Positions 1 to 64,000 of a stretch of 64,000 bases of DNA are shown here, in pieces. Source of the stretch: Acinetobacter sp. ANC 3813 (GTDB taxonomy: Bacteria; Pseudomonadota; Gammaproteobacteria; Pseudomonadales; Moraxellaceae). The translations under genes were made by a program, and so were the position numbers. The DNA is taken from contig NZ_NEGK01000004.1 in assembly GCF_002135435.1 (NCBI RefSeq), positions 62,001 to 126,000 of the forward strand, read 5' to 3'. The number at the start of each line of letters is the position of its first letter. The first letter of the stretch is position 1. The notes below the pieces were generated by a model. The model worked only from the letters and a program-made list of their open reading frames with translations. It had not been told where the DNA came from and ran no database searches.

Positions 1-230
1 ATAATGCTGATGGCGTAGTCAGCGGCTTCTTGCGCTGTTTTAACCACTTTTACGCCGCCCGCTTTACCGCGGCCGCCTGCATGCACTTGCGCTTTCAATA
101 CCGCAAATTTACCGCCCAGCTGTTCAAACGCTTGAACTGTTTCTTCTGCATTGGTGGCTAAAATGCCTTCTTGAACCGGCATTCCATATTTTTTTAATAG
201 CGCTTTGGCTTGATACTCGTGTAGATTCAT
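1..230 (-). CDS. sucC: Succinyl-CoA ligase (ADP-forming) beta subunit, N-terminal part only
   Basis: The reverse strand from 230 to the window edge encodes [16 protein letters not shown] followed by an ATP-grasp N-terminal region with the glycine-rich [11 protein letters not shown] segment, which is typical of SucC. The enzyme converts succinyl-CoA to succinate with substrate-level ATP or GTP formation in the TCA cycle and pairs with SucD, which should lie just beyond the left edge. Only about 76 residues are visible, so nothing can be said about the rest. A strong terminator-like hairpin at 367-396 separates it from lpd, so sucCD probably has its own promoter within 231-366. The assignment rests on the near-diagnostic N-terminus. 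Confidence 0.93.
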
Positions 231-366
231 TGTTTACCTTTTTACTGTTTTTCGCTTTGTTATTACCCAACAGTTTCTGGCATCCCTCGTCAGAACTGAT
301 TATTTTTAAAACTTTTCTTCTCTTTCTTTTTAGATGATTGTTCATACAAAAACAACCACCAAATAC

Positions 367-396
367 AAAAAGAGCGGCCTAAGCCGCTCTTTTTTT
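367..396 (-). terminator. Terminator after lpd, potentially bidirectional
   Basis: The inverted repeat AGAGCGGC-CTAA-GCCGCTCT is flanked by A and T runs on both sides. It lies 5 bp beyond the lpd stop, so it most likely ends the sucAB-lpd transcript before sucC. Confidence 0.85.
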
Positions 397-400
397 CATC

Positions 401-1877
<1,477 letters not shown>

Positions 1878-1894
1878 GGATTTATTCTGAAGTA

Positions 1895-3112
1895 TTAAAG
1901 ATCAAGGATAAGTCGAGCTGGCTCTTCTAACAATTCTTTGATTGTTACAAGGAAGCCTACAGCTTCTTTACCATCGATTAAACGGTGGTCATAAGAAAGC
2001 GCTAGATACATCATCGGCAAGATCTCTACTTGACCATTCACCGCCATAGGACGCTCTTGGATTTTGTGCATGCCAAGAATCGCAGTTTGCGGCGTGTTCA
2101 AGATAGGTGTAGAAAGCAATGAACCGAAAGTACCGCCATTAGTAATGGTGAACGTACCGCCAGTCATGTCTTCAATACCCAATTTACCGTCACGCGCTTT
2201 ACCAGCGTATGCACGGATGCCATTTTCTACTTCTGCATAGTTCATGCGGTCTGTATCACGAAGAACAGGAACCACAAGACCGCGGTCAGAAGATACAGCA
2301 ACACCGATGTCATAGAAACCGTGGTAAACGATGTCTTCGCCATCAATAGAAGCGTTTACAGCTGGGTAGCGTTTAAGCGCTTCAGTCGCTGCTTTAACGA
2401 AGAATGACATGAAGCCAAGACGCGCGCCATGACGCTTTTCAAAAGCATCTTTATATTGGTTGCGCATTTCCATGATTGGTTTCATGTTCACTTCGTTGAA
2501 CGTAGTCAACATTGCTGTTTCTTGAGTTGCAGCAAGAAGACGTTCAGCAACACGCTTACGAAGACGAGTCATTGGAACGCGTTTTTCAACACGCTCACCA
2601 ACTGCAACGCTTAGAGGCGCAGCTGCTGGAGCAGCAGGTTTAGCTTGATGATTCGCAACATCTTCTTTCGTGATGCGGCCGCCGCGGCCAGTACCAGATA
2701 CGTCAGAAGCAGCAATACCAGACTCAGTCAATGCTTTACGCACTGCAGGCGCTTGGTCAGAAACAGGCTGAGCGCGTTCAACGACAGGCGCGTTGCCTGC
2801 TTCAGTTTTCGCAGCAGCTTGTTCTACATTCGCTTCAGATTGAACTGCTTGAGTTTCAGCAGCGCCAGAAAGCGCGCCTTCTTCAAACTGAGCAATCACT
2901 TCGCTAGAAAGCACTGTATCGCCTTCGTTTTTAATGATAGATGCAATTGTACCGTCAGCAGGAGCAACAACTTCTAAAACAACTTTATCTGTTTCAATAT
3001 CGCAGATCACTTCATCACGTGATACTGCTTCACCAGGCTGTTTGTGCCAAGTTGCGATCGTTCCGTCAGCAACTGACTCTGGGAATACCGGTGCTTTAAT
3101 TTCGGTTGCCAT
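1895..3112 (-). CDS. sucB: 2-oxoglutarate dehydrogenase E2, dihydrolipoamide succinyltransferase
   Basis: The 405-residue E2 core of the 2-oxoglutarate dehydrogenase complex transfers the succinyl group from its lipoyl arm to CoA. The order of domains is visible: an N-terminal lipoyl domain (residues 1 to about 75) with the lipoylated lysine in [10 protein letters not shown], an Ala/Pro/Glu-rich linker, a peripheral-subunit-binding domain around 120-155 ([23 protein letters not shown]), a second linker, and the catalytic acyltransferase domain ending in the active-site motif [10 protein letters not shown]. One lipoyl domain and the length match bacterial SucB rather than pyruvate dehydrogenase E2. 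It lies 16 bp downstream of sucA, which implies cotranscription. Confidence 0.97.
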
Positions 3113-3128
3113 TACTAAGAATCTCCTG

Positions 3129-5951
3129 TTATTCAGCTGCGATCGCTAAAGCGTCATTTACGAGCTGAGCTTGTTGTTTTGCATGCAAATATGGTGAACC
3201 ACAAGCCGGTGCAGCAGAAGCTTCACGACCTGCATAGCTGATACGTACTTGTTTACCCGCTTTCATTACGTCGTCATACAGACGCGGAGCAATGAACAGC
3301 CACGCACCTTGGTTCTTCGGCTCTTCTTGAGTCCAAACAACTTCAGTCACGTTTGGATATGAAGCAAGCACTTCAGCAATACGTTGTTCTGGGTACGGAT
3401 ACAATTGTTCAATGCGGACAATTGCCGTGTTATTCAATTCCTGCTCACGACGTTTTTCAAGTAGATCGTAGTAAACCTTACCGCCGCAAAGCACTAAACG
3501 GGTTACGTCTGATTTGTTGATGTTGTCGATTTCATCAATCACTGTCTGGAATGTGCCAGTTGCAAGCTCATCTAAAGTAGACGTTGCAAGTTTGTGACGA
3601 AGAAGAGACTTCGGCGATGTGATGATCATTGGCTTGCGGATTGGACGCAGCGCTTGACGGCGCATTGCATGGAAAATCTGCGCAGGCGTAGTTGGAGTCA
3701 TCACTTGCATGTTGTCTTCAGCGCAAAGCTGTAAGAAACGTTCTAAACGTGCAGATGAATGCTCTGGACCTTGACCTTCAAAACCGTGCGGAAGAAGCAT
3801 AGTCAGACCGCATACGCGTTCCCACTTCGTTTCGCCAGACGCGATGAACTGATCGATTACAACCTGTGCACAGTTAGCGAAATCACCGAATTGCGCTTCC
3901 CAAATGACAAGGCTCTTCGGAAGAGTCGTTGCATAGCCGTATTCGAATGCAAGAACCGCCATTTCTGACAATAAAGAGTCATAAATTGCAGTACGCGGCT
4001 GGTTTTCTTTCAAGTTACATAATGGAATGTAAGTTGAACCGTCTACTTGGTTATGAAGTTTTGCATGACGGTGTGAGAATGTACCGCGGCCAACGTCTTC
4101 ACCTGTTAAACGAACAAGGAAGCCTTCATCCAAAATTGTAGCGTATGCTAAAGTTTCAGCAGCACCCCAGTTCAGCGGCATTTCACCAGTCTGCATTTTC
4201 AGACGGTCATCAATCACTTTAGATACTTGACGCTGCATCACGAAGCCTTCTGGAAGCTCGCGCATTTTAGTACCAAGCTCTTTTAAGCGCTCGATTGGGA
4301 AAGTTGTATCCCAGTTGTCTGTGTAGTCATGACCTAAGTATGGCGTCCAGTCTACGAACATTTTCGTATTTGGCTCTAATACCAAAGCATTTGCAACGTG
4401 CTTGCCTGCTTCAAGATCAGAACGGTATTGTTCAACCATCGCATCAGCAGAAGCGCGGTCCAATACATTTTGCTGTACAAGCTGATCTGCATAAAGCGTA
4501 CGAGTCGTCGCTTTTTTGTTGATCACTTGATACATCATTGGCTGAGTTGCTGCTGGCTCGTCCGCTTCGTTATGACCGCGACGACGGTAGCAGAACATGT
4601 CAATCACAACATCTTTACGGAATGTATGACGGAAGTCATGCGCCAATTGAGCAACAAACAATACAGACTCAGGATCATCGCCATTCACATGGAAAATTGG
4701 CGCCTGAATCATTTTCGCAATGTCAGTACAGTATTCTGTAGAACGTGCATCGCGTGGATCAGAAGTCGTGAAGCCCACTTGGTTGTTGACAACGATGTGA
4801 ACTGTACCGCCAACTGTATAACCGCGAGTTTGCGACATTTGGAAAGTTTCTTGGTTTACACCCTGACCTGCAAATGCAGCATCACCGTGCACAATGATCG
4901 GCAATACATCATCACCGCCAATGTCTTTACGGCGTACTTGACGTGCGCGTACAGAACCTTCAACTACAGGACCGACAATTTCCAAGTGCGATGGGTTAAA
5001 CGCCAATGCCAAGTGAACTTCGCCACCTGAAGTCATTACGTTTGAAGAGAAACCTTGGTGGTACTTAACGTCACCAGAACCTTTTTTATGCAGTGATTTG
5101 CCTTCAAATTCACCAAAAAGATCTGCTGGGTTTTTACCCATGATGTTGACAAGAAGGTTTAAACGGCCGCGGTGAGGCATACCAATTACAACTTCTTTAC
5201 AGCCTACAGAACCTGCACGCTGAATTACGGCATCAACCATAGGGATGAAAGATTCACCGCCCTCAACACCGAAACGCTTAGCGCCGACAAATTTGTTGCC
5301 TAGATATTTTTCAAGGCCTTCAGCTGCAGTTAAACGCTCAAGAACGTGTTTTTTCTGATCTGCATTAAAACCGAATTGACCGCGTGCACTTTCAAGACGC
5401 TGCTGAATCCAGCGTTTTTCTTTAGTATCCACGATGTGCATGTATTCTGTACCAATAGAAGCACAGTAAGTTGCTTCCATGGCTTGAACCATTTCGCCTA
5501 GCGTAGCTTCAGCTTTGCCAATCGCTAGGTTGCCTGTATTGAAAACTGTGTCCAAATCTGACTTTGTTAAGCCATGTGCATCTAATTCTAAATCAAATGC
5601 CTGCTCACGCTTAGCCAAACCAAGTGGATCTAGTTTTGCTTTTTGATGACCGCGGTTACGGTAGGCAGCAATTAATTGCAATACGCCAATTTGACGGCGC
5701 TCATGCTCAGAACTTACTGTACTTTGAACAACAGGCTGAACACGGTTTGAGTTACGTCCTAATAGTAGGAATTGCTCACGTACATTGCTGTGTGGCTGGT
5801 CGCCTTTCGGGAATTTATCGAAGTATGCGCGCCAGTCAGCTTCTACTGAGTCTGGAGCGGTTAAATACTGCTCATAAAGTTCTTCAATATACGCTGCACT
5901 GTCAGCGGAAAGTTCAGTGTCAAGACGCAGTGCGTCAGCAACTTCTTGCAT
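3129..5951 (-). CDS. sucA: 2-oxoglutarate dehydrogenase E1 component
   Basis: This thiamine diphosphate enzyme decarboxylates 2-oxoglutarate and succinylates the lipoyl arm of SucB. It has the N-terminal E1-specific segment ([12 protein letters not shown]), the FGVEGGES and GMPHRGRLN motifs, the ThDP/Mg2+ region with GDAAFAGQG and [10 protein letters not shown], and the C-terminal transketolase-like domain with GTFSHRHA and [13 protein letters not shown] prefer the ATG at 5951 (MQEVADALR, 940 residues) over the ATG at 5963 because AGGAA lies 12 nt before the former and only about 1 nt before the latter; neither spacing is ideal. It is the first gene of sucAB-lpd and is preceded by a long leader with several inverted repeats. 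Confidence 0.96.
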
Positions 5952-6008
5952 TTGTGGACCCATTTCCTATTGCAAAAACATTTCAGGATGCTTTTTAAGC
6001 GAACCCAT

Positions 6009-6170
6009 GATTATTAATGTCAAATTGGTAACATGACATTAGTCCCCATTAGGCTTAAGCCATGAGGCGCGTTATCACTACATTAGGAATTCCCAATGTG
6101 ATTAATGAACAATAACGCCCCTCAGCGACATCATTACTCATTGTTATACCCGGCCGAAACCGGGCAATTT
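6009..6170 (-). promoter_or_regulatory. Structured leader region upstream of sucA
   Basis: Several inverted repeats occur in tandem just before sucA. They are TAATGTCA / TGACATTA (about 6014-6040); the palindrome GGCTTAAGCC (about 6052-6061); a long repeat with outer arms GAGGCGCGTTAT / ATAACGCCCCTC (about 6063-6123, one mismatch) around an inner CATTAGG / CCCAATG hairpin; and CCCGG / CCGGG (about 6149-6164). This is read directly from the sequence. Conserved RNA motifs upstream of sucA are known in other proteobacteria (sucA and sucA-II motifs), but I cannot say that this is one of them. Confidence 0.45.
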
Positions 6171-6732
6171 TTTGCAAATCGTCTTAGAAAAAATAACTCA
6201 TGCGCTTTACTTTTTCTAAACCGGTTTTTTATACATTTATATACTGTCTTTAACAGCTAAAATGTTGAAAAAATGTACGTATTTAGCGTTCAAATTTCAC
6301 ATATAACGGTATGTTAAATGCTAACACGTTATGTCTTTTCAATTGATTTTTTTGACACATACCTCTCATAAACCAGCTAAATACATTCTCAGTATTTTAC
6401 TCTAAGATATGGTGCGTTATAAAAAATGATCTTACAATTTAGACCAAAGTCTATTTCACCAAATCATTCATAAAATACACCTAATAAAAAGGAGCGTGAT
6501 TTTGCTATCTACGCTCCGTATACGTTACATGATAACATTTTCAAACTCCTTTAACAGCCCAAAAGCGCCTTTACCTCATTTTTTCATCAATCATTTTTAC
6601 CCATTCAAAAACAATTCATCAAAATTCAGCAAACTCATCACAATATTTTTAAGCATCAAGATGAATCATAACTTAAAGCTATCATTTCAATATTCAATAT
6701 CTTGCAAAGGCTTAAATCGAAAATTCAATCAT

Positions 6733-6766
6733 AAAAAAAAGCGCATCAATTGATGCGCTTTTTTTT
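6733..6766 (-). terminator. Terminator after sdhB
   Basis: A near-perfect palindrome of an A run, GCGCATCAATTGATGCGC and a T run begins 15 bp beyond the sdhB stop. It is symmetrical and could act in both directions, but the only well supported gene feeding it is sdhB. Confidence 0.85.
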
Positions 6767-6780
6767 CAATCAAAGACTGA

Positions 6781-7491
6781 TTAGCCAGCTTGATCAAACA
6801 TCATGCTGCGGATATGGCCAATTGCCTTCGTCGGGTTCAAACCCTTAGGACAAACAGACACACAGTTCATAATGCCTTTGCAACGGAATAGAGAGAACGG
6901 GTCGTCAAGACGCTCCAAACGCTCTTGAGTTGCTGTATCACGCGAATCAATAATGAAACGGTAAGCATTTAGCAACGCTGAAGGACCCAAGAACTTGTCT
7001 GGGTTCCACCAGAATGATGGGCATGAAGTTGAACAGCATGCACAAAGAATACATTCGTACAAACCATCCAAGTGTTCACGCTCTTCTGGAGACTGTAAAC
7101 GCTCTTTAGCAGGTGCAGGCTGGTTGTTGATTAGGAATGGCTGAATTTTGTCATACTGATCGTAGAACTGGTTCATATCCACAACTAAATCTTTTACCAC
7201 TGGCAAACCCGGTAAAGGACGGATTGTGATCACATCAGGCAAATCGTTTAGGTTCCAAAGACACGCTAAACCATTTTTACCATTGATGTTTACACCATCC
7301 GAACCGCAAATACCTTCACGGCAAGAACGGCGGAAAGTTAAAGATTCGTCTTGAACTTTCAATGCAAGAAGCGCATCAAGCAACATACGGTGCTTATCAG
7401 TCAATTCAAGCTTGAAAGTTTGCATGTACGGTGCTTTATCCTTATCAGGATCGTAGCGGTAGATATTAAATGTACGAGTACCTCTACTCAT
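6781..7491 (-). CDS. sdhB: Succinate dehydrogenase iron-sulfur subunit
   Basis: The 236-residue electron-transfer subunit carries electrons from SdhA to quinone. All three Fe-S cluster ligand sets are visible: [10 protein letters not shown] with a following Cys for [2Fe-2S], [12 protein letters not shown] for [4Fe-4S], and [17 protein letters not shown] for [3Fe-4S]. The N-terminus [11 protein letters not shown] is typical. It is the last gene of sdhCDAB, 14 bp after sdhA, and is followed by a strong terminator. Confidence 0.97.
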
Positions 7492-7505
7492 CTTACTTCT
7501 CCTAA

Positions 7506-9404
7506 TTAGAATGTACGCGGTTTAGGTGGGATAGCATCTACAGACAGCGGCTTGTAGCGAACTGGCTTGTACTCAAGATGGTTATCTACAGAGAACCATA
7601 ATGTATGCTTCATCCACGTATCATCGCGGCGGCCGTAAGGATATTCTGCATGATCCGGTGATTCTTCAAAATCAACCACTGTATGCGCACCGCGGCATTC
7701 TTTACGCGCAGCAGCAGAAATCAGTGTCGCTTTCGCAACTTCATACAGGTTTTCAACTTCAAGCGCTTCAATACGGGCAGTGTTGAATACTTTAGATTTG
7801 TCTTTCAAATGAATGTTGCGTACGCGCGGTTCAATTGCAAGAATCTGTTTCACACCTTCTTCAAGAAGTGCAGATGTACGGAATACACCAGCGTGGTCTT
7901 GAACGATATCACGGATTGCATCTGCAACTTCTTGAGCATTTTCACCTGAAGTCGATTCATCAAGAATCTGAATACGCTTGTAGGTATTTTCAAGAACAGT
8001 TGTAGGAAGCGGAGCGTATTCATCACCGTGGTGTTTAGTCACGTAATCAATAATGTGTTCGCCAGCAGCTTTACCAAATACAACCAAGTCAAGCAGTGAG
8101 TTTGTACCTAAACGGTTTGCACCATGTACAGACACGCAAGAACATTCGCCGATTGCATAGAAACCTTTTACAGGCTTAGTGAAATCACGGTCGCCTGCAT
8201 TGTGTGAGTAAACACCAGTTTCTTTGTTGTAGTTCGCTTCAAATGCTTGAGTTTCAGCACTTTCAGGCAAAACAACTTGGCCATGAATGTTTGTAGGAAT
8301 ACCACCCATTTGATAATGGATAGTCGGCACTACTGGAATTGGCTCTTTAGTGATGTCAACGTTCGCGAATTTCTTACCAATCTCGAATACAGATGGAAGA
8401 CGCTTCATGATTGTTTCAGCACCCAAATGCGTCATATCAAGCAGGATGTAGTCTTTCTTCGGACCACAGCCACGACCTTCTTTGATTTCCTGGTCCATAG
8501 AACGTGATACGAAGTCACGCGGCGCCAAGTCTTTCAAAGTCGGAGCATAGCGCTCCATGAACGGCTCGCCTGAATCGTTGCGAAGGATTGCGCCTTCACC
8601 GCGGCAGCCTTCAGTCAGCAATACGCCTGCGCCCGCAACACCCGTAGGGTGGAATTGCCAGAATTCCATATCTTGCAATGGAATGCCTGCACGAGCTGCC
8701 ATACCAAGACCGTCACCAGTGTTGATATAAGCGTTTGTAGAAGCGCGGTATACACGGCCAGCACCGCCAGTCGCGAATAATGTCGCTTTGGCTTGGAATA
8801 CTGCGATTTTACCGGTTTCTTGGTCTAAAGCAGTTACGCCCAGCACATCGCCAGCTTCGTTGCGGATTAGATCTAATGCAATCCATTCAACGAAAAATTG
8901 AGTGCCCATTTTCACGTTGCCTTGATACAGCGTGTGAAGAAGCGCGTGACCTGTACGGTCAGCTGCTGCACATGCGCGCGGAACTGGCTTTTCACCATAG
9001 TTCGCTGCGTGGCCGCCGAATGGACGCTGGTAAATTGTGCCGTCTGCGTTACGGTCAAACGGCATGCCTAGGTGTTCAAGTTCATAAACAACTTGAGGCG
9101 CTTCGCGAGTCATGTACTCGATTGCGTCTTGGTCACCTAACCAGTCAGAACCTTTAACTGTATCGTAGAAATGGTAGTGCCAGTTATCTTCTTGCATGTT
9201 GCCAAGAGATGCACCGATACCGCCCTGCGCCGCAACAGTATGAGAACGTGTTGGGAATACTTTAGTCAGTACTGCAACATTCAAACCCGCTTGAGCAAGC
9301 TGATATGAAGCACGCATACCTGAACCACCGCCGCCAACGATAACTGCATCGAAGGTTTTGTGTGGAATATTTGTGTAATCTTCTTTAGGGGTAATAGCGC
9401 CCAT
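7506..9404 (-). CDS. sdhA: Succinate dehydrogenase flavoprotein subunit
   Basis: The 632-residue catalytic subunit of complex II oxidises succinate to fumarate using covalently bound FAD. Evidence is the dinucleotide-binding [10 protein letters not shown], the flavinylation site [10 protein letters not shown], the substrate region [15 protein letters not shown], a [12 protein letters not shown] segment and a C-terminus with RYKPL. It lies between sdhD and sdhB in the standard order. Membrane attachment is through SdhC and SdhD. Confidence 0.98.
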
Positions 9405-9416
9405 GATTGTTTCCTA

Positions 9417-9782
9417 TCAATTCGCCCAAAAAATCTGGATTGCCCAGATTGCGTATGCAAATACAGCAATAATGACTGCTGAAGTCAGCACCAAGCGTAA
9501 GCCTGAAGCGACAGGACCCATTGCGCGAGTTGTCACATAGTCTGTGAAAACTTGCCACATACCAATCCATGCATGCGCAACTAGAGATAAGACTGCCAGT
9601 AAAGATAAGATCTTCATTGGCAATGTCATCATAAAGCCGTACCACTGTTCAAAGTTGAATCCGCCATTACAAAGGATCCAGCCAAATACCACTACGGTAT
9701 AAACAGCAAGAACAACAGCACTTACACGCTGGATAAACCAATCGCGAGAACCTGAACCCGAAAAACCAGTAGCACTTTTCAT
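9417..9782 (-). CDS. sdhD: Succinate dehydrogenase membrane anchor subunit
   Basis: This small protein of about 121 residues has three hydrophobic helices and the AHAWIGMW segment that places a haem-ligand-type histidine in the second helix. It anchors SdhAB and forms the quinone site with SdhC. I choose the ATG at 9782 (MKSATGFSG), which overlaps the sdhC stop as TAATG and suggests translational coupling. An upstream in-frame ATG at 9797 would add five residues and increase the overlap. Confidence 0.93.
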   Translation of the reverse strand: MKSATGFSGSGSRDWFIQRVSAVVLAVYTVVVFGWILCNGGFNFEQWYGFMMTLPMKILSLLAVLSLVAHAWIGMWQVFTDYVTTRAMGPVASGLRLVLTSAVIIAVFAYAIWAIQIFWAN

Positions 9783-10180
9783 TAGAGTACGATCCATACA
9801 AATGCTGCAATAATACCGATTGCAGACAAAATTAATGCGATAGTAGATGCTACTCGACCACTTTGCAGTTCTTCAGCAATGCCTTGGTCAGCAAGTAAAT
9901 GCTTAACACCTGCAATAAAGTGGAAAATTAAGCCAGCTACAAATACCCATACGATAAAACGCACAATGAAGCCGCCAAGGATTGCCTGAACTTGAGCAAA
10001 ACCTTCTGGCGAAGACAAAGATTTGTCTAGAAGCCACAATAGTACCGGTACGAGTAAAAATACGATGACACCAGAAAGACGGTGTAGAATTGATGCAATA
10101 GCCACAGGGGATTTTAAGTTTACTTCTAAAACTTGACCCATGGACAAATTGACAGGTCTGTTGCTTTTCACAGCGGGCAT
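9782..10180 (-). CDS. sdhC: Succinate dehydrogenase cytochrome b556 subunit
   Basis: The 132-residue membrane subunit has three predicted transmembrane helices. The HRLSGVIVFLLVP motif and the later HFIAGVKHLLAD stretch, containing the haem-ligand-type histidine, are family hallmarks. It is the first gene of sdhCDAB, transcribed away from gltA across a 1-kb intergenic region that must hold both promoters. Confidence 0.95.
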   Translation of the reverse strand: MPAVKSNRPVNLSMGQVLEVNLKSPVAIASILHRLSGVIVFLLVPVLLWLLDKSLSSPEGFAQVQAILGGFIVRFIVWVFVAGLIFHFIAGVKHLLADQGIAEELQSGRVASTIALILSAIGIIAAFVWIVL

Positions 10181-10944
10181 CCTGTAAGTAAAAACTCCAT
10201 CCGGAGTTTGTTGGAATTAATTCGAAGGAAAGCTGGCATTGTTGAATCAAAACTTATAACCAAGTCCCGACTCAAAATTTTAACGACACTGAATTATAAA
10301 ACGTGAAGTATCAAAATACAAACAATCAGAATTGATGAAATACTAAAAAAGTCCTTAAATAAGAATCATTAACAACTACTTAAGACATTATAGAAAGGTA
10401 AAGCACCTGAAGATAAACAATATGTTATTGGTTTTAAAAAATTAAATGGTTTTTTGACGGTTTTTTTAGGGCCTAAAATGTTTTTCTAAAATTTAGACTA
10501 AAGACGAACAAAAACCCTTAACCACGGCCCTTTTCAATTTTAGCGTGTTCTATAGCTTTAACCAATAATTCATTTTCTAAATAAATGTTTGTTATTTATT
10601 TACAGTAATAAAGTCAAAATATCATGAGCTGAAATAAACACTTAGTCTGTGCATAACTCATTTAATCAAAAATATTTTGTATATATAAACAGCATAAATG
10701 ATGGGTTAATCCGTATAACAGACCATTAATTCGCCACCTAACAGAAAACAACAAGCTATTTTTTGATCAATCAAACGCTTTCATACAGAGGATTTAGCGC
10801 TTTTTAATATGAATAAGAAAACAGCGCTCCTAAAGTTTAAAACACTGTAAGTTACGAGATTTATAATATTTTAAGCACCAAAGTTGCTTGAATTTTTGAA
10901 AATTCTCAGAGTTTTTAGGAATAAAAAATTGCTTACAATTAAAG

Positions 10945-11007
10945 CAGCATCGGTATTTTTCTCTGCACCTCCCCTTCAATATGACTTATTATACCGTCCC
11001 GATGCTG
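10945..11007. repeat. Inverted repeat upstream of gltA
   Basis: The arms CAGCATCGG and CCGATGCTG are perfectly complementary and 45 bp apart. An inner CGGTAT / ATACCG pair overlaps the left arm, so two alternative pairings are possible. The element lies about 195 bp upstream of the gltA start. Confidence 0.5.
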
Positions 11008-11078
11008 TGATTTTATTCATATTTTATCGGAATAATTTTTGACTAATCATTTGTATGAACGTCACTTTTATCCATAAG

Positions 11079-11084
11079 TATAAT
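11079..11084 (+). promoter_or_regulatory. gltA: Possible gltA -10 element
   Basis: A consensus TATAAT lies about 118 bp upstream of the gltA start. No good -35 hexamer is found at the usual distance, so this is only a candidate, perhaps activator dependent. Confidence 0.3.
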
Positions 11085-11201
11085 TGACAAAATTTCAGTT
11101 CTCTCTAATCTTAGAGCAAATTTTTGATCCGTCTGATTCGTGCATTAAAAGATTAGCACTGCGAGTCAGATCCACATTCACCAGGACAGGAGATCTATTG
11201 A

Positions 11202-12479
11202 ATGTCTGAAGCAACTGGCAAGAAAGCCGTTTTACAGCTTGATGGCAAAGAAATTGAATTACCAATTTACAGCGGCACATTGGGCCCAGATGTAATCGAC
11301 GTTAAAGATGTATTGGCCGCAGGTCACTTCACTTTTGATCCTGGTTTTATGGCTACTGCTGCGTGCGAGTCTAAAATCACTTTCATCGATGGCAACAAAG
11401 GTGTTCTTTTACACCGCGGTTACCCGATCGACCAATTGGCAACTAAAGCTGATTACTTAGAAACTTGCTACTTGTTATTAAACGGCGAGCTTCCAACAGC
11501 TGCTCAAAAAGAAGAATTCGACGCTAAAGTTCGCAACCACACTATGGTTCACGATCAAGTTAGCCGTTTCTTCAACGGTTTCCGCCGTGATGCGCATCCT
11601 ATGGCGATCATGGTTGGTGTTGTTGGCGCGCTTTCTGCGTTCTATCACAACAACTTGGACATCGAAAACGTTGACCACCGTGAAATTACAGCGATCCGCT
11701 TAATTGCTAAAGTACCTACTTTGGCTGCGTGGAGCTACAAATACACAATCGGTCAGCCGTTTGTTTATCCGCGTAACGACTTGAACTACGCTGAAAACTT
11801 CCTTCACATGATGTTCGCGACTCCTGCAGACCGCGATTATAAAGTTGATCCGATTCTTGCTAAAGCAATGGACCGCATCTTCACGCTTCATGCTGACCAC
11901 GAACAAAACGCGTCTACTTCTACAGTACGTTTAGCTGGTTCTACTGGCGCTAACCCATATGCATGTATTGCTGCTGGTATCTCTGCACTTTGGGGCCCTG
12001 CTCACGGCGGCGCAAACGAAGCTGTTCTTAAGATGCTTGATGAAATCGGCACTGTAGAAAACGTTGCTGGCTTCATGGAAAAAGTGAAGACCAAAGAAGT
12101 TAAACTGATGGGCTTCGGTCACCGTGTTTACAAAAACTTCGACCCACGCGCTAAAGTTATGAAAGAAACTTGCGACGAAGTTCTTGCTGCACTTGGCATC
12201 AACGATCCACAGCTTGCTCTTGCTATGGAACTTGAACGTATTGCGCTTTCTGACGAATACTTCATCAAACGTAACTTATACCCTAACGTAGACTTCTACT
12301 CAGGTATCATCCTTAAAGCGATTGGTATCCCAACAGAAATGTTTACTGTAATCTTCGCGCTTGCACGTACTGTTGGCTGGATCAGCCACTGGTTAGAAAT
12401 GCACAGCGGTCCTTACAAAATCGGCCGCCCTCGTCAGCTTTACACTGGCGAAACTCAGCGCGATATCCAAGGCCGTTAA
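11202..12479 (+). CDS. gltA: Citrate synthase (type II)
   Basis: The 425-residue enzyme condenses acetyl-CoA and oxaloacetate to citrate, the first step of the TCA cycle. It has the N-terminal domain of the large hexameric, NADH-sensitive bacterial type, then RGYPIDQLA, the active-site histidine regions DHEQNAST and [12 protein letters not shown], the [14 protein letters not shown] motif with the catalytic His, and a C-terminus with [12 protein letters not shown] 9 nt before the ATG supports the start. It diverges from sdhCDAB and is followed by its own terminator. Confidence 0.98.
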
Positions 12480-12502
12480 TTCTTTTGAATTAACCGTGGA
12501 TT

Positions 12503-12533
12503 AAAAAAACCGCCCTCTGTGGCGGTTTTTTTT
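12503..12533 (+). terminator. Terminator after gltA
   Basis: The stem ACCGCC / GGCGGT with a 6-nt loop is followed by a run of eight T, 24 bp beyond the gltA stop. Confidence 0.9.
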
Positions 12534-12704
12534 ATGCTTAAAACAATCCATAAATATATTTAAATCATTGTTTTTTAAAATGACTAATATTATAAATTCA
12601 CTTTATTGCCTTACAAATCACTACGAATAAAATCTGCACAATAAATACTTATTTTTATATATTGTAAAACTTATATTTATTAATCATTTTCAAAGGATTT
12701 GGGA

Positions 12705-14279
12705 ATGCCTCAAGATTTAAAACAATATGATCAGGCTTTTTTAGGCCACCCCAAACCTTTAAAAGGTTTATTTTTTACAGAACTCTGGGAGCGTTTTTCA
12801 TATTACGGCATCCGCCCGCTGCTCATTCTGTATATGGCCGCTATGGTTGCCAATGGCGGACTTGGCTTAGACCGTCCTAGCGCCTCCGCCATTGTTGGTT
12901 TATTTGCAGGCTCGATGTATCTGATGACCGTTTTTGGCGGCTGGCTGGCTGATCAGTGGCTGGGACAGGAAAAATCGGTTTGGTATGGCTCTATGATTAT
13001 TGCCTTGGGGCATTTATCCATTGCCCTCACTGCAGTATTTGATCAATTTTTCTTTTATTTTGGCTTGGTTTTAATCGTTATTGGCTCCGGGCTATTTAAA
13101 ACATGTATCTCAGTGATCGTTGGAACCTTGTATCAAGCGCAGGATTCACGGCGCGATGCAGGTTTTTCACTGTTTTATATGGGCATCAATCTTGGTTCTT
13201 TGGCTGCGCCTTTAATTACAGGTTTATTAATTAAGGATTTTGGCTGGCATATTGGCTTTGGTATAGGCGGCTTTGGTATGCTGCTGTCTTTAGTGATTTT
13301 CCGTTTAATTACGGTGCCTCAGCTGACCACGTTTAATCATTTACAGGGCAATGATGCAACATGGAATAAACCTGTGTACCGCAATAAAAATGCCCCAAAA
13401 GCCGCACTATGCTTTTTAGGTATAACGGCGGTAATGATTGCCTTGGTGAGTTTAGGTATTATTCAAATCAATCCTTTCGCCCTAGTCAAATACCTGACGG
13501 CTTTTATCTGCATTGGCATCGTGGCTTATTTTGCTTATCTACTGCTATTTGCCCAATTAAACAGCCTAGAGAAAAAGAAAATTGGGGTGTGCTTTATTTT
13601 GCTTTTAGCCGCCGCTTTATTTTGGTCAGCCTTTGAGCAAAAACCGACAGCCTTCAATTTATTTGCGCAGGACTTCACAGACCGTAATATTTTTGGCTAT
13701 GAAGTACCTGCGGTTTGGTTCCAATCCATCAACCCCATCTTAATTGTAATTTTCGCCCCAATGACAGCATGGCTCTGGGTGAAGCTGGCCAAGTCAAACC
13801 GTGATCCGAGCTACATCAGCAAATTCTGTATTGCCCTCTTGCTGGCTGCAGCAGGCTTCATTTTAATGATGCTTGCTTCTATGCAAGTGCTGCACAGCGG
13901 CAGCAATGTTTCGCCGCTTTGGCTGATTGGCACACTGTTATTACTGACTTTAGGTGAACTGTGCTTAAGCCCTATTGGACTCTCTACAATGACCAAACTT
14001 GCGCCTACAATATTACGCGGACAAGTGATGGGCTTATGGTTTACTGCTTCTGCACTTGGCAATTTAATGGCAAGCTTAGTGGGCGGCCAAGTCTCTGCTG
14101 ATGAAATACAGCATTTGCCAGAGTTATTTTTACGCTGCGTCATTGCTTTAATGATTGGCGCTATAATTTTATGGCTGCTGCGTAAGCCAATACACAAATT
14201 GCTGAATCAGGCAGAAACAGCAGATTCCACACAAACCCAGGCGAAAAACCCTATTCCTGCACAAGCGGACACTTTATGA
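12705..14279 (+). CDS. POT/PTR family proton-dependent oligopeptide transporter
   Basis: This 524-residue inner-membrane protein has about 12-14 hydrophobic helices. It begins with the family signature ELWERFSYYGIRPLL (the ExxERFxYYG proton-coupling motif of peptide symporters) and carries GGWLADQWLG and FSLFYMGINLGSLAAP. It should import di- and tripeptides with protons. I place the start at the ATG at 12705, which has AAGGA 7 nt upstream, rather than at the in-frame TTG at 12699. The stop overlaps the start of the next gene, an aminopeptidase P, so uptake and hydrolysis of peptides are probably coupled. Confidence 0.92.
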   Translation: MPQDLKQYDQAFLGHPKPLKGLFFTELWERFSYYGIRPLLILYMAAMVANGGLGLDRPSASAIVGLFAGSMYLMTVFGGWLADQWLGQEKSVWYGSMIIALGHLSIALTAVFDQFFFYFGLVLIVIGSGLFKTCISVIVGTLYQAQDSRRDAGFSLFYMGINLGSLAAPLITGLLIKDFGWHIGFGIGGFGMLLSLVIFRLITVPQLTTFNHLQGNDATWNKPVYRNKNAPKAALCFLGITAVMIALVSLGIIQINPFALVKYLTAFICIGIVAYFAYLLLFAQLNSLEKKKIGVCFILLLAAALFWSAFEQKPTAFNLFAQDFTDRNIFGYEVPAVWFQSINPILIVIFAPMTAWLWVKLAKSNRDPSYISKFCIALLLAAAGFILMMLASMQVLHSGSNVSPLWLIGTLLLLTLGELCLSPIGLSTMTKLAPTILRGQVMGLWFTASALGNLMASLVGGQVSADEIQHLPELFLRCVIALMIGAIILWLLRKPIHKLLNQAETADSTQTQAKNPIPAQADTL

Positions 14280-16075
14280 ATACGCAAACGCCCTTAGAAA
14301 AACTCAGCTTAGTCAGAAAGCACATGCAGCAGCATCAAATTAATGCCTTTGTGGCGCTCAGCGCCGATCCGCATATGTCAGAATATTTGCCTGAGCACTG
14401 GCAAATCCGCCGCTGGCTCACCAGTTTTACTGGCTCTGTAGGTACAGTGGTCATTACTCAGGATTTTGCTGGCGTGTGGGTGGATGGACGCTACTGGGTA
14501 CAGGCTGAACAGCAACTCCAGCATACGGGCTATGTATTGCAGAAACAGACTCAAGATCCTGCCAGCAGCTATACGTCATGGCTTTCAGAAAATCTGAGCC
14601 AAGATTCAGCAGTTTTGGTCAATGCTGAAAATACTTCAGTGTTGCAATATCAAGGCCTGCAGCACATGGCTGCACAGCACGCTTTAACGCTGCGTACAGA
14701 TTTAGATTTGATCGCAGAGGTTTGGACAGATCGCCCCGCTCTGCCGCAGCAGCCTGTTTGGCAAATGCAGGACGATTTAAATGCTTTGGACCGCAAGCAA
14801 AAAATCACAAAAGTCCATGAAGCTCTGACTGCAAAGCAAGCCACTGCGCACTTTGTTTCTGCTGTGGATGATATTGCATGGATTTTAAATTGCCGCGGCA
14901 GCGATGTGGAATACAACCCAGTGTTCTTAGCACATTTATATATTGATCAGACACGTACTGTACTGTTTATAGATGATGCCAAATGTTCAGCAGATTTAGT
15001 GCACAAGCTGCAGGCAGATCAAGTCGAAATTCTGCCATATGCAGACAGTGCTGCATTCTTAGCGAAGACTACTGGGCAGCAGGTATTGATCGATCCTGCT
15101 AAAGTGTCGATTTTACATCTGCACGCGCTGCAGCAGAATCAAGTTATACAGGACATTAATCCAAGTACGCTGTTTAAATCGCAAAAAGCGCCGTCTGAAA
15201 TTGCGCATATGCGCAATGCCATGATTAAAGACGGCATAGCCTTATGTCATTTTTATCATTGGCTTGAGTCTGCACTTGCTCACGGCGAGTCTATCAATGA
15301 ACTGACCATTGATGAAAAAATCACTGCATTTCGCGCAGAGCAAGAAGGATTTATTGGCTTAAGTTTTTCAACCATTGCAGGGTTTAATGCCAATGGCGCA
15401 CTGCCTCATTACCGCGCGACAGCTGAGCAGTTCAGTGAAATTCAAGGCAATGGCTTACTGTTAATTGATTCTGGCGCACAATACCGCGACGGCACAACCG
15501 ACATTACCCGCGTGGTTCCGATTGGTGTGCCAAGCGCAGAGCAAAAGCGTGACTACACACTGGTATTGAAATGCCACATAGCTTTGGCTCAGACCGTATT
15601 CCCAGAGGGAATTGCCTCACCATTGCTGGATGCCATTACCCGCCAAAACTTATGGAAGTACGGACTGGATTACCGCCACGGTACAGGTCACGGCGTTGGC
15701 TTTGCGCTGAATGTGCATGAAGGGCCGCAGGTGATTTCTTATTATGCTCCGCCTGCAGCACCAACCCAAATGCGTGCAGGGATGATCACCTCGAATGAAC
15801 CCGGTCTTTATCATGAAGGTAAATACGGCATCCGTATTGAAAACTTAGTGGTCAATCAGCCCAAAGCGCTTACAGACCATACCTATGGCGAGTTTTTAGC
15901 CTTTGAAACGTTAACGCTCTGCCCCATCCACCCGCAGTGTATTGTCCAAGAATTAATGAATGCTGAGGAAAAAGCTTGGCTGAATGACTATCACCAGATG
16001 GTGAGAACCCGCTTAGCGCAGCATGTGCAAGGTGAAGTACTCGATTGGCTGCTGCGTAATACTCAGCCCATTTAA
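14276..16075 (+). CDS. Xaa-Pro aminopeptidase (M24B, three-domain type)
   Basis: The 599-residue protein has two creatinase-like N-terminal domains and a C-terminal pita-bread metallopeptidase domain. The metal ligands are visible: Asp in LLIDSGAQY and TTDITR, His in GTGHGVGF, Glu in SNEPGLY and in GIRIENLV. It should remove the N-terminal residue from peptides with proline at position 2. The length matches the larger three-domain group rather than the roughly 440-residue E. coli PepP. The ATG overlaps the transporter stop by 4 nt (ATGA), indicating translational coupling. No signal peptide is seen, so it acts in the cytoplasm on imported peptides. Confidence 0.9.
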   Translation: MNTQTPLEKLSLVRKHMQQHQINAFVALSADPHMSEYLPEHWQIRRWLTSFTGSVGTVVITQDFAGVWVDGRYWVQAEQQLQHTGYVLQKQTQDPASSYTSWLSENLSQDSAVLVNAENTSVLQYQGLQHMAAQHALTLRTDLDLIAEVWTDRPALPQQPVWQMQDDLNALDRKQKITKVHEALTAKQATAHFVSAVDDIAWILNCRGSDVEYNPVFLAHLYIDQTRTVLFIDDAKCSADLVHKLQADQVEILPYADSAAFLAKTTGQQVLIDPAKVSILHLHALQQNQVIQDINPSTLFKSQKAPSEIAHMRNAMIKDGIALCHFYHWLESALAHGESINELTIDEKITAFRAEQEGFIGLSFSTIAGFNANGALPHYRATAEQFSEIQGNGLLLIDSGAQYRDGTTDITRVVPIGVPSAEQKRDYTLVLKCHIALAQTVFPEGIASPLLDAITRQNLWKYGLDYRHGTGHGVGFALNVHEGPQVISYYAPPAAPTQMRAGMITSNEPGLYHEGKYGIRIENLVVNQPKALTDHTYGEFLAFETLTLCPIHPQCIVQELMNAEEKAWLNDYHQMVRTRLAQHVQGEVLDWLLRNTQPI

Positions 16076-16093
16076 ATCAAAACGACTGTGCAT

Positions 16094-16121
16094 AAAAAAG
16101 CCCCTCATCAGGGGCTTTTTT
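16094..16121 (+). terminator. Terminator between converging aminopeptidase and monooxygenase genes
   Basis: The stem AAAAAAGCCCCT-CATC-AGGGGCTTTTTT is symmetrical, so it can serve the plus-strand peptidase gene and the minus-strand monooxygenase gene that ends at 16146. Confidence 0.9.
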
Positions 16122-16145
16122 AATTTAAACGATTACATTAGATTA

Positions 16146-17750
16146 TTAAGACACGGCATCATATTTGTTTAAATCCAGCGACTTTAACTGACTGCGCAAA
16201 TCCTGCAGCGACCACGGCCAAGCCGCAAAGTTACGGCCATTTTGATCTAAATAATAAGACTTGCAGCCGCCTGCATTAAACACGGTTGTTTTTAAATGAT
16301 GCTGCACGCGGATGTTGTGATAACGTAATGCATCTTTTTTAATGCTCAGCTTCTTCAAATTCTGATCACGTATTTTCAGCAAACCATCCACAATATAGCC
16401 AATCTGCGCTTCTGCAATGCCAATGAAAGAGTCATAAACTAAGATATTAGGACCTAAAACTAAAAAGGCATTCGGCACGTTTTCAATACTGGTGCCCAGA
16501 TAAGCTTCTGGCGAGCTGTCTTTCCATAGCTCAGAAAGTAATACGCCATTGGCATTTTTCACGCGCTGACCGATTGGCGGGTGTGACACTTCAAAACCAG
16601 TGCCCAAAATAATCACATCCACTTCATGACGTTCGCCATTGGCAGCAATCACAGTATTGCCGTCAATTTCAACCAGCCCATGCGGAATTAAGCTGACATT
16701 GACCTGCTGCAGCGCTGGATAATAATTGTTAGCAAACAATAAACGCTTGCAGCCAATATCAAAATTTGGCGTGACATTTTGACGCAGGGTCTGATCTGAA
16801 ATCTGTAAACGCAGCAATTGACGACTCAGCGCATTGATTGGCTTTAATACCGCAGGATTGCGCAGGCCAAAATTAATGCCATTTAAAATCTGCGCCACAC
16901 TGTTGCGCCACGTTTGCTGAATCACAGGAAAACGCGCCACAAGGCCTTTGGCAGTGTCATTTAAGTTCATATCTGCTTTCGGCAAGACCCAAGGTGCAGT
17001 GCGCTGAAATACATACAGCTCTTTTGCCAATGGCTGAATTTGCGGAATAAACTGAATGGCAGATGCGCCAGTACCAATCACGGCAATGCGCTTACCTGTT
17101 AAATCATAATCATGATTCCAGCGCGCAGAATGGAACATCTCACCTTTGAAGCTCTCAATGCCTTTTATTTTGGGTAAAGATGGCTCGGTAATCGGCCCCG
17201 TACTGAAAATTACTGTCTTGGCCTGATAACTGCCTTGAGATGTTTCCAGCTTCCAAAGCCCTGCGGCTTCATCCCATTCTGCATTCAGCAGCTCATGATT
17301 AAAGACAATTTTATCTGTGAGATTAAATTGCTCAACCACATCTTCCAAATAACTCAAAATTTCTGGCTGTTTGGCAAATAAGTGGCTCCACTTATGGCTT
17401 GGCGAAAAAGAAAACGCATACAGCGCAGACGGCACATCACAGCCGCAGCCCGGATAGCTGTTATCACGCCATGTTCCGCCTACACGGCTGGCTTTTTCTA
17501 AGACCAGATAATTGTCATAACCCACTTGCTGCATTTTATGTGCTGCGGCAATCCCTGAAATCCCAGCACCCACCACAATGGTGTCATAAATATGCACAGG
17601 CTTTGCGCTAACCGCTTCAGACCGTTGCTGAATCTTGGCCTGCCCTTTGCCCTTTGCTGCCTTTGGCACAGATGCAGACTGAGTCTTTGGCTTTTTATTT
17701 TCGAGTTCTTCAATGATTTGATCTGGATTTAAAGCTGTCGGCATGTTCAT
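16146..17750 (-). CDS. Flavin-containing (Baeyer-Villiger-type) monooxygenase
   Basis: The 534-residue FAD- and NADPH-dependent monooxygenase has the FAD Rossmann motif GAGISG (residues 61-66), the Baeyer-Villiger fingerprint FxGxxxHxxxW as FKGEMFHSARW (201-211), and the NADPH Rossmann motif GTGASA (226-231). Such enzymes insert oxygen next to a carbonyl, giving esters or lactones; the substrate cannot be read from the sequence. An unusual Lys/Ala/Gln-rich extension of about 50 residues precedes the first Rossmann fold; a start nearer the fold cannot be excluded, although the ATG at 17750 overlaps the upstream dehydrogenase stop by 4 nt, which fits coupling. It is the last gene of a three-gene operon. 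Confidence 0.88.
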   Translation of the reverse strand: MNMPTALNPDQIIEELENKKPKTQSASVPKAAKGKGQAKIQQRSEAVSAKPVHIYDTIVVGAGISGIAAAHKMQQVGYDNYLVLEKASRVGGTWRDNSYPGCGCDVPSALYAFSFSPSHKWSHLFAKQPEILSYLEDVVEQFNLTDKIVFNHELLNAEWDEAAGLWKLETSQGSYQAKTVIFSTGPITEPSLPKIKGIESFKGEMFHSARWNHDYDLTGKRIAVIGTGASAIQFIPQIQPLAKELYVFQRTAPWVLPKADMNLNDTAKGLVARFPVIQQTWRNSVAQILNGINFGLRNPAVLKPINALSRQLLRLQISDQTLRQNVTPNFDIGCKRLLFANNYYPALQQVNVSLIPHGLVEIDGNTVIAANGERHEVDVIILGTGFEVSHPPIGQRVKNANGVLLSELWKDSSPEAYLGTSIENVPNAFLVLGPNILVYDSFIGIAEAQIGYIVDGLLKIRDQNLKKLSIKKDALRYHNIRVQHHLKTTVFNAGGCKSYYLDQNGRNFAAWPWSLQDLRSQLKSLDLNKYDAVS

Positions 17751-18610
17751 GACGGCGCTCCCGCTTTTTTAATATATTTGTTGAATAATGGATAACCTGC
17801 GCCTAGAAGTTTGGTATAGATTTGCGGAGAAAGACGCTTCATCCACCAAAACAATTTTGCATCAGGCTGAGGAATGGTATACAGCCGATCTGCATCAAGC
17901 TGTTTCAATGTTTTTTGCACCACGTCATCACTGGTCGTAAAGGCATGGTTCATGAGCAGCTGATCTGCCAAGCCAGAATACTGCTTTGGCAAACGGCCAT
18001 TTTTCATAATATTGGTCGGCACCAGTGTCGGACACAGTACATTCACACGAATATTTGCGCTGCGCAGTTCCGCAGATAAGGTTTCCGATAATGCCAGCAC
18101 GCTGGACTTAGTGACGTTATAAGCTGTCATTTCGGGCGCTGCTGTATAGCCTGCTGCAGACGCCACATTAATAATGGCGCCGCCGCCGTTCTGTTTTAGC
18201 TTAGGCACAAAATAATGGCAGCCGTGAATGACGCCCCAAAGATTGACATGCATGCACCACTGCCAATCCTCTAAAGACACTTCATCAAACTTGCCGCCTA
18301 AACCCACGCCCGCATTATTAATGACTAAAGTCACTGCATGTCCCAACAGCTGTTCTGCCTGTTCAGACAAAGCTTGAACCTGCTCCTTAATGCCTACATC
18401 ACATTGCACGGCATAGGCATGTGAAGATGTAAGCGATTGAATCAAATCTGCTGTTTCCTGTGCAGCATCTAAATTAATATCTGCACACACCACATGACCG
18501 CCGCGGCGCGCCAATTCCAATGCAAAACTGCGCCCAATTCCACTGCCTGCACCAGTAACCACAGCATAGGCATTCCGGCTAGGCGGGTTCTTTTTATTAA
18601 AGATTCCCAT
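17747..18610 (-). CDS. Short-chain dehydrogenase/reductase (SDR)
   Basis: The 287-residue classical SDR has the TGAGSGIG cofactor motif (residues 19-26), the NNAG motif, a serine in NVASAAGY and the catalytic YNVTK. Asp in VVCADINLD after the second beta strand suggests a preference for NAD(H). Such enzymes interconvert alcohols and ketones, which would supply or use the substrate of the neighbouring Baeyer-Villiger monooxygenase. It lies between the PF10118 gene (37-bp gap) and the monooxygenase gene (4-nt overlap). Confidence 0.9.
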   Translation of the reverse strand: MGIFNKKNPPSRNAYAVVTGAGSGIGRSFALELARRGGHVVCADINLDAAQETADLIQSLTSSHAYAVQCDVGIKEQVQALSEQAEQLLGHAVTLVINNAGVGLGGKFDEVSLEDWQWCMHVNLWGVIHGCHYFVPKLKQNGGGAIINVASAAGYTAAPEMTAYNVTKSSVLALSETLSAELRSANIRVNVLCPTLVPTNIMKNGRLPKQYSGLADQLLMNHAFTTSDDVVQKTLKQLDADRLYTIPQPDAKLFWWMKRLSPQIYTKLLGAGYPLFNKYIKKAGAPS

Positions 18611-18647
18611 CTTTTCTTTCCTTATTTTTAGTCTAAATGACAGCCGC

Positions 18648-19604
18648 TTATACTTTGAGTGCCGGCGTAAATTCTTTGGTAAAATACGGCGTCAGCAGGC
18701 CTGTTTCGGGATGCAGTAAGCGCTCTTTGTAATAGTCTAAAAATATGCTGGTGTCGTGGTCGTTGGGATGAAAGTTTGGACGTAGATAATCCAGAATATG
18801 CTTCCAGCTGCTGCCGTAAACACCTTGCTTTAAGCCAAACAGCAGATTAAAACTGCGCGGCACATCTTTCCAATAGCTCCAGCTGATTAAGTTTGACGGT
18901 TTCCGATAAAACGGCACAAAGAATGAAGCAAATGAGATCAGCACCAGAATGGTGACCAATGCAGGAATAAAACCAGCTATGCGCAGCGCATAGTTATTCG
19001 ACAAGGTTTGAAACACGTCATAAGCAATATCTTTATGCTCTGACTCTTCCAGCATATGCCACATCCAAATCGCACGCTGTTTTTCATCATGAGAGCCAAA
19101 AAAGATTTCCTCATGATTCATCATGTACTCTGCAAGTACCGCAGTAAAATGTTCAATGGCGGCCATCAAAGACAGTTTCATTGGCTGAGAAAAACGTTCA
19201 AAACCGTAAGCAAATACATAGTGCTCTAGTGTGCGGAAAATTTTGACCGGCAAATCCCGCTCTAAATAGGCATCGTTCAGTTCTTCATGCATTCTTGAAT
19301 GAATGGCTTCTTGACCAATCAGTGAAGTAACACGCTGCTTTAATAATGGATCAGTCAAAAAGTCACGATGGTAACGCGCGGTATCAATCACTAAATCTTC
19401 GCCGCGGGTTAAAAAAATGGATAAAGATGCAAAATAGGCGCTGGCTAATTCAGCGTTCATAAAAAACTTTTCATCAATTTTGTCTGGTTCAAAATCAAAC
19501 TTCATATGACGAATAGGAATGATGGATGACTGCTTGGCTGCATCAAACTGAGCTGGAGCAAATATCTGGCTGAGTTTTGTTTTAATCGGATCAAAAAATT
19601 GCAT
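18648..19604 (-). CDS. PF10118-type predicted metal-dependent hydrolase (ferritin-like helices)
   Basis: This 318-residue protein resembles the family annotated as predicted metal-dependent hydrolase (PF10118). It contains regularly spaced candidate metal ligands in a helical region: E70, an ExxH at E99/H102, E151 with H152, and an ExxH at E187/H190, a pattern like that of ferritin-like di-iron proteins. A hydrophobic stretch around 205-230 could be a membrane segment. The biochemical role is unknown; the operon with an SDR and a flavin monooxygenase suggests a redox step on a lipid, alkane or ketone. It is the first gene of the operon, with two palindromes upstream. Confidence 0.75.
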   Translation of the reverse strand: MQFFDPIKTKLSQIFAPAQFDAAKQSSIIPIRHMKFDFEPDKIDEKFFMNAELASAYFASLSIFLTRGEDLVIDTARYHRDFLTDPLLKQRVTSLIGQEAIHSRMHEELNDAYLERDLPVKIFRTLEHYVFAYGFERFSQPMKLSLMAAIEHFTAVLAEYMMNHEEIFFGSHDEKQRAIWMWHMLEESEHKDIAYDVFQTLSNNYALRIAGFIPALVTILVLISFASFFVPFYRKPSNLISWSYWKDVPRSFNLLFGLKQGVYGSSWKHILDYLRPNFHPNDHDTSIFLDYYKERLLHPETGLLTPYFTKEFTPALKV

Positions 19605-19708
19605 GGCGCTTACTCTTTTTTTAGTTCGTTTGTCATCACGAAATCATCAAGATCGAGCTTGAACTGCTCAAAGTTATGATGAAAAAGTAAGCTAAGCGGA
19701 GCAGACTG

Positions 19709-19747
19709 CCATTTGCAAAAATGGTCTTTGAATTGGCAAATATTGCC
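19709..19747. promoter_or_regulatory. Two palindromes upstream of the PF10118-SDR-monooxygenase operon
   Basis: CCATTTGCAAAAATGG (19709-19724) and GGCAAATATTGCC (19735-19747) are perfect inverted repeats centred about 24 bp apart, roughly 105-145 bp upstream of the operon's first ATG. They may be operator sites for a regulator not encoded nearby. This is inference from symmetry only. Confidence 0.4.
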
Positions 19748-19844
19748 GTTTGAAAAAATTGTCTAACAATCAGGGCCTGATCTTTCCCCCACATGCCATC
19801 TTCATATCAATTAAGGTCAGCGGTTTTTTTTGCAGATCCTGCAA

Positions 19845-21287
19845 TTAATATAACTGTTCGACTTTTCCAGTATTGGCTTGATACACCCACTGATGATCAA
19901 ACAGCGCATCATTCATATGATCTATACGGAAATTACCAATGGCTGCTGCATAAAATCCTGCACCCTGCTGCTGCATCTGATCAATCTGCTCCATCAGCTC
20001 TGCGGGCAAAGCCCCCATAATAAAGTCTGAGATAACCAAAACATCGGCATGGCTAAAATTCGGCTGCTGCAGCATGTCCACAGCATGCTGCATGGCAGGA
20101 ATAATGTCTGTACCGCCATGAAAAGATTGGCTTAAAAAATGAATTACCTCATCCAACGCATAATCTTGATTCAAATCTAATGCTGTTAAATTCGTTGAAA
20201 AGTTAATGATGTACATGGGCCGTTTACTCTTCATAGCTTGTATCGCCAAATATAAACTGATGGCTTTGGCAATCAGCTCTGGCTGTCCATGCATCGAACC
20301 GCTGGTGTCTAAACATAAAATCATCGGGCCTTTCTCACCCAATTTTTTACGCGCACGCCGCGGGTCATCAATGACACGGCCGGCCTGCTCACCCTGCAAA
20401 TGAAAACCGAGAATATTAGATTCCAAATATTTTAAATCAAATAAAACCTGCAAATCTGGATCGGCCAGCAGCGCAAGTTCACTTGGCAGCGCCAAATTCA
20501 AATCTTGCGACAAATGAATCCCCGTTATTTCTTCAAAGGCATGTTCATCTGGCATGACCTGCTGCGCCTGCATAGGACTGATATTTAAAATTTTACGCTT
20601 ATATTTTGAGGGCACAGCACTGCCCATTATCCTGCAGAGTTTTTGCAGCGCCTTATCTTGCGCTAAATAACTGCTCCATGTTTCAAACTGCGCGACATCC
20701 TGCGCACTCAGCTCGCCTTTGGAATAGTCTAAAAAGATACCTGTATCTGCACCTAAACTGTCTTTATGCTTGGCCATTTTCTGCAAAGTCGCTAGAAAAT
20801 CTTTAATGTCATCCAAAAAAGCATCGCGCTGCAGTGCCAGCTGTTCAAACTCCCACTGTGCCACTGCTTCTGTCAGCTTGCGCTGCCATTTTTCCTGCAG
20901 TAACTGAAATTGCAGGTTCAGCGCAGCTTTTGACTGCACTTCATTTTGCTGAAGTTGCCACAAATCACTAAAAACAGGCATGCCCAAACTACGCTGAAAT
21001 TCTTGATACTGCTCATTCATCTGGGTAAATTCAGCTTCAGTAAGCGCAGATTTTTCAAGCCATGCTTCCAGCTGCAGCTGTACGGCTTGATAAGGATGCT
21101 GTTGATCTAAACTGTTTTTGGCTTGATAGGCCCAAGTATGCACTTTCTCGTCTAATTTTTTAGCGGCTTTTTCATCATCCAGCCAGTGCTTCAAACTAGA
21201 TTGACGCAGCTCCTCATACAGCTGATCAGTAACTGCCGTCAAAGCCTTTGAAGTCTGACGCGCAGACTGCAGCTTTAACTTCGGCAT
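19845..21287 (-). CDS. viaA: VWA-domain protein, ViaA-like
   Basis: The 480-residue protein has a helical N-terminal two-thirds and a C-terminal von Willebrand factor A domain with the MIDAS motif DTSGSMHG, a downstream GGTDI threonine and VISDF aspartate. Length and architecture match ViaA of E. coli (about 480 residues), the partner that stimulates the RavA ATPase. In E. coli the pair has been linked to respiratory complexes and aminoglycoside sensitivity. Its start overlaps the end of ravA by 13 nt, so the two are translated together. Confidence 0.87.
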   Translation of the reverse strand: MPKLKLQSARQTSKALTAVTDQLYEELRQSSLKHWLDDEKAAKKLDEKVHTWAYQAKNSLDQQHPYQAVQLQLEAWLEKSALTEAEFTQMNEQYQEFQRSLGMPVFSDLWQLQQNEVQSKAALNLQFQLLQEKWQRKLTEAVAQWEFEQLALQRDAFLDDIKDFLATLQKMAKHKDSLGADTGIFLDYSKGELSAQDVAQFETWSSYLAQDKALQKLCRIMGSAVPSKYKRKILNISPMQAQQVMPDEHAFEEITGIHLSQDLNLALPSELALLADPDLQVLFDLKYLESNILGFHLQGEQAGRVIDDPRRARKKLGEKGPMILCLDTSGSMHGQPELIAKAISLYLAIQAMKSKRPMYIINFSTNLTALDLNQDYALDEVIHFLSQSFHGGTDIIPAMQHAVDMLQQPNFSHADVLVISDFIMGALPAELMEQIDQMQQQGAGFYAAAIGNFRIDHMNDALFDHQWVYQANTGKVEQLY

Positions 21288-22819
21288 AACTGTTCCAAAC
21301 GCTGACAGTCTTGGCGCTGTAACTCATAGCGCTGCAGCGTTTGTTCGAGCTGAATTTTGAGCTTGTCCGTATCTGCCTGCGCGGTAAAATCTGAATCAAA
21401 ATCTATAAATTCTGCTTCTAAGCGCTGCTGTAAAACAGCATAATCTTCGCTCAATTTATTTTGCAGGCCTTGTATTTCTTGCAGCAGTTCATACTTCACT
21501 TGCGCTGAAAGCTGTGTGCGGGCACTGCCTTTCGTGTACTTAATATAAGGTGTAACCACTTCTTCTAAGCCGTAGTAACCGCCTTTTAAAGTACACTGCC
21601 GTCCGCCATTAAAATTGCAAACAATGCCTCGAATTTCCTCACCGCTCTCATCTACCGCAAAGAAATCTTTTTTGCTGTCCATTTTATCCAGCTCTAAATA
21701 CAGCACTTTATCTTGATAATGATGATCCAAATTGGTCACTGCTTTTAAATACTCGCGCCCGCGGATGAGATAGCTCTCATAGACATCTTCGGTATAATAA
21801 AAATGATTCAGGATGCGCTGTTCAATATCTTCTTTCTGCGCAATGCTGCCAGCTAAGTCCAAGTCTGAATCTAAACCGATATCAAGAATCACCTGCTCAA
21901 TCATGTCATTTACATAGGAAATATCTTCGATCTGATTCCATAAACAATGCTTCAGCACATAGATATCAATCAAATTAACGGCAGCACGGCCATTTAAAAA
22001 CGCAGCAGCTTTGACCAGATAAGCCGCCCGCTGCCAGCGGCGGTCTGAGATATAAATCTGATGCTCCTCAAAACTGTCGCCTAAACGCTGTTTAATTTCA
22101 TCAAAGATTTCTAAAATGCTATCCGGCAGCTCTACTGCATGAATCTGCTCACGCCACTGCTGCAGTTCGTGCTTTTTAATGCGCAGCGCATCCGCCACCT
22201 CTACTTTTACAGAGCTCGGCTTAGTCTGCAGCAAGGTATGAAAATTCTGCACATGCTGAATCGGCTCCACCACCAAACGCAAAATAAAGCGGTCGTATAA
22301 GGCATCTAAACCTTGATTTGGTTCAGGAATTTCATTCGAAGCACTCATTAGCACCTTCAACGGCACGTGCTGAATCATATCGCCGTTTTTGAAAGTTTTT
22401 TCATTTACCAAAGTCAGCAAGGTATTTAAAATTGCAGGGCTGGCTTTCCAAATTTCATCTAAAAAGACGAAGTCTGCTTTGGGCAGATAATGGTCTGTTT
22501 TACGCAAATACTGATCATCTTTTAAAGCTTTAATGGACACAGGACCAAAAATTTCTTCTGGCGTACTGAAACGGTTCATCAAATATTCAAAATACTCGCC
22601 CACTTCAAAAGCCGAAGCAATCCGTCTTGAAATTAGACTCTTGGCTGTGCCGGGTGCGCCATATAAAAAAGTATTCAGGCCTGCAACGCCTGCCAAAAGA
22701 CTCAGCGCAATAATCTGCTCACGCTCATACATCTGTTCACTGACTTGAGCAATTAATGCATGCATACGCGCTTTCATAAAGGAGACCATTGGCAAATAAT
22801 GCCTATTGTAACGGTGCAT
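21275..22819 (-). CDS. ravA: MoxR-family AAA+ ATPase, RavA-like
   Basis: The protein of about 500-514 residues has Walker A GAPGTAKSL, FEYLMNRFSTPEEIFGP, Walker B VFLDEIWKA, the sensor SASNEIPEP and an arginine-finger region LYDRFILRL, followed by the long RavA-specific C-terminal part. The start is uncertain: the ATG at 22819 has AAGGAG only 1 nt away, while ATGs at 22789 or 22777 give a length nearer the E. coli protein but lack a good site. It is upstream of and overlaps viaA. MoxR/VWA pairs act as chaperone-like machines; the client here is unknown. Confidence 0.88.
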   Translation of the reverse strand: MHRYNRHYLPMVSFMKARMHALIAQVSEQMYEREQIIALSLLAGVAGLNTFLYGAPGTAKSLISRRIASAFEVGEYFEYLMNRFSTPEEIFGPVSIKALKDDQYLRKTDHYLPKADFVFLDEIWKASPAILNTLLTLVNEKTFKNGDMIQHVPLKVLMSASNEIPEPNQGLDALYDRFILRLVVEPIQHVQNFHTLLQTKPSSVKVEVADALRIKKHELQQWREQIHAVELPDSILEIFDEIKQRLGDSFEEHQIYISDRRWQRAAYLVKAAAFLNGRAAVNLIDIYVLKHCLWNQIEDISYVNDMIEQVILDIGLDSDLDLAGSIAQKEDIEQRILNHFYYTEDVYESYLIRGREYLKAVTNLDHHYQDKVLYLELDKMDSKKDFFAVDESGEEIRGIVCNFNGGRQCTLKGGYYGLEEVVTPYIKYTKGSARTQLSAQVKYELLQEIQGLQNKLSEDYAVLQQRLEAEFIDFDSDFTAQADTDKLKIQLEQTLQRYELQRQDCQRLEQLCRS

Positions 22820-22906
22820 ACTCCTTTTGCGAAATGCATCGCTTTTAAAATCTTCCTCAATAAAATTTGCTATGCTAAACCCAAGACAAAGCCGCCTTTT
22901 TTATTC

Positions 22907-23428
22907 ATGCTGAATTTTATTCCCCTGCTGATTAAATTCTTAAAACTAGAGCGTTTTAAATGCCGTAATTTAACGGCTGGAGAAATTGCGCTGTGCCAGC
23001 GTGTTTTTGGAAGCTTGATAGATTACGCAAAAGTAAAAGTAATGAATCATCCTTATTTGCCTTGGCAGCCGGGCAATGTGGTCATGGCGCCGAAAGGCTA
23101 TATTCATGCGCTTTCGCCCAACTACAGCCACGACTATGCTCAGGAAAGCCTCGCCTATCAAGGGCTGTTTATTCATGAAATGGCGCATATTTACCAGTAT
23201 CAGCAGCGGATCAATGTCCTGCTGCGCGGTGCGCTGCTGCAAAGCGCATTCTTTTTAAGCCGCGGCAAATACAATCCTTATCGATATCAGCTGCAGGCAG
23301 GTAAAAAATTCTTTGATTACAATATAGAACAGCAGGGTGAAATTGCCCGTGATATATTTTTCCAGCGAATTCATAATATTATTTTGCTTCCTGATCATCC
23401 GGCTGCACAGCAGCAGAACCAGCTATAG
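22907..23428 (+). CDS. Small HExxH putative zinc metalloprotease-like protein
   Basis: This 173-residue protein contains HEMAHIYQYQ (HExxH at residues 90-94), the zinc-binding signature of zincin-type metallopeptidases; a glutamate in QQGEIARD farther on could be the third ligand. The N-terminus MLNFIPLLIKFLKL is hydrophobic but short and has no clear signal cleavage site. It resembles small proteins sometimes annotated as Vgr-related, but I cannot assign a function. The reading frame is open upstream to 22760, overlapping ravA antisense; I use the ATG at 22907 as the first that clears ravA. It diverges from ravA-viaA. Confidence 0.65.
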   Translation: MLNFIPLLIKFLKLERFKCRNLTAGEIALCQRVFGSLIDYAKVKVMNHPYLPWQPGNVVMAPKGYIHALSPNYSHDYAQESLAYQGLFIHEMAHIYQYQQRINVLLRGALLQSAFFLSRGKYNPYRYQLQAGKKFFDYNIEQQGEIARDIFFQRIHNIILLPDHPAAQQQNQL

Positions 23429-23802
23429 ATTTTTTTCTGCTATAGCCAGCAACATCATTAGCCTTTTTCATTTATTTTTAAGCAGTATTTCAGCTGTATC
23501 TGTCAAATTTTAGACAAATATGAGCATGCGCCGTCATCTAAAGCTCCATTGGCGTATATCCTGTTCATATTCGGTTTAAAAGCTGTGAATTGGCTCTAGC
23601 ATATAAGCCAATTTCAGCTAAAATAGCGGAGTCTGACCTGCTTATTTAAAGCACAAGAAGTTTTTTTTTATCATCGCTGAAATGATGTTTTTTAAGCCCT
23701 TATGGCTGTATTTTTAGTATCAAAATGCACTCAGCTGGATAATAATCACAACAAAAATCAGTACTCAGTGCATTTACCCTATAGGAATAGGATTTAGTTG
23801 GA
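23429..23802. other. Intergenic region upstream of nadE
   Basis: This 374-bp region contains a long imperfect hairpin (GCTGTGAATTGGCT at 23582-23595 against AGCCAATTTCAGC at 23606-23618) and farther right a run of T after GCACAAGAAG (about 23660-23669). It may hold a long leader or a small RNA as well as the nadE promoter; no gene is supportable. Confidence 0.45.
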
Positions 23803-25428
23803 ATGAATAGTTTTAAAATTGCGCTTGCCCAATTTTCTCCGCATATCGGCGATTTGACTTCAAATGCTGAAAAAATGCTGGAACAGGCAAATCAAGCCAA
23901 AAAACAAAATGCTGATATTATTGTTTTCCCAGAACTGTCTACATTGGGATATCCTGCAGAAGATTTACTGCTGCGCCCAAGCCTGAGCAAACGCACTCAG
24001 CAGGCTTTTAGCACCCTTGCTTCCATTAAAGACATCGTCTTAGTCTTCGGTTTTGTCAATCAAACTGAAGATGGCCAGCGCTTTAACTCCGCTGCCGTGA
24101 TGAAAGATGGGCAAGTTCTTGGAATTTATAATAAACAAAACTTGCCGAATTATAGCGTTTTTGATGAAAAGCGCTATTTCTCTGAAGGCCATCAGCACCT
24201 CGTGTTTGAATATCTGGGCCATAAATTTGGCGTGCTGATTTGTGAAGACGCTTGGTCATTGCCGACTGTTCAGCAATTGTCTCAGCTGAATGTAGAAACT
24301 GCATTGGTGCTGAATGCTTCTCCTTATGAAGTAGGCAAACCGCAGCACCGTGTAGAAACGATGTCTGCACTGGCAAAGCAAATGAATTTGAATTTGGTTT
24401 ACTGTAACCAAGTTGGCGGTCAAGACGATTTAGTCTTTGACGGCACAAGCTTTGTGATTGATAAAGAAGGTCAAGTTGTTCTGCAAGCGCCGAGCTTCCA
24501 AGAAGATCTTTACATCGCAGCTTATGATGCAGACAAAAAAGCATTCAGCAAAGGCTTTGTGGCGCCTGCCTTGGATACTATGGCTGAAATTTATCAAAGC
24601 TTAGTCCTAGCAACACGTGACTATGTGCAGCGTTCAGGTTTTAAAGGCGTAATCCTAGGCCTGTCAGGCGGCATTGACTCTGCAGTAACACTTGCCATCG
24701 CTGCCGATGCAATTGGCGCAGACAAAGTGCAAGCTGTGATGATGCCTTATACCTATACTGCGCAAATCAGCGTTGAAGATGCAGCTGAACAGGCTAAAAA
24801 TATGGGGGTGACTTTTGGTATTGCCGAAATTAACCCAATCGTATCAAGCTTTATGCAGACCCTTTATCCATTCTTTGGCAATGCGCCAGCAGATGCGACT
24901 GAAGAAAACTTGCAAGCGCGTTCACGCGGTACACTGCTGATGGCGCTGTCGAATAAATTCGGCAACCTTGTGCTGTCTACCGGCAACAAGTCTGAATTGT
25001 CTGTCGGTTACTGCACACTGTATGGCGATATGGTCGGCGGTTTTGCTGTGCTGAAAGATGTCTATAAAACCATCGTCTTTGAGTTGGCAAAATACCGCAA
25101 CAGCATCTCTGAAAAGCCAGTGATTCCAGAGCGTGTGATTACCCGCCCGCCTTCTGCTGAGCTTCGCCCAGACCAAAAAGATCAGGACTCACTGCCAGCT
25201 TATGATGTATTGGATGCAATTTTGTATGCTTACATTGAAGAAGACTTAAGCCAAGACGATATTATTGCCAAAGGCTTTGATGCTGAAGTCGTGGCTAAAG
25301 TGATCCGCTTAGTTGATTTCAATGAATATAAACGCCGTCAAGGCGCAATTGGCCCGCGCATCAGTTCGCGCGCTTTCAGCCGTGAACGCCGTTATCCAAT
25401 TATTAATGGCTGGAAACCAGGCATTTAA
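23803..25428 (+). CDS. nadE: Glutamine-dependent NAD+ synthetase
   Basis: The 541-residue two-domain enzyme makes NAD+ from deamido-NAD+ using ATP and glutamine. The N-terminal nitrilase-type glutaminase domain shows the Glu (FPELSTLGYP), Lys (NKQNLPNY) and Cys (LICEDAW) triad; the C-terminal synthetase domain has the ATP pyrophosphatase loop GLSGGIDSAV, STGNKSE and RPPSAELRPDQKDQDSLP. It stands alone, between its leader region and a strong terminator. Confidence 0.97.
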   Translation: MNSFKIALAQFSPHIGDLTSNAEKMLEQANQAKKQNADIIVFPELSTLGYPAEDLLLRPSLSKRTQQAFSTLASIKDIVLVFGFVNQTEDGQRFNSAAVMKDGQVLGIYNKQNLPNYSVFDEKRYFSEGHQHLVFEYLGHKFGVLICEDAWSLPTVQQLSQLNVETALVLNASPYEVGKPQHRVETMSALAKQMNLNLVYCNQVGGQDDLVFDGTSFVIDKEGQVVLQAPSFQEDLYIAAYDADKKAFSKGFVAPALDTMAEIYQSLVLATRDYVQRSGFKGVILGLSGGIDSAVTLAIAADAIGADKVQAVMMPYTYTAQISVEDAAEQAKNMGVTFGIAEINPIVSSFMQTLYPFFGNAPADATEENLQARSRGTLLMALSNKFGNLVLSTGNKSELSVGYCTLYGDMVGGFAVLKDVYKTIVFELAKYRNSISEKPVIPERVITRPPSAELRPDQKDQDSLPAYDVLDAILYAYIEEDLSQDDIIAKGFDAEVVAKVIRLVDFNEYKRRQGAIGPRISSRAFSRERRYPIINGWKPGI

Positions 25429-25438
25429 TTCGTATATT

Positions 25439-25475
25439 AAAAAAGCCCAAACTTCATGTTTGGGCTTTTTTTTTT
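25439..25475 (+). terminator. Terminator after nadE
   Basis: The stem AAGCCCAAAC / GTTTGGGCTT with a short loop is followed by a run of nine or more T, 10 bp beyond the stop. Confidence 0.92.
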
Positions 25476-25631
25476 GCATCGTGTACACAGACATGTGAAA
25501 TAAACCATACCCGACTGTACAAGCCTATTATTTAGTGTTTAATCACAAGATCATTCAACCAAAAATGATTTTATTATTCTAGCTAGAATATTCAATTAAT
25601 TTTGCCGTACAAAATACTTTTCACGCACAAA

Positions 25632-25661
25632 AAAAGAGACCAAGCTGAGAGCTTGGTCTTT
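25632..25661 (-). terminator. Terminator after tRNA-Met
   Basis: On the minus strand AGACCAAGCTCTCAGCTTGGTCT forms a stem-loop followed by a T run, a few bases after the tRNA 3' end. Confidence 0.85.
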
Positions 25662-25666
25662 TAAAA

Positions 25667-25743
25667 TGGTGGCTATGACGAGACTTGAACTTGTGACCCC
25701 CGCATTATGAGTGCGGTGCTCTAACCAACTGAGCTACATAGCC
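25667..25743 (-). tRNA. tRNA-Met (CAT), elongator type
   Basis: The minus strand folds as a complete 77-nt tRNA with an encoded 3' CCA. The acceptor stem is GGCTATG / CATAGCC, the D-arm has AGCTCAGTTGGTTAGAGC, the anticodon loop is CTCATAA with anticodon CAT, and the T-arm has GTTCAAGTC. It resembles the E. coli elongator tRNA-Met rather than the initiator, since it has a paired first base pair and no run of three G-C pairs at the base of the anticodon stem. A CAT tRNA-Ile2 (lysidine) is less likely on overall similarity. Confidence 0.95.
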
Positions 25744-25925
25744 GTAAACTGTGTGCGCATTATCTAAAGTTCGGCCCCTATCGTCAAGTTTTTTTCTGCA
25801 GAAATGTTCAGTCTTTGTTCAAAAATGCATTAAGTTGCTAAAAAATAATCATCTCTGCGATTATTTCTGGCAGTTTTCACATTTTTTTATTTAAAAATTA
25901 ACCAGTTATTAAGAGAATATTTACA

Positions 25926-26321
25926 TTGAAAAAGATCACCCTTGTTGCCTTGATGTTTACGCTCAGCGGCTGTCAGCTCATCTCACCTATTTTTGTCGAT
26001 TATTATGGCGTGCGTATGGATGCCGCCAAATGGATCAATCATCAGCCTATGCTCAGCATGCAGCAAAAGCGCAGTTTGGCGCAGCTGAGTAAAGCCTTGC
26101 AGCCTTTGAACACGTTTAATACGCAAGACTCTCAGAAGCGTTTGGAACTGGCTAAACAGTATCAAATTGCCATGCACTGCGCGCATATGCACGTGACAGA
26201 TCACAAAATTAATCAGCTGCAGCAGATCATTTTTGGCAATGAAAAAGAACATATTTTAATGAATTATCAGCAGCAGGCGCCGCAGTTTAAATTAGATGAG
26301 CAGTCTATTCGCTGTGAATAA
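25926..26321 (+). CDS. Small putative lipoprotein of unknown function
   Basis: The 131-residue protein has an N-terminal signal ending in a lipobox, LSGC (Cys at residue 16), so it is probably an outer- or inner-membrane lipoprotein. The start is TTG at 25926; no ATG precedes the signal sequence. The remainder is Gln/His-rich and helical, with two Cys (in MHCAHMH and SIRCE) that could form a disulfide. I do not recognise a family. It is a single gene between tRNA-Met and the universal stress protein gene. Confidence 0.7.
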   Translation: MKKITLVALMFTLSGCQLISPIFVDYYGVRMDAAKWINHQPMLSMQQKRSLAQLSKALQPLNTFNTQDSQKRLELAKQYQIAMHCAHMHVTDHKINQLQQIIFGNEKEHILMNYQQQAPQFKLDEQSIRCE

Positions 26322-26626
26322 ATGCGGCACCAATGCTGATGAAGCTCTCCGCCAAATAAATCAGGAATTTAGCGCCGCCAATGTGTACAAAATTCATACT
26401 TAAACTTTAGTTGCATAAGCGCGTATTTAATGTTTCCAGCAGTAGAGATATACGGAATAAGTCTCTAATAATCTTTAATTTATTATTATTTACTTCAAAA
26501 TATCCTTATGAATTTACTCGGTTTTATTTCATTATATTTAGCGCTATGATCATAAGGAATAGATAATTTTTATACAGAAAGCAGCTGAGCCTGCTCAAAT
26601 AAACCGCAATAATAAGGAGAGTTCAC
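26322..26626. other. Intergenic region upstream of the universal stress protein gene
   Basis: About 305 bp of AT-rich DNA that must contain the usp promoter. AAGGAGAG just before 26627 is a strong ribosome binding site. Nothing else is evident. Confidence 0.5.
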
Positions 26627-27067
26627 ATGTCATTTCAAAATATCGTTGTCCCTGTAGACGGTTCTGATACTTCTTTTGCTGCTGTCGCAAAAGCAACTGA
26701 ATTTGCTAAAGCATTTAACAGTAAAATTACGGTTGTACAGGTTATGGTGCTCGACCCCTACATTGCTGCTGAATATATTTCTTCAGCGCAAACCAATGAA
26801 CTGATAGAACGCGCGCGCAGCGCCATTGTAGAAAATTTAAATGAGGTCAAAGCCAAATTAAGCTCTGAAGGCCTGAATGTAGAGACTAAATTGCTCGAAG
26901 GTCAAACGGTGAATGCCGAAATTGTGAAGGCCGCGCATGATGTCAATGCAGATCTGATCATCATCGGCTCACATGGCCGTACTGGCTTGAAAAAATTTTT
27001 CCTTGGCAGTGTAGCGCAAAGCGTATTGGGCGCATCTGATACACCTGTGATGGTCGTGCGCAAATAA
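26627..27067 (+). CDS. Universal stress protein, UspA family
   Basis: The 146-residue cytoplasmic protein has the Usp fold from NIVVPVDGSD at the N-terminus to the ATP-binding signature G-x2-G-x9-G-S (GSHGRTGLKKFFLGS) near residues 115-129 and the terminal strand TPVMVVRK. The complete nucleotide motif indicates the ATP-binding subgroup. Such proteins accumulate in stationary phase and stress; the exact role here is unknown. A strong AAGGAGAG ribosome binding site precedes the ATG. Confidence 0.94.
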   Translation: MSFQNIVVPVDGSDTSFAAVAKATEFAKAFNSKITVVQVMVLDPYIAAEYISSAQTNELIERARSAIVENLNEVKAKLSSEGLNVETKLLEGQTVNAEIVKAAHDVNADLIIIGSHGRTGLKKFFLGSVAQSVLGASDTPVMVVRK

Positions 27068-27112
27068 AGCTCAGCCGAATCAACTTGGCCTTGCAAGCCA
27101 TCCTTGCAAGGC

Positions 27113-27430
27113 TCAAGCTTTCCACTGGTATTTTTTTAAATCAATCTTTCCAGCCAATACCGCAATGCCCTCTTCCAGCAATTTCTGCTGCTGCACATTG
27201 TATCCATACTCATCGAGTTTACTCAGACTGATTTTTCCTTGGCTATTGATCACTCGATGCCATGGCAAATCGGCATCTGCCGCGACATGCTTGAGCACAT
27301 AGCCGACCAAACGCGCATGTTTAGGCAAGCCCGCCAATCGGGCAACCTGACCATAACAGGCCACCTGACCTCTGGGAATTAAATCAATAACAGCCAGTAT
27401 TTGCCGTGCAAGCTCATCACTTTGCTTCAC
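27113..27430 (-). CDS. Alkyltransferase-like (ATL) DNA-binding protein
   Basis: The 105-residue protein matches the DNA-binding domain of O6-methylguanine-DNA methyltransferases (IPRGQVACYGQVARLAG, then PWHRVINSQGKIS). The alkyl-acceptor cysteine of the PCHR motif is replaced by tryptophan (PWHRV), the mark of ATL proteins, which bind alkylated guanine without repairing it and hand it to nucleotide excision repair. It is monocistronic, located between the usp gene and the giant adhesin. Confidence 0.9.
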   Translation of the reverse strand: MKQSDELARQILAVIDLIPRGQVACYGQVARLAGLPKHARLVGYVLKHVAADADLPWHRVINSQGKISLSKLDEYGYNVQQQKLLEEGIAVLAGKIDLKKYQWKA

Positions 27431-27459
27431 TGCCTATTCGTCCTTTTTGATGTGCAAAA

Positions 27460-27487
27460 AATAAGAGAGCCCTAAGGCTCTCTTATT
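27460..27487 (-). terminator. Terminator after the giant adhesin gene
   Basis: The perfect inverted repeat AATAAGAGAGCC-CTAA-GGCTCTCTTATT is followed on the minus strand by further T residues, 19 bp beyond the adhesin stop. Confidence 0.85.
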
Positions 27488-27505
27488 GTATAGCTCAGTT
27501 CAGCA

Positions 27506-30500
27506 TTAATACACCAGATGGTTATTGTCCAGCAATTCCTGCAAACCGATGTCCGTGTTTTTCAGCGTCAGCAGTTCCACTTTATTGTAGGTTTTGCCTG
27601 CAGTACCGTCACGGTCAATACTGATGACCGTATTGCCTTTACCGTCAGCCGCCACCGAAATAAACTGGCCGATATTGCTCTTATCTATATTTTGACCTTG
27701 CAATAATTTGCTCACATCAATCTTGTCACCTTCAGCTTTCTTGAAGTCATTCCAGCTATCATGGCCATTGCCGCCTGCTGCATCTGAGCTATTGAGTAAT
27801 TTAAAGATCAGTGTATCTGCACCGGCTTTAGATGTCACAGTATCATTGCCGTTTGTGCTGGTGATCTTATCGCTGCCAATGCTGCCTGTATAGTTCAGAC
27901 CAGCACTGATGGTTAACGATGCCACAGAAGAATCTCCATTTGGCGCAACCAATTTATAGCTAAAGTCTTCGAGCGTACCCGATACCGCTTTGCCGTCAGT
28001 TACGCTGTAGCTATAGCTGCCGTCCGATTTAATGGTCAGCTGGCCATGATCACCCTGAACTGTAAGACCCGCTTTGCTTACAGCCGCATATGTTTTGCCG
28101 CCATCTTTGGAGATATACAGATCCGTGTACTTCGACGCCAAAACATCTGTACCGCTGCCATTGTTATCTGTAAAGATATTGCCTTTAGCTGCTGTACCTG
28201 TTGATTTCGCAGTAAAGTCTTCAAGATCGGTAATTGTACGGCTAATGGTGGCATTCACTTTTCCAGCAAAGCTTAAGCCTGTATTGGTTAGCGCTTTAAT
28301 GGTGTATTCGCCAGCTTTTAAACCGCTGATCGATAAGCTATTGCCATTTGGCAGCAAAGTAATCACATCAATTAAAGTCGATGCGCTTGTGGTTGCGACC
28401 AATTTGCCAACCTTGTCATAAACATTGATAACTGTACCGCCCAGCAAGGATGCGACTTGGGTCGAGCCGAAGCTGATTTTCACATCTTCAAACGTGCCAT
28501 CCGCTACCGTAAATTTGCTTGTGCCTGATTTGGTATTGCCCACACCAAATAGCCAACTGTAGCTGATTGCAGAAGCGCTGGCTGAACTCACCGCATTCGA
28601 TGCATCGAAACTGACCGAATTGCTGTTGTCTGTTGCCACAACGGTTGTTGCGTCTGCTTTAGGATGGGCAGCATCCCACTCAACAGCCAAGTCACTTTGT
28701 GTGCCAATGTGAATAATTAAGCTGGCTGTATCTGTTTTGCCTGTCGCCGGATCCGTTACTGTATAGCCGAAGACTTCCGATTTTCCGATATTTACAGCGT
28801 CTGCATTTGGCTTATAGCTATAGGTGCCATCTTTAGCAATGGTTAATACGCCATGATCACCGACAATGACTGTTGAACCCGATGCATTCAAGCTTTGGCC
28901 ATTCACAGCAGTCACTGCAGAACCCGCAGGAACAGAGTCTTTGCCATAAATGCTGTCATGATCAGTCACAACATTGCCATGCGATTCTGTAACACCGCTG
29001 ACTGCAGGATCTTTCGATGTATCCTTAATGGCCAATGCAAGACTCGCATTAACACTGGTCAGGAATCCAATTTTTGCACCGCCAGTGAATTCAAACTTAT
29101 ACGTCCCCGTTTGCAGGTTGTTTGCTTTTACTTGCGTGCCTTCATTGAAGAGTCCCAGTAAATCAAGCAGTCCGGCATCTTTATTAGCACCGATCAGTTT
29201 CCATGAACCATCTGATCCTTTTACATACAGCTTCATAATTGCTATGTCAAACAAGTTCACTAAAGAGCTTGTCGATACTGAAATCACCGCATTGCCGACT
29301 TGATTTTCACCAATCGTAAATTCACTCGAATAAGTTTCTGCGCATATATCTACAACCGATTTATGGCTGAACAGTTTAATGCTGCTGTTTTCAGTCACTG
29401 GATAATCGAAATTAATTGATGCAGATACCAAGTTATCTGCTGCATCCAGCTGTACGTTTGGCGCTTTAGCACCCGTTTTTCCAGACTCGCCGCCTGCATC
29501 GCTGGCGCTGACCAGCAAGGTTTGGCCGTCGCTATATGCCGAAGGCAGCTTAATGCTGTAGTTTCCACTGGCATCAGATTTGCCTTGAGCAATCACCGTT
29601 TTACCGTCTTGCGCATACACCTTAATATCAGCGTTGGCTTCTGCAGTACCGCTGATCGAATCGCCCTTTGCATTAAAATTTGCTACAGGCGCATTTGGCG
29701 CATATAAATCAGGGGCTTGTACAGGGGTGGCAAGCGATTCACCGCCAGGATCTTTCGCTGTGACTTTTACTGATTCGCCATCCACCAAAGCTGGATTCAG
29801 CGCTACAGTATATTTGCCGTCTGCACCAGCAACAGCAGTACCGATCACTGTTGTACCTTTGCTGCCGCCATAAACAGTAATATCTGCATTTGGCTCAGTT
29901 ACACCATTAACTGATTTACCGTCCACAGCCACTAGGGCTGTTGGCGCATCTGGCGCATATAGATCAGGAGCGGCTGCTTTCACTGGAGCTGATTCACCAC
30001 CTGGATCTCGAGCTGTGACATTCACATTTTCGCCGTCAACTTGAGCTGGTTTAAGCGTTACTGAATACTGACCAGAAGCATTGGCAGTACCTGTGCCCAG
30101 CACAGTTTTACCATCATCTGTGTAAACAGTAATTGCAGAACCCGCTTGTGCAACACCTGTAACAAACCCACCCGTTTTCGCATCGACTTGCGCAGTTAGC
30201 ATGCTTGGAGCAGTCGTATCCGCCAAGCTGTCAGATGCAGTTCCCGCATTGCCCGCTGGATCTTTCGCAGTTGCTGTATAAGTACCTTCCGCAGCAGTTG
30301 CTGGAACTATTGCTGTGTATGTACCATCTGGATTGACTGTTACAGGAACATCTTTACCGTTTGGATCTTTCAGTGTCACTGTAGAACCTGGCTCGGATTT
30401 ACCTGTAATGGTTGCAGAACCGTCTGGATTTGAAACCACATCCATGGTTACAGCTGGAGCAATGTTGTCATCCAGTTCATCTGTTGCTGTGCCTGCATTG

Positions 30501-33500
30501 CCCGCTGGGTCAGTTGCAGTCGCTGTGTACGCGCCTTCTGCCGCTGGCGCTGGAACAGTCGCTGTAAATGTACCGTCTGGATTGACCGTGACAGGTACGT
30601 CTTTACCGTTCGGATCTTTCAGCGTTACTGTAGAACCTATTTCAGTTCTACCTGTTACCGTCGCTGTACCGTCAGTATTTGGCGTTACATCTAGGTTCAC
30701 AATCACTGGCGCAACATTGTCATCTAAATTCGCTGTTGCACTTGCAGTGTTGCCTACTGCATCTGTAGTTGCAGCAGTATAAATGCCTTCAGTCGCTGGC
30801 GCTGGTGCTGTCGCACTGAATGTACCGTCTGCATTTACTGTAACTGTCAAGTTATTGCCATTCGGATCTTTTACTGTCACCGTAGCACCTGCTTCTGCCT
30901 TGCCTGATACAGTTGCTGTGCCATCTGGATTCGCTGTAACAGTCAATGCATCAAGCTGAGTAACCGTATCTACCGTTACGCTTGTTGAGTCTGGAGCGCT
31001 CAGGTTACCCGCACGATCTTTCGCAACCGCTTCTACAGTATACGTACCATCCGCAAGATTAGGTGCTGCATAAGTCCAGCTGCCATCTGCAGCTACTGCC
31101 GCTGCACCGCTTGCCAGTACTTTATCAGTTGCATCTTTTACAGTCACAGTCACTGTCGCATTGGCTTCTGTTTTACCAGAGAAGCTTGGTGTTGCATCAC
31201 TTACTGCGCCTGCATCATCAATATCAATGGTCGGTTTAACCGTATCGATAATGAACTTGATGTTTGCTGGTGCGCTTGTTACGCCATAAATATCTTTCGA
31301 AATCGCTTCTAAACGGAATTGGCCATCTGCAAGCGGTTTAGCTGGTGTGTATGACCAACGGCCTGTCGCTGTATTCAACACTGCCAGACCTGACTCAACA
31401 ATATTATTTGAAGAGTCATATAGGTTGATTTTCACTTCCACGCTGTTTGCAGAAGAACCATTGAACGTCTGTTTTGGATTATTCGTTGCAGGCGGTAACG
31501 GCTCTGCAGCAAGTAAAGTACGCGCCGCGAATTTCATTACTGGAGCTGCAGCAAAGAAGTCAAATGGATCAATTTCCACTGTTGGAGGATAGACAATGGT
31601 ATCCAGCTTCACTTCAAGGCCTTTATTTCCAGATACATCTTCATATGAACCCGCTGAAATTTCAAAGTTGACAGGAGTATTCACACCGACTGTCGGAACT
31701 TGAACTGCACCTTTCCAAGTGCCATCGGCTTGCTCTGTTAAGTCCTTAACTATAGCGCCAGTTACTTTCAAATCAGAAGGATCAAAGTCCGTTACTTTCT
31801 CGCTAAAGCTAACAATCACATTACCTTGAGTATCTAAAGTAATGGCTGCAGAAGGTGCTGTTGAATCTACAGATTGCTGTACGCTTGAACCTTTACCTGC
31901 ATTGCCTGCAAGGTCTGTATAGCTGCTGTCTGCTAAATCTACTTTTACAGAACCGCCTGTGTTCCCCGCTGTTGTGACTTTCGCTGTCCATGTCCCATTG
32001 GTTTGCTGTGTAAGAGCGCTGACTGTACCGCCAGTAACAACTAAGTCAGACAATGTGAAATCTTTCACTACTTCAGTGAATGTAATCGTCAGATTTCCAG
32101 CCTTATCCAACACCATTGAAGAGGTCGGTGCAGTCGTATCCGTACCCGGAACAGTCAACGAGCCTGATGCTGCTTTACCTGCATTACCCGCATTGTCTGT
32201 ATATGAACCTGCATCAATCGTAATATCGACTTTGCCTGGCGCACCTGCAGGATCATTGGATACTGCATGGCCTTTCCATGAACCATCTGGTTGCTGAGTC
32301 AAGCCACTGATTGTCCCGCCTGCAACCTTAACATCAGCCGCATCAAAACCTTTTACTGGCTCGCTGAAGCTAATAGTTACATCACCATTCGGCGCGATGC
32401 TAATCGTAGCTTCTGGTGGCGTTGAATCCACACTTGGAACATCTTTAGAAGCCGTTGAACCTTTACCTTTATTGCCCGCAAGGTCTGTATAGCTGTTGTC
32501 TGCAATATCTACAGTGACTTTGCCCAATGCACCCGTGTTGCCAGCAGCAACAACTTTGCCAGTCCAAGAACCATCTGGCTGCTGTGTTAAGCCGCTGACT
32601 GTACCGCCAGTCACTTTAACGTCATTCGCATCAAAGCCTTTAACCGCTTCGCTGAAAGTGATTTTCAGGTTGCCCGCTGCATCTAATGTAGTCACTGACG
32701 TTGGCGCTGCTGTATCAATGCTCGGAACAGTTTGTACTGCTGTTGCACCCTTACCTAAGTTGCCTGCAAGGTCTGTATAGCTATTCGCCACTACTTCAAC
32801 TGCGACACTGCTTGATGCACCTGTATTGCCATTTGCTGCAACTTTACCTGTCCAAGTACCGTCTGGCTGTGCAGTCAAGCTGATCAGAGTACCGCCTGCT
32901 ACTTTCACGTCAGTCGCATCAAAGCCTTTTACTGGCTCACTGAAACTAATCGTGATATCGCCATTTGGACTCAATGTAATAATTGATGATGGTGCAGTAA
33001 TATCGATGCTTGGCACTGTTTGTGACTGAGATGCTGCTGTACCAAGATTGCCTGCAGTGTCAGTATATGAACCCGCAGTAATCGAAAGGTCTACTTTAGC
33101 TGGTGTGCCTGTCGGGTCATTTGCAACGACATGACCTTTCCAAGAGCCGTCTGGCTGTTCAACCAGATCCTGTAATGTACCGCCTGCAACTTTCAAATCA
33201 GACTTGTCAAAGCCTTTCACAGGCTCGCTGAAACTAACCGTTACATTTCCTGCAGCATCAACAGCAATAGTCGCTGAAGGCGCAGTAGTGTCTAGACTTG
33301 GTACAGATTGTGCAACTGTAGCTTCTTTACCAGGGTTACCCGCATTGTCTGTATATGATCCAGCTGGAATTTTTAAATCTACTAGGCCTGGTGAGCCTGT
33401 TGTGCCATTTGCAACGACTTGGCCTTTCCATGAACCGTCCGGCTGTTGGGTCAAGCCAGTCAATGTACCGCCTGTAACTTGCACATCCTGAGCATCAAAA

Positions 33501-36500
33501 CCTTTTACTGGCTCACTGAAGCTGATTGTGACTTCACCATTTGCCCCTACCGTAATCGTTGCCGATGGTGGAGTCGTATCTACACTTGGAATATCTTTAG
33601 AAGCCGTTGAACCTTTACCATTATTGCCTGCAAGGTCTGTATAGCTATTATCTGCAACGTCTACCGTAACTTTACCCAATGCACCCGTGTTGCCAGCAGC
33701 AACAACTTTGCCAGTCCAAGAACCATCTGGCTGCTGTGTTAAGCCGCTGACTGTACCGCCAGTCACTTTAACGTCATTCGCATCAAAGCCTTTAACCGCT
33801 TCGCTGAAGCCAATCGTTAAATTGCCATTTGCATCCAGAACAATCGCTGAAGTTGGTGCTGTCGTATCCACACTAGGAATACTTTCAACAACAAACCCAC
33901 CCTTGCCTGCATTACCAGCAAGGTCTGTATATGTGCCATCTGCAATAGAAACGACAACATTCGCCGCTGCGCCTGTTGCGCCATTCGCAACGACTTTGCC
34001 AGTCCAACTGCCATCCGGCTGCTGTGTTAAGCCACTGATAGAACCATTCGATACTTTCACATCAGTTGCATCAAAACCTTTCACTGGCTCACTGAATTTG
34101 ATAACCAGATTACCATTCGCATCTAGCGTCAATGTTGGTGTAGGCCCTGTCGTATCTACGCTTGGTACAGATTGAGCTGCTGTCGCTGCTGTACCTGGAT
34201 TACCTGCGATATCTGTATATGATGCTGCTGGGATATCTAGTTTTACCGAACCAGAAGCACCTGTTGCGCCATCAGCAACAACTTTGCCAGTCCAGCTGCC
34301 ATCAGGTTGCTGTACAAGATTAAGCAGCTTACCGCCTGTCACTTTGACATCATTAGGATCAAAGCCTTTAACCGCTTCGCTGAATGTCACAACAACATTG
34401 CCGTCAGCATCCACTGTAATCGCTGCATTAGGTGCTGTTGTATCTACGCTTGGCACATTCGCACCAATCACACTTGAACCTTTACCTGCATTGCCAGCAA
34501 GGTCTGTGTATGAACCGTCAGCAAGAACTACATCTATTTGACCAGTCGTGCCACTTGTACCGTCAGCAACAACTTGACCTTTCCAAGAGCCATCAGGCTG
34601 CTGAGTTAAGCCAACCAATGTGCCGCCTTGGACTGTCACATCCGATTGATCAAAGCCATTGACAGTTTCACTGAAAATGATCACAACTTCGCCTGTTGGA
34701 CTAACAGTCAATGTCGATGTTGGTACAACTGTATCTACTTGTGCTGTGCCTGTATCTTCAGCACCAATGTTGCCTGCTTTATCTCGAGCAGAAGCTGTGA
34801 CTTGATAACTGCCATCTGGAAGAGCAGCTTTAACCGTATAATTCCACTTACCGTCTGAAGCCACTGTCGCTGTACCCGTTTCAATCACTTTGCCCGCTGC
34901 ATCTTTTACTTCTACTGTGACTGTAGCAGTTGGCTCATTGACCTTGCCTTTTAGCTCTGGTGTCGCATCATTGGTTAAACCAACATCATCAACTTCAACC
35001 ACTGGTGCTTGAATATCGACAATAAACGCTTTAGCAGCTGGCGCACTTTGGTTACCGGCGGCATCTTTAGAAATCGCTTGCAACATGTAGTAGCCTTCAG
35101 CCAAGTCATGTGAAGGTGTAAATGTCCATTTACCTGTAGCGGTATCGAGTTTTGCCAAGCCTGAATCAACATTTTTGCCAGATTCATCCTGTAGATAAAT
35201 CATGACCTCAGTACTTTTTGTAGAACTGCCTGAGAAGGTTGGTTTGATTTGATTGGTCTGCGGCAGCGTAGTGGATGCTGTGCTCATCAGCATACGAGCT
35301 GCTGCTGCACCAAACAAGTTATCAATGTCTACTGTAGGCGGAATAGTATCGATCTCTAAACCAGAGTCCACTGCTGCATTTGACGCGTTTCCTGCTGGGT
35401 CTTTAGCCACAGCTTCGACAGTATATTTACCATCGGCCAAGGCTGGAGACGGAACAAATGACCACTCATTATTTGAATCGATTTGTGCTGAACCGCTTGC
35501 AACTGTTTTGCCCGTATCATCTTTCACAACAACAGTTACTGCCGAACCAGCCTCCATTGTGCCTTTAATAACAGGCGCAACCGCATTTGTAATTGCCAAT
35601 GGTTCAATGGTGACTGCAGGAGGCGTGGTATCGACAGTCAATCCGCCATTTGAAGCAGATGCTGTATTACCCGCAGTATCTTTCGCTACAGCTTCTGCTG
35701 TGTAACTGCCATCAGGAAGATCGCTTGCTGGAGCGTATGTCCAATTACCGCTTGCATCTACAATTGCATCACCTGCGCTAACAACTGCGCCAGAAGCATC
35801 TTTGACTTGTACATGTACAGATGCGCCACTTTCAGTTTTACCGCTAATAGTTGGTGTCGCGTCATTGGTCAATGCCAATGGATAAACGCTAACCGTTGGC
35901 AAAGTTGTATCTACAATTAAGCCATTTGCTGTTGCATTTGCTGTCGTGCCAGACGGTAATTTTGCAGTCGCATCAACAGTGTATGTGCCTTCAGGCAAAG
36001 TACCTGCTGTGTAGCTCCATTTACCAGATGAATCAGTGGTTGCAGTACCTGTATTAATGGTTGCGCCTGATGCATCCTTAATAACGACAGTTACCACAGC
36101 ATTGCTGGCTGTATTACCTGTAATGTCTGGGGTCGTGTCATTCGTTGGCTTCAATGGATCAATTGTGACCGTTAGGCCAGCCGTATCAACCACAAGGCCT
36201 GTATCTGTTGCAACACCCTTATTGCCTGCTGGATCTTTAGCTGTCGCTTCAACAGTATAGCCGCTGTCTGGAAGTGAGTTTGTAGGTGTATATGACCAGT
36301 TACCGCTGCCATCTACAGTCGCTGGACCTGATTCAACAGTTTTGCCAGCTTGGTCTTTAACAGCCACTTCAACGGTTGAGCCTGCTTCCGTTTTACCGGT
36401 TACAGCAGGTGTGGCGTCATTGGTCGGTGCTAAAGGATTAATGCTTACAACTGGAGGCGTTAAGTCTACAGACAAGCCTGAATCAGTTGCACTTCCCTTG

Positions 36501-37786
36501 TTTCCAGCTGGATCAGTCGCTGTTGCTTCTACTTTATAAGCGCCTTCAGGAAGAGTTTTAGTTGGCGTATAGGTCCAGTTGCCGCTACTGTCAACTGTTG
36601 CATTCCCTGCATCAACAACATTACCCGCAGCATTTTTAATCTCAACCTTAACTGTCGCACCTGCTTCAGTTTTACCTTTGATGTCAGGCGTTACATCATT
36701 CGTTGGTTTTAAAGCTTCAATTGAAACCGCAGGAAGCGTGGTATCAACTGTTAAGCCTGTATCTGTCACAGTCTTATCGTTGCCTGCAGGATCTTTTGCC
36801 GTTACTTCAACAGTAAGCGGGCCTTCTGGAAGCGGCTTGCTTGGTGTATAAGTCCAGTCGCCATTACCATCAACAACACCTGGGCCTTTGTCAACTATAT
36901 TGCCATTTTTGTCTTTAATGACAACTTCAATTTGAGCGCCCAGATCAGTTTCACCTCCAATTGTTGGCGTGTTATCACCTGTAGGCGCAAGAGGATCAAT
37001 TGTGACGTTGGGGTCTTTAGTGTCAATTGTAAAATCTAAAGCATCAGATTTTGGTCCTTCTACCCCCTTCACAGTTTGGCTAACGCTTATAGAATGCGCA
37101 CCATCTGTTAAATCCTTCGCAACTTCTACGCTCCATGTACCGTCTGCTTGAGCGGTGGTTGACGCAATCAATTGACCGCCATCATATACTTTAATTTCTG
37201 CACCAGCTTCTGCGCCCGAGCCTGACACTACAGGAGTTTGATCATTTGTGACTGCACCTGCTGAAATTTTGCCGACTTTCGGCGCCTGATTATCTGCAAC
37301 TTCAAAGGCAGTCAGTTTAGACGGGACTGCTGGAGCAGGTGTTTCCTTGTCTTTATCATCAGACCCATTGCTTGCCGCAGCGCCAATCAGTCCAGCACCG
37401 CCTGCGCCAAGCGCCCAAGGCAAAATTACACCGGTTAATGAATCTTTATACAGCAGCGGCTCAATTTCAGCCAAAGGCTGATACTGAATCACATCGGCAA
37501 TGGCGCCCGTGCTGTCAGTAAATTTGGCCCAATATAAACTGCCGTCCTGCCCTTCAAAAACCAAACTGTTGTCTGAACTGGCTGCATTAAAATAATTTTC
37601 AACGACAATGCTTTCGCCGTTTTTAAGGTTAATGATTGCGTGATCACCGCTGCGGGTAATTGAGGCCACATCTTCTTTAGGGGCTTTAATAACAACAACT
37701 GAATTTTCAGTTAAGCTGACATTATTCGAATCGACTTGATTCAATAAGGTGTGACTTTCCTTAGAAATTACGGAAATTTGTGTCAT
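27506..37786 (-). CDS. BapA/Bap-type giant surface adhesin, type I secreted
   Basis: This single uninterrupted 3426-codon frame encodes a biofilm-associated-type adhesin. Residues 1 to about 150 are a BapA-type prefix domain ending in a Gly/Ala-rich segment. About 160-1020 are Ig-like repeats with TNDxTPxxxGKTEAG and AKDPAGN motifs. About 1021-2066 hold 11 tandem units with FSExVKGFDxxDVKV and SYTDxAGN. Further Ig-like units follow, including three with VTVNPDGT and three ending DPGGES. About 2930-3300 contain two VCBS/BapA-like domains (GDHGxLTI, DGTYSY). The C-terminus (about 3299-3426) has GNDTVTSKAGADTLIF and DGTAGKTY, typical of type I secretion targets. It resembles Bap-like proteins of Acinetobacter; which one cannot be told. 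AGAGAG precedes the ATG. Confidence 0.93.
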   Translation of the reverse strand: MTQISVISKESHTLLNQVDSNNVSLTENSVVVIKAPKEDVASITRSGDHAIINLKNGESIVVENYFNAASSDNSLVFEGQDGSLYWAKFTDSTGAIADVIQYQPLAEIEPLLYKDSLTGVILPWALGAGGAGLIGAAASNGSDDKDKETPAPAVPSKLTAFEVADNQAPKVGKISAGAVTNDQTPVVSGSGAEAGAEIKVYDGGQLIASTTAQADGTWSVEVAKDLTDGAHSISVSQTVKGVEGPKSDALDFTIDTKDPNVTIDPLAPTGDNTPTIGGETDLGAQIEVVIKDKNGNIVDKGPGVVDGNGDWTYTPSKPLPEGPLTVEVTAKDPAGNDKTVTDTGLTVDTTLPAVSIEALKPTNDVTPDIKGKTEAGATVKVEIKNAAGNVVDAGNATVDSSGNWTYTPTKTLPEGAYKVEATATDPAGNKGSATDSGLSVDLTPPVVSINPLAPTNDATPAVTGKTEAGSTVEVAVKDQAGKTVESGPATVDGSGNWSYTPTNSLPDSGYTVEATAKDPAGNKGVATDTGLVVDTAGLTVTIDPLKPTNDTTPDITGNTASNAVVTVVIKDASGATINTGTATTDSSGKWSYTAGTLPEGTYTVDATAKLPSGTTANATANGLIVDTTLPTVSVYPLALTNDATPTISGKTESGASVHVQVKDASGAVVSAGDAIVDASGNWTYAPASDLPDGSYTAEAVAKDTAGNTASASNGGLTVDTTPPAVTIEPLAITNAVAPVIKGTMEAGSAVTVVVKDDTGKTVASGSAQIDSNNEWSFVPSPALADGKYTVEAVAKDPAGNASNAAVDSGLEIDTIPPTVDIDNLFGAAAARMLMSTASTTLPQTNQIKPTFSGSSTKSTEVMIYLQDESGKNVDSGLAKLDTATGKWTFTPSHDLAEGYYMLQAISKDAAGNQSAPAAKAFIVDIQAPVVEVDDVGLTNDATPELKGKVNEPTATVTVEVKDAAGKVIETGTATVASDGKWNYTVKAALPDGSYQVTASARDKAGNIGAEDTGTAQVDTVVPTSTLTVSPTGEVVIIFSETVNGFDQSDVTVQGGTLVGLTQQPDGSWKGQVVADGTSGTTGQIDVVLADGSYTDLAGNAGKGSSVIGANVPSVDTTAPNAAITVDADGNVVVTFSEAVKGFDPNDVKVTGGKLLNLVQQPDGSWTGKVVADGATGASGSVKLDIPAASYTDIAGNPGTAATAAQSVPSVDTTGPTPTLTLDANGNLVIKFSEPVKGFDATDVKVSNGSISGLTQQPDGSWTGKVVANGATGAAANVVVSIADGTYTDLAGNAGKGGFVVESIPSVDTTAPTSAIVLDANGNLTIGFSEAVKGFDANDVKVTGGTVSGLTQQPDGSWTGKVVAAGNTGALGKVTVDVADNSYTDLAGNNGKGSTASKDIPSVDTTPPSATITVGANGEVTISFSEPVKGFDAQDVQVTGGTLTGLTQQPDGSWKGQVVANGTTGSPGLVDLKIPAGSYTDNAGNPGKEATVAQSVPSLDTTAPSATIAVDAAGNVTVSFSEPVKGFDKSDLKVAGGTLQDLVEQPDGSWKGHVVANDPTGTPAKVDLSITAGSYTDTAGNLGTAASQSQTVPSIDITAPSSIITLSPNGDITISFSEPVKGFDATDVKVAGGTLISLTAQPDGTWTGKVAANGNTGASSSVAVEVVANSYTDLAGNLGKGATAVQTVPSIDTAAPTSVTTLDAAGNLKITFSEAVKGFDANDVKVTGGTVSGLTQQPDGSWTGKVVAAGNTGALGKVTVDIADNSYTDLAGNKGKGSTASKDVPSVDSTPPEATISIAPNGDVTISFSEPVKGFDAADVKVAGGTISGLTQQPDGSWKGHAVSNDPAGAPGKVDITIDAGSYTDNAGNAGKAASGSLTVPGTDTTAPTSSMVLDKAGNLTITFTEVVKDFTLSDLVVTGGTVSALTQQTNGTWTAKVTTAGNTGGSVKVDLADSSYTDLAGNAGKGSSVQQSVDSTAPSAAITLDTQGNVIVSFSEKVTDFDPSDLKVTGAIVKDLTEQADGTWKGAVQVPTVGVNTPVNFEISAGSYEDVSGNKGLEVKLDTIVYPPTVEIDPFDFFAAAPVMKFAARTLLAAEPLPPATNNPKQTFNGSSANSVEVKINLYDSSNNIVESGLAVLNTATGRWSYTPAKPLADGQFRLEAISKDIYGVTSAPANIKFIIDTVKPTIDIDDAGAVSDATPSFSGKTEANATVTVTVKDATDKVLASGAAAVAADGSWTYAAPNLADGTYTVEAVAKDRAGNLSAPDSTSVTVDTVTQLDALTVTANPDGTATVSGKAEAGATVTVKDPNGNNLTVTVNADGTFSATAPAPATEGIYTAATTDAVGNTASATANLDDNVAPVIVNLDVTPNTDGTATVTGRTEIGSTVTLKDPNGKDVPVTVNPDGTFTATVPAPAAEGAYTATATDPAGNAGTATDELDDNIAPAVTMDVVSNPDGSATITGKSEPGSTVTLKDPNGKDVPVTVNPDGTYTAIVPATAAEGTYTATAKDPAGNAGTASDSLADTTAPSMLTAQVDAKTGGFVTGVAQAGSAITVYTDDGKTVLGTGTANASGQYSVTLKPAQVDGENVNVTARDPGGESAPVKAAAPDLYAPDAPTALVAVDGKSVNGVTEPNADITVYGGSKGTTVIGTAVAGADGKYTVALNPALVDGESVKVTAKDPGGESLATPVQAPDLYAPNAPVANFNAKGDSISGTAEANADIKVYAQDGKTVIAQGKSDASGNYSIKLPSAYSDGQTLLVSASDAGGESGKTGAKAPNVQLDAADNLVSASINFDYPVTENSSIKLFSHKSVVDICAETYSSEFTIGENQVGNAVISVSTSSLVNLFDIAIMKLYVKGSDGSWKLIGANKDAGLLDLLGLFNEGTQVKANNLQTGTYKFEFTGGAKIGFLTSVNASLALAIKDTSKDPAVSGVTESHGNVVTDHDSIYGKDSVPAGSAVTAVNGQSLNASGSTVIVGDHGVLTIAKDGTYSYKPNADAVNIGKSEVFGYTVTDPATGKTDTASLIIHIGTQSDLAVEWDAAHPKADATTVVATDNSNSVSFDASNAVSSASASAISYSWLFGVGNTKSGTSKFTVADGTFEDVKISFGSTQVASLLGGTVINVYDKVGKLVATTSASTLIDVITLLPNGNSLSISGLKAGEYTIKALTNTGLSFAGKVNATISRTITDLEDFTAKSTGTAAKGNIFTDNNGSGTDVLASKYTDLYISKDGGKTYAAVSKAGLTVQGDHGQLTIKSDGSYSYSVTDGKAVSGTLEDFSYKLVAPNGDSSVASLTISAGLNYTGSIGSDKITSTNGNDTVTSKAGADTLIFKLLNSSDAAGGNGHDSWNDFKKAEGDKIDVSKLLQGQNIDKSNIGQFISVAADGKGNTVISIDRDGTAGKTYNKVELLTLKNTDIGLQELLDNNHLVY
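29450..30960 (-). repeat. Adhesin repeat arrays C and D (three plus three units)
   Basis: Three units with DPNGKDVPVTVNPDGT and ATDPAGNAGTA are followed by three with xITVYxxDGKTVxxxG and DPGGES ending APDLYAP. Unit length is about 80-90 codons. Boundaries are approximate. Confidence 0.75.
31590..34726 (-). repeat. Adhesin repeat array B (11 units of about 96 codons)
   Basis: Eleven tandem units of about 288 bp each encode xxGNVxVxFSExVKGFDxxDV, LTQQPDGSWxGKVVA and SYTDxAGN, ending VPSVDTTxP. Units 2-5 and 6-9 match best in register, pointing to a four-unit (1152-bp) higher-order repeat. A block at 32523-32656 is identical to 33675-33808. Confidence 0.85.
34726..37300 (-). repeat. Adhesin Ig-like repeat array A (about nine units)
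   Basis: About nine units of roughly 90-110 codons share a pattern of VxIxPLxPTNDxTP, GKTEAGxxVxVxVKD, GNWTYTP and VEATAKDPAGN, ending VDTTxP. They are diverged, so this block looks older than array B. The eighth unit carries an inserted Ala/Met-rich stretch. Boundaries are approximate. Confidence 0.8.
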
Positions 37787-38253
37787 GTATAAACTCTCTA
37801 TTTCTTTTAATGGTGTTTTTAAGTCTTATAATGAATTGTTTTCTTTAATAATTTCTTTAAATACAATTCATTAGAAACGTTTCTTTTAATAGTGTGCTTT
37901 ATATCACATTTTTAATTTATTATTCACAATTGATTGAAAATTATCATTTTTTTTATGGAATATTCATTTTTTATTAGAAAAATTAACAATAAATAACAGT
38001 CACTTAATAATTGTGAATTTCATCACATTTATTTTGTAACCACACCGCCTTACCGTGACTTTCAGCTAACGGTATTTTTCGCATTTACTTAATAATTGAT
38101 AAATTGTGAAAACTCTTTTTCACAAAAAAGCCGAAACCTGATTTCAGGCTTCGGCTTAAATATCTCTAAACAGCATCTGTGATTATCAGATCCTAAGTAG
38201 CTGAAATTTAAATCATAAATGATAGATCCAGCATAGACTGCTGCAGGATACTG
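37787..38253. other. Intergenic region upstream of the giant adhesin
   Basis: The 467-bp, very AT-rich region contains the antiporter terminator (38124-38158) and the adhesin promoter region. The 9-mer AATTGTGAA occurs at 38009-38017 and 38102-38110 and inverted (TTCACAATT) at 37923-37931; ACTTAATAATTG is repeated at 38002-38013 and 38087-38098. These may be regulator sites. Confidence 0.5.
38124..38158 (-). terminator. Terminator after the Na+/H+ antiporter gene
   Basis: On the minus strand AAGCCGAAGCCTGA-AA-TCAGGTTTCGGCTT (one mismatch) is followed by six T, about 95 bp beyond the antiporter stop. Confidence 0.85.
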
Positions 38254-39753
38254 TTAAAAATTATCTGGATTTTCCAGACGCTTCACTTCCTGCACACGCT
38301 CTGGATTATGTACCGCAGCCACGCCATCAGCCGCTTTTTCATCAATTAAGTTTTCAGGTTTATACACCGTAATGGTTTCATTGCCCAGCGCATCTTCACC
38401 TACGATGTACTTAAAGCCTTTACGGTTCATTTTATGGCACATGCGCTGATACCAGCCTTTAAATCCTTTGGTTTCTTCATTCGGATTGTAATAAAACGCA
38501 TTCATCACAGCTGGCAGGCCTAAACCGCAGACAATCCCTGACAGCAATACCGCAATAAAGGTATAGCCAATTAAGATACTGCTGTATTCTCCCAGTTCCG
38601 GCACGTTGGCGACCGCCAAAATCAGCGCCAATGAAATGCCGCCGCGCACCCCGCCCCATGACAAGATCGCTAAACTGCCGTTATAGCTTTTATGGCGGAA
38701 ACTCGGAAAGAATGCAAAAGCCATATAATTGGCCGCAAAGCGTGAAGCATGCAGAATCAGGAAGGCAACTATGCCGCCTAAAATCAGGCTGATGCTGAGA
38801 TCCAGAATAAACAGTTCCAACCCAATCAAGGTAAATAAGAAAGAATTGATAATGCCTTCTACCGTGTGCCAGAAATGATTGACCTCACGGATTTCACGCG
38901 CTTCTAAAATTTCCTTCCAGCGGTTGCCGACAATTAAGCCGCCAATCACGCAGGCAATCGGCGCAGAAGCATGCGCCAGCAAAGCCACCAAATATGACCC
39001 GCAGGCCAATAGCGCAGTGGTCAGAATCAGCGATTCCATTTCATGCTTGCCGCGCAAAATACGCAGGATGGCCTGACCAAAGCCCCAGCCAATAATCACA
39101 GCCACCACAATTTCATACAGCAGCGTTTCCAGCACGCCAATAATCGTGACATGCGCACCCTGCAGCACATTAATCAATGTCATGAATAAGGCTATACACA
39201 TGGCATCATTAAATAAGGACTCCCCTTCCAGCTTCACCATTAAATGATGCGGCGCACGCACCGAACTTAATACGCCTTTAATGCCAATGGGGTCAGTCGC
39301 GCCCAAAGCTGCTCCCAGCAGCAGCAGCACCAGCAAATCCACATGCTGGCCAATCAAGAATTGATAGCCGTACAGCGCCAAACCAAACAGCGTTGCACAC
39401 AGCACCAAAGCAATACTGGCTAAAATACTGATGGGTTTCCAATAACTGCGCAAATCTGAAACTTTGAACTTCAAGGCGGAAGACGTCAGAATGAAACAAA
39501 TCACCCCATTAATTAAAAAATCATAAAAATCAATATGACGTACAGCTTCTTCAATATTATGAATATTTATGGTGATGAATTGATTGCCGCTCAGCAAGCT
39601 GGCGCCCCATTGCAGAATAAAGACAAAAATTGCAGAAACCAGCGGCACGCCAATCGCTTGCGGGAAGCCTAAAATCCGCTTGTTAAAGATCGTAGTTGCA
39701 ATGGATAATGCAAAAATGACTGTAAAAACCTGTAAGAAAAAAAAGTTTCCCAT
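38254..39753 (-). CDS. Cation/proton antiporter (CPA1, NhaP type)
   Basis: The 499-residue inner-membrane protein has about 12 hydrophobic helices. LGAALGATDPIGIKGVLSS carries the TDP signature, and the segment KLEGESLFNDAMCIALF carries the ESLFND motif of CPA1 Na+/H+ antiporters. A hydrophilic cytoplasmic tail of about 85 residues follows the last helix. It should exchange Na+ (or K+) for H+ in pH and salt homeostasis. It is monocistronic and diverges from a small membrane protein gene. Confidence 0.9.
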   Translation of the reverse strand: MGNFFFLQVFTVIFALSIATTIFNKRILGFPQAIGVPLVSAIFVFILQWGASLLSGNQFITINIHNIEEAVRHIDFYDFLINGVICFILTSSALKFKVSDLRSYWKPISILASIALVLCATLFGLALYGYQFLIGQHVDLLVLLLLGAALGATDPIGIKGVLSSVRAPHHLMVKLEGESLFNDAMCIALFMTLINVLQGAHVTIIGVLETLLYEIVVAVIIGWGFGQAILRILRGKHEMESLILTTALLACGSYLVALLAHASAPIACVIGGLIVGNRWKEILEAREIREVNHFWHTVEGIINSFLFTLIGLELFILDLSISLILGGIVAFLILHASRFAANYMAFAFFPSFRHKSYNGSLAILSWGGVRGGISLALILAVANVPELGEYSSILIGYTFIAVLLSGIVCGLGLPAVMNAFYYNPNEETKGFKGWYQRMCHKMNRKGFKYIVGEDALGNETITVYKPENLIDEKAADGVAAVHNPERVQEVKRLENPDNF

Positions 39754-39977
39754 TTTGTATCCAATTCTGTGTTGCGCGCTATTGAGGGAATCTGCACACT
39801 TATTTAGTGAATGAATGATGCATCGAACATCATTTTTATTTTAAATATTTTACTAAAAATCAAAAGTTCTGCTTGTATCAATTCAGTTTATTTCACAAAA
39901 GTGTGACGGCTGAGATAAGATATCCGCTCGCGCACATTTGATGCATCCGCTTCAACCTCAAATATAATGCTTGAACT

Positions 39978-40532
39978 ATGCAACAAACTATTCGACTGAT
40001 TGTCCGCCTATGCTTAGCTGCAATTATTTTTGCGATTACAGCTGCTTTAATTTTGACTTGCCTCAGCAAGAGCATCGAAATTGCTCAGTCAGAACAAAAT
40101 TTCGCGCAGGCTAAAAAAATCCATTTGCAGTCCAGCGACAAGGAGCAGCTGGTGCTGCTGTCCAATAATAAAAGTCCAGAGGAAGCTGTCTATATTGCAA
40201 TTGCGCAAAATGGCTATATTGCCAAATCCAATTGCAGCCACTATCCAGAAATCTGCATAGATGACTATAATCAGCAGCATACACGTCAAATTCAGAACAT
40301 TGATTTGCTGCATGCTGGACAGTTCCACTATATTCAGCAAGTGCGTTACACAGACAGCCGCACACAAGAGCCTAAGACCTTAAACTATTCGGCTGAGCAA
40401 ATTCAGCAATTCTACCGCGCTGACGTTTCCAGCTTGAAATATACCCTATTTGGCATTGGGCTGTTTGCCCTAGCTGCAGTGTATGTCAGCATCCGCATCT
40501 TAAGAAATTTTAAAACTTTCTTAGGCAAATAA
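39978..40532 (+). CDS. Hypothetical membrane protein with two TM segments
   Basis: The 184-residue protein has an N-terminal hydrophobic segment (about residues 5-30), a central hydrophilic domain of about 110 residues with two Cys (NCSHYPEIC) likely facing the periplasm, and a second hydrophobic segment near 155-175 followed by basic residues. The topology resembles a small periplasmic sensor or scaffold domain held by two helices, but no output domain is present. I recognise no family. Confidence 0.7.
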   Translation: MQQTIRLIVRLCLAAIIFAITAALILTCLSKSIEIAQSEQNFAQAKKIHLQSSDKEQLVLLSNNKSPEEAVYIAIAQNGYIAKSNCSHYPEICIDDYNQQHTRQIQNIDLLHAGQFHYIQQVRYTDSRTQEPKTLNYSAEQIQQFYRADVSSLKYTLFGIGLFALAAVYVSIRILRNFKTFLGK

Positions 40533-40560
40533 AAAAGAGGGGCTGTCCCCTCTTTTTTAT
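40530..40560 (+). terminator. Terminator shared by converging genes at 40.5 kb
   Basis: The stem AAAAAAGAGGGG-CTGT-CCCCTCTTTTTT is symmetrical and starts at the stop of the plus-strand gene; the minus-strand metallopeptidase gene ends at 40593. Confidence 0.9.
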
Positions 40561-40592
40561 TCTAGATATCGCAGCAATTAAGCCTATCCGTC

Positions 40593-41495
40593 TTAAATTG
40601 GATTATTGAAGGTATCGCAGCTGTCAATTTTTCCAGATTTCAAACCCACCTGAAACCATTTCATCCGCTGAGCACTGGTCCCATGGGTAAAGCTGTCTGG
40701 AACCACTTGGCCTGTTGCGCTTTTTTGCAAATAGTCATCGCCAATTTTATGCGCAGCATCCATCGCTTCCTCAATATCTCCTTGTTCAAGGAACTGAGTG
40801 CGCTGCTGGGTATGATTGGCCCAAATGCCTGCAAAACAATCCGCCTGCAGTTCCTGCATGACAGACAATTGATTGCCCTGTGCTTTGCTTGCCTGTGAAC
40901 GCGCCTTATGCACCTGTTCTGAAATACCCAGCAGCGTTTGAATATGATGGCCTACCTCATGCGCCACCACATAGGCCTGAGCAAAATCGCCTGCCTGATC
41001 TTGGCGCTGCAATTCTGTCTGGTTCTGTTCGCCGCCTATGCCCATTTGAGTACGCATATCTTTAAAGAATGCAGTATCAATATAAACCTTTTGATCACTT
41101 GGACAATAAAATGGCCCCATCGCAGATTGCGCCGTACCGCAGCCGGAATTCACCGTACCGCTGAACATGACCAGCTTAGGCGGCTGATATTGCGCATTCA
41201 GCTGAGTTTTGAAAATTTCTGACCATGTATCTTCTGTATCAGCCAAAACTGTGCCGACAAAATCCATGGCTTCCTGCTGTTCAGGCGTGGGATTATCCAA
41301 GCCTTTCACTTCCGCAGTTGATGTCTGCTGCGTCACTTGCTTCGTCGCTTGATAGGCCTGCTGCGGGTCTACACCAAAAAATTTCCATGCAACAAAAGCA
41401 ACCACCAAACCGACAATACTGATACCGCCTGCTTTAGCGCCGCCACCGCGGCGGTCTTCTACATTTGAGCTGACTCGACGACCTTTCCAACGCAT
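40593..41495 (-). CDS. Neutral zinc metallopeptidase, YpfJ family
   Basis: The 300-residue protein begins with the family-typical MRWKGRRVSSNVEDRRG, followed by one transmembrane helix (GGISIVGLVVAFVAWKFF), a periplasmic domain with conserved CGTAQSAMGPFYCP (likely disulfide) and the zinc-binding HEVGHH. A later glutamate in ELQADCFAGIW is the probable third ligand. The substrate is unknown. It matches the PF04228 family in length and motifs. Confidence 0.93.
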   Translation of the reverse strand: MRWKGRRVSSNVEDRRGGGAKAGGISIVGLVVAFVAWKFFGVDPQQAYQATKQVTQQTSTAEVKGLDNPTPEQQEAMDFVGTVLADTEDTWSEIFKTQLNAQYQPPKLVMFSGTVNSGCGTAQSAMGPFYCPSDQKVYIDTAFFKDMRTQMGIGGEQNQTELQRQDQAGDFAQAYVVAHEVGHHIQTLLGISEQVHKARSQASKAQGNQLSVMQELQADCFAGIWANHTQQRTQFLEQGDIEEAMDAAHKIGDDYLQKSATGQVVPDSFTHGTSAQRMKWFQVGLKSGKIDSCDTFNNPI

Positions 41496-41552
41496 AGTCT
41501 TTATCCTTTTAAGTCATTATTCAGTCTATTTTGGGCTTCAATCGCTATCTGG

Positions 41553-42473
41553 CTATTTCGTTGAAGCACGCATTTTATTGATCACGCTCATCACTAAAAA
41601 CACAGCTAAGCCCGCTGCAAATCCAATCACCAAATTCAGCATGGTTGGCGCGACGGCACCAAAAATATTGCCAAATGCTGGAATATCATGCACATAGCCC
41701 ACCGTATCATTGGAAAAATGATGCAGCCAAGGCACAGCGTGGCTGATAATTCCGCCGCCCACTAAAAACATGGCAATTGTGCCTACAATCGTTAATGTTT
41801 TCATTAAGATCGGCGCGAAAGCCAGCAAGCCTCTGCCTATGCTTTGCTTCAGGCTGGTAGCCTGCTCAGTTAGATATAAACCAATATCATCAATTTTGAC
41901 AATCAGCGCGACAAATCCATAAACACCAACCGTCATCAGGATTGCAATCAGGCTTAATACGCTCACTTTAGTCATAAAACTGGCAGCAGCAACCGTGCCT
42001 AATGAAATCACCACAATTTCTGCAGACAAAATAAAGTCTGTACGGATCGCGCCTTTGATTTTATCTTTTTCAAATGCCGCCAGATCAATTTCTGTTTTTT
42101 CCAATTCTATTTGTGCCGCTTCTGCAGTCTTGGCTTTTTTGTGATGCAGGCTGTGCAGCACTTTTTCCACACCTTCATAGCAGAGAAATAAACCGCCTAT
42201 CATCAGCAATGGATTGATTGCCCAAGGCGCAATAACACTGATCAGCAGCGCCAAAGGCACCAAAATCAGCTTATTGATAAATGAACCTTTAGCCACCCCC
42301 CACACCACCGGCAATTCACGTTCTGAACGTACACCGCTGACCTGCTGCGCATTTAAAGCTAAATCATCCCCTAATACACCCGCAGTTTTCTTTGCGGCCA
42401 TTTTGCTCATAACAGCCACATCATCAAGCACCGTGGCAATATCATCTAAAAGTAATAACAGGCTGCTGGCCAT
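41553..42473 (-). CDS. DUF808 / YedI-family inner membrane protein
   Basis: The 306-residue protein starts [20 protein letters not shown] and has [15 protein letters not shown], both typical of the DUF808 family. It has about six hydrophobic helices and a central charged stretch. The function is unknown. It diverges from trpS and precedes the metallopeptidase gene by 57 bp on the same strand, so the two could be cotranscribed. Confidence 0.9.
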
Positions 42474-42663
42474 TCTTATTGTTCCTCGTCATTTTTCTGC
42501 AATTTTAAAGTGTTTTGCATTTTTATATTGTATTTACTTCATTAAATCATGGATATTTTTCGTCTGAGTTTTAATGTGGCTGACATATTGAAAAATTATG
42601 CCGTACAATGTCGCCATTGTTTGAAAATGTACTGCAGCGCTGGCTGCTATTATGGAATAAATA

Positions 42664-43677
42664 ATGAGCAATCTCGATAATCGTCCAGTGATTTTGACTG
42701 GCGACCGTCCAACTGGACAACTTCACCTTGGTCACTTTGTCGGTTCTTTACGTTCTCGCGTAGGTTTACAGGATTCTCACCATCAGCATATCTTGCTCGC
42801 TGATGCGCAGGCGCTGACAGATAATGCAGATAATTTTGAAAAAGTCCGCCGCAATATTCTTGAAGTGGCAACGGACTATCTAGCAGTTGGCATTGATCCA
42901 ACAAAAACAACAATTTGCGTTCAATCTTGCTTGCCAGCTCTTAATGAGATGACCATGCTGTATTTGAACTTCGTGACTGTATCTCGTCTAGAACGCAACC
43001 CAACCATTAAATCTGAAATTCAGATGCGCGGTTTTGAACGGGATATTCCAGCGGGCTTCTTATGCTATCCAGTTGCGCAAGCCGCAGACATCACTGCATT
43101 CAAAGCATCTGTCGTACCAGTCGGCGAAGATCAGATTCCAATGATTGAGCAGACCAATGAAATTGTGCGCCGCCTAAACCGCCAAATTGGCCGCGATGTA
43201 TTGCCTGAATGTAAAGCGCTGCTTTCAAATGTCGGCCGTTTGCCGGGCTTTGACGGCAAAGCAAAAATGTCTAAGTCACTGGGCAATACCATTGTGCTGG
43301 ATGCTTCTGATAAAGACATCAAAAAAGCCGTCAACTCGATGTACACAGACCCCAACCATTTGCGCATTGAAGATCCAGGCCAAGTCGAAGGCAATGTGGT
43401 CTTTACTTATCTTGATGCGTTTGATCCTGATAAAGAAGCTGTTGCAGAATTGAAAGAACACTACCGCCGCGGCGGCCTCGGTGACGGCACAGTGAAAAAG
43501 CGCCTCGAAGGTGTGTTAAAAGAGCTGATTTTACCAATCCGCGAACGCCGCATGGAATTAGCCAAAGATCCTGATTACATCATGGACATCCTAAAAACTG
43601 GCACAGACAAATGCCGTGATATTACCCAGCAAACATTGGATGAAATTAAATCAGGCTTAGGCATGTTCCATTTCTAA
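42664..43677 (+). CDS. trpS: Tryptophan--tRNA ligase
   Basis: The 337-residue class I aminoacyl-tRNA synthetase has the HIGH-type motif HLGH in GDRPTGQLHLGHFVGSL and the KMSKS loop in GKAKMSKSLGNT. The length and start (GGAAT before the ATG) match bacterial TrpRS. It is monocistronic with a strong terminator. In A. baylyi the small RNA Aar lies just downstream of trpS, and a candidate for it follows here. Confidence 0.97.
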   Translation: MSNLDNRPVILTGDRPTGQLHLGHFVGSLRSRVGLQDSHHQHILLADAQALTDNADNFEKVRRNILEVATDYLAVGIDPTKTTICVQSCLPALNEMTMLYLNFVTVSRLERNPTIKSEIQMRGFERDIPAGFLCYPVAQAADITAFKASVVPVGEDQIPMIEQTNEIVRRLNRQIGRDVLPECKALLSNVGRLPGFDGKAKMSKSLGNTIVLDASDKDIKKAVNSMYTDPNHLRIEDPGQVEGNVVFTYLDAFDPDKEAVAELKEHYRRGGLGDGTVKKRLEGVLKELILPIRERRMELAKDPDYIMDILKTGTDKCRDITQQTLDEIKSGLGMFHF

Positions 43678-43701
43678 TTTGATTTACGTTCACATTCCAT
43701 T

Positions 43702-43733
43702 AAAAAGCCTTTCTACATGAAAGGCTTTTTTTT
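43702..43733 (+). terminator. Terminator after trpS
   Basis: The stem AAAAAGCCTTTC-TACAT-GAAAGGCTTTTT is followed by T residues, 24 bp beyond the stop. Confidence 0.92.
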
Positions 43734-43789
43734 GTATTTCAATTCATTGTGAAGGAAATATGGAGAACCTCATCACACAAACATCCATC

Positions 43790-43967
43790 TGTTAACGTTA
43801 GTTAACATCCAGTAACCTGAATACCGATGAAATCACTCTACTTTCTTTCTACACTTGTCTCATGTTTTAGGGAAACCTGAAGTCATACATTTCTCCTTTA
43901 CCGAAGCTGTGAAAACAGATTCGTTGTAATACGCAATGACAACCCCAATCGTTGCGTATTTTTTTTG
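43790..43967 (+). ncRNA. Candidate Aar-like small RNA downstream of trpS
   Basis: About 180 bp between two terminators has no gene but ends in an independent intrinsic terminator (AATACGCAA / TTGCGTATT then eight T, 43928-43966). Upstream are a GTTAAC-GTTA-GTTAAC hairpin (about 43791-43806) and a CTGT-GAAA-ACAG hairpin with a GNRA loop (about 43907-43918). In Acinetobacter baylyi the small RNA Aar, of about 180 nt, is encoded immediately downstream of trpS. Position, size and orientation fit; identity was not checked by alignment, and the 5' end is a guess. Confidence 0.5.
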
Positions 43968-44020
43968 CTTAAAATTCAGCATGAACTGAAACATTTTTAA
44001 TTCAATGCATATTTTAAAAT

Positions 44021-44047
44021 AAAAAAATCCCAGCGGACTGGGATTTT
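44021..44047 (-). terminator. Terminator after wzi
   Basis: On the minus strand AAAATCCCAG-TCCG-CTGGGATTTT is followed by T residues, 16 bp beyond the wzi stop. Confidence 0.88.
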
Positions 44048-44062
44048 CAAAAGCTCAAAATC

Positions 44063-45532
44063 TTAAAAACTGAATAACCGTTTATCCAATGGCAACTCTA
44101 TGCCAATCGATGCACCTGCATCATTCCCTTGCTGATCAGAATCACTTACCCAGCCATTCAGCTTCAAAGGCAAGTCAGGACGCAAATAGTGAGTCCAAGT
44201 CAGGTCCAAAGCTTTAATTTCATCCGCCGCTGGGAATGCTGCATTAATTGCGCGCACATTAGGACGATTTTCAGCTTCTGATAACTTGGCAAACAGTACG
44301 CGGCCGTTAATACGGTTCATTGGACTAATACGAATATTGCCGCCCACCGAAACCATCTGACCGTCACCGCCCATAGCATGGCCTAATGGATAGCCATGCT
44401 GATAATAGCCATCTGTGTAAATATGGTGGTTATAGGAAATGCCGCGTGATTCGCCATTGGTACGGGTGTCCGCCCATTCAGCATACAGCTGGTAAGGCAT
44501 TTCATTCAATGCAGAAGAATAGTCAGCGCCCGCTAGGTACATTTTTTTGGCTGGCAATCCGCCCGCCTCATCTTCACCCACATATTGACCATACAGGCTG
44601 ACAGGCACTTGCAGCAAGGGCTGTAAATTTAAACGGCCATCAAAACCAGCAATTTGGTTTGATGCATTCTTCTCGCCGCGGCAGCCCTGCTCATTACATT
44701 CGTTATCTTTGCCGATAAATGCATTCCAATAAGCTTTAGCGCTGCCTGGCTGCCCTTCACCATCGATTTGGAATGTGCGCGACAGACCCAATTCTAAATA
44801 AGGCAAAGGCTGAGCAGTTAAACGCAAACCTAATAAATTCGCATCCGGCACAGCTTTGTAATCATCTAAACGGCCAGCAAATGCTTGATATTGCCAAGGC
44901 CCAATCCAAGACAGCCATTTGCTTTCAAATGCGCTTTGGTCTGCACGCTGCAGGGTAAAGCCATAGACAGGACGGCTAGCATCGCCTCGGAGTAAACTGC
45001 CGTCATGCCCAGGCCCCCAATAGCTTGGGATTTGACCTGCAATCAGCCATTGATTCCACAATTTCCCCGCTAAATATGAGCCTTCTAAATTTACATCCTG
45101 ATCGTTATCAATTTGCGGATCTTTTTCAGCATTGGCACGTAATTTAACATCCCAGTTTTCACCGCCAGCATTAAACTCTAGAGAGCCTTGATACTGAGCT
45201 TTTTGGTGATCACCAAAATTTTGCGGAATATTCTTTTGATCTGATTCAGCAAAAAGCTCAGCTTTAAATTTTGCCTGATCTGCATTGAGTTTATTTTGAA
45301 CTGCCTGCATGACTTTTTGCTGCGCTGGCGTAGAAGCTTGCGCATGAGATAAAGCGCGCTGAATTTCATCACCGCTCATTGGCCATGTAGAGGTGCTAAT
45401 TTGAATCACGCCTTGCTGATTCAGCCAATTTAAATCTGAACGTAAAGCTTCATCATTTAATACAATACCTTGCGCCCAAACAGTCTGAATGGATACGGCT
45501 AGAGCCAACGCTGATAAAATTGTTCTCTTCAT
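44063..45532 (-). CDS. Capsule assembly protein, Wzi family
   Basis: The 489-residue protein has a cleavable signal peptide (about 1-20, ending VWA-QG) and a beta-barrel-like sequence with alternating hydrophobic residues, conserved IPSYWGPGHDGSLLRGDASRP and a terminal aromatic residue (RLFSF), all typical of an outer-membrane protein of the Wzi/PF14052 family. Wzi-type proteins help attach or order capsular polysaccharide at the cell surface. It is monocistronic and not within a visible capsule cluster. Confidence 0.85.
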   Translation of the reverse strand: MKRTILSALALAVSIQTVWAQGIVLNDEALRSDLNWLNQQGVIQISTSTWPMSGDEIQRALSHAQASTPAQQKVMQAVQNKLNADQAKFKAELFAESDQKNIPQNFGDHQKAQYQGSLEFNAGGENWDVKLRANAEKDPQIDNDQDVNLEGSYLAGKLWNQWLIAGQIPSYWGPGHDGSLLRGDASRPVYGFTLQRADQSAFESKWLSWIGPWQYQAFAGRLDDYKAVPDANLLGLRLTAQPLPYLELGLSRTFQIDGEGQPGSAKAYWNAFIGKDNECNEQGCRGEKNASNQIAGFDGRLNLQPLLQVPVSLYGQYVGEDEAGGLPAKKMYLAGADYSSALNEMPYQLYAEWADTRTNGESRGISYNHHIYTDGYYQHGYPLGHAMGGDGQMVSVGGNIRISPMNRINGRVLFAKLSEAENRPNVRAINAAFPAADEIKALDLTWTHYLRPDLPLKLNGWVSDSDQQGNDAGASIGIELPLDKRLFSF

Positions 45533-45734
45533 GATTAAAATTGAATCTATATTATTAGCTACAATTCTGAACTATTTTCATGATTTTTAACGCAAAGATT
45601 ACGCTTAAAACCCCCAATTTAAACAAAACTAAAACAAAAATGTAATAAATAAATAACAAATATTATTTAATTTATTTAGTTATTTTTTAATGAATAATTC
45701 ACACCAAATACTGATATCACCATTATTCAGATAT

Positions 45735-45763
45735 AAAAAAACCCGCTCTAGGCGGGTTCTTTA
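45735..45763 (-). terminator. Terminator after lysS
   Basis: On the minus strand AACCCGCC-TAGA-GCGGGTT (imperfect at the loop) is followed by a T run, 12 bp beyond the lysS stop. Confidence 0.88.
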
Positions 45764-45775
45764 CATGTTCACAGC

Positions 45776-47305
45776 TTATGCATTTTTATGACGCATATGC
45801 GGGAACAAAATCACATCACGGATACTTGGCGCGTTCACAAACAGCATCACCAAACGGTCAATACCAATACCCTCACCCGCTGTAGGCGGCAAACCGTATT
45901 CTAACGCTTCTACGAAGTCAGCATCATAATGCATCGCTTCATCATCACCGGCATCTTTTTCAGCAACTTGCGCTTGGAAACGTTCTGCTTGATCGATCGG
46001 GTCATTTAATTCTGAGAAGCCATTTGCCAGCTCACGACCGCCAATGAAGAATTCAAAACGGTCAGTAATATGCGGGTTGTCATCATTACGTCGCGCCAAT
46101 GGAGAAGTTTCCGCTGGATATTCTGTAATAAAAGTCGGTTGACGCAGCTGCGTTTCAACAGTTTCTTCAAATACGATTGTTTGCAGTTTACCTAAACCAA
46201 AGCCCGGTTTAACTTGCTCTTTCAGTTCTTCACGAATGAATGACGCAAGGAATTCACGGTCAGATACATTTTCTGGCGTGAATGACGGGTTATGTTCAAG
46301 AATTGCATGAAACATTGAGATTTTTTTGTATGGGCCTTTGAAGCTGTAAACTTCTTCACCATAAGGCACATCAGTTGAACCTAAAATGTCTGTCGCCAAT
46401 TTTTCCAGCATGCTTTCAGTCAAAGCCATAAGGTCTTTGTAGTCTGCATAGGCTTGGTAGAATTCAATCATAGTGAATTCTGGGTTATGGCGCGTTGATA
46501 CACCTTCGTTACGGAAGTTGCGGTTAATTTCGAACACACGTTCAAAACCGCCGACAACTAAACGCTTCAAATAAAGCTCAGGCGCAATACGCAAGAACAA
46601 AGGCATATCCAATGCATTGTGATGTGTTTCAAATGGACGCGCAGATGCGCCGCCTGGAATCACATGCATCATTGGTGTTTCAACTTCCATGAAACGTTCA
46701 TTGCTTAAATAGCTGCGAATGCCAGACACCACTTTTGCACGAATTTCAAAAGTTTTACGTGTTTCTTCATTCACAATTAAGTCTAAATAACGCTTACGGT
46801 ATTTAACTTCTGTATCAGTTAAACCATGGAATTTATCTGGAAGTGGACGAAGCGATTTAGTCAGCAATTCAAAATGTTCGATGTGAACATACAAGTCGCC
46901 TTTACCTGAACGGCCGATATAGCCGCCAACAGCAATAATATCGCCTAGGTCTAAGCCTTTAATGCTTTCCAGAACTTCTGGCGCCAACTCTTTACGCGCT
47001 ACATAAAGCTGGATACGGCCAGTCATATCTTGGATTACAATAAATGAACCGCGGTTCAGCATGACACGGCCAGCAATTTTTACATAGACTTTTTCGCCCG
47101 CTTCAATTTCTTCTTTTGATTTTTCACCGAATTGATCCTGCAAATCTTGCGCATAGTGTTCACGTTTAAATGTGTTTGGCCAAGGGCTTACACCTGCAGA
47201 TTTTGCTTGATCCTGAATTTGCTTTAACTTGGCATGACGCTGTGCAATTAAATCGTTTTCGGAAATGTGCTGTTCAGAAGTCGATTGAGCGTTATTTTGC
47301 GTCAT
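45776..47305 (-). CDS. lysS: Lysine--tRNA ligase (class II)
   Basis: The 509-residue enzyme has an N-terminal OB-fold anticodon-binding domain ([19 protein letters not shown]) and a class II catalytic core with motif 1 (FMEVETPMM), motif 2 ([15 protein letters not shown]) and motif 3 ([10 protein letters not shown]). I place the start at the ATG at 47305 (MTQNNAQ), which has GAGG 5 nt upstream; the open frame extends to 47350 without such a site. It is monocistronic with a terminator. Confidence 0.97.
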
Positions 47306-47752
47306 CTCTGCCTCGAATAAATTAAATAAAAAATGGAAGTCGCATAGCATAGCAGAAATACATGAAAATTCGTAGGCAATCTGAGAATTTCAATCAAGTA
47401 TCCGCAATTTATAAGCCTGTACTTCAAACACTAAAACTTGCAGCAGACTCTTTCTTCAAGACCTTAAAAGCATGAACAGCAAACCTGCAGGCCATACCGG
47501 CATAGATAAATTGCTGAAATACTATCCAATCAATGCATACATTCATTTCAACGATGATTTTTTTACCTTATATATTCAGCTACTTAGTCAAGAAAACTCA
47601 TCTTCTGCATGGTGCTTAACTAGGCAGATTAGACCAAAAGCTAAATTATTTATTTTGTTCAACACACTACAATGAAGACATAAAATTTGTTGAAAAATAT
47701 TTTATTTTCAACCTTGTGTTATTCATAGATAAATTCAGTGTGAACAAAAACA
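47306..47752. other. Intergenic region between lysS and the YqiA-like gene
   Basis: About 447 bp of AT-rich DNA. A 67-codon plus-strand frame at 47472-47675 is present but has no ribosome binding site or family resemblance that I can support. The two flanking promoters should lie here. Confidence 0.5.
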
Positions 47753-48259
47753 ATGAGTGCATGTTTATCAAAAATACTGTTTCTGCATGGTTTAGATTCA
47801 TCACGTGAATCGACCAAATTTCATGCGATTGATGCCAAACAAAAATTTTGCATCAACGTGGATTACCGCAACCTGAACTTTCAGACCGTTGCTGACTTCT
47901 ATCATGAAATTATTGAGAAAATTAAGCCTGAAATTATTGTGGGCCACAGCTTAGGCGGTTATTGGGCACTTAAAATGTCTGCAGCCCACCAAATTCCCTG
48001 TGTCATCGCCAATCCAAGTCTGTCGCCAAATTTCAGAGAAGACTATCCTGCCATCAGCGATGCCGATTTAGACCATGATATCCCGCAATTTGCTTATTTA
48101 GAATTGGGCGATGAAATGCTGGATATGCATTTTGTGCAGGAACAGCTGGAAGACTACATGCAAATACAGGCCATTGACGGCGGCCACCACCGTTTAGAAA
48201 ATCCTGAAAATATCAACGCGCTGATTCAGCAGATTGAACACGCCTTTTTAAGCAAATAA
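47753..48259 (+). CDS. YqiA/UPF0227-type alpha/beta-hydrolase esterase
   Basis: The 168-residue compact alpha/beta hydrolase has the N-terminal LFLHGLDSSRESTK, the nucleophile elbow GHSLGGYWA and a C-terminal catalytic His in GGHHRLEN. The size and motifs match the YqiA/YcfP family of small esterases, whose substrates are poorly known. It converges on apt. Confidence 0.88.
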   Translation: MSACLSKILFLHGLDSSRESTKFHAIDAKQKFCINVDYRNLNFQTVADFYHEIIEKIKPEIIVGHSLGGYWALKMSAAHQIPCVIANPSLSPNFREDYPAISDADLDHDIPQFAYLELGDEMLDMHFVQEQLEDYMQIQAIDGGHHRLENPENINALIQQIEHAFLSK

Positions 48260-48284
48260 AAAAGCCCGCATACGGCAGGGCTTT
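48257..48284 (-). terminator. Terminator after apt
   Basis: On the minus strand AAAGCCCTGC-CGTAT-GCGGGCTTT (one bulged base) is followed by six T. It overlaps the end of the converging esterase gene. Confidence 0.75.
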
Positions 48285-48302
48285 CATCAATCGTTGCTCA
48301 AT

Positions 48303-48845
48303 TTAAGCAGCATTTGATTCAGGTTTAGATTTATCATCCAACACAGACCAAATTGGCATGCCTAAATCTTTGTGCAAATCTGGCAAGTCTAAGAAAATGC
48401 TTGCGCCCAGCACTTGATGGTTACATTTATCTACCAGCTGTTTCACAGCGCGAAGTGTACCGCCTGTCGCCAAGACATCATCCACAATAATGACTTTTTG
48501 CGCTTTAATTTCTGCAGACATTTCTAAACGGTCCAAGCCATATTCCAAGCTGTAGCCAACACCCACCACTGGAGGCGGCAATTTTCCTGCCTTACGTACA
48601 AGAATCAGGCCTTTGCCCGTACGCTGCGCCAGCAAGCTTGCCAAGACAAAACCGCGCGCTTCAACAGCAACAAAGCTTTCAACTTCTGCAAGCTGTTCTG
48701 CAGGAATGCTTTCAATCAGAGCATCTGTCAACGGCCCAATGTTATTCATAAATAACGGCGTAAGGTCAAAGAAGCAAATACCAGGTTTTGGGAAATCTTG
48801 GACAGTACGAATGTGCGACCACAATACAGTAGACAAATTGCTCAT
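48303..48845 (-). CDS. apt: Adenine phosphoribosyltransferase
   Basis: The 180-residue purine salvage enzyme converts adenine and PRPP to AMP. The PRPP-binding motif VIIVDDVLATGGT and the upstream VEARGFVLASLLAQRTG and RKAGKLPPPVV loops are typical. It is monocistronic, converging with the esterase gene. Confidence 0.96.
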   Translation of the reverse strand: MSNLSTVLWSHIRTVQDFPKPGICFFDLTPLFMNNIGPLTDALIESIPAEQLAEVESFVAVEARGFVLASLLAQRTGKGLILVRKAGKLPPPVVGVGYSLEYGLDRLEMSAEIKAQKVIIVDDVLATGGTLRAVKQLVDKCNHQVLGASIFLDLPDLHKDLGMPIWSVLDDKSKPESNAA

Positions 48846-49337
48846 AGGAGAAATATAAAATAAGAAAGGAATAAGTGAATTTTAACGCTAAATTTGCACA
48901 ATGAACAGCCAAATTCAAATCATCAGCTGAGTTATGATCTATAAACTATTGATTTTATTATTATCATTTTATAAATAAATAACAAGTATAGAAACGCCTG
49001 ATCATAATTTATCAAACAACTGTTAAAAAATCAGCGCGACTTTAGTCTAGAATCCGCTTTGCCTGCAGTCTTTAGGCGCAACCCATTCAGACTTGATGGA
49101 TCTGCAACAAATTGTCAAACAATAAATCAGAAAAAACCGTGTTTCATGATATTTTTTGTCCTTGCTAGACATTCTTGTTTTTATTTCTCAGATTAAACTC
49201 TCTATTCACTTTACTTTCTGCTCAGAACTGCGTAAAAATTTACGCAAGAGTTTGCTGTTAAAGTCATATTATTAGAGTCTTGCAGTACTGTATTGTTTTT
49301 ACTGGTCCCCTTTTTCGATCAGTTTATGGAGAATTAA
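48846..49337. other. Intergenic region between apt and rubA
   Basis: About 492 bp between two divergent genes. It must contain both promoters. I see no clear inverted repeat or small gene; the rubA ribosome binding site GGAG lies 7 nt before the ATG. Confidence 0.5.
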
Positions 49338-49502
49338 ATGAAAAAGTATCAATGCATCGTTTGTGGATGGATTTATGACGAAGCAGAAGGCTGGCCGCAA
49401 GACGGTATTGTGGCAGGCACCAAATGGGAAGATATTCCAGAAGACTGGACTTGCCCAGATTGCGGCGTATCAAAAATTGATTTTGAAATGGTTGAAATTT
49501 AA
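49338..49502 (+). CDS. rubA: Rubredoxin
   Basis: The 54-residue protein carries the two iron-ligand pairs CIVCGW and CPDCGV of a one-iron rubredoxin. It transfers electrons from rubredoxin reductase (next gene) to the membrane alkane hydroxylase AlkM/AlkB, which is not in this window. GGAG 7 nt upstream supports the start. In Acinetobacter rubA and rubB are constitutive and lie apart from alkM, followed by an esterase and oxyR, exactly as here. Confidence 0.97.
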
Positions 49503-49581
49503 TTCTTCGCATAAGAAGACCATCTATGCCATGGTCTTTTTTTACGTCTTTAAAAATAGCGAAATGGGCTTGGAGTAGAAC

Positions 49582-50760
49582 ATGCACCCGATTGTCATCA
49601 TTGGTTCAGGTATGGCGGGCTATGCCGCTGCGCGTGAATTCCGCAAAGTCAATGCAGAACATGAACTCATCATGATTTGCGCAGATGATGCAGCGAATTA
49701 TGCAAAGCCGACCCTGTCAAATGCCTATACGGGAAAAAAAGCGCCTGAACAGATCGCGCTGGGCGATGCAGAAAAAATGGCTGCGCAGCTGAACATGCAG
49801 ATCTTAAACCATACTTGGGTCAAATCCATTGATGCTTCTGCACATGAACTGCAGCTGAAAAATGTGGACGGCCAACAATCGGTTCAAGCCTATTCAAAAC
49901 TGGTATTGGCGGTAGGCGCAAATCCAATTCGTTTAGCCATTGCTGGCGATGGCAGTGATGACATTCATGTTGTAAACAGCCTGAATGACTACAAAGCTTT
50001 CCGTGCTCAAATTGACCAATGCAATGAAAAGCGCGTGGTGATTTTAGGTGCAGGTCTGATTGGCTGTGAATTTGCCAATGACTTACAGAATACCGGTCAT
50101 AGCGTAACCGTCATTGACCTTGCTCCGCTGCCGCTCGGCCGATTACTGCCTGCACATGTTGCAGAAGCCTTCAAAAGCAATTTGGAAGAAACCGGCATTC
50201 ATTTTGTTCTGGGTACAACAGTCGAAAAAGTGACTAAAGATTCTGATGGCTATACAGTCACTCTAGCAAATGGTCAAAGCTTCAAGGCCGATATCGTTTT
50301 ATCTGCCATCGGCTTGCAGCCAAATATTGCTTTAGCTAAAGAAGCGGATATTCACACCAGCCGCGGCGTAATCACCAATGCAGGGTTAGAAACCAATCAG
50401 CCAGATATTTATGCTATGGGCGACTGCGCCGAAGTTAACGGCACACTGTTGCCTTATGTCATGCCAATCATGCAGCAAGCGCGCGCTTTGGCCAAAACAC
50501 TGAATGGCGAACATACTTCTGTGCATTACCCTGCCATGCCTGTAGCCGTGAAAACACCAGCTGCGCCATTGACTGTATTGCCTGCACCTTTAGATACAGA
50601 TGTAACATGGGAAACCGAAGAAACGGATGACGGCATGCTGGCAAAAGCAACAGACAGCGACGGTACTTTACGTGGTTTTGTACTGCTCGGCGCATCTGCT
50701 GGCAAGCAGCGTTTAGCATTAACAAAGCTGGTTCCAGACTTGATTCCTGCTGCACTTTAA
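49582..50760 (+). CDS. rubB: Rubredoxin--NAD(+) reductase
   Basis: The 392-residue flavoprotein has the FAD Rossmann motif GSGMAGYAAA at the N-terminus, the NAD-binding GAGLIGCEFAN in the centre and the second FAD motif DIYAMGDCAE. It passes electrons from NADH to RubA for alkane hydroxylation. It is 79 bp downstream of rubA and followed by a hairpin and the esterase gene. Confidence 0.96.
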   Translation: MHPIVIIGSGMAGYAAAREFRKVNAEHELIMICADDAANYAKPTLSNAYTGKKAPEQIALGDAEKMAAQLNMQILNHTWVKSIDASAHELQLKNVDGQQSVQAYSKLVLAVGANPIRLAIAGDGSDDIHVVNSLNDYKAFRAQIDQCNEKRVVILGAGLIGCEFANDLQNTGHSVTVIDLAPLPLGRLLPAHVAEAFKSNLEETGIHFVLGTTVEKVTKDSDGYTVTLANGQSFKADIVLSAIGLQPNIALAKEADIHTSRGVITNAGLETNQPDIYAMGDCAEVNGTLLPYVMPIMQQARALAKTLNGEHTSVHYPAMPVAVKTPAAPLTVLPAPLDTDVTWETEETDDGMLAKATDSDGTLRGFVLLGASAGKQRLALTKLVPDLIPAAL

Positions 50761-50770
50761 GCGTTTAATA

Positions 50771-50799
50771 TAAGGACGTTTTTCAATAAAACGTCCTTA
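50771..50799 (+). promoter_or_regulatory. Intercistronic hairpin between rubB and the esterase gene
   Basis: TAAGGACGTTTT and AAAACGTCCTTA form a perfect 12-bp stem with a 5-nt loop, ending about 4 nt before the esterase ribosome binding site (GGGGAGA). No T run follows, so it may set relative expression or protect rubAB mRNA ends rather than fully terminate. Confidence 0.6.
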
Positions 50800-50816
50800 T
50801 TATGGGGAGAATAAGA

Positions 50817-51755
50817 ATGAATAGCGCATTACAATTTAACAATTCTCCATATACAGCCTTTATGCACGAAACCAAAGTCGATTTAGGCAATGGCATTGAG
50901 CTGCATGTAGAAGCTGGGGGCAACCCAGAACATCCGCCGATTATGCTGGTGATGGGCTTAGGCGCTCAGATGCTGTATTGGCCAGACTTTTTTTGCAAAT
51001 CCCTTATTGACCAAGGCTATCGTGTCATCCGTTTTGATAACCGCGACATTGGCTTATCTTCCAAAGTCAGAAATCAAGGTCCCCGCCTGAACACTTTAAA
51101 ATTGATGAGCCGCTTTGCTTTAGGCTTAGAAAATCAGGGCGCACCGTATAATCTGCATGATATGGCTGACGATGTCGCTTTGCTGATTGACCGTATGGGC
51201 TTGGAAAATGTCAATATTATCGGCGCTTCCATGGGAGGCATGATCGCTCAGATCCTTTCTGCAAAATATCCAGATAAAATCAATAAGCTGGGGTTGATGT
51301 TTACCAGCAATAATCAGCCCTTTTTACCGCCGCCTTTTCCTAAGCAATTATTCAGCTTAATCGGCAGGCCTGAATCTCATGATGAAGAAGGCATCGTCAA
51401 CCATAGCCTGAAAGTTTTCAACATTATTGGTTCGCCTGGCTATATCAACCAAATGGAAGCAATTCAGACCGCTCGCAAGCTTTATAAAAGAAGTTATTAT
51501 CCAGCGGGTGTACTTCAACAGTTTTTAGCAATATTATGTACAGGTTCACTTTTAAAATTGGACAAACAAATACAGAAGAAAACCTTGGTTGTACACGGGT
51601 CGCGTGATCGACTGCTCCCGCCAAGCCATGGAAAAGCTGTAGCAAAGGCAATTACAGGCGCTAAATTTGAATTAATTGATGGAATGGGGCATGATATCCC
51701 TCCGCATTTTATTCCATATATTAGCGGTTTATTTGCCGATCACTTTAATTCATAA
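50817..51755 (+). CDS. Alpha/beta-hydrolase (EstB-like esterase)
   Basis: The 312-residue hydrolase has the oxyanion segment MGLGAQML, FDNRDIGLS, the nucleophile elbow GASMGG, an Asp in HGSRDRLLPP and the catalytic His in GMGHDIP. The start at 50817 has GGGGAGA 8 nt upstream; the ATG at 50802 lies within that site. The gene occupies the place of estB in the A. baylyi rubA-rubB-estB-oxyR cluster. The natural substrate is unknown. Confidence 0.88.
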   Translation: MNSALQFNNSPYTAFMHETKVDLGNGIELHVEAGGNPEHPPIMLVMGLGAQMLYWPDFFCKSLIDQGYRVIRFDNRDIGLSSKVRNQGPRLNTLKLMSRFALGLENQGAPYNLHDMADDVALLIDRMGLENVNIIGASMGGMIAQILSAKYPDKINKLGLMFTSNNQPFLPPPFPKQLFSLIGRPESHDEEGIVNHSLKVFNIIGSPGYINQMEAIQTARKLYKRSYYPAGVLQQFLAILCTGSLLKLDKQIQKKTLVVHGSRDRLLPPSHGKAVAKAITGAKFELIDGMGHDIPPHFIPYISGLFADHFNS

Positions 51756-51768
51756 ACATTAGGACACT

Positions 51769-52674
51769 ATGGCTGCATTACCATCTTTAAGACAGCTGTC
51801 ATATCTAGTAACGCTGTCGGAAACGCTGCATTTTACTGAAGCTGCGCGCCGTTCATTTGTCACCCAGTCTACTTTGTCGGGCGGCATCATGGAGCTTGAG
51901 CGTTTGTTAGGTGGCGTTCTTGTTGAACGCGACCGCCAAAATGTCCGTTTAACGCCGCTTGGCGAACAAGTTGTTGCCCGAGCACGTGTTCTCTTGGCTG
52001 ATGCTCAGGACTTAATGCGCCTGAGCCGTGAAATGAGTGAACCGCTGACGGGTGATCTTCACCTCGGCATTATTCCAACAATCGCGCCCTTTATTCTTTC
52101 TCAACTGTTAGATGAAGTGCATAAACAGCTGCCTAAGATTCAGCTGCACCTGCACGAAGCGCAAAGTGAAAAAATTGTAGAAAAACTGGAACACGGCAAT
52201 TTAGACATGGTGGTATTGGCTTTGCCATTTGATACTCGCAGTTTAAAAGTTGCAGAAATTTCGAAAGAGAATCTATTTTTGGTCTACAACCGTGTAGATC
52301 AAAACGCCGCCAATGCATCATCTTTAGATGATTTGGACTTATCCCGCTTAATGCTGCTTGAAGAAGGCCACTGCCTGCGTGATCATGCATTGAGCGCTTG
52401 TCCAATTGGCGAACGTAAAAATGATCACCGCTTGAAGGCCAGCTCATTGCCGACTTTGGTTGAAATGGTTTCTGCAAACTTGGGCTTTACCTTGCTTCCT
52501 GAAATTTCAGTGCATACCAATATGATTAAAGCAGATGCTCATTTGGCTGTAAAACCTGTGACTGCAGGTCCAAGCCGCACATTAGCCTTAATCACACGCA
52601 AGAGCACTCCGCTGCAAAGTGAATTTGATGTTTTGCTGCAAATTTTGCAAAAAATCATGCAGAATTTACATTAA
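51769..52674 (+). CDS. oxyR: LysR-type hydrogen peroxide sensor OxyR
   Basis: The 301-residue regulator has an N-terminal LysR helix-turn-helix (SLRQLSYLVTLSETLHFTEA) and a regulatory domain with the redox pair C202 and C211 in GHCLRDHALSAC, spaced as in OxyR of E. coli. On peroxide stress the disulfide activates catalase and peroxiredoxin genes. It is 13 bp after the esterase gene, so it is probably cotranscribed with rubAB and the esterase. No catalase gene is nearby. Confidence 0.94.
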   Translation: MAALPSLRQLSYLVTLSETLHFTEAARRSFVTQSTLSGGIMELERLLGGVLVERDRQNVRLTPLGEQVVARARVLLADAQDLMRLSREMSEPLTGDLHLGIIPTIAPFILSQLLDEVHKQLPKIQLHLHEAQSEKIVEKLEHGNLDMVVLALPFDTRSLKVAEISKENLFLVYNRVDQNAANASSLDDLDLSRLMLLEEGHCLRDHALSACPIGERKNDHRLKASSLPTLVEMVSANLGFTLLPEISVHTNMIKADAHLAVKPVTAGPSRTLALITRKSTPLQSEFDVLLQILQKIMQNLH

Positions 52675-53381
52675 TTTTTTACGGCACTATTCTCATAGTG
52701 CCGAATATCAAAAGGAGCATTTATTGCTCCTTTTTTTATACCTGACAAAAGAAAAAAAGGGCAAACCCATTGATTTGCCCTTTAAGGAAAAATACAGATG
52801 ATTTCAAACTCGAATATAAAATCATCTATAACCTTTATAAATCTTCTTACTAGCCAGATAAGTCAGAAGATGTCCGTATATTAGTGTTCATCGATTTATT
52901 GTCCTATCCCTATTTTTTGGTATTTTTTAATAATTAATCAATTAAAAATATACAAAAAATCATATTAATTAACTATTTAATTTAAATAAGTGATACTTAT
53001 CACACTAAATCCCATTTTCTGATAATCCAGATCTCTTTATTTTCCATGTTTGTCTAAATTTAAAGCTAAAAATCTCAGATAAAATTTTACACAGGAGCCT
53101 TATTTAATTTTTTACTCAAAAATCACTTTTTTTCAGATTAAAAAATTTACATAAAAAAACACACTTTTCACATTATATTACACTGAAGCACTTCGATGTT
53201 ACGATATATATAAAAAATAACAAATAATAAAATAAATATTATTCAACAAACACTTAATTATACCTCTAATGCTGAATACCTATTTCTAGGGATAGGAATG
53301 CTTCTATTTTTAAGGCAAAGTTAATAAAACTAAACCAAAAGTTCTGATCAATTTTTATTTGAAATTAGAGTAGCCATTTGA
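52675..53381. other. Intergenic region between oxyR and the LuxR-type regulator
   Basis: The 707-bp gap holds the three hairpins after oxyR and then about 590 bp of very AT-rich DNA. TCCTATCCCTA (52902-52912) recurs inverted at 53287-53297. No gene is supportable. The upstream region is unusually long for a small regulator gene. Confidence 0.5.
52682..52784 (+). terminator. Three consecutive hairpins after oxyR
   Basis: CGGCACTAT / ATAGTGCCG (52682-52703), AAAAGGAGCA / TGCTCCTTTT followed by a T run (52710-52737), and AAAGGGCAAA / TTTGCCCTTT (52756-52784) follow each other. The second has the classical terminator form. Confidence 0.8.
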
Positions 53382-54026
53382 ATGCATAACGAATTAATTC
53401 TGCCTGTACCCGTACTGATGATTCATCAAGGCAGAATCACGCCTGCAGAACAGCAACACAATATCGTTCTGCAAATTATTTTAAAAGACTTGGGCTATCC
53501 TGAAGAACTGGTCTTGTCTGCACATTCGACTGAACAAGCCCAATCTATAATTTATGAACATCTGCCAAATTTAATTTTTTACTATATACAAGACTCTCGT
53601 GATCTTCCCTTTATTCAAAAGATTAAAACACTCTACCCTGCCAGTTATTTGGTTACATTGCATGAAAATGCTGCTAAAACGAATGAAATCATTGAAGCCA
53701 TACAGTTAGGTGCAGATGCCTATCTGCTGACTGACGCGCCTGCTGAACAGCAATTTCAGCATGTTAAATGTATTTTAAGCGGCGGCGCATTATTGCATCC
53801 GCAACTGGCGCAGCATTTGCAGACACAGTTTAAAGATGGAGCTGCAGGTCTGCAGCAGACTATATTCAGTCATTCAGAAGCACAAATTATTCAGCATATC
53901 AGCCAGTCTCAGAGCGCTAAAGAAACAGCCGAAGTGATTCAAGTCTCTGAATATCAAGTGTATACCTTGATCAAAAACATTTTCCGCAAACTCACGCGGC
54001 TGTATAAGCAAAAAAAAGGAAGCTAA
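53382..54026 (+). CDS. Orphan LuxR/NarL-type regulator with degenerate receiver
   Basis: The 214-residue protein has the size of a NarL-type response regulator. The C-terminal part matches a LuxR helix-turn-helix (FSHSEAQIIQHISQSQSAKE through YTLIKNIFRKL). The N-terminal half has a receiver-like fold pattern, but the position of the phosphorylated Asp after the third strand reads NLIFYYIQD, without a clear acceptor, and the acidic pair at the N-terminus is absent. No histidine kinase lies nearby. It may respond to another signal or act constitutively; targets are unknown. Confidence 0.75.
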   Translation: MHNELILPVPVLMIHQGRITPAEQQHNIVLQIILKDLGYPEELVLSAHSTEQAQSIIYEHLPNLIFYYIQDSRDLPFIQKIKTLYPASYLVTLHENAAKTNEIIEAIQLGADAYLLTDAPAEQQFQHVKCILSGGALLHPQLAQHLQTQFKDGAAGLQQTIFSHSEAQIIQHISQSQSAKETAEVIQVSEYQVYTLIKNIFRKLTRLYKQKKGS

Positions 54027-54037
54027 GCTTCCTTTTT
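54011..54037 (+). terminator. Bidirectional terminator between the regulator gene and ppk1
   Basis: AAAAAAGGAAGC-TAA-GCTTCCTTTTTT is a symmetrical stem. It overlaps the regulator stop and lies 22 bp from the ppk1 stop on the other strand. Confidence 0.9.
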
Positions 54038-54058
54038 TAGGTTTACACCCAATGAATA

Positions 54059-56140
54059 TTATTTGATCAAATCCAGCAGAATACGCTGCGCATTGTGCGG
54101 CTCTTGGCCCTCGGCTGACTGCACACGCACCCATGTGCCGTCTGACTGCAGCTGCCAAGCCTGCTGGTTATCTTTTAAGTAATTCACTAAACCTTGCTGA
54201 TAAATCCGCTTTTTCAATCCAGCATCTTCAATAGGGAAACAGGCTTCCACACGGTTAAACAGATTGCGATCCATCCAGTCTGCACTTGAACAATAAATGC
54301 GGGCATCACCATTATTGCTAAAGTAATACACACGGGTATGTTCCAAGAAACGTCCAACAATACAACGCACACGGATATTTTCCGAAAGGCCCGGCAAACC
54401 TGGACGCAAGCAGCAAATCGAACGGATAATCAGGTCGATCTGTACCCCTGCCTGTGAAGCCTCATACAGTTTATTGATCAGCTGCACTTCAGTCAGCGCA
54501 TTTACTTTTACAATAATCTGCGCAGGCTTGCCCGCTTTAGCGTTGGCAATCTCCTCATCAATATAATTCACCAGTTGCGCATGCAAGGTAAACGGCGCGT
54601 GAAGCAGTTTTTTCAGCTTCGCCATTTTGCCCATACCCGTCAATTCTTGAAAAATGCGGTGCACATCTTCACACAATTCTTTATCCGTGGTCAGCAAGCC
54701 ATAATCGGTATAAATGCGTGCATTGCCTGCATGATAGTTGCCTGTGCCCAAATGCACGTAACGCACCAGCTTATTGTTTTCACGGCGCACCACAAGAATC
54801 ATTTTGGCGTGGGTTTTATAGCCCACTATGCCGTACACAACAACAGCTCCCGCTTCCTGCAGCACATTGGCCACTTCAATATTTGACTCTTCATCAAATC
54901 GCGCGCGCAGCTCAATGACCGCAGTGACTTCTTTACCATTACGCGCCGCTTCCGCCAGCACCTGTACAATTTCAGAGTCTGGCCCGCTGCGGTACAGCGT
55001 CTGCTTAATGGCTAATACTTGCGGATCGCGCGCAGCTTCACGCAGTAAGTTAATGACTGGCGCAAAAGATTCAAATGGATGATGCAGTAAAATATCCTGC
55101 TTCTGCATTGCGCTGAAAATATTCTCAGACTTTTTCAATACTTTGGGAATCACGAGGGTATGTGAGTCATAACGCAAATGCGGGCGTTTAAAGTTAGACA
55201 ATAAGCGCGCTAAATTTACTGGCCCATCAACCTTATACAGCTGCTCATCTTCCAGATCGAATTCATCCAGCAAATAGTCATAAATCTGTTTCGGGCAATT
55301 ATGCGTCACTTCCAGACGCACTGCGCGGCCAAATCGGCGTGAATTCAGTTCGCCTTTCAGCGCTTTTGCTAAGTCTTCGACATCTTCATTCAAAGCCAAA
55401 TCTGCATTACGGGTCACTCGGAATTGATAGCAACCTGTAGCTGTCATGCCTGGGAATAAATCTGATACATGCTCATGAATGATTGCAGACAGCATCACAT
55501 GATGCTCTTTACCGCCAGTCAGTTCATCCGGCAGGCGCACCACGCGCGGCAATGAACGCGGCGCAGGGACAACAGCCAAATCTATTTGACGGCCAAAGGC
55601 ATCTTTGCCTTCCAGCGTAATAATAAAGTTCAAGCTTTTATTGACTAAGCGCGGAAATGGATGCGCAGGGTCTAGGCTGATTGGCGTTAAAACTGGCGCA
55701 ACCTGTTCCTGAAAATATTTTTTGACCCATGCCGACTGTGCAGGCGTCAGCTCACCGCGGCGCAGGAAGCAAATGTCTTCTTCACGCAGCTTCGGTAAAA
55801 TTTCTTCATTTAAAATACGGTATTGGCGTTCAATCGCCGCATGCGCTGTTTCAGAAATCTGATCCAATACCTGCTTTGGCGTTAAACCGTCTGGCGTATG
55901 GCTTTCATTGCCTAAATCCAGCTGTTCCATCATGCCCGCAACACGGATTTCAAAGAACTCATCTAAGTTGCGTGAAAAAATCAGCAGGAAATTCATGCGC
56001 TCCAGCAGCGGATGCAATGGATCGACCGCTTGCTCCAAAACGCGCAAGTGGAAATCGAGAATCGAAAGTTCTCGATTAATATATCGATCATTATAAGTAT
56101 ATTCAGCGGGTACTAAAGAAGCGTCAGCTGCCGTATTCAT
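54059..56140 (-). CDS. ppk1: Polyphosphate kinase 1
   Basis: The 693-residue enzyme reversibly makes inorganic polyphosphate from ATP. It has the N-terminal [16 protein letters not shown] region, the catalytic-domain motifs IKQTLYR and GYKTHAKM (with the histidine that is autophosphorylated), [18 protein letters not shown], and the C-terminal [15 protein letters not shown]. Length and order match PPK1. No exopolyphosphatase gene is adjacent. Confidence 0.96.
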
Positions 56141-56210
56141 GTCTAACCTATGATTTTTTGAAAGTGCCGTGCATTGTGTTTAGTATGCTTCAAATTTATG
56201 ACAATTTCAT

Positions 56211-56239
56211 AAAAAAAGCCTAGATTGCTAGGCTTTTTA
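56211..56239 (-). terminator. Terminator after mtgA
   Basis: On the minus strand AAAAAGCCTAGC-AATCTAGGCTTTTTTT forms a stem-loop followed by T residues, 49 bp beyond the mtgA stop. Confidence 0.88.
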
Positions 56240-56287
56240 TACAAGGAATTGAATGCGCATTTAAATGGAACGAACTGCAGTCCTGAA

Positions 56288-56962
56288 TCAAGGAATATGG
56301 CTATAACGCATATACTTTTGAATCAAGCGTTTACGGTATTTGAGCTTAGAATCATTGCGGTGATCCTGATAATATTTGGGATTAGGCAAAATCGCCGCTA
56401 AAAACGCGGCCTGATCACGGCTCAAACTGCGCGAGCTTTTGCCAAAATAGTGCTGTGAAGCAGCCTCTACACCGTAAATATTTTCACCAAATTCAACTGA
56501 ATTTAAATACACTTCCAAAATGCGCTCTTTTGACCACATGCGCTCCATCATCCATGTGGCAACGGCTTCTTGGCCTTTACGCACAAATGAACGCTTATTG
56601 AATAAGAATAAATTTTTAGCCAATTGCTGAGAGATGGTCGATCCGCCCGCAACCACTTTGCCTTTGTCCTTATTGCGTTCCAGCGCAAACTGCATACCCT
56701 CCCAATCAAAACCATGATGCTGCAAGAACTTGCCGTCTTCGGCAGCGACGACCGCATGCTTTAAATAGTCACTGATTTGATCATAGTCGCGCCATTGGTG
56801 CTTAATTGGCTCAGATGGATCCGACCAATAATCAATCCGCATCATCATGGTGGTGTCAACAGAATGAGTGCGCCACCATGCCAAACTGGCAAAAATCCAC
56901 AACTGTACGAGAAGCACTAAACTGACAAGAATCATTAAAGTACGAGCGAGAAAGGCTTTCAT
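56288..56962 (-). CDS. mtgA: Monofunctional peptidoglycan glycosyltransferase
   Basis: The 224-residue protein has one N-terminal membrane anchor and a GT51 domain: [13 protein letters not shown] (catalytic Glu), [14 protein letters not shown], and [15 protein letters not shown]. It polymerises lipid II into glycan strands but lacks the transpeptidase domain of class A PBPs. It is monocistronic and diverges from the rhomboid gene. Confidence 0.96.
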
Positions 56963-57039
56963 GTCAAACTGATGTTCCTGATCTTGGCTTTTTTCATGTT
57001 AAGCTTGTTATTCATTCAATAATTTTCCAAAAGAATAGC

Positions 57040-57855
57040 ATGTCTGAACTTCATCCACCGCAGATAAACCGTAAACTGGAAATTCAACTTTGGTGGTTCA
57101 CAGCCTTAATGATTGCTGTGAATGTCGGACTGTTTGCTTGGCAAGTGCTGCATGGCATGGATATCAGCAATCCGAGCACAGCAGATGCTATTCGCTGGGG
57201 TGCTGATTATGCACCTTTAAGTTTTTTAGCGGAACCCATCCGTCTATTCACCAGCATGTTTTTTCACTTCGGCATTATTCACCTGATGCTGAATATGTGG
57301 GCGCTGTATATATTTGGCAGTGTGGCTGAACAGATGCTGGGCCGTGTGTATTTTATTGGTCTATATTTTTTGACTGGGCTGAGCGGCTCATTGCTCAGCG
57401 GCTATATCTCTATTAAGGACAGCTATGAATTGATCCGAATTGGCGAGGCCAATCACAGCTTGCTGCCAAGTGTCGGTGCGGGTGCATCTGGCGCTGTAAT
57501 GGGCATTGGGGCAGCCCTGACTGTACTTTCACTGTTCCCTGTTTTGCCACAGCAACGCTTCTTGCTGGATAAAAAAACACTGCTCACGGTAATGGGCATT
57601 AACTTAGCCATGGGATTTATGATTAGCGGCATCAACAATGCCGCCCATATTGGCGGCATGATCATGGGCGCTTTCTTAGCCGCCACTTGGTATTATGGCG
57701 CCAAAATGCAGCGCAGCGCGCTCATCAATCCCATCAGTCTATTGATTGGTGCGGCACTGTGCTGGTTTGCGTATCAATACTGCCTGTCTTTAGTAGTCTA
57801 CATTCAGCCACTGTGGCAAGAGCTGGTCAATATGATGAATAACTCAATCCGTTAA
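57040..57855 (+). CDS. Rhomboid-family intramembrane serine protease
   Basis: The 271-residue protein has about six or seven transmembrane helices. The catalytic serine lies in GAGASGAVMG and the catalytic His in NNAAHIGGM; the FHFGIIHLMLNMWAL segment of helix 2 is also typical. It should cleave membrane proteins within their transmembrane segments; the substrate is unknown. Confidence 0.93.
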   Translation: MSELHPPQINRKLEIQLWWFTALMIAVNVGLFAWQVLHGMDISNPSTADAIRWGADYAPLSFLAEPIRLFTSMFFHFGIIHLMLNMWALYIFGSVAEQMLGRVYFIGLYFLTGLSGSLLSGYISIKDSYELIRIGEANHSLLPSVGAGASGAVMGIGAALTVLSLFPVLPQQRFLLDKKTLLTVMGINLAMGFMISGINNAAHIGGMIMGAFLAATWYYGAKMQRSALINPISLLIGAALCWFAYQYCLSLVVYIQPLWQELVNMMNNSIR

Positions 57856-57923
57856 GCACAATGGATTAAGTTATTTACACACTAGCATCGCACTAAAAGC
57901 CACCTCCTTACTGCCAAGATGAA

Positions 57924-60425
57924 TCACTGATTCATCTCACGCAGGCTTTGCAAAGGTGGAATATCACTTAAATAGCTTAGGCGATAACGCCCAATTAGCG
58001 CACAAAGCAATGTCATCAGCACAGGTAGAATAAACCATATCTCCCAATGCGGCTGAATCGCCAATTCCATTCTATAACTAGCAATGGCGCTGATGATTTC
58101 TGCAAATAAACACGACACCACACCAGCGATGAGTCCCATAAAGCCAATCTCTAAACTCAGCATGCGTTTTAATTTCTGTTTAGAACTGCCAAATGAGCGC
58201 AGCAGCGCAACTTCACGTTTGCGCTCATCCATCAGCAGATTCAAGCATGCAATTAGTACCAAAATACCCGACAAAGCTACCAGCACAGCCAAAATGGTAA
58301 TGATCTGCACCAGCAGACCCACAATGCGTTTGACCTCATCCAAAATTAAAGTCACATCAATAAAAACCGTATTGGAAAACTGCTGAATCAGCTGAATTAA
58401 TTGCGGTTTTTCTGCAGGCGGCACATAGAAACTGCCCAAATAGCTGCCGGCATTTTCATCCATAGTTTTAGGTGAAAAAATAAAGAAGAAATTTGGGCTA
58501 AAACTCTCCCACTCAACACTGCGCAGATTAATCACCTTAGCTTGCAGTAAGCCTTCAGGCAGACTAAAGGTTAGGCGGTCGCCAATTTGAATACCCAATT
58601 CCGCCGCAGTTTTAGCTTCAACCGAAACTTCATTGGCATGGCTAAATTTAACTGCCCCGCTGAGAATTTTATTGTCCACAGGAAAAACTGCTGCTTGCGT
58701 TAAATTCAACTCACGGCGCAATGAGTTGTTATTCTTGAGCAGCACATTGGAAAATGGCTGATCATTCTTTGCTACTAAGCGCCCGCGGATATTGGGGTAT
58801 AGCGGCGTGCCCTTCCAGCCATGTATGTTCAGCTGCTGCTGAAAAGCCGGCATATCCATGGGCGGCAAGCCATACACAAACTGATTAGGTGTGCCTGCTG
58901 GCAGCTGCTGCTGCCAGCGCTCCAGCAGATCCGTGCGCAATACAGCGAGCACGGTAATTAAACTTAATCCCAAGGCCAGTGCGGTAATTTGAAAGGCGGT
59001 TTGATACGGCGTGCGCACATAAGCCGAAATGCCCAGCTTTAAATTACGGATGAATTTCAATAAAGCCCAAATAAACAGATACAGTACGGCGCATAGCACA
59101 ATAATGGCGCCAATGACCCAAGCCGTCAGCATCAGGTTTTCGGTCAGCACAACGCTAAATAAAACCAAACTGGCTGTACCTGTCAGCAGCATCCACAACA
59201 TAGACTGTACCGACTTCTCCTGCTGGCGGATGACGCGGATGGGGGCTGTATTCAGCAACTGCCATAAGCTAGGCAGCACAAAACCCAGCAAAACAACAGC
59301 GCTGGTGAGCATAGCAATCGGCAGCGGCCCCAGCAGCATATCTAGGGCAGAGAACGTCACATTCAACTGCGGAATCAATTGCAGCATAAGCTGCAGCAAT
59401 CCATAGCCTAATCCAATGCCTGCAGCGCTGCCCAATACAATCGCAAAGCCAAAAACCACCGCCAGCAATGACAAGTAGGCCCAAAGAATCTGCTGCTTAG
59501 ATGCCCCCATACAGCGCATTAACGCAATATGGTCCTGATTTTGCTGTACATAGCGCTGGCTGGTTAAGGCAATAGCGATGCCGCACAGCAGTATAGTTAG
59601 AATATTCGCCAGCTGCAGGAAAGTATCCAAATTGGCAATCGGTTTCATTAAGCGGGTATTGCCCTCACTGGCATTTCTTAAGCGCAGGCTGCTTTGTGCT
59701 TCTGGTGGCTGATTATCTGCATCGGAATCATTATTCTGCATATCCTCTCGGTCTGCCCAAGTTGGATACTGCTGTCTGAACGCTTGCTCAAACTGCTTGC
59801 TTTGAGACACAGCGCCAGCCAGCAGCAACCGGTATTCAATCCGGCTGCCTGTTTGCACAGCATTGGTTTTAGCCACGTCTTGACGTGAAATAATGACCGT
59901 CGGCGAAAAACCGCTAAAGCCCAATTCCTGATTGGAATCATGCGCAATTTTTGCAGTGACTTTAAAGGAACCGTCAGCGATCTGCACCGTATCGCCAATC
60001 TTCAGGCGAAGCAGATCCATGGCCCGCTGGCTCAGCCAAATTTCACCCGATTGAATACTTTTGGCTGTAGGACTGACACGCAGTTCACCGCGAAGCGGGA
60101 AATTTGCATCAATGGCTTTCACGTTGACCATCACAAATTGATCTGCAGTGTGCGCCATGGTGCCAAACATAGTCACTTCAGACTGCTGCAAATTCAGTTG
60201 CTTCGCTCTGTCTTTCCACGGCTGGGCAATTGGTTCATTGTCAGTCAGCGCCAAATCCCCTGCCAGCATTTCTGCCGCCTGCAGCGTAACCGCCTGCTGC
60301 ACCTGCTCATTGCTGAACTTTAAGGCGGTGGTAGCGCTGATGGCTAAGGTCAAAGCAATCAGCAGCAGATAAACACCGGTACTTTTAAAACTCTGTGTCA
60401 GCAAAGGACGAAATAATGGATTCAT
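57924..60425 (-). CDS. ABC transporter permease, FtsX/YbbP type
   Basis: The 833-residue inner-membrane protein has one N-terminal helix, a large periplasmic domain, two FtsX-type permease units of three to four helices each and further periplasmic segments. The C-terminal unit contains CLNLLMDERKREVALLRSFGSSK, typical of MacB/LolC-like and YbbP permeases. With the ATPase just upstream (1 bp gap) it resembles E. coli YbbAP, which lies beside tesA as here. It may extract lipids or other hydrophobic molecules from the membrane. Confidence 0.9.
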   Translation of the reverse strand: MNPLFRPLLTQSFKSTGVYLLLIALTLAISATTALKFSNEQVQQAVTLQAAEMLAGDLALTDNEPIAQPWKDRAKQLNLQQSEVTMFGTMAHTADQFVMVNVKAIDANFPLRGELRVSPTAKSIQSGEIWLSQRAMDLLRLKIGDTVQIADGSFKVTAKIAHDSNQELGFSGFSPTVIISRQDVAKTNAVQTGSRIEYRLLLAGAVSQSKQFEQAFRQQYPTWADREDMQNNDSDADNQPPEAQSSLRLRNASEGNTRLMKPIANLDTFLQLANILTILLCGIAIALTSQRYVQQNQDHIALMRCMGASKQQILWAYLSLLAVVFGFAIVLGSAAGIGLGYGLLQLMLQLIPQLNVTFSALDMLLGPLPIAMLTSAVVLLGFVLPSLWQLLNTAPIRVIRQQEKSVQSMLWMLLTGTASLVLFSVVLTENLMLTAWVIGAIIVLCAVLYLFIWALLKFIRNLKLGISAYVRTPYQTAFQITALALGLSLITVLAVLRTDLLERWQQQLPAGTPNQFVYGLPPMDMPAFQQQLNIHGWKGTPLYPNIRGRLVAKNDQPFSNVLLKNNNSLRRELNLTQAAVFPVDNKILSGAVKFSHANEVSVEAKTAAELGIQIGDRLTFSLPEGLLQAKVINLRSVEWESFSPNFFFIFSPKTMDENAGSYLGSFYVPPAEKPQLIQLIQQFSNTVFIDVTLILDEVKRIVGLLVQIITILAVLVALSGILVLIACLNLLMDERKREVALLRSFGSSKQKLKRMLSLEIGFMGLIAGVVSCLFAEIISAIASYRMELAIQPHWEIWFILPVLMTLLCALIGRYRLSYLSDIPPLQSLREMNQ

Positions 60426-60426
60426 T

Positions 60427-61152
60427 TCATCCTCCGTTTTGATGTTCGATCAGCTGGCCATCCACCAACTCATAATGGCGCTGGCATTGGGCAGCCAGTT
60501 TCGGATCATGCGTGACTAAAATCAGTGTCGTGCCCAGCTCACGGTTTAATTGAAATAACAGCTGTACAATTTCTTTGGCGGTCGCGCCATCCAAGTTGCC
60601 GGTCGGCTCATCGGCAAAAATAATTTTAGGCTCGCTGATCAGCGCGCGGGCAATGGCCACCCGCTGCTGCTCGCCGCCTGAAAGCACTTTAGGTGTTTGC
60701 GCCGCTTGACGTTCCAAACCTACTTTTTCCAGTAAAGTCTGCGCTTTTTGCTCCGCTGCAGCATAGTGAAAATGCGGATGCAGGCGCAGCGGCAGCATGA
60801 CGTTTTCCAATGCGCTGAGATGCGGCAGCAGCTGAAAAGACTGAAAAACAAAGCCAATATACGCTAAACGCACAGCCGCGCGCTGCTCTTCATTCAATTG
60901 ATCAATCGATTGGCCGCAGACCTGCAAATGGCCGCTGCTGGCCTGATCCAGTGTCGCCAGAATACCCAGCAATGTTGATTTTCCTGAACCAGAACGCCCA
61001 GTAATTGCGACTTGCTCACCCGCAAGAATTTCTAAGTTTAAATTTTCAAAAATGCTGAGTTCTTTAGGCCCCAACTGTATCTTTTGTGTCAACTGCTGTG
61101 CAGAAATAATGGCTTGTGGCATGATGGATAAATCAGTCGAAATTTGGCTCAT
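60427..61152 (-). CDS. ABC transporter ATP-binding protein, YbbA/LolD type
   Basis: The 241-residue ATPase has Walker [10 protein letters not shown], the Q-loop in [11 protein letters not shown], the signature [15 protein letters not shown], Walker [14 protein letters not shown] and the H-loop VTHDP. It belongs to the MacB/LolD/YbbA group and pairs with the FtsX-type permease 1 bp downstream. It diverges from the esterase gene, the conserved tesA-ybbAP arrangement. Confidence 0.94.
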
Positions 61153-61184
61153 ATTTTTCCTATCTACAGGTCTAGCAGATTCTT

Positions 61185-61826
61185 ATGCAAAGTCGTGTAC
61201 AAAACCGCAATTTAAAAACGGGGCTTCTGGGTTCATTTATAGTGCTGAACTTGGCGCTGCTCCCTATACAGGCCAACGCAAAAACCATTATGGTGGTTGG
61301 AGACAGCTTAAGCGCGGGCTATGGCATTCTGCCGCAGCAAGGCTGGGTGCAGTTATTGCAAAAACGCTTAGACCAACAGTATCCGAAAGCGCATAAAGTG
61401 GTCAATGCAAGTGTGAGCGGAGAAACCACCAGCGGTGCGCTAGCGCGATTACCGAAACTCTTGCAAACCCATAAACCGCATGTGGTCGTGATTGAGTTGG
61501 GCGGCAATGACGGCCTGCGCGGACAGCCACCGCAAATGATGCAAAAAAATTTAGCGCAGCTGATTCAAAAAAGCCAGCAAGCCAAAGCTACCGTCATAGT
61601 ATTTGGCATGAAAATTCCGCCAAATTATGGCTCAGCTTACACCAAAGCCTTTGAAAACAACTATAGGCTTGTCAGCCAGCAATACAAAGTGAAACTGCTG
61701 CCCTTCTTTTTAGAGGGAGTCGCAGGGCATAAAAATCTGATGCAGAATGATCAGATCCATCCTAATGCCAAAGCACAGCCCATCCTGCTCAACAATGCCT
61801 ATCCCTATATAAAAGGCGCTTTATAA
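61185..61826 (+). CDS. tesA: SGNH-type esterase/lysophospholipase, TesA-like
   Basis: The 213-residue protein has a signal peptide (about 1-31, ending ANA-K) and the SGNH blocks GDSLSAGYG (catalytic Ser), the Gly of VSGETTSG, GGNDGLRG (Asn) and DQIHPNAKAQ (Asp and His). It is a periplasmic thioesterase/arylesterase/lysophospholipase of the TesA family. It is divergent from ybbA, with only 32 bp between the starts. Confidence 0.93.
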   Translation: MQSRVQNRNLKTGLLGSFIVLNLALLPIQANAKTIMVVGDSLSAGYGILPQQGWVQLLQKRLDQQYPKAHKVVNASVSGETTSGALARLPKLLQTHKPHVVVIELGGNDGLRGQPPQMMQKNLAQLIQKSQQAKATVIVFGMKIPPNYGSAYTKAFENNYRLVSQQYKVKLLPFFLEGVAGHKNLMQNDQIHPNAKAQPILLNNAYPYIKGAL

Positions 61827-61843
61827 AGCGCCTTTTATTTTTA
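61811..61843 (+). terminator. Terminator between tesA and the amidase gene
   Basis: AAAAGGCGCTTTATAAAGCGCCTTTT is a perfect palindrome overlapping the tesA stop and followed by T residues. It could also serve the converging amidase gene, which ends at 61865. Confidence 0.88.
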
Positions 61844-61864
61844 CAGCTGGAAAAGAATCCATCC

Positions 61865-63385
61865 TCATTTCAATACGGGTTTTTGACGCATTGGATAATG
61901 CTGCTCATAACCATAAGCGATTTCAATAAGCTTGCCTTCAGTTAAAGGCAGTCCAAATATTTCAAGCCCCACAGGTACGCCAATCGGCGCCGTTTCAGAT
62001 TTTGGACTAAAGCCTGCCGGTACAACAATCGATGGGAAGCCAGTGACAGAACCCAGCACACCGTTACGTTCGACCTGTGTTTCACCCACTGGCACCACCA
62101 AGCGTTTTTGATGCGGGAATACGACCGCATCCAGCTTTTGCTCTGTCATCAGTTTTTGCACATCTTTTTGCAGCTGCTCACGGCCCTTTAAGCGCCTTTT
62201 GTACTCATCTGAATCTTTCGACAAGGTCACTGCAGTTTCAATATTGGATTTGATCCCCGCATCAAATTGCCCTGAAGCAATCAAAGCTTTTAAGTCACCT
62301 ACAGGTTTTTGCTTAGGATTGACGGCTAAATAGGTATTTAAATCATCCTGCAAATCATATAAATGCACACTGACATTTTTTACCAGCGCATCTGCATCAA
62401 TCGGTGCATCTAATTCAATGATGGTCGCCCCAGCCTGCTTCATTTGCTCGACTGAATTGCGGATGATGGCATTGGTGGCCTGATGCTGTTCACCTGTGCC
62501 AAAGAAACTGTTGAGTACGCCGATACGCTTATTTTTCAAGCCATCCGCTTTCAGCGACTGGGTATAATCAACGTGCATGCTCTTTGCCATAGCCGTAACT
62601 TCATCCGCTTTGTCATAGCCGACAATTGCATTTAAAGTTTTGGCTGCATCCTCAACACTGCGGGTAATTGGTCCAGCTGTATCTTGGGTAAAAGAATAAG
62701 GAATAATGCCGCCGCGGCTCACAAGGCCAATGGTTGGGCGGATACCCACAAGGCTGTTGGCCGATGCTGGCGAGCGGATCGAGTTAATGGTGTCTGTACC
62801 AATGCCAATAATACCAAAATTGGCAGCGACACCCGCCCCTGTACCGCCGCTTGAACCGCCTGGAGTTCGGGTTAAACCATAGGGATTGAGGGTTTGCCCC
62901 AGCATAGAGCTTCGTGTTTCGCCCCAAACTGCAAATTCATGCAGATTGGTTTTCGCAATGACAATTGCACCTGCATCTTTAAGCTTTTGCGCAATAAAAG
63001 CATCTTGCGTCGGCACATTGTCTTTCAAGCTGATTGAAGCGCCTGTGGTTAACAAGCCAGCAGTATCAACATTATCTTTCAGCAATACAGGCACGCCTTG
63101 CAGCGGCTTCAATTTACCGGTCTTTTTAAAGGCTGCATCCGCTGCTTCCGCCTGTGCAATTGCTTGATCATTCAAACTAATCACACTGTTTAATTTAGCG
63201 CCTTTTTGATCTGACTGTTCAATCGCATCCAAATAGTTTTGCATGGTTTGCTTAAAGGTCGTTTTGTTTTCTTTGACGGCCTGGTGCAGCTGCGCGATGG
63301 TAAGCTCTTCAGTATTTACAGCTGCTGACGCACCAAATGATAGCGCCATCGTCAGCGCTGCCAGCTTAAATTGTGCAAATTTCAC
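61865..63385 (-). CDS. Secreted amidase (amidase signature family)
   Basis: This protein of about 506 residues has the amidase signature fold: catalytic Lys in VLLKDNVDTAG, the cis-Ser in TPGGSSGGTGAG, and the nucleophile Ser in GTDTINSIRSPAS. I choose the GTG at 63385 because it yields a clear signal peptide (KFAQFKLAALTMALSFGASA); the ATG at 63436 would put 17 unrelated residues in front of it. The usual GG before SIR is IN here, as in some amidase subgroups. The substrate cannot be told; a periplasmic location is inferred. Confidence 0.85.
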   Translation of the reverse strand: MKFAQFKLAALTMALSFGASAAVNTEELTIAQLHQAVKENKTTFKQTMQNYLDAIEQSDQKGAKLNSVISLNDQAIAQAEAADAAFKKTGKLKPLQGVPVLLKDNVDTAGLLTTGASISLKDNVPTQDAFIAQKLKDAGAIVIAKTNLHEFAVWGETRSSMLGQTLNPYGLTRTPGGSSGGTGAGVAANFGIIGIGTDTINSIRSPASANSLVGIRPTIGLVSRGGIIPYSFTQDTAGPITRSVEDAAKTLNAIVGYDKADEVTAMAKSMHVDYTQSLKADGLKNKRIGVLNSFFGTGEQHQATNAIIRNSVEQMKQAGATIIELDAPIDADALVKNVSVHLYDLQDDLNTYLAVNPKQKPVGDLKALIASGQFDAGIKSNIETAVTLSKDSDEYKRRLKGREQLQKDVQKLMTEQKLDAVVFPHQKRLVVPVGETQVERNGVLGSVTGFPSIVVPAGFSPKSETAPIGVPVGLEIFGLPLTEGKLIEIAYGYEQHYPMRQKPVLK

Positions 63386-63500
63386 TTCAATTATCCCAAG
63401 TTCATGAATTGACTCAAGAGAGGGAGCAAATTGCATACCAATATTGTATTTTTCACATTATTTAATGACTATTTGAATTATTGTAAAAAGATCTGCGCAT

Positions 63501-63530
63501 AAAAAAGCCAGCTCAAATAAGCTGGCTTTA
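63501..63530 (-). terminator. Terminator after the carbonic anhydrase gene
   Basis: On the minus strand AAAGCCAGCTTATTTGAGCTGGCTTT is followed by T residues, 60 bp beyond the carbonic anhydrase stop and before the amidase start. Confidence 0.85.
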
Positions 63531-63589
63531 AATATCGCTTTTATGCAGTATCCCATCACTTTGAAGTGGAAAACCGCAAATATTCGGGC

Positions 63590-64000
63590 TTAGAAATCAA
63601 AGAAGGTCACTTCGCCAGTTTCCAATGAATACTCAGCACCAACCACCTTTAATTTGCCTTGAGCAATCAGGTTTTCCAATACAGCAGAGCCGTGGCGCAA
63701 TTGGTTCACGGAAGCGAATACATTGGAACGTATCGCATGTACAGACAATTTATCCAAATCATCTTTCAGCTCAGTTTGCAGCAATATTTCTACCGATGGA
63801 CGCACGCGGTTCACAATCGACATTAAATTTGCAGACGACGGAGCAGCAGGATTGGTCAGCGCTTCAATGGTTGAATGAATTGCGCCGCAATGCGTGTGGC
63901 CCAAAACAATTACGACTGGACAGCCAAAACTGTCTGCTGCAAATTCCACACTGCCTACTTGCGATGGCGCGACAATGTTGCCCGCAACACGAATAACAAA
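63590..64000 (-). CDS. Beta-class carbonic anhydrase, C-terminal part
   Basis: The frame is open to the right edge, so only about the last 136 residues are present. VIRVAGNIVAPSQVGS and GHTHCGAI are the hallmark motifs; the His and Cys of the latter are zinc ligands. The enzyme interconverts CO2 and bicarbonate. The first zinc Cys and the Asp-Arg dyad lie outside the window. Confidence 0.93.
   Translation of the reverse strand, partial: FVIRVAGNIVAPSQVGSVEFAADSFGCPVVIVLGHTHCGAIHSTIEALTNPAAPSSANLMSIVNRVRPSVEILLQTELKDDLDKLSVHAIRSNVFASVNQLRHGSAVLENLIAQGKLKVVGAEYSLETGEVTFFDF

Follow-up and report, generated by a model that had tools for sequence, protein, structure and literature searches.

The window, which is the whole stretch of 64,000 nucleotides that was analysed, contains the gene of a giant adhesin. 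Its open reading frame lies at 27506-37786 on the minus strand and encodes 3426 amino acids. It contains a BapA_N prefix, domains of the families Big_13, Big_12 and Big_6, a GNV-type C-terminal region, and a type I secretion target. The N terminus matches Pfam BapA_N (E 2.3e-36, 124.6 bits, cut-off 27), and the protein is above the cut-offs of the NCBIfam models adhes_GNV_Cterm (359.2 bits, cut-off 180) and T1SS_VCA0849 (55.4 bits, cut-off 17.6). It has the features of a large adhesin of the BapA/Bap/LapF type, namely the BapA prefix, the C-terminal region of the GNV type and the target for type I secretion. The gene is found at about 89.5-99.8 kb inside a 380-kb contig of a draft assembly with 21 contigs, and genes for NAD synthase and an Na/H exchanger flank it at 23803-25428 and 38254-39753. 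No secretion genes were named among the nine neighbours of the adhesin that were scanned, and nothing in the genome scored above the cut-off of the HlyB model, whose two top hits were frames of 715 amino acids on other contigs. A MoxR-type AAA protein adjoins a VWA-domain protein at 19845-22819, and the two resemble parts of a MoxR-vWA system.

Within the protein is an array of 11 Big_12 Ig-like units at 31598-34738 on the minus strand. Pfam Big_12 matches 11 stretches of the protein, in agreement with the eleven tandem units given in the preliminary description, and from its domain families the array is presumed to form a stalk that carries a surface adhesin's outer part away from the cell, as in other adhesins of this type. 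U1 (34448-34738) has 97 residues, U2 to U9 have 96 each, and U10 and U11 (31598-31870) have 91. Eight of the units, all on the minus strand like the others, belong to two types that follow the order A-B-B-A twice, in U2-U5 and again in U6-U9. Type A comprises U2 (34160-34447), U5 (33296-33583), U6 (33008-33295) and U9 (32144-32431), while type B comprises U3 (33872-34159), U4 (33584-33871), U7 (32720-33007) and U8 (32432-32719). In both cross-species trees U2, U5, U6 and U9 are on one side and U1, U3, U4, U7 and U8 on the other. A structure model of U4 made from the 11 units (mean pLDDT 96.6) predicts seven strands and contributes strand positions only; a PDB search with it gave no match at E 0.001 or better, the best being 3.9e-3.

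The eleven domains appear old, with much divergence between them, and such a history is usual for a protein of this kind. Protein identity between neighbouring units is 40.7-68.8%, Tandem Repeats Finder with default settings finds no array in the Big_12 region, and the adhesin gene has no tandem array whose copies are 90% identical over the full period. Mean DNA identity across the whole array is 62.1-62.9% at lags of one to three units and 65.5% at a lag of four. Within U2-U9 the corresponding values are 63.7-65.3% and 71.6%, with 4/8 as the top contributor. The preliminary description had matched units 2-5 one to one with units 6-9 and called units 4 and 8 nearly identical. The latter is certainly so, as U4 and U8 share 87.8% of DNA and 88.5% of protein positions, and the type order repeats as well, but the correspondence does not extend to all pairs. 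U5/U9 are 72.2% identical in DNA, while U2/U6 (63.5%) and U3/U7 (62.8%) are at background. U2 is nearer to U4, U8 and U5, and U3 is nearer to U4, U5, U8, U1 and U2. Neighbours as closest relatives, the pattern named there as contrary to a four-unit repeat, are not general among the units either.

The near identity of U4 and U8 includes an exact tract of 134 bp. It occupies 33675-33808 in U4 (unit bases 64-197) and 32523-32656 in U8, on the minus strand in both. Within it 44 of 44 codons are identical, silent positions included, and the next longest exact repeat in the adhesin gene is 27 bp. In the flanks, one side has 25 differences between U4 and U8 in 63 bases, and the other has 10 in 91, which forms a shoulder of 89% identity. 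When the gene is compared with itself at a lag of 1152 bp in segments of 48 bp, identity is 52-81% through U2 and U3, up to 100% inside U4, 83-94% on to the end of U4, and 54-88% through U5. A permutation test was applied with the longest run of identical variable sites as its statistic, a measure that cannot detect pairs similar along their full length. None of 2,000 permutations reached the 92 variable sites of the U4/U8 run. The second-highest score belongs to U1/U10, with 16 sites in its run (global p 0.0025), and none of the other window pairs listed is below 0.05. In the relatives G010, G023 and G019 several pairs pass 0.05, the strongest being units 3 and 10 of G019 (p 0.001), and all of these runs are shorter than that of U4/U8.

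The tract is probably a recent patch in an old array, made between U4 and U8 by out-of-register recombination of a gene-conversion-like kind. The identity at silent positions, the sharp edge on one side, and the background identity beyond it point to copying by out-of-register homologous recombination, and from these features we infer the mechanism. The array would be an old run of Ig-like stalk domains in which several unit identities predate the split from G010. A recent event of the gene conversion type would then have copied at least 134 bp, the unit middle, and perhaps about 225 bp between the two units. The template may have been the sister chromosome or DNA that entered from another cell. 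Inspection by eye of the middle segments of relatives gave nothing decisive on which of U4 and U8 was copied. A single patch leaves two things unexplained, namely that the A-B-B-A order repeats and that the unit ends favour a lag of four; in addition, 5/9 is raised as well as 4/8.

The same adhesin is found at the same place in related genomes, and its units there suggest that the array is old. A search of 175 genomes of the genus, the source genome included, gave 28 that matched the array; one contig scan for relatives gave a single locus, on a cyanobacterial contig, at 23% identity. NAD synthase and the Na/H exchanger also border the adhesin gene, or its two contig-broken halves, in G010, G023, G019 and G164. 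Across these four genomes the flanking NAD synthase is 88.5-92.8% and the Na/H exchanger 93.0-94.2% identical, while the N-terminal part of the adhesin is 67-76% and the C-terminal part 65-67% identical. The arrays of G019 and G164 are split across contigs. Complete orthologs at the checked place, with one genome per species, have 11 units in G010 and 18 in G023, compared with 11 in the window. Beyond the loci whose place was compared, G002 has 5 units and G107 has 3. The Big_12 array starts at residue 1017 in the window and at residue 765 in the G010 open frame (L078); as both have 11 units, much of the length difference is N-terminal of the array (34739-37786). The length steps of 1152 bp between strains that had been predicted find no support, since the gene has no full-period array at 90% or more and the seven additional units of G023 are not a multiple of four.

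Several units are closer to their counterparts in another species than to any unit of their own array. U3, U6 and U7 are 71, 73 and 74% identical to the same-numbered unit of G010, and their best matches in their own array are at 67, 68 and 70%, which indicates that these identities predate the split between the window lineage and G010. U3, U5, U6 and U7 are reciprocal best matches with the same-numbered G010 units, as is U1 with a tie in the reverse direction; the match of U5 also ties with U9 at 72%. U8 is 64% identical to unit 8 of G010. Homogenised pairs are present in the relatives too. In G010 units 8/10 are 91% and units 5/9 82% identical. In G023 units two apart are 99-100% identical in units 10-14 (10, 12 and 14; 11 and 13), with 8/10 and 9/11 at 96-98%, and neighbours in this region, the two units of a pair, are about 70% identical in DNA. 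In G002 and G107 neighbouring units are 89-92% identical. Thus copies that are adjacent, two apart and four apart all occur. Two units can be nearly identical at a distance of four with no block duplication behind them.

For the cross-species trees, a total of 69 units was found. A quick tree used 53 of them, omitting 8 from G002 and G107, 6 listed as terminal, and 2 incomplete. A careful tree used 43 units from five genomes and omits further near-duplicates and the window U10. In the quick tree, forcing 3+7, the window U5+U9, or unit 3 of the window with that of G010 gave better scores than the free search, and weight is therefore placed on the careful tree. The pairs had been expected to come out as sisters; in the careful tree 4/8 do (100/99), while 2/6, 3/7 and 5/9 do not. 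Instead U7 joins unit 7 of G010 (100/98), U3 falls with the third unit of both G010 and G164 (93/95), and U9 clusters with units 5 and 16 of G023 and with a pair of G019 units, one of them unit 5 (85/90), not with U5. Forcing U8 together with unit 8 of G010 alone is rejected in the quick tree (p 1.1e-7), as expected, because both have a nearly identical partner within their respective arrays; U8 with G010 units 8 and 10 is not rejected in the careful tree (p-AU 0.235). Trees of the window units are weak: 4/8 appear in 45% (DNA) and 53% (protein) of 100 bootstraps with the long-branched U10 alongside, 5/9 appear at 65% in the DNA tree only, and forcing all four pairs is not rejected at 5% (p-AU 0.057 for DNA, 0.117 for protein).

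A block of four units may have been duplicated long ago, before the species diverged, although we lean against it. The block would have been blurred by mutation and patching, and U4/U8 refreshed recently; this history is compatible with the recent patch. It would account for the type order that occurs twice, although four As and four Bs match at a lag of four by chance in 6 of 70 orders, by arithmetic, so the type register alone is weak. Lag-4 pairing of whole units ranks 2 of 105 possible pairings, and 2 of 15 without 4/8, in DNA and protein alike. With the unit ends only (22 residues at the start and 33 at the end, a cut picked after the data had been seen) it ranks 1 of 105 and 1 of 15, and with the unit middles 4 of 105. 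In G010 the ends rank 11 (DNA) and 13 (protein) of 105, and 1 of 15 without 4/8, while the middles rank first. In the careful tree the same-numbered groups 2+6, 3+7 and 5+9 are not rejected when forced (p-AU 0.476, 0.41 and 0.118), nor is the window U2+U6 (p-AU 0.117), and in the quick tree units 2 and 6 come together at 82. The pair of U7 and G010 unit 7 is placed beside unit 3 of G023 and G019 (89/87); this and the position of U9 fit old 3/7 and 5/9 links, provided that units 3 and 5 of the relatives are the counterparts of U3 and U5. On the other hand, the careful tree places the window U3 outside the U7 group and U5 outside the U9 group. Further, the type order is not common to G010, whose unit 4 is of type A, and the strongest lag in G023 is two units (mean identity 80.2%, compared with 76.8% at four).

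The other explanations of the U4/U8 tract are improbable to differing degrees. A 134-bp repeat could have been misjoined in a draft of 21 contigs, and the G019 and G164 arrays do break across contigs. We regard such an artefact as unlikely, as the gene is interior to its 380-kb contig and both flanks of each tract differ, so that their positions could be fixed by read pairs. Duplication of a four-unit block recently in the window lineage, as had been proposed, would explain why the near identity spans exactly four units and why 5/9 is raised, but it is very unlikely. All four pairs would then be closest at a lag of four and alike over the full period, while 2/6 and 3/7 are at background and no full period is repeated at 90% or more in DNA. 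Identical codons at shared residues number 28 of 60 in 2/6 and 27 of 55 in 3/7, and 16 of 48 to 35 of 61 in the same-numbered pairs of window and G010 units (n=11). Synonymous codons are therefore shared in 2/6 and 3/7 no more than between the two species, and forcing the window U3 and U7 together is rejected in the careful tree (p-AU 0.00086). Of the proposed block duplication only an ancient event is left as possible. That selection or chance has kept U4 and U8 alike with no copying is hardly credible given the identity of all 44 codons at silent positions too, even though the middle is the most conserved part of the unit across 45 units.

Covariation among units suggests that the middle may have moved more freely than the ends. 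In a test with 45 units the unit ends covary with each other (r 0.67) and less with the middle (0.37-0.42), while the two middle segments covary at 0.56. At third codon positions the ends covary with each other at 0.31 and with the middle at 0.16-0.30, and the middle segments at 0.48. Cutting the units into equal quarters gives a less clear picture, both in protein (quarters 1-4 0.59, 1-3 0.58) and at third positions (1-4 0.33, 2-4 0.36, 2-3 0.37). Mean protein distance is 0.29-0.30 in the middle, compared with 0.46 outside it. Swapping of the unit middle in place would yield covariation between the ends, and the U4/U8 tract covers the middle. A freer middle between covarying ends also fits repeated patching without crossover. 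The end covariation could instead reflect contact between end strands in the fold. We offer with considerable doubt the suggestion that the middle, of about 41 residues in strands 3-5 of the predicted fold, is a gene-conversion cassette exchanged between units, with linked ends that set the type. If so, the array would share sequence without neighbouring domains becoming identical.

Real higher-order repeats exist in this adhesin family, and the window gene has none. A survey covered 36 giant adhesin open reading frames (35 from relatives and that of the window), chosen by hand among long open frames, mainly in assemblies with few contigs; the sample is non-exhaustive and the related species in it are not independent. 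Arrays were classed at 90% identity or more over the full period, leaving out as low complexity those with a period below 225 bp or a half-period identity of at least 0.7. Two-domain periods are found in 18 of the 36, of which 13 also have a single-domain period, G025 and G061 also have a longer one, and four (G026, G046b, G002 and G100) are doubtful because of their copy number, the likeness of their half-periods or the lack of motifs. Another 13 have single-domain periods and none of two domains, with a longer one as well in G047b and G158. G055 has a long period only, and four have no array by these classes: the window gene, G087a, and the low-complexity G016b and G096. In total, five of the 36 have longer periods, at 1536 bp in G025, 1938 in G047b, 2295 in G055, 1086 in G061, and 819 in G158. 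Among these, G025 (L093-L094) has 8.6 copies at 99%, G055 (L100-L101) 6.8 copies at 99%, and G047 (L099) 4.2 copies at 98%. Of 39 two-domain arrays, 28 split cleanly, with 32-44% protein identity between the domains in 27 and 60% in one; four were not measured and seven split badly (31-74%). Two-domain pairing is no rule, because 26 of the 36 carry single-domain arrays at 90% or more.

Comparison with known systems places the window adhesin near the Bap and BLP1 proteins of Acinetobacter, and judging by the adhesin families and the literature this is probably also the genus of the window. It resembles them in its N-terminal motif, stalk of Ig-like repeats, C terminus like that of type I-secreted proteins, and size, which is close to the 3044-3356 amino acids reported for BLP1 (PMC4647330), a likeness to the published description. 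In that description Bap carries two or four copies of the EFG module, which are multi-domain repeats (De Gregorio et al. 2015, PMC4647330). It differs from Acinetobacter Blp2, whose NCBIfam model gives 506.2 bits, below the equivalog cut-off of 750. Among the titles listed by searches of open-licence papers with a limited set of terms, none concerns gene conversion between the Ig-like units of such adhesins. The G023 ortholog has the same gene position and unit family, and it carries a true two-unit higher-order repeat (L079, G023:C1:2569300-2583200) with a period of 579 bp and 4.4 copies at 97%, an array of two-domain units that is absent from the window. Length change by recombination is likelier in orthologs and sister adhesins of this kind, with two-domain or longer repeats at 92-99% DNA identity. 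Like the Periscope Proteins (PMC8201768), the window adhesin is predicted to be a surface protein with a stalk of tandem folded domains. As described there, those proteins differ in their number of repeats and are detected by tandem repeats that exceed 50 residues and are at least 80% identical; the neighbouring units of the window adhesin, at 40.7-68.8%, are below this level. The Periscope paper raises the puzzle of how near-identical arrays avoid misfolding (PMC8201768; PMC4660218). Two-domain pairs bear on it, as they provide long matching DNA for recombination while keeping neighbouring domains unlike.
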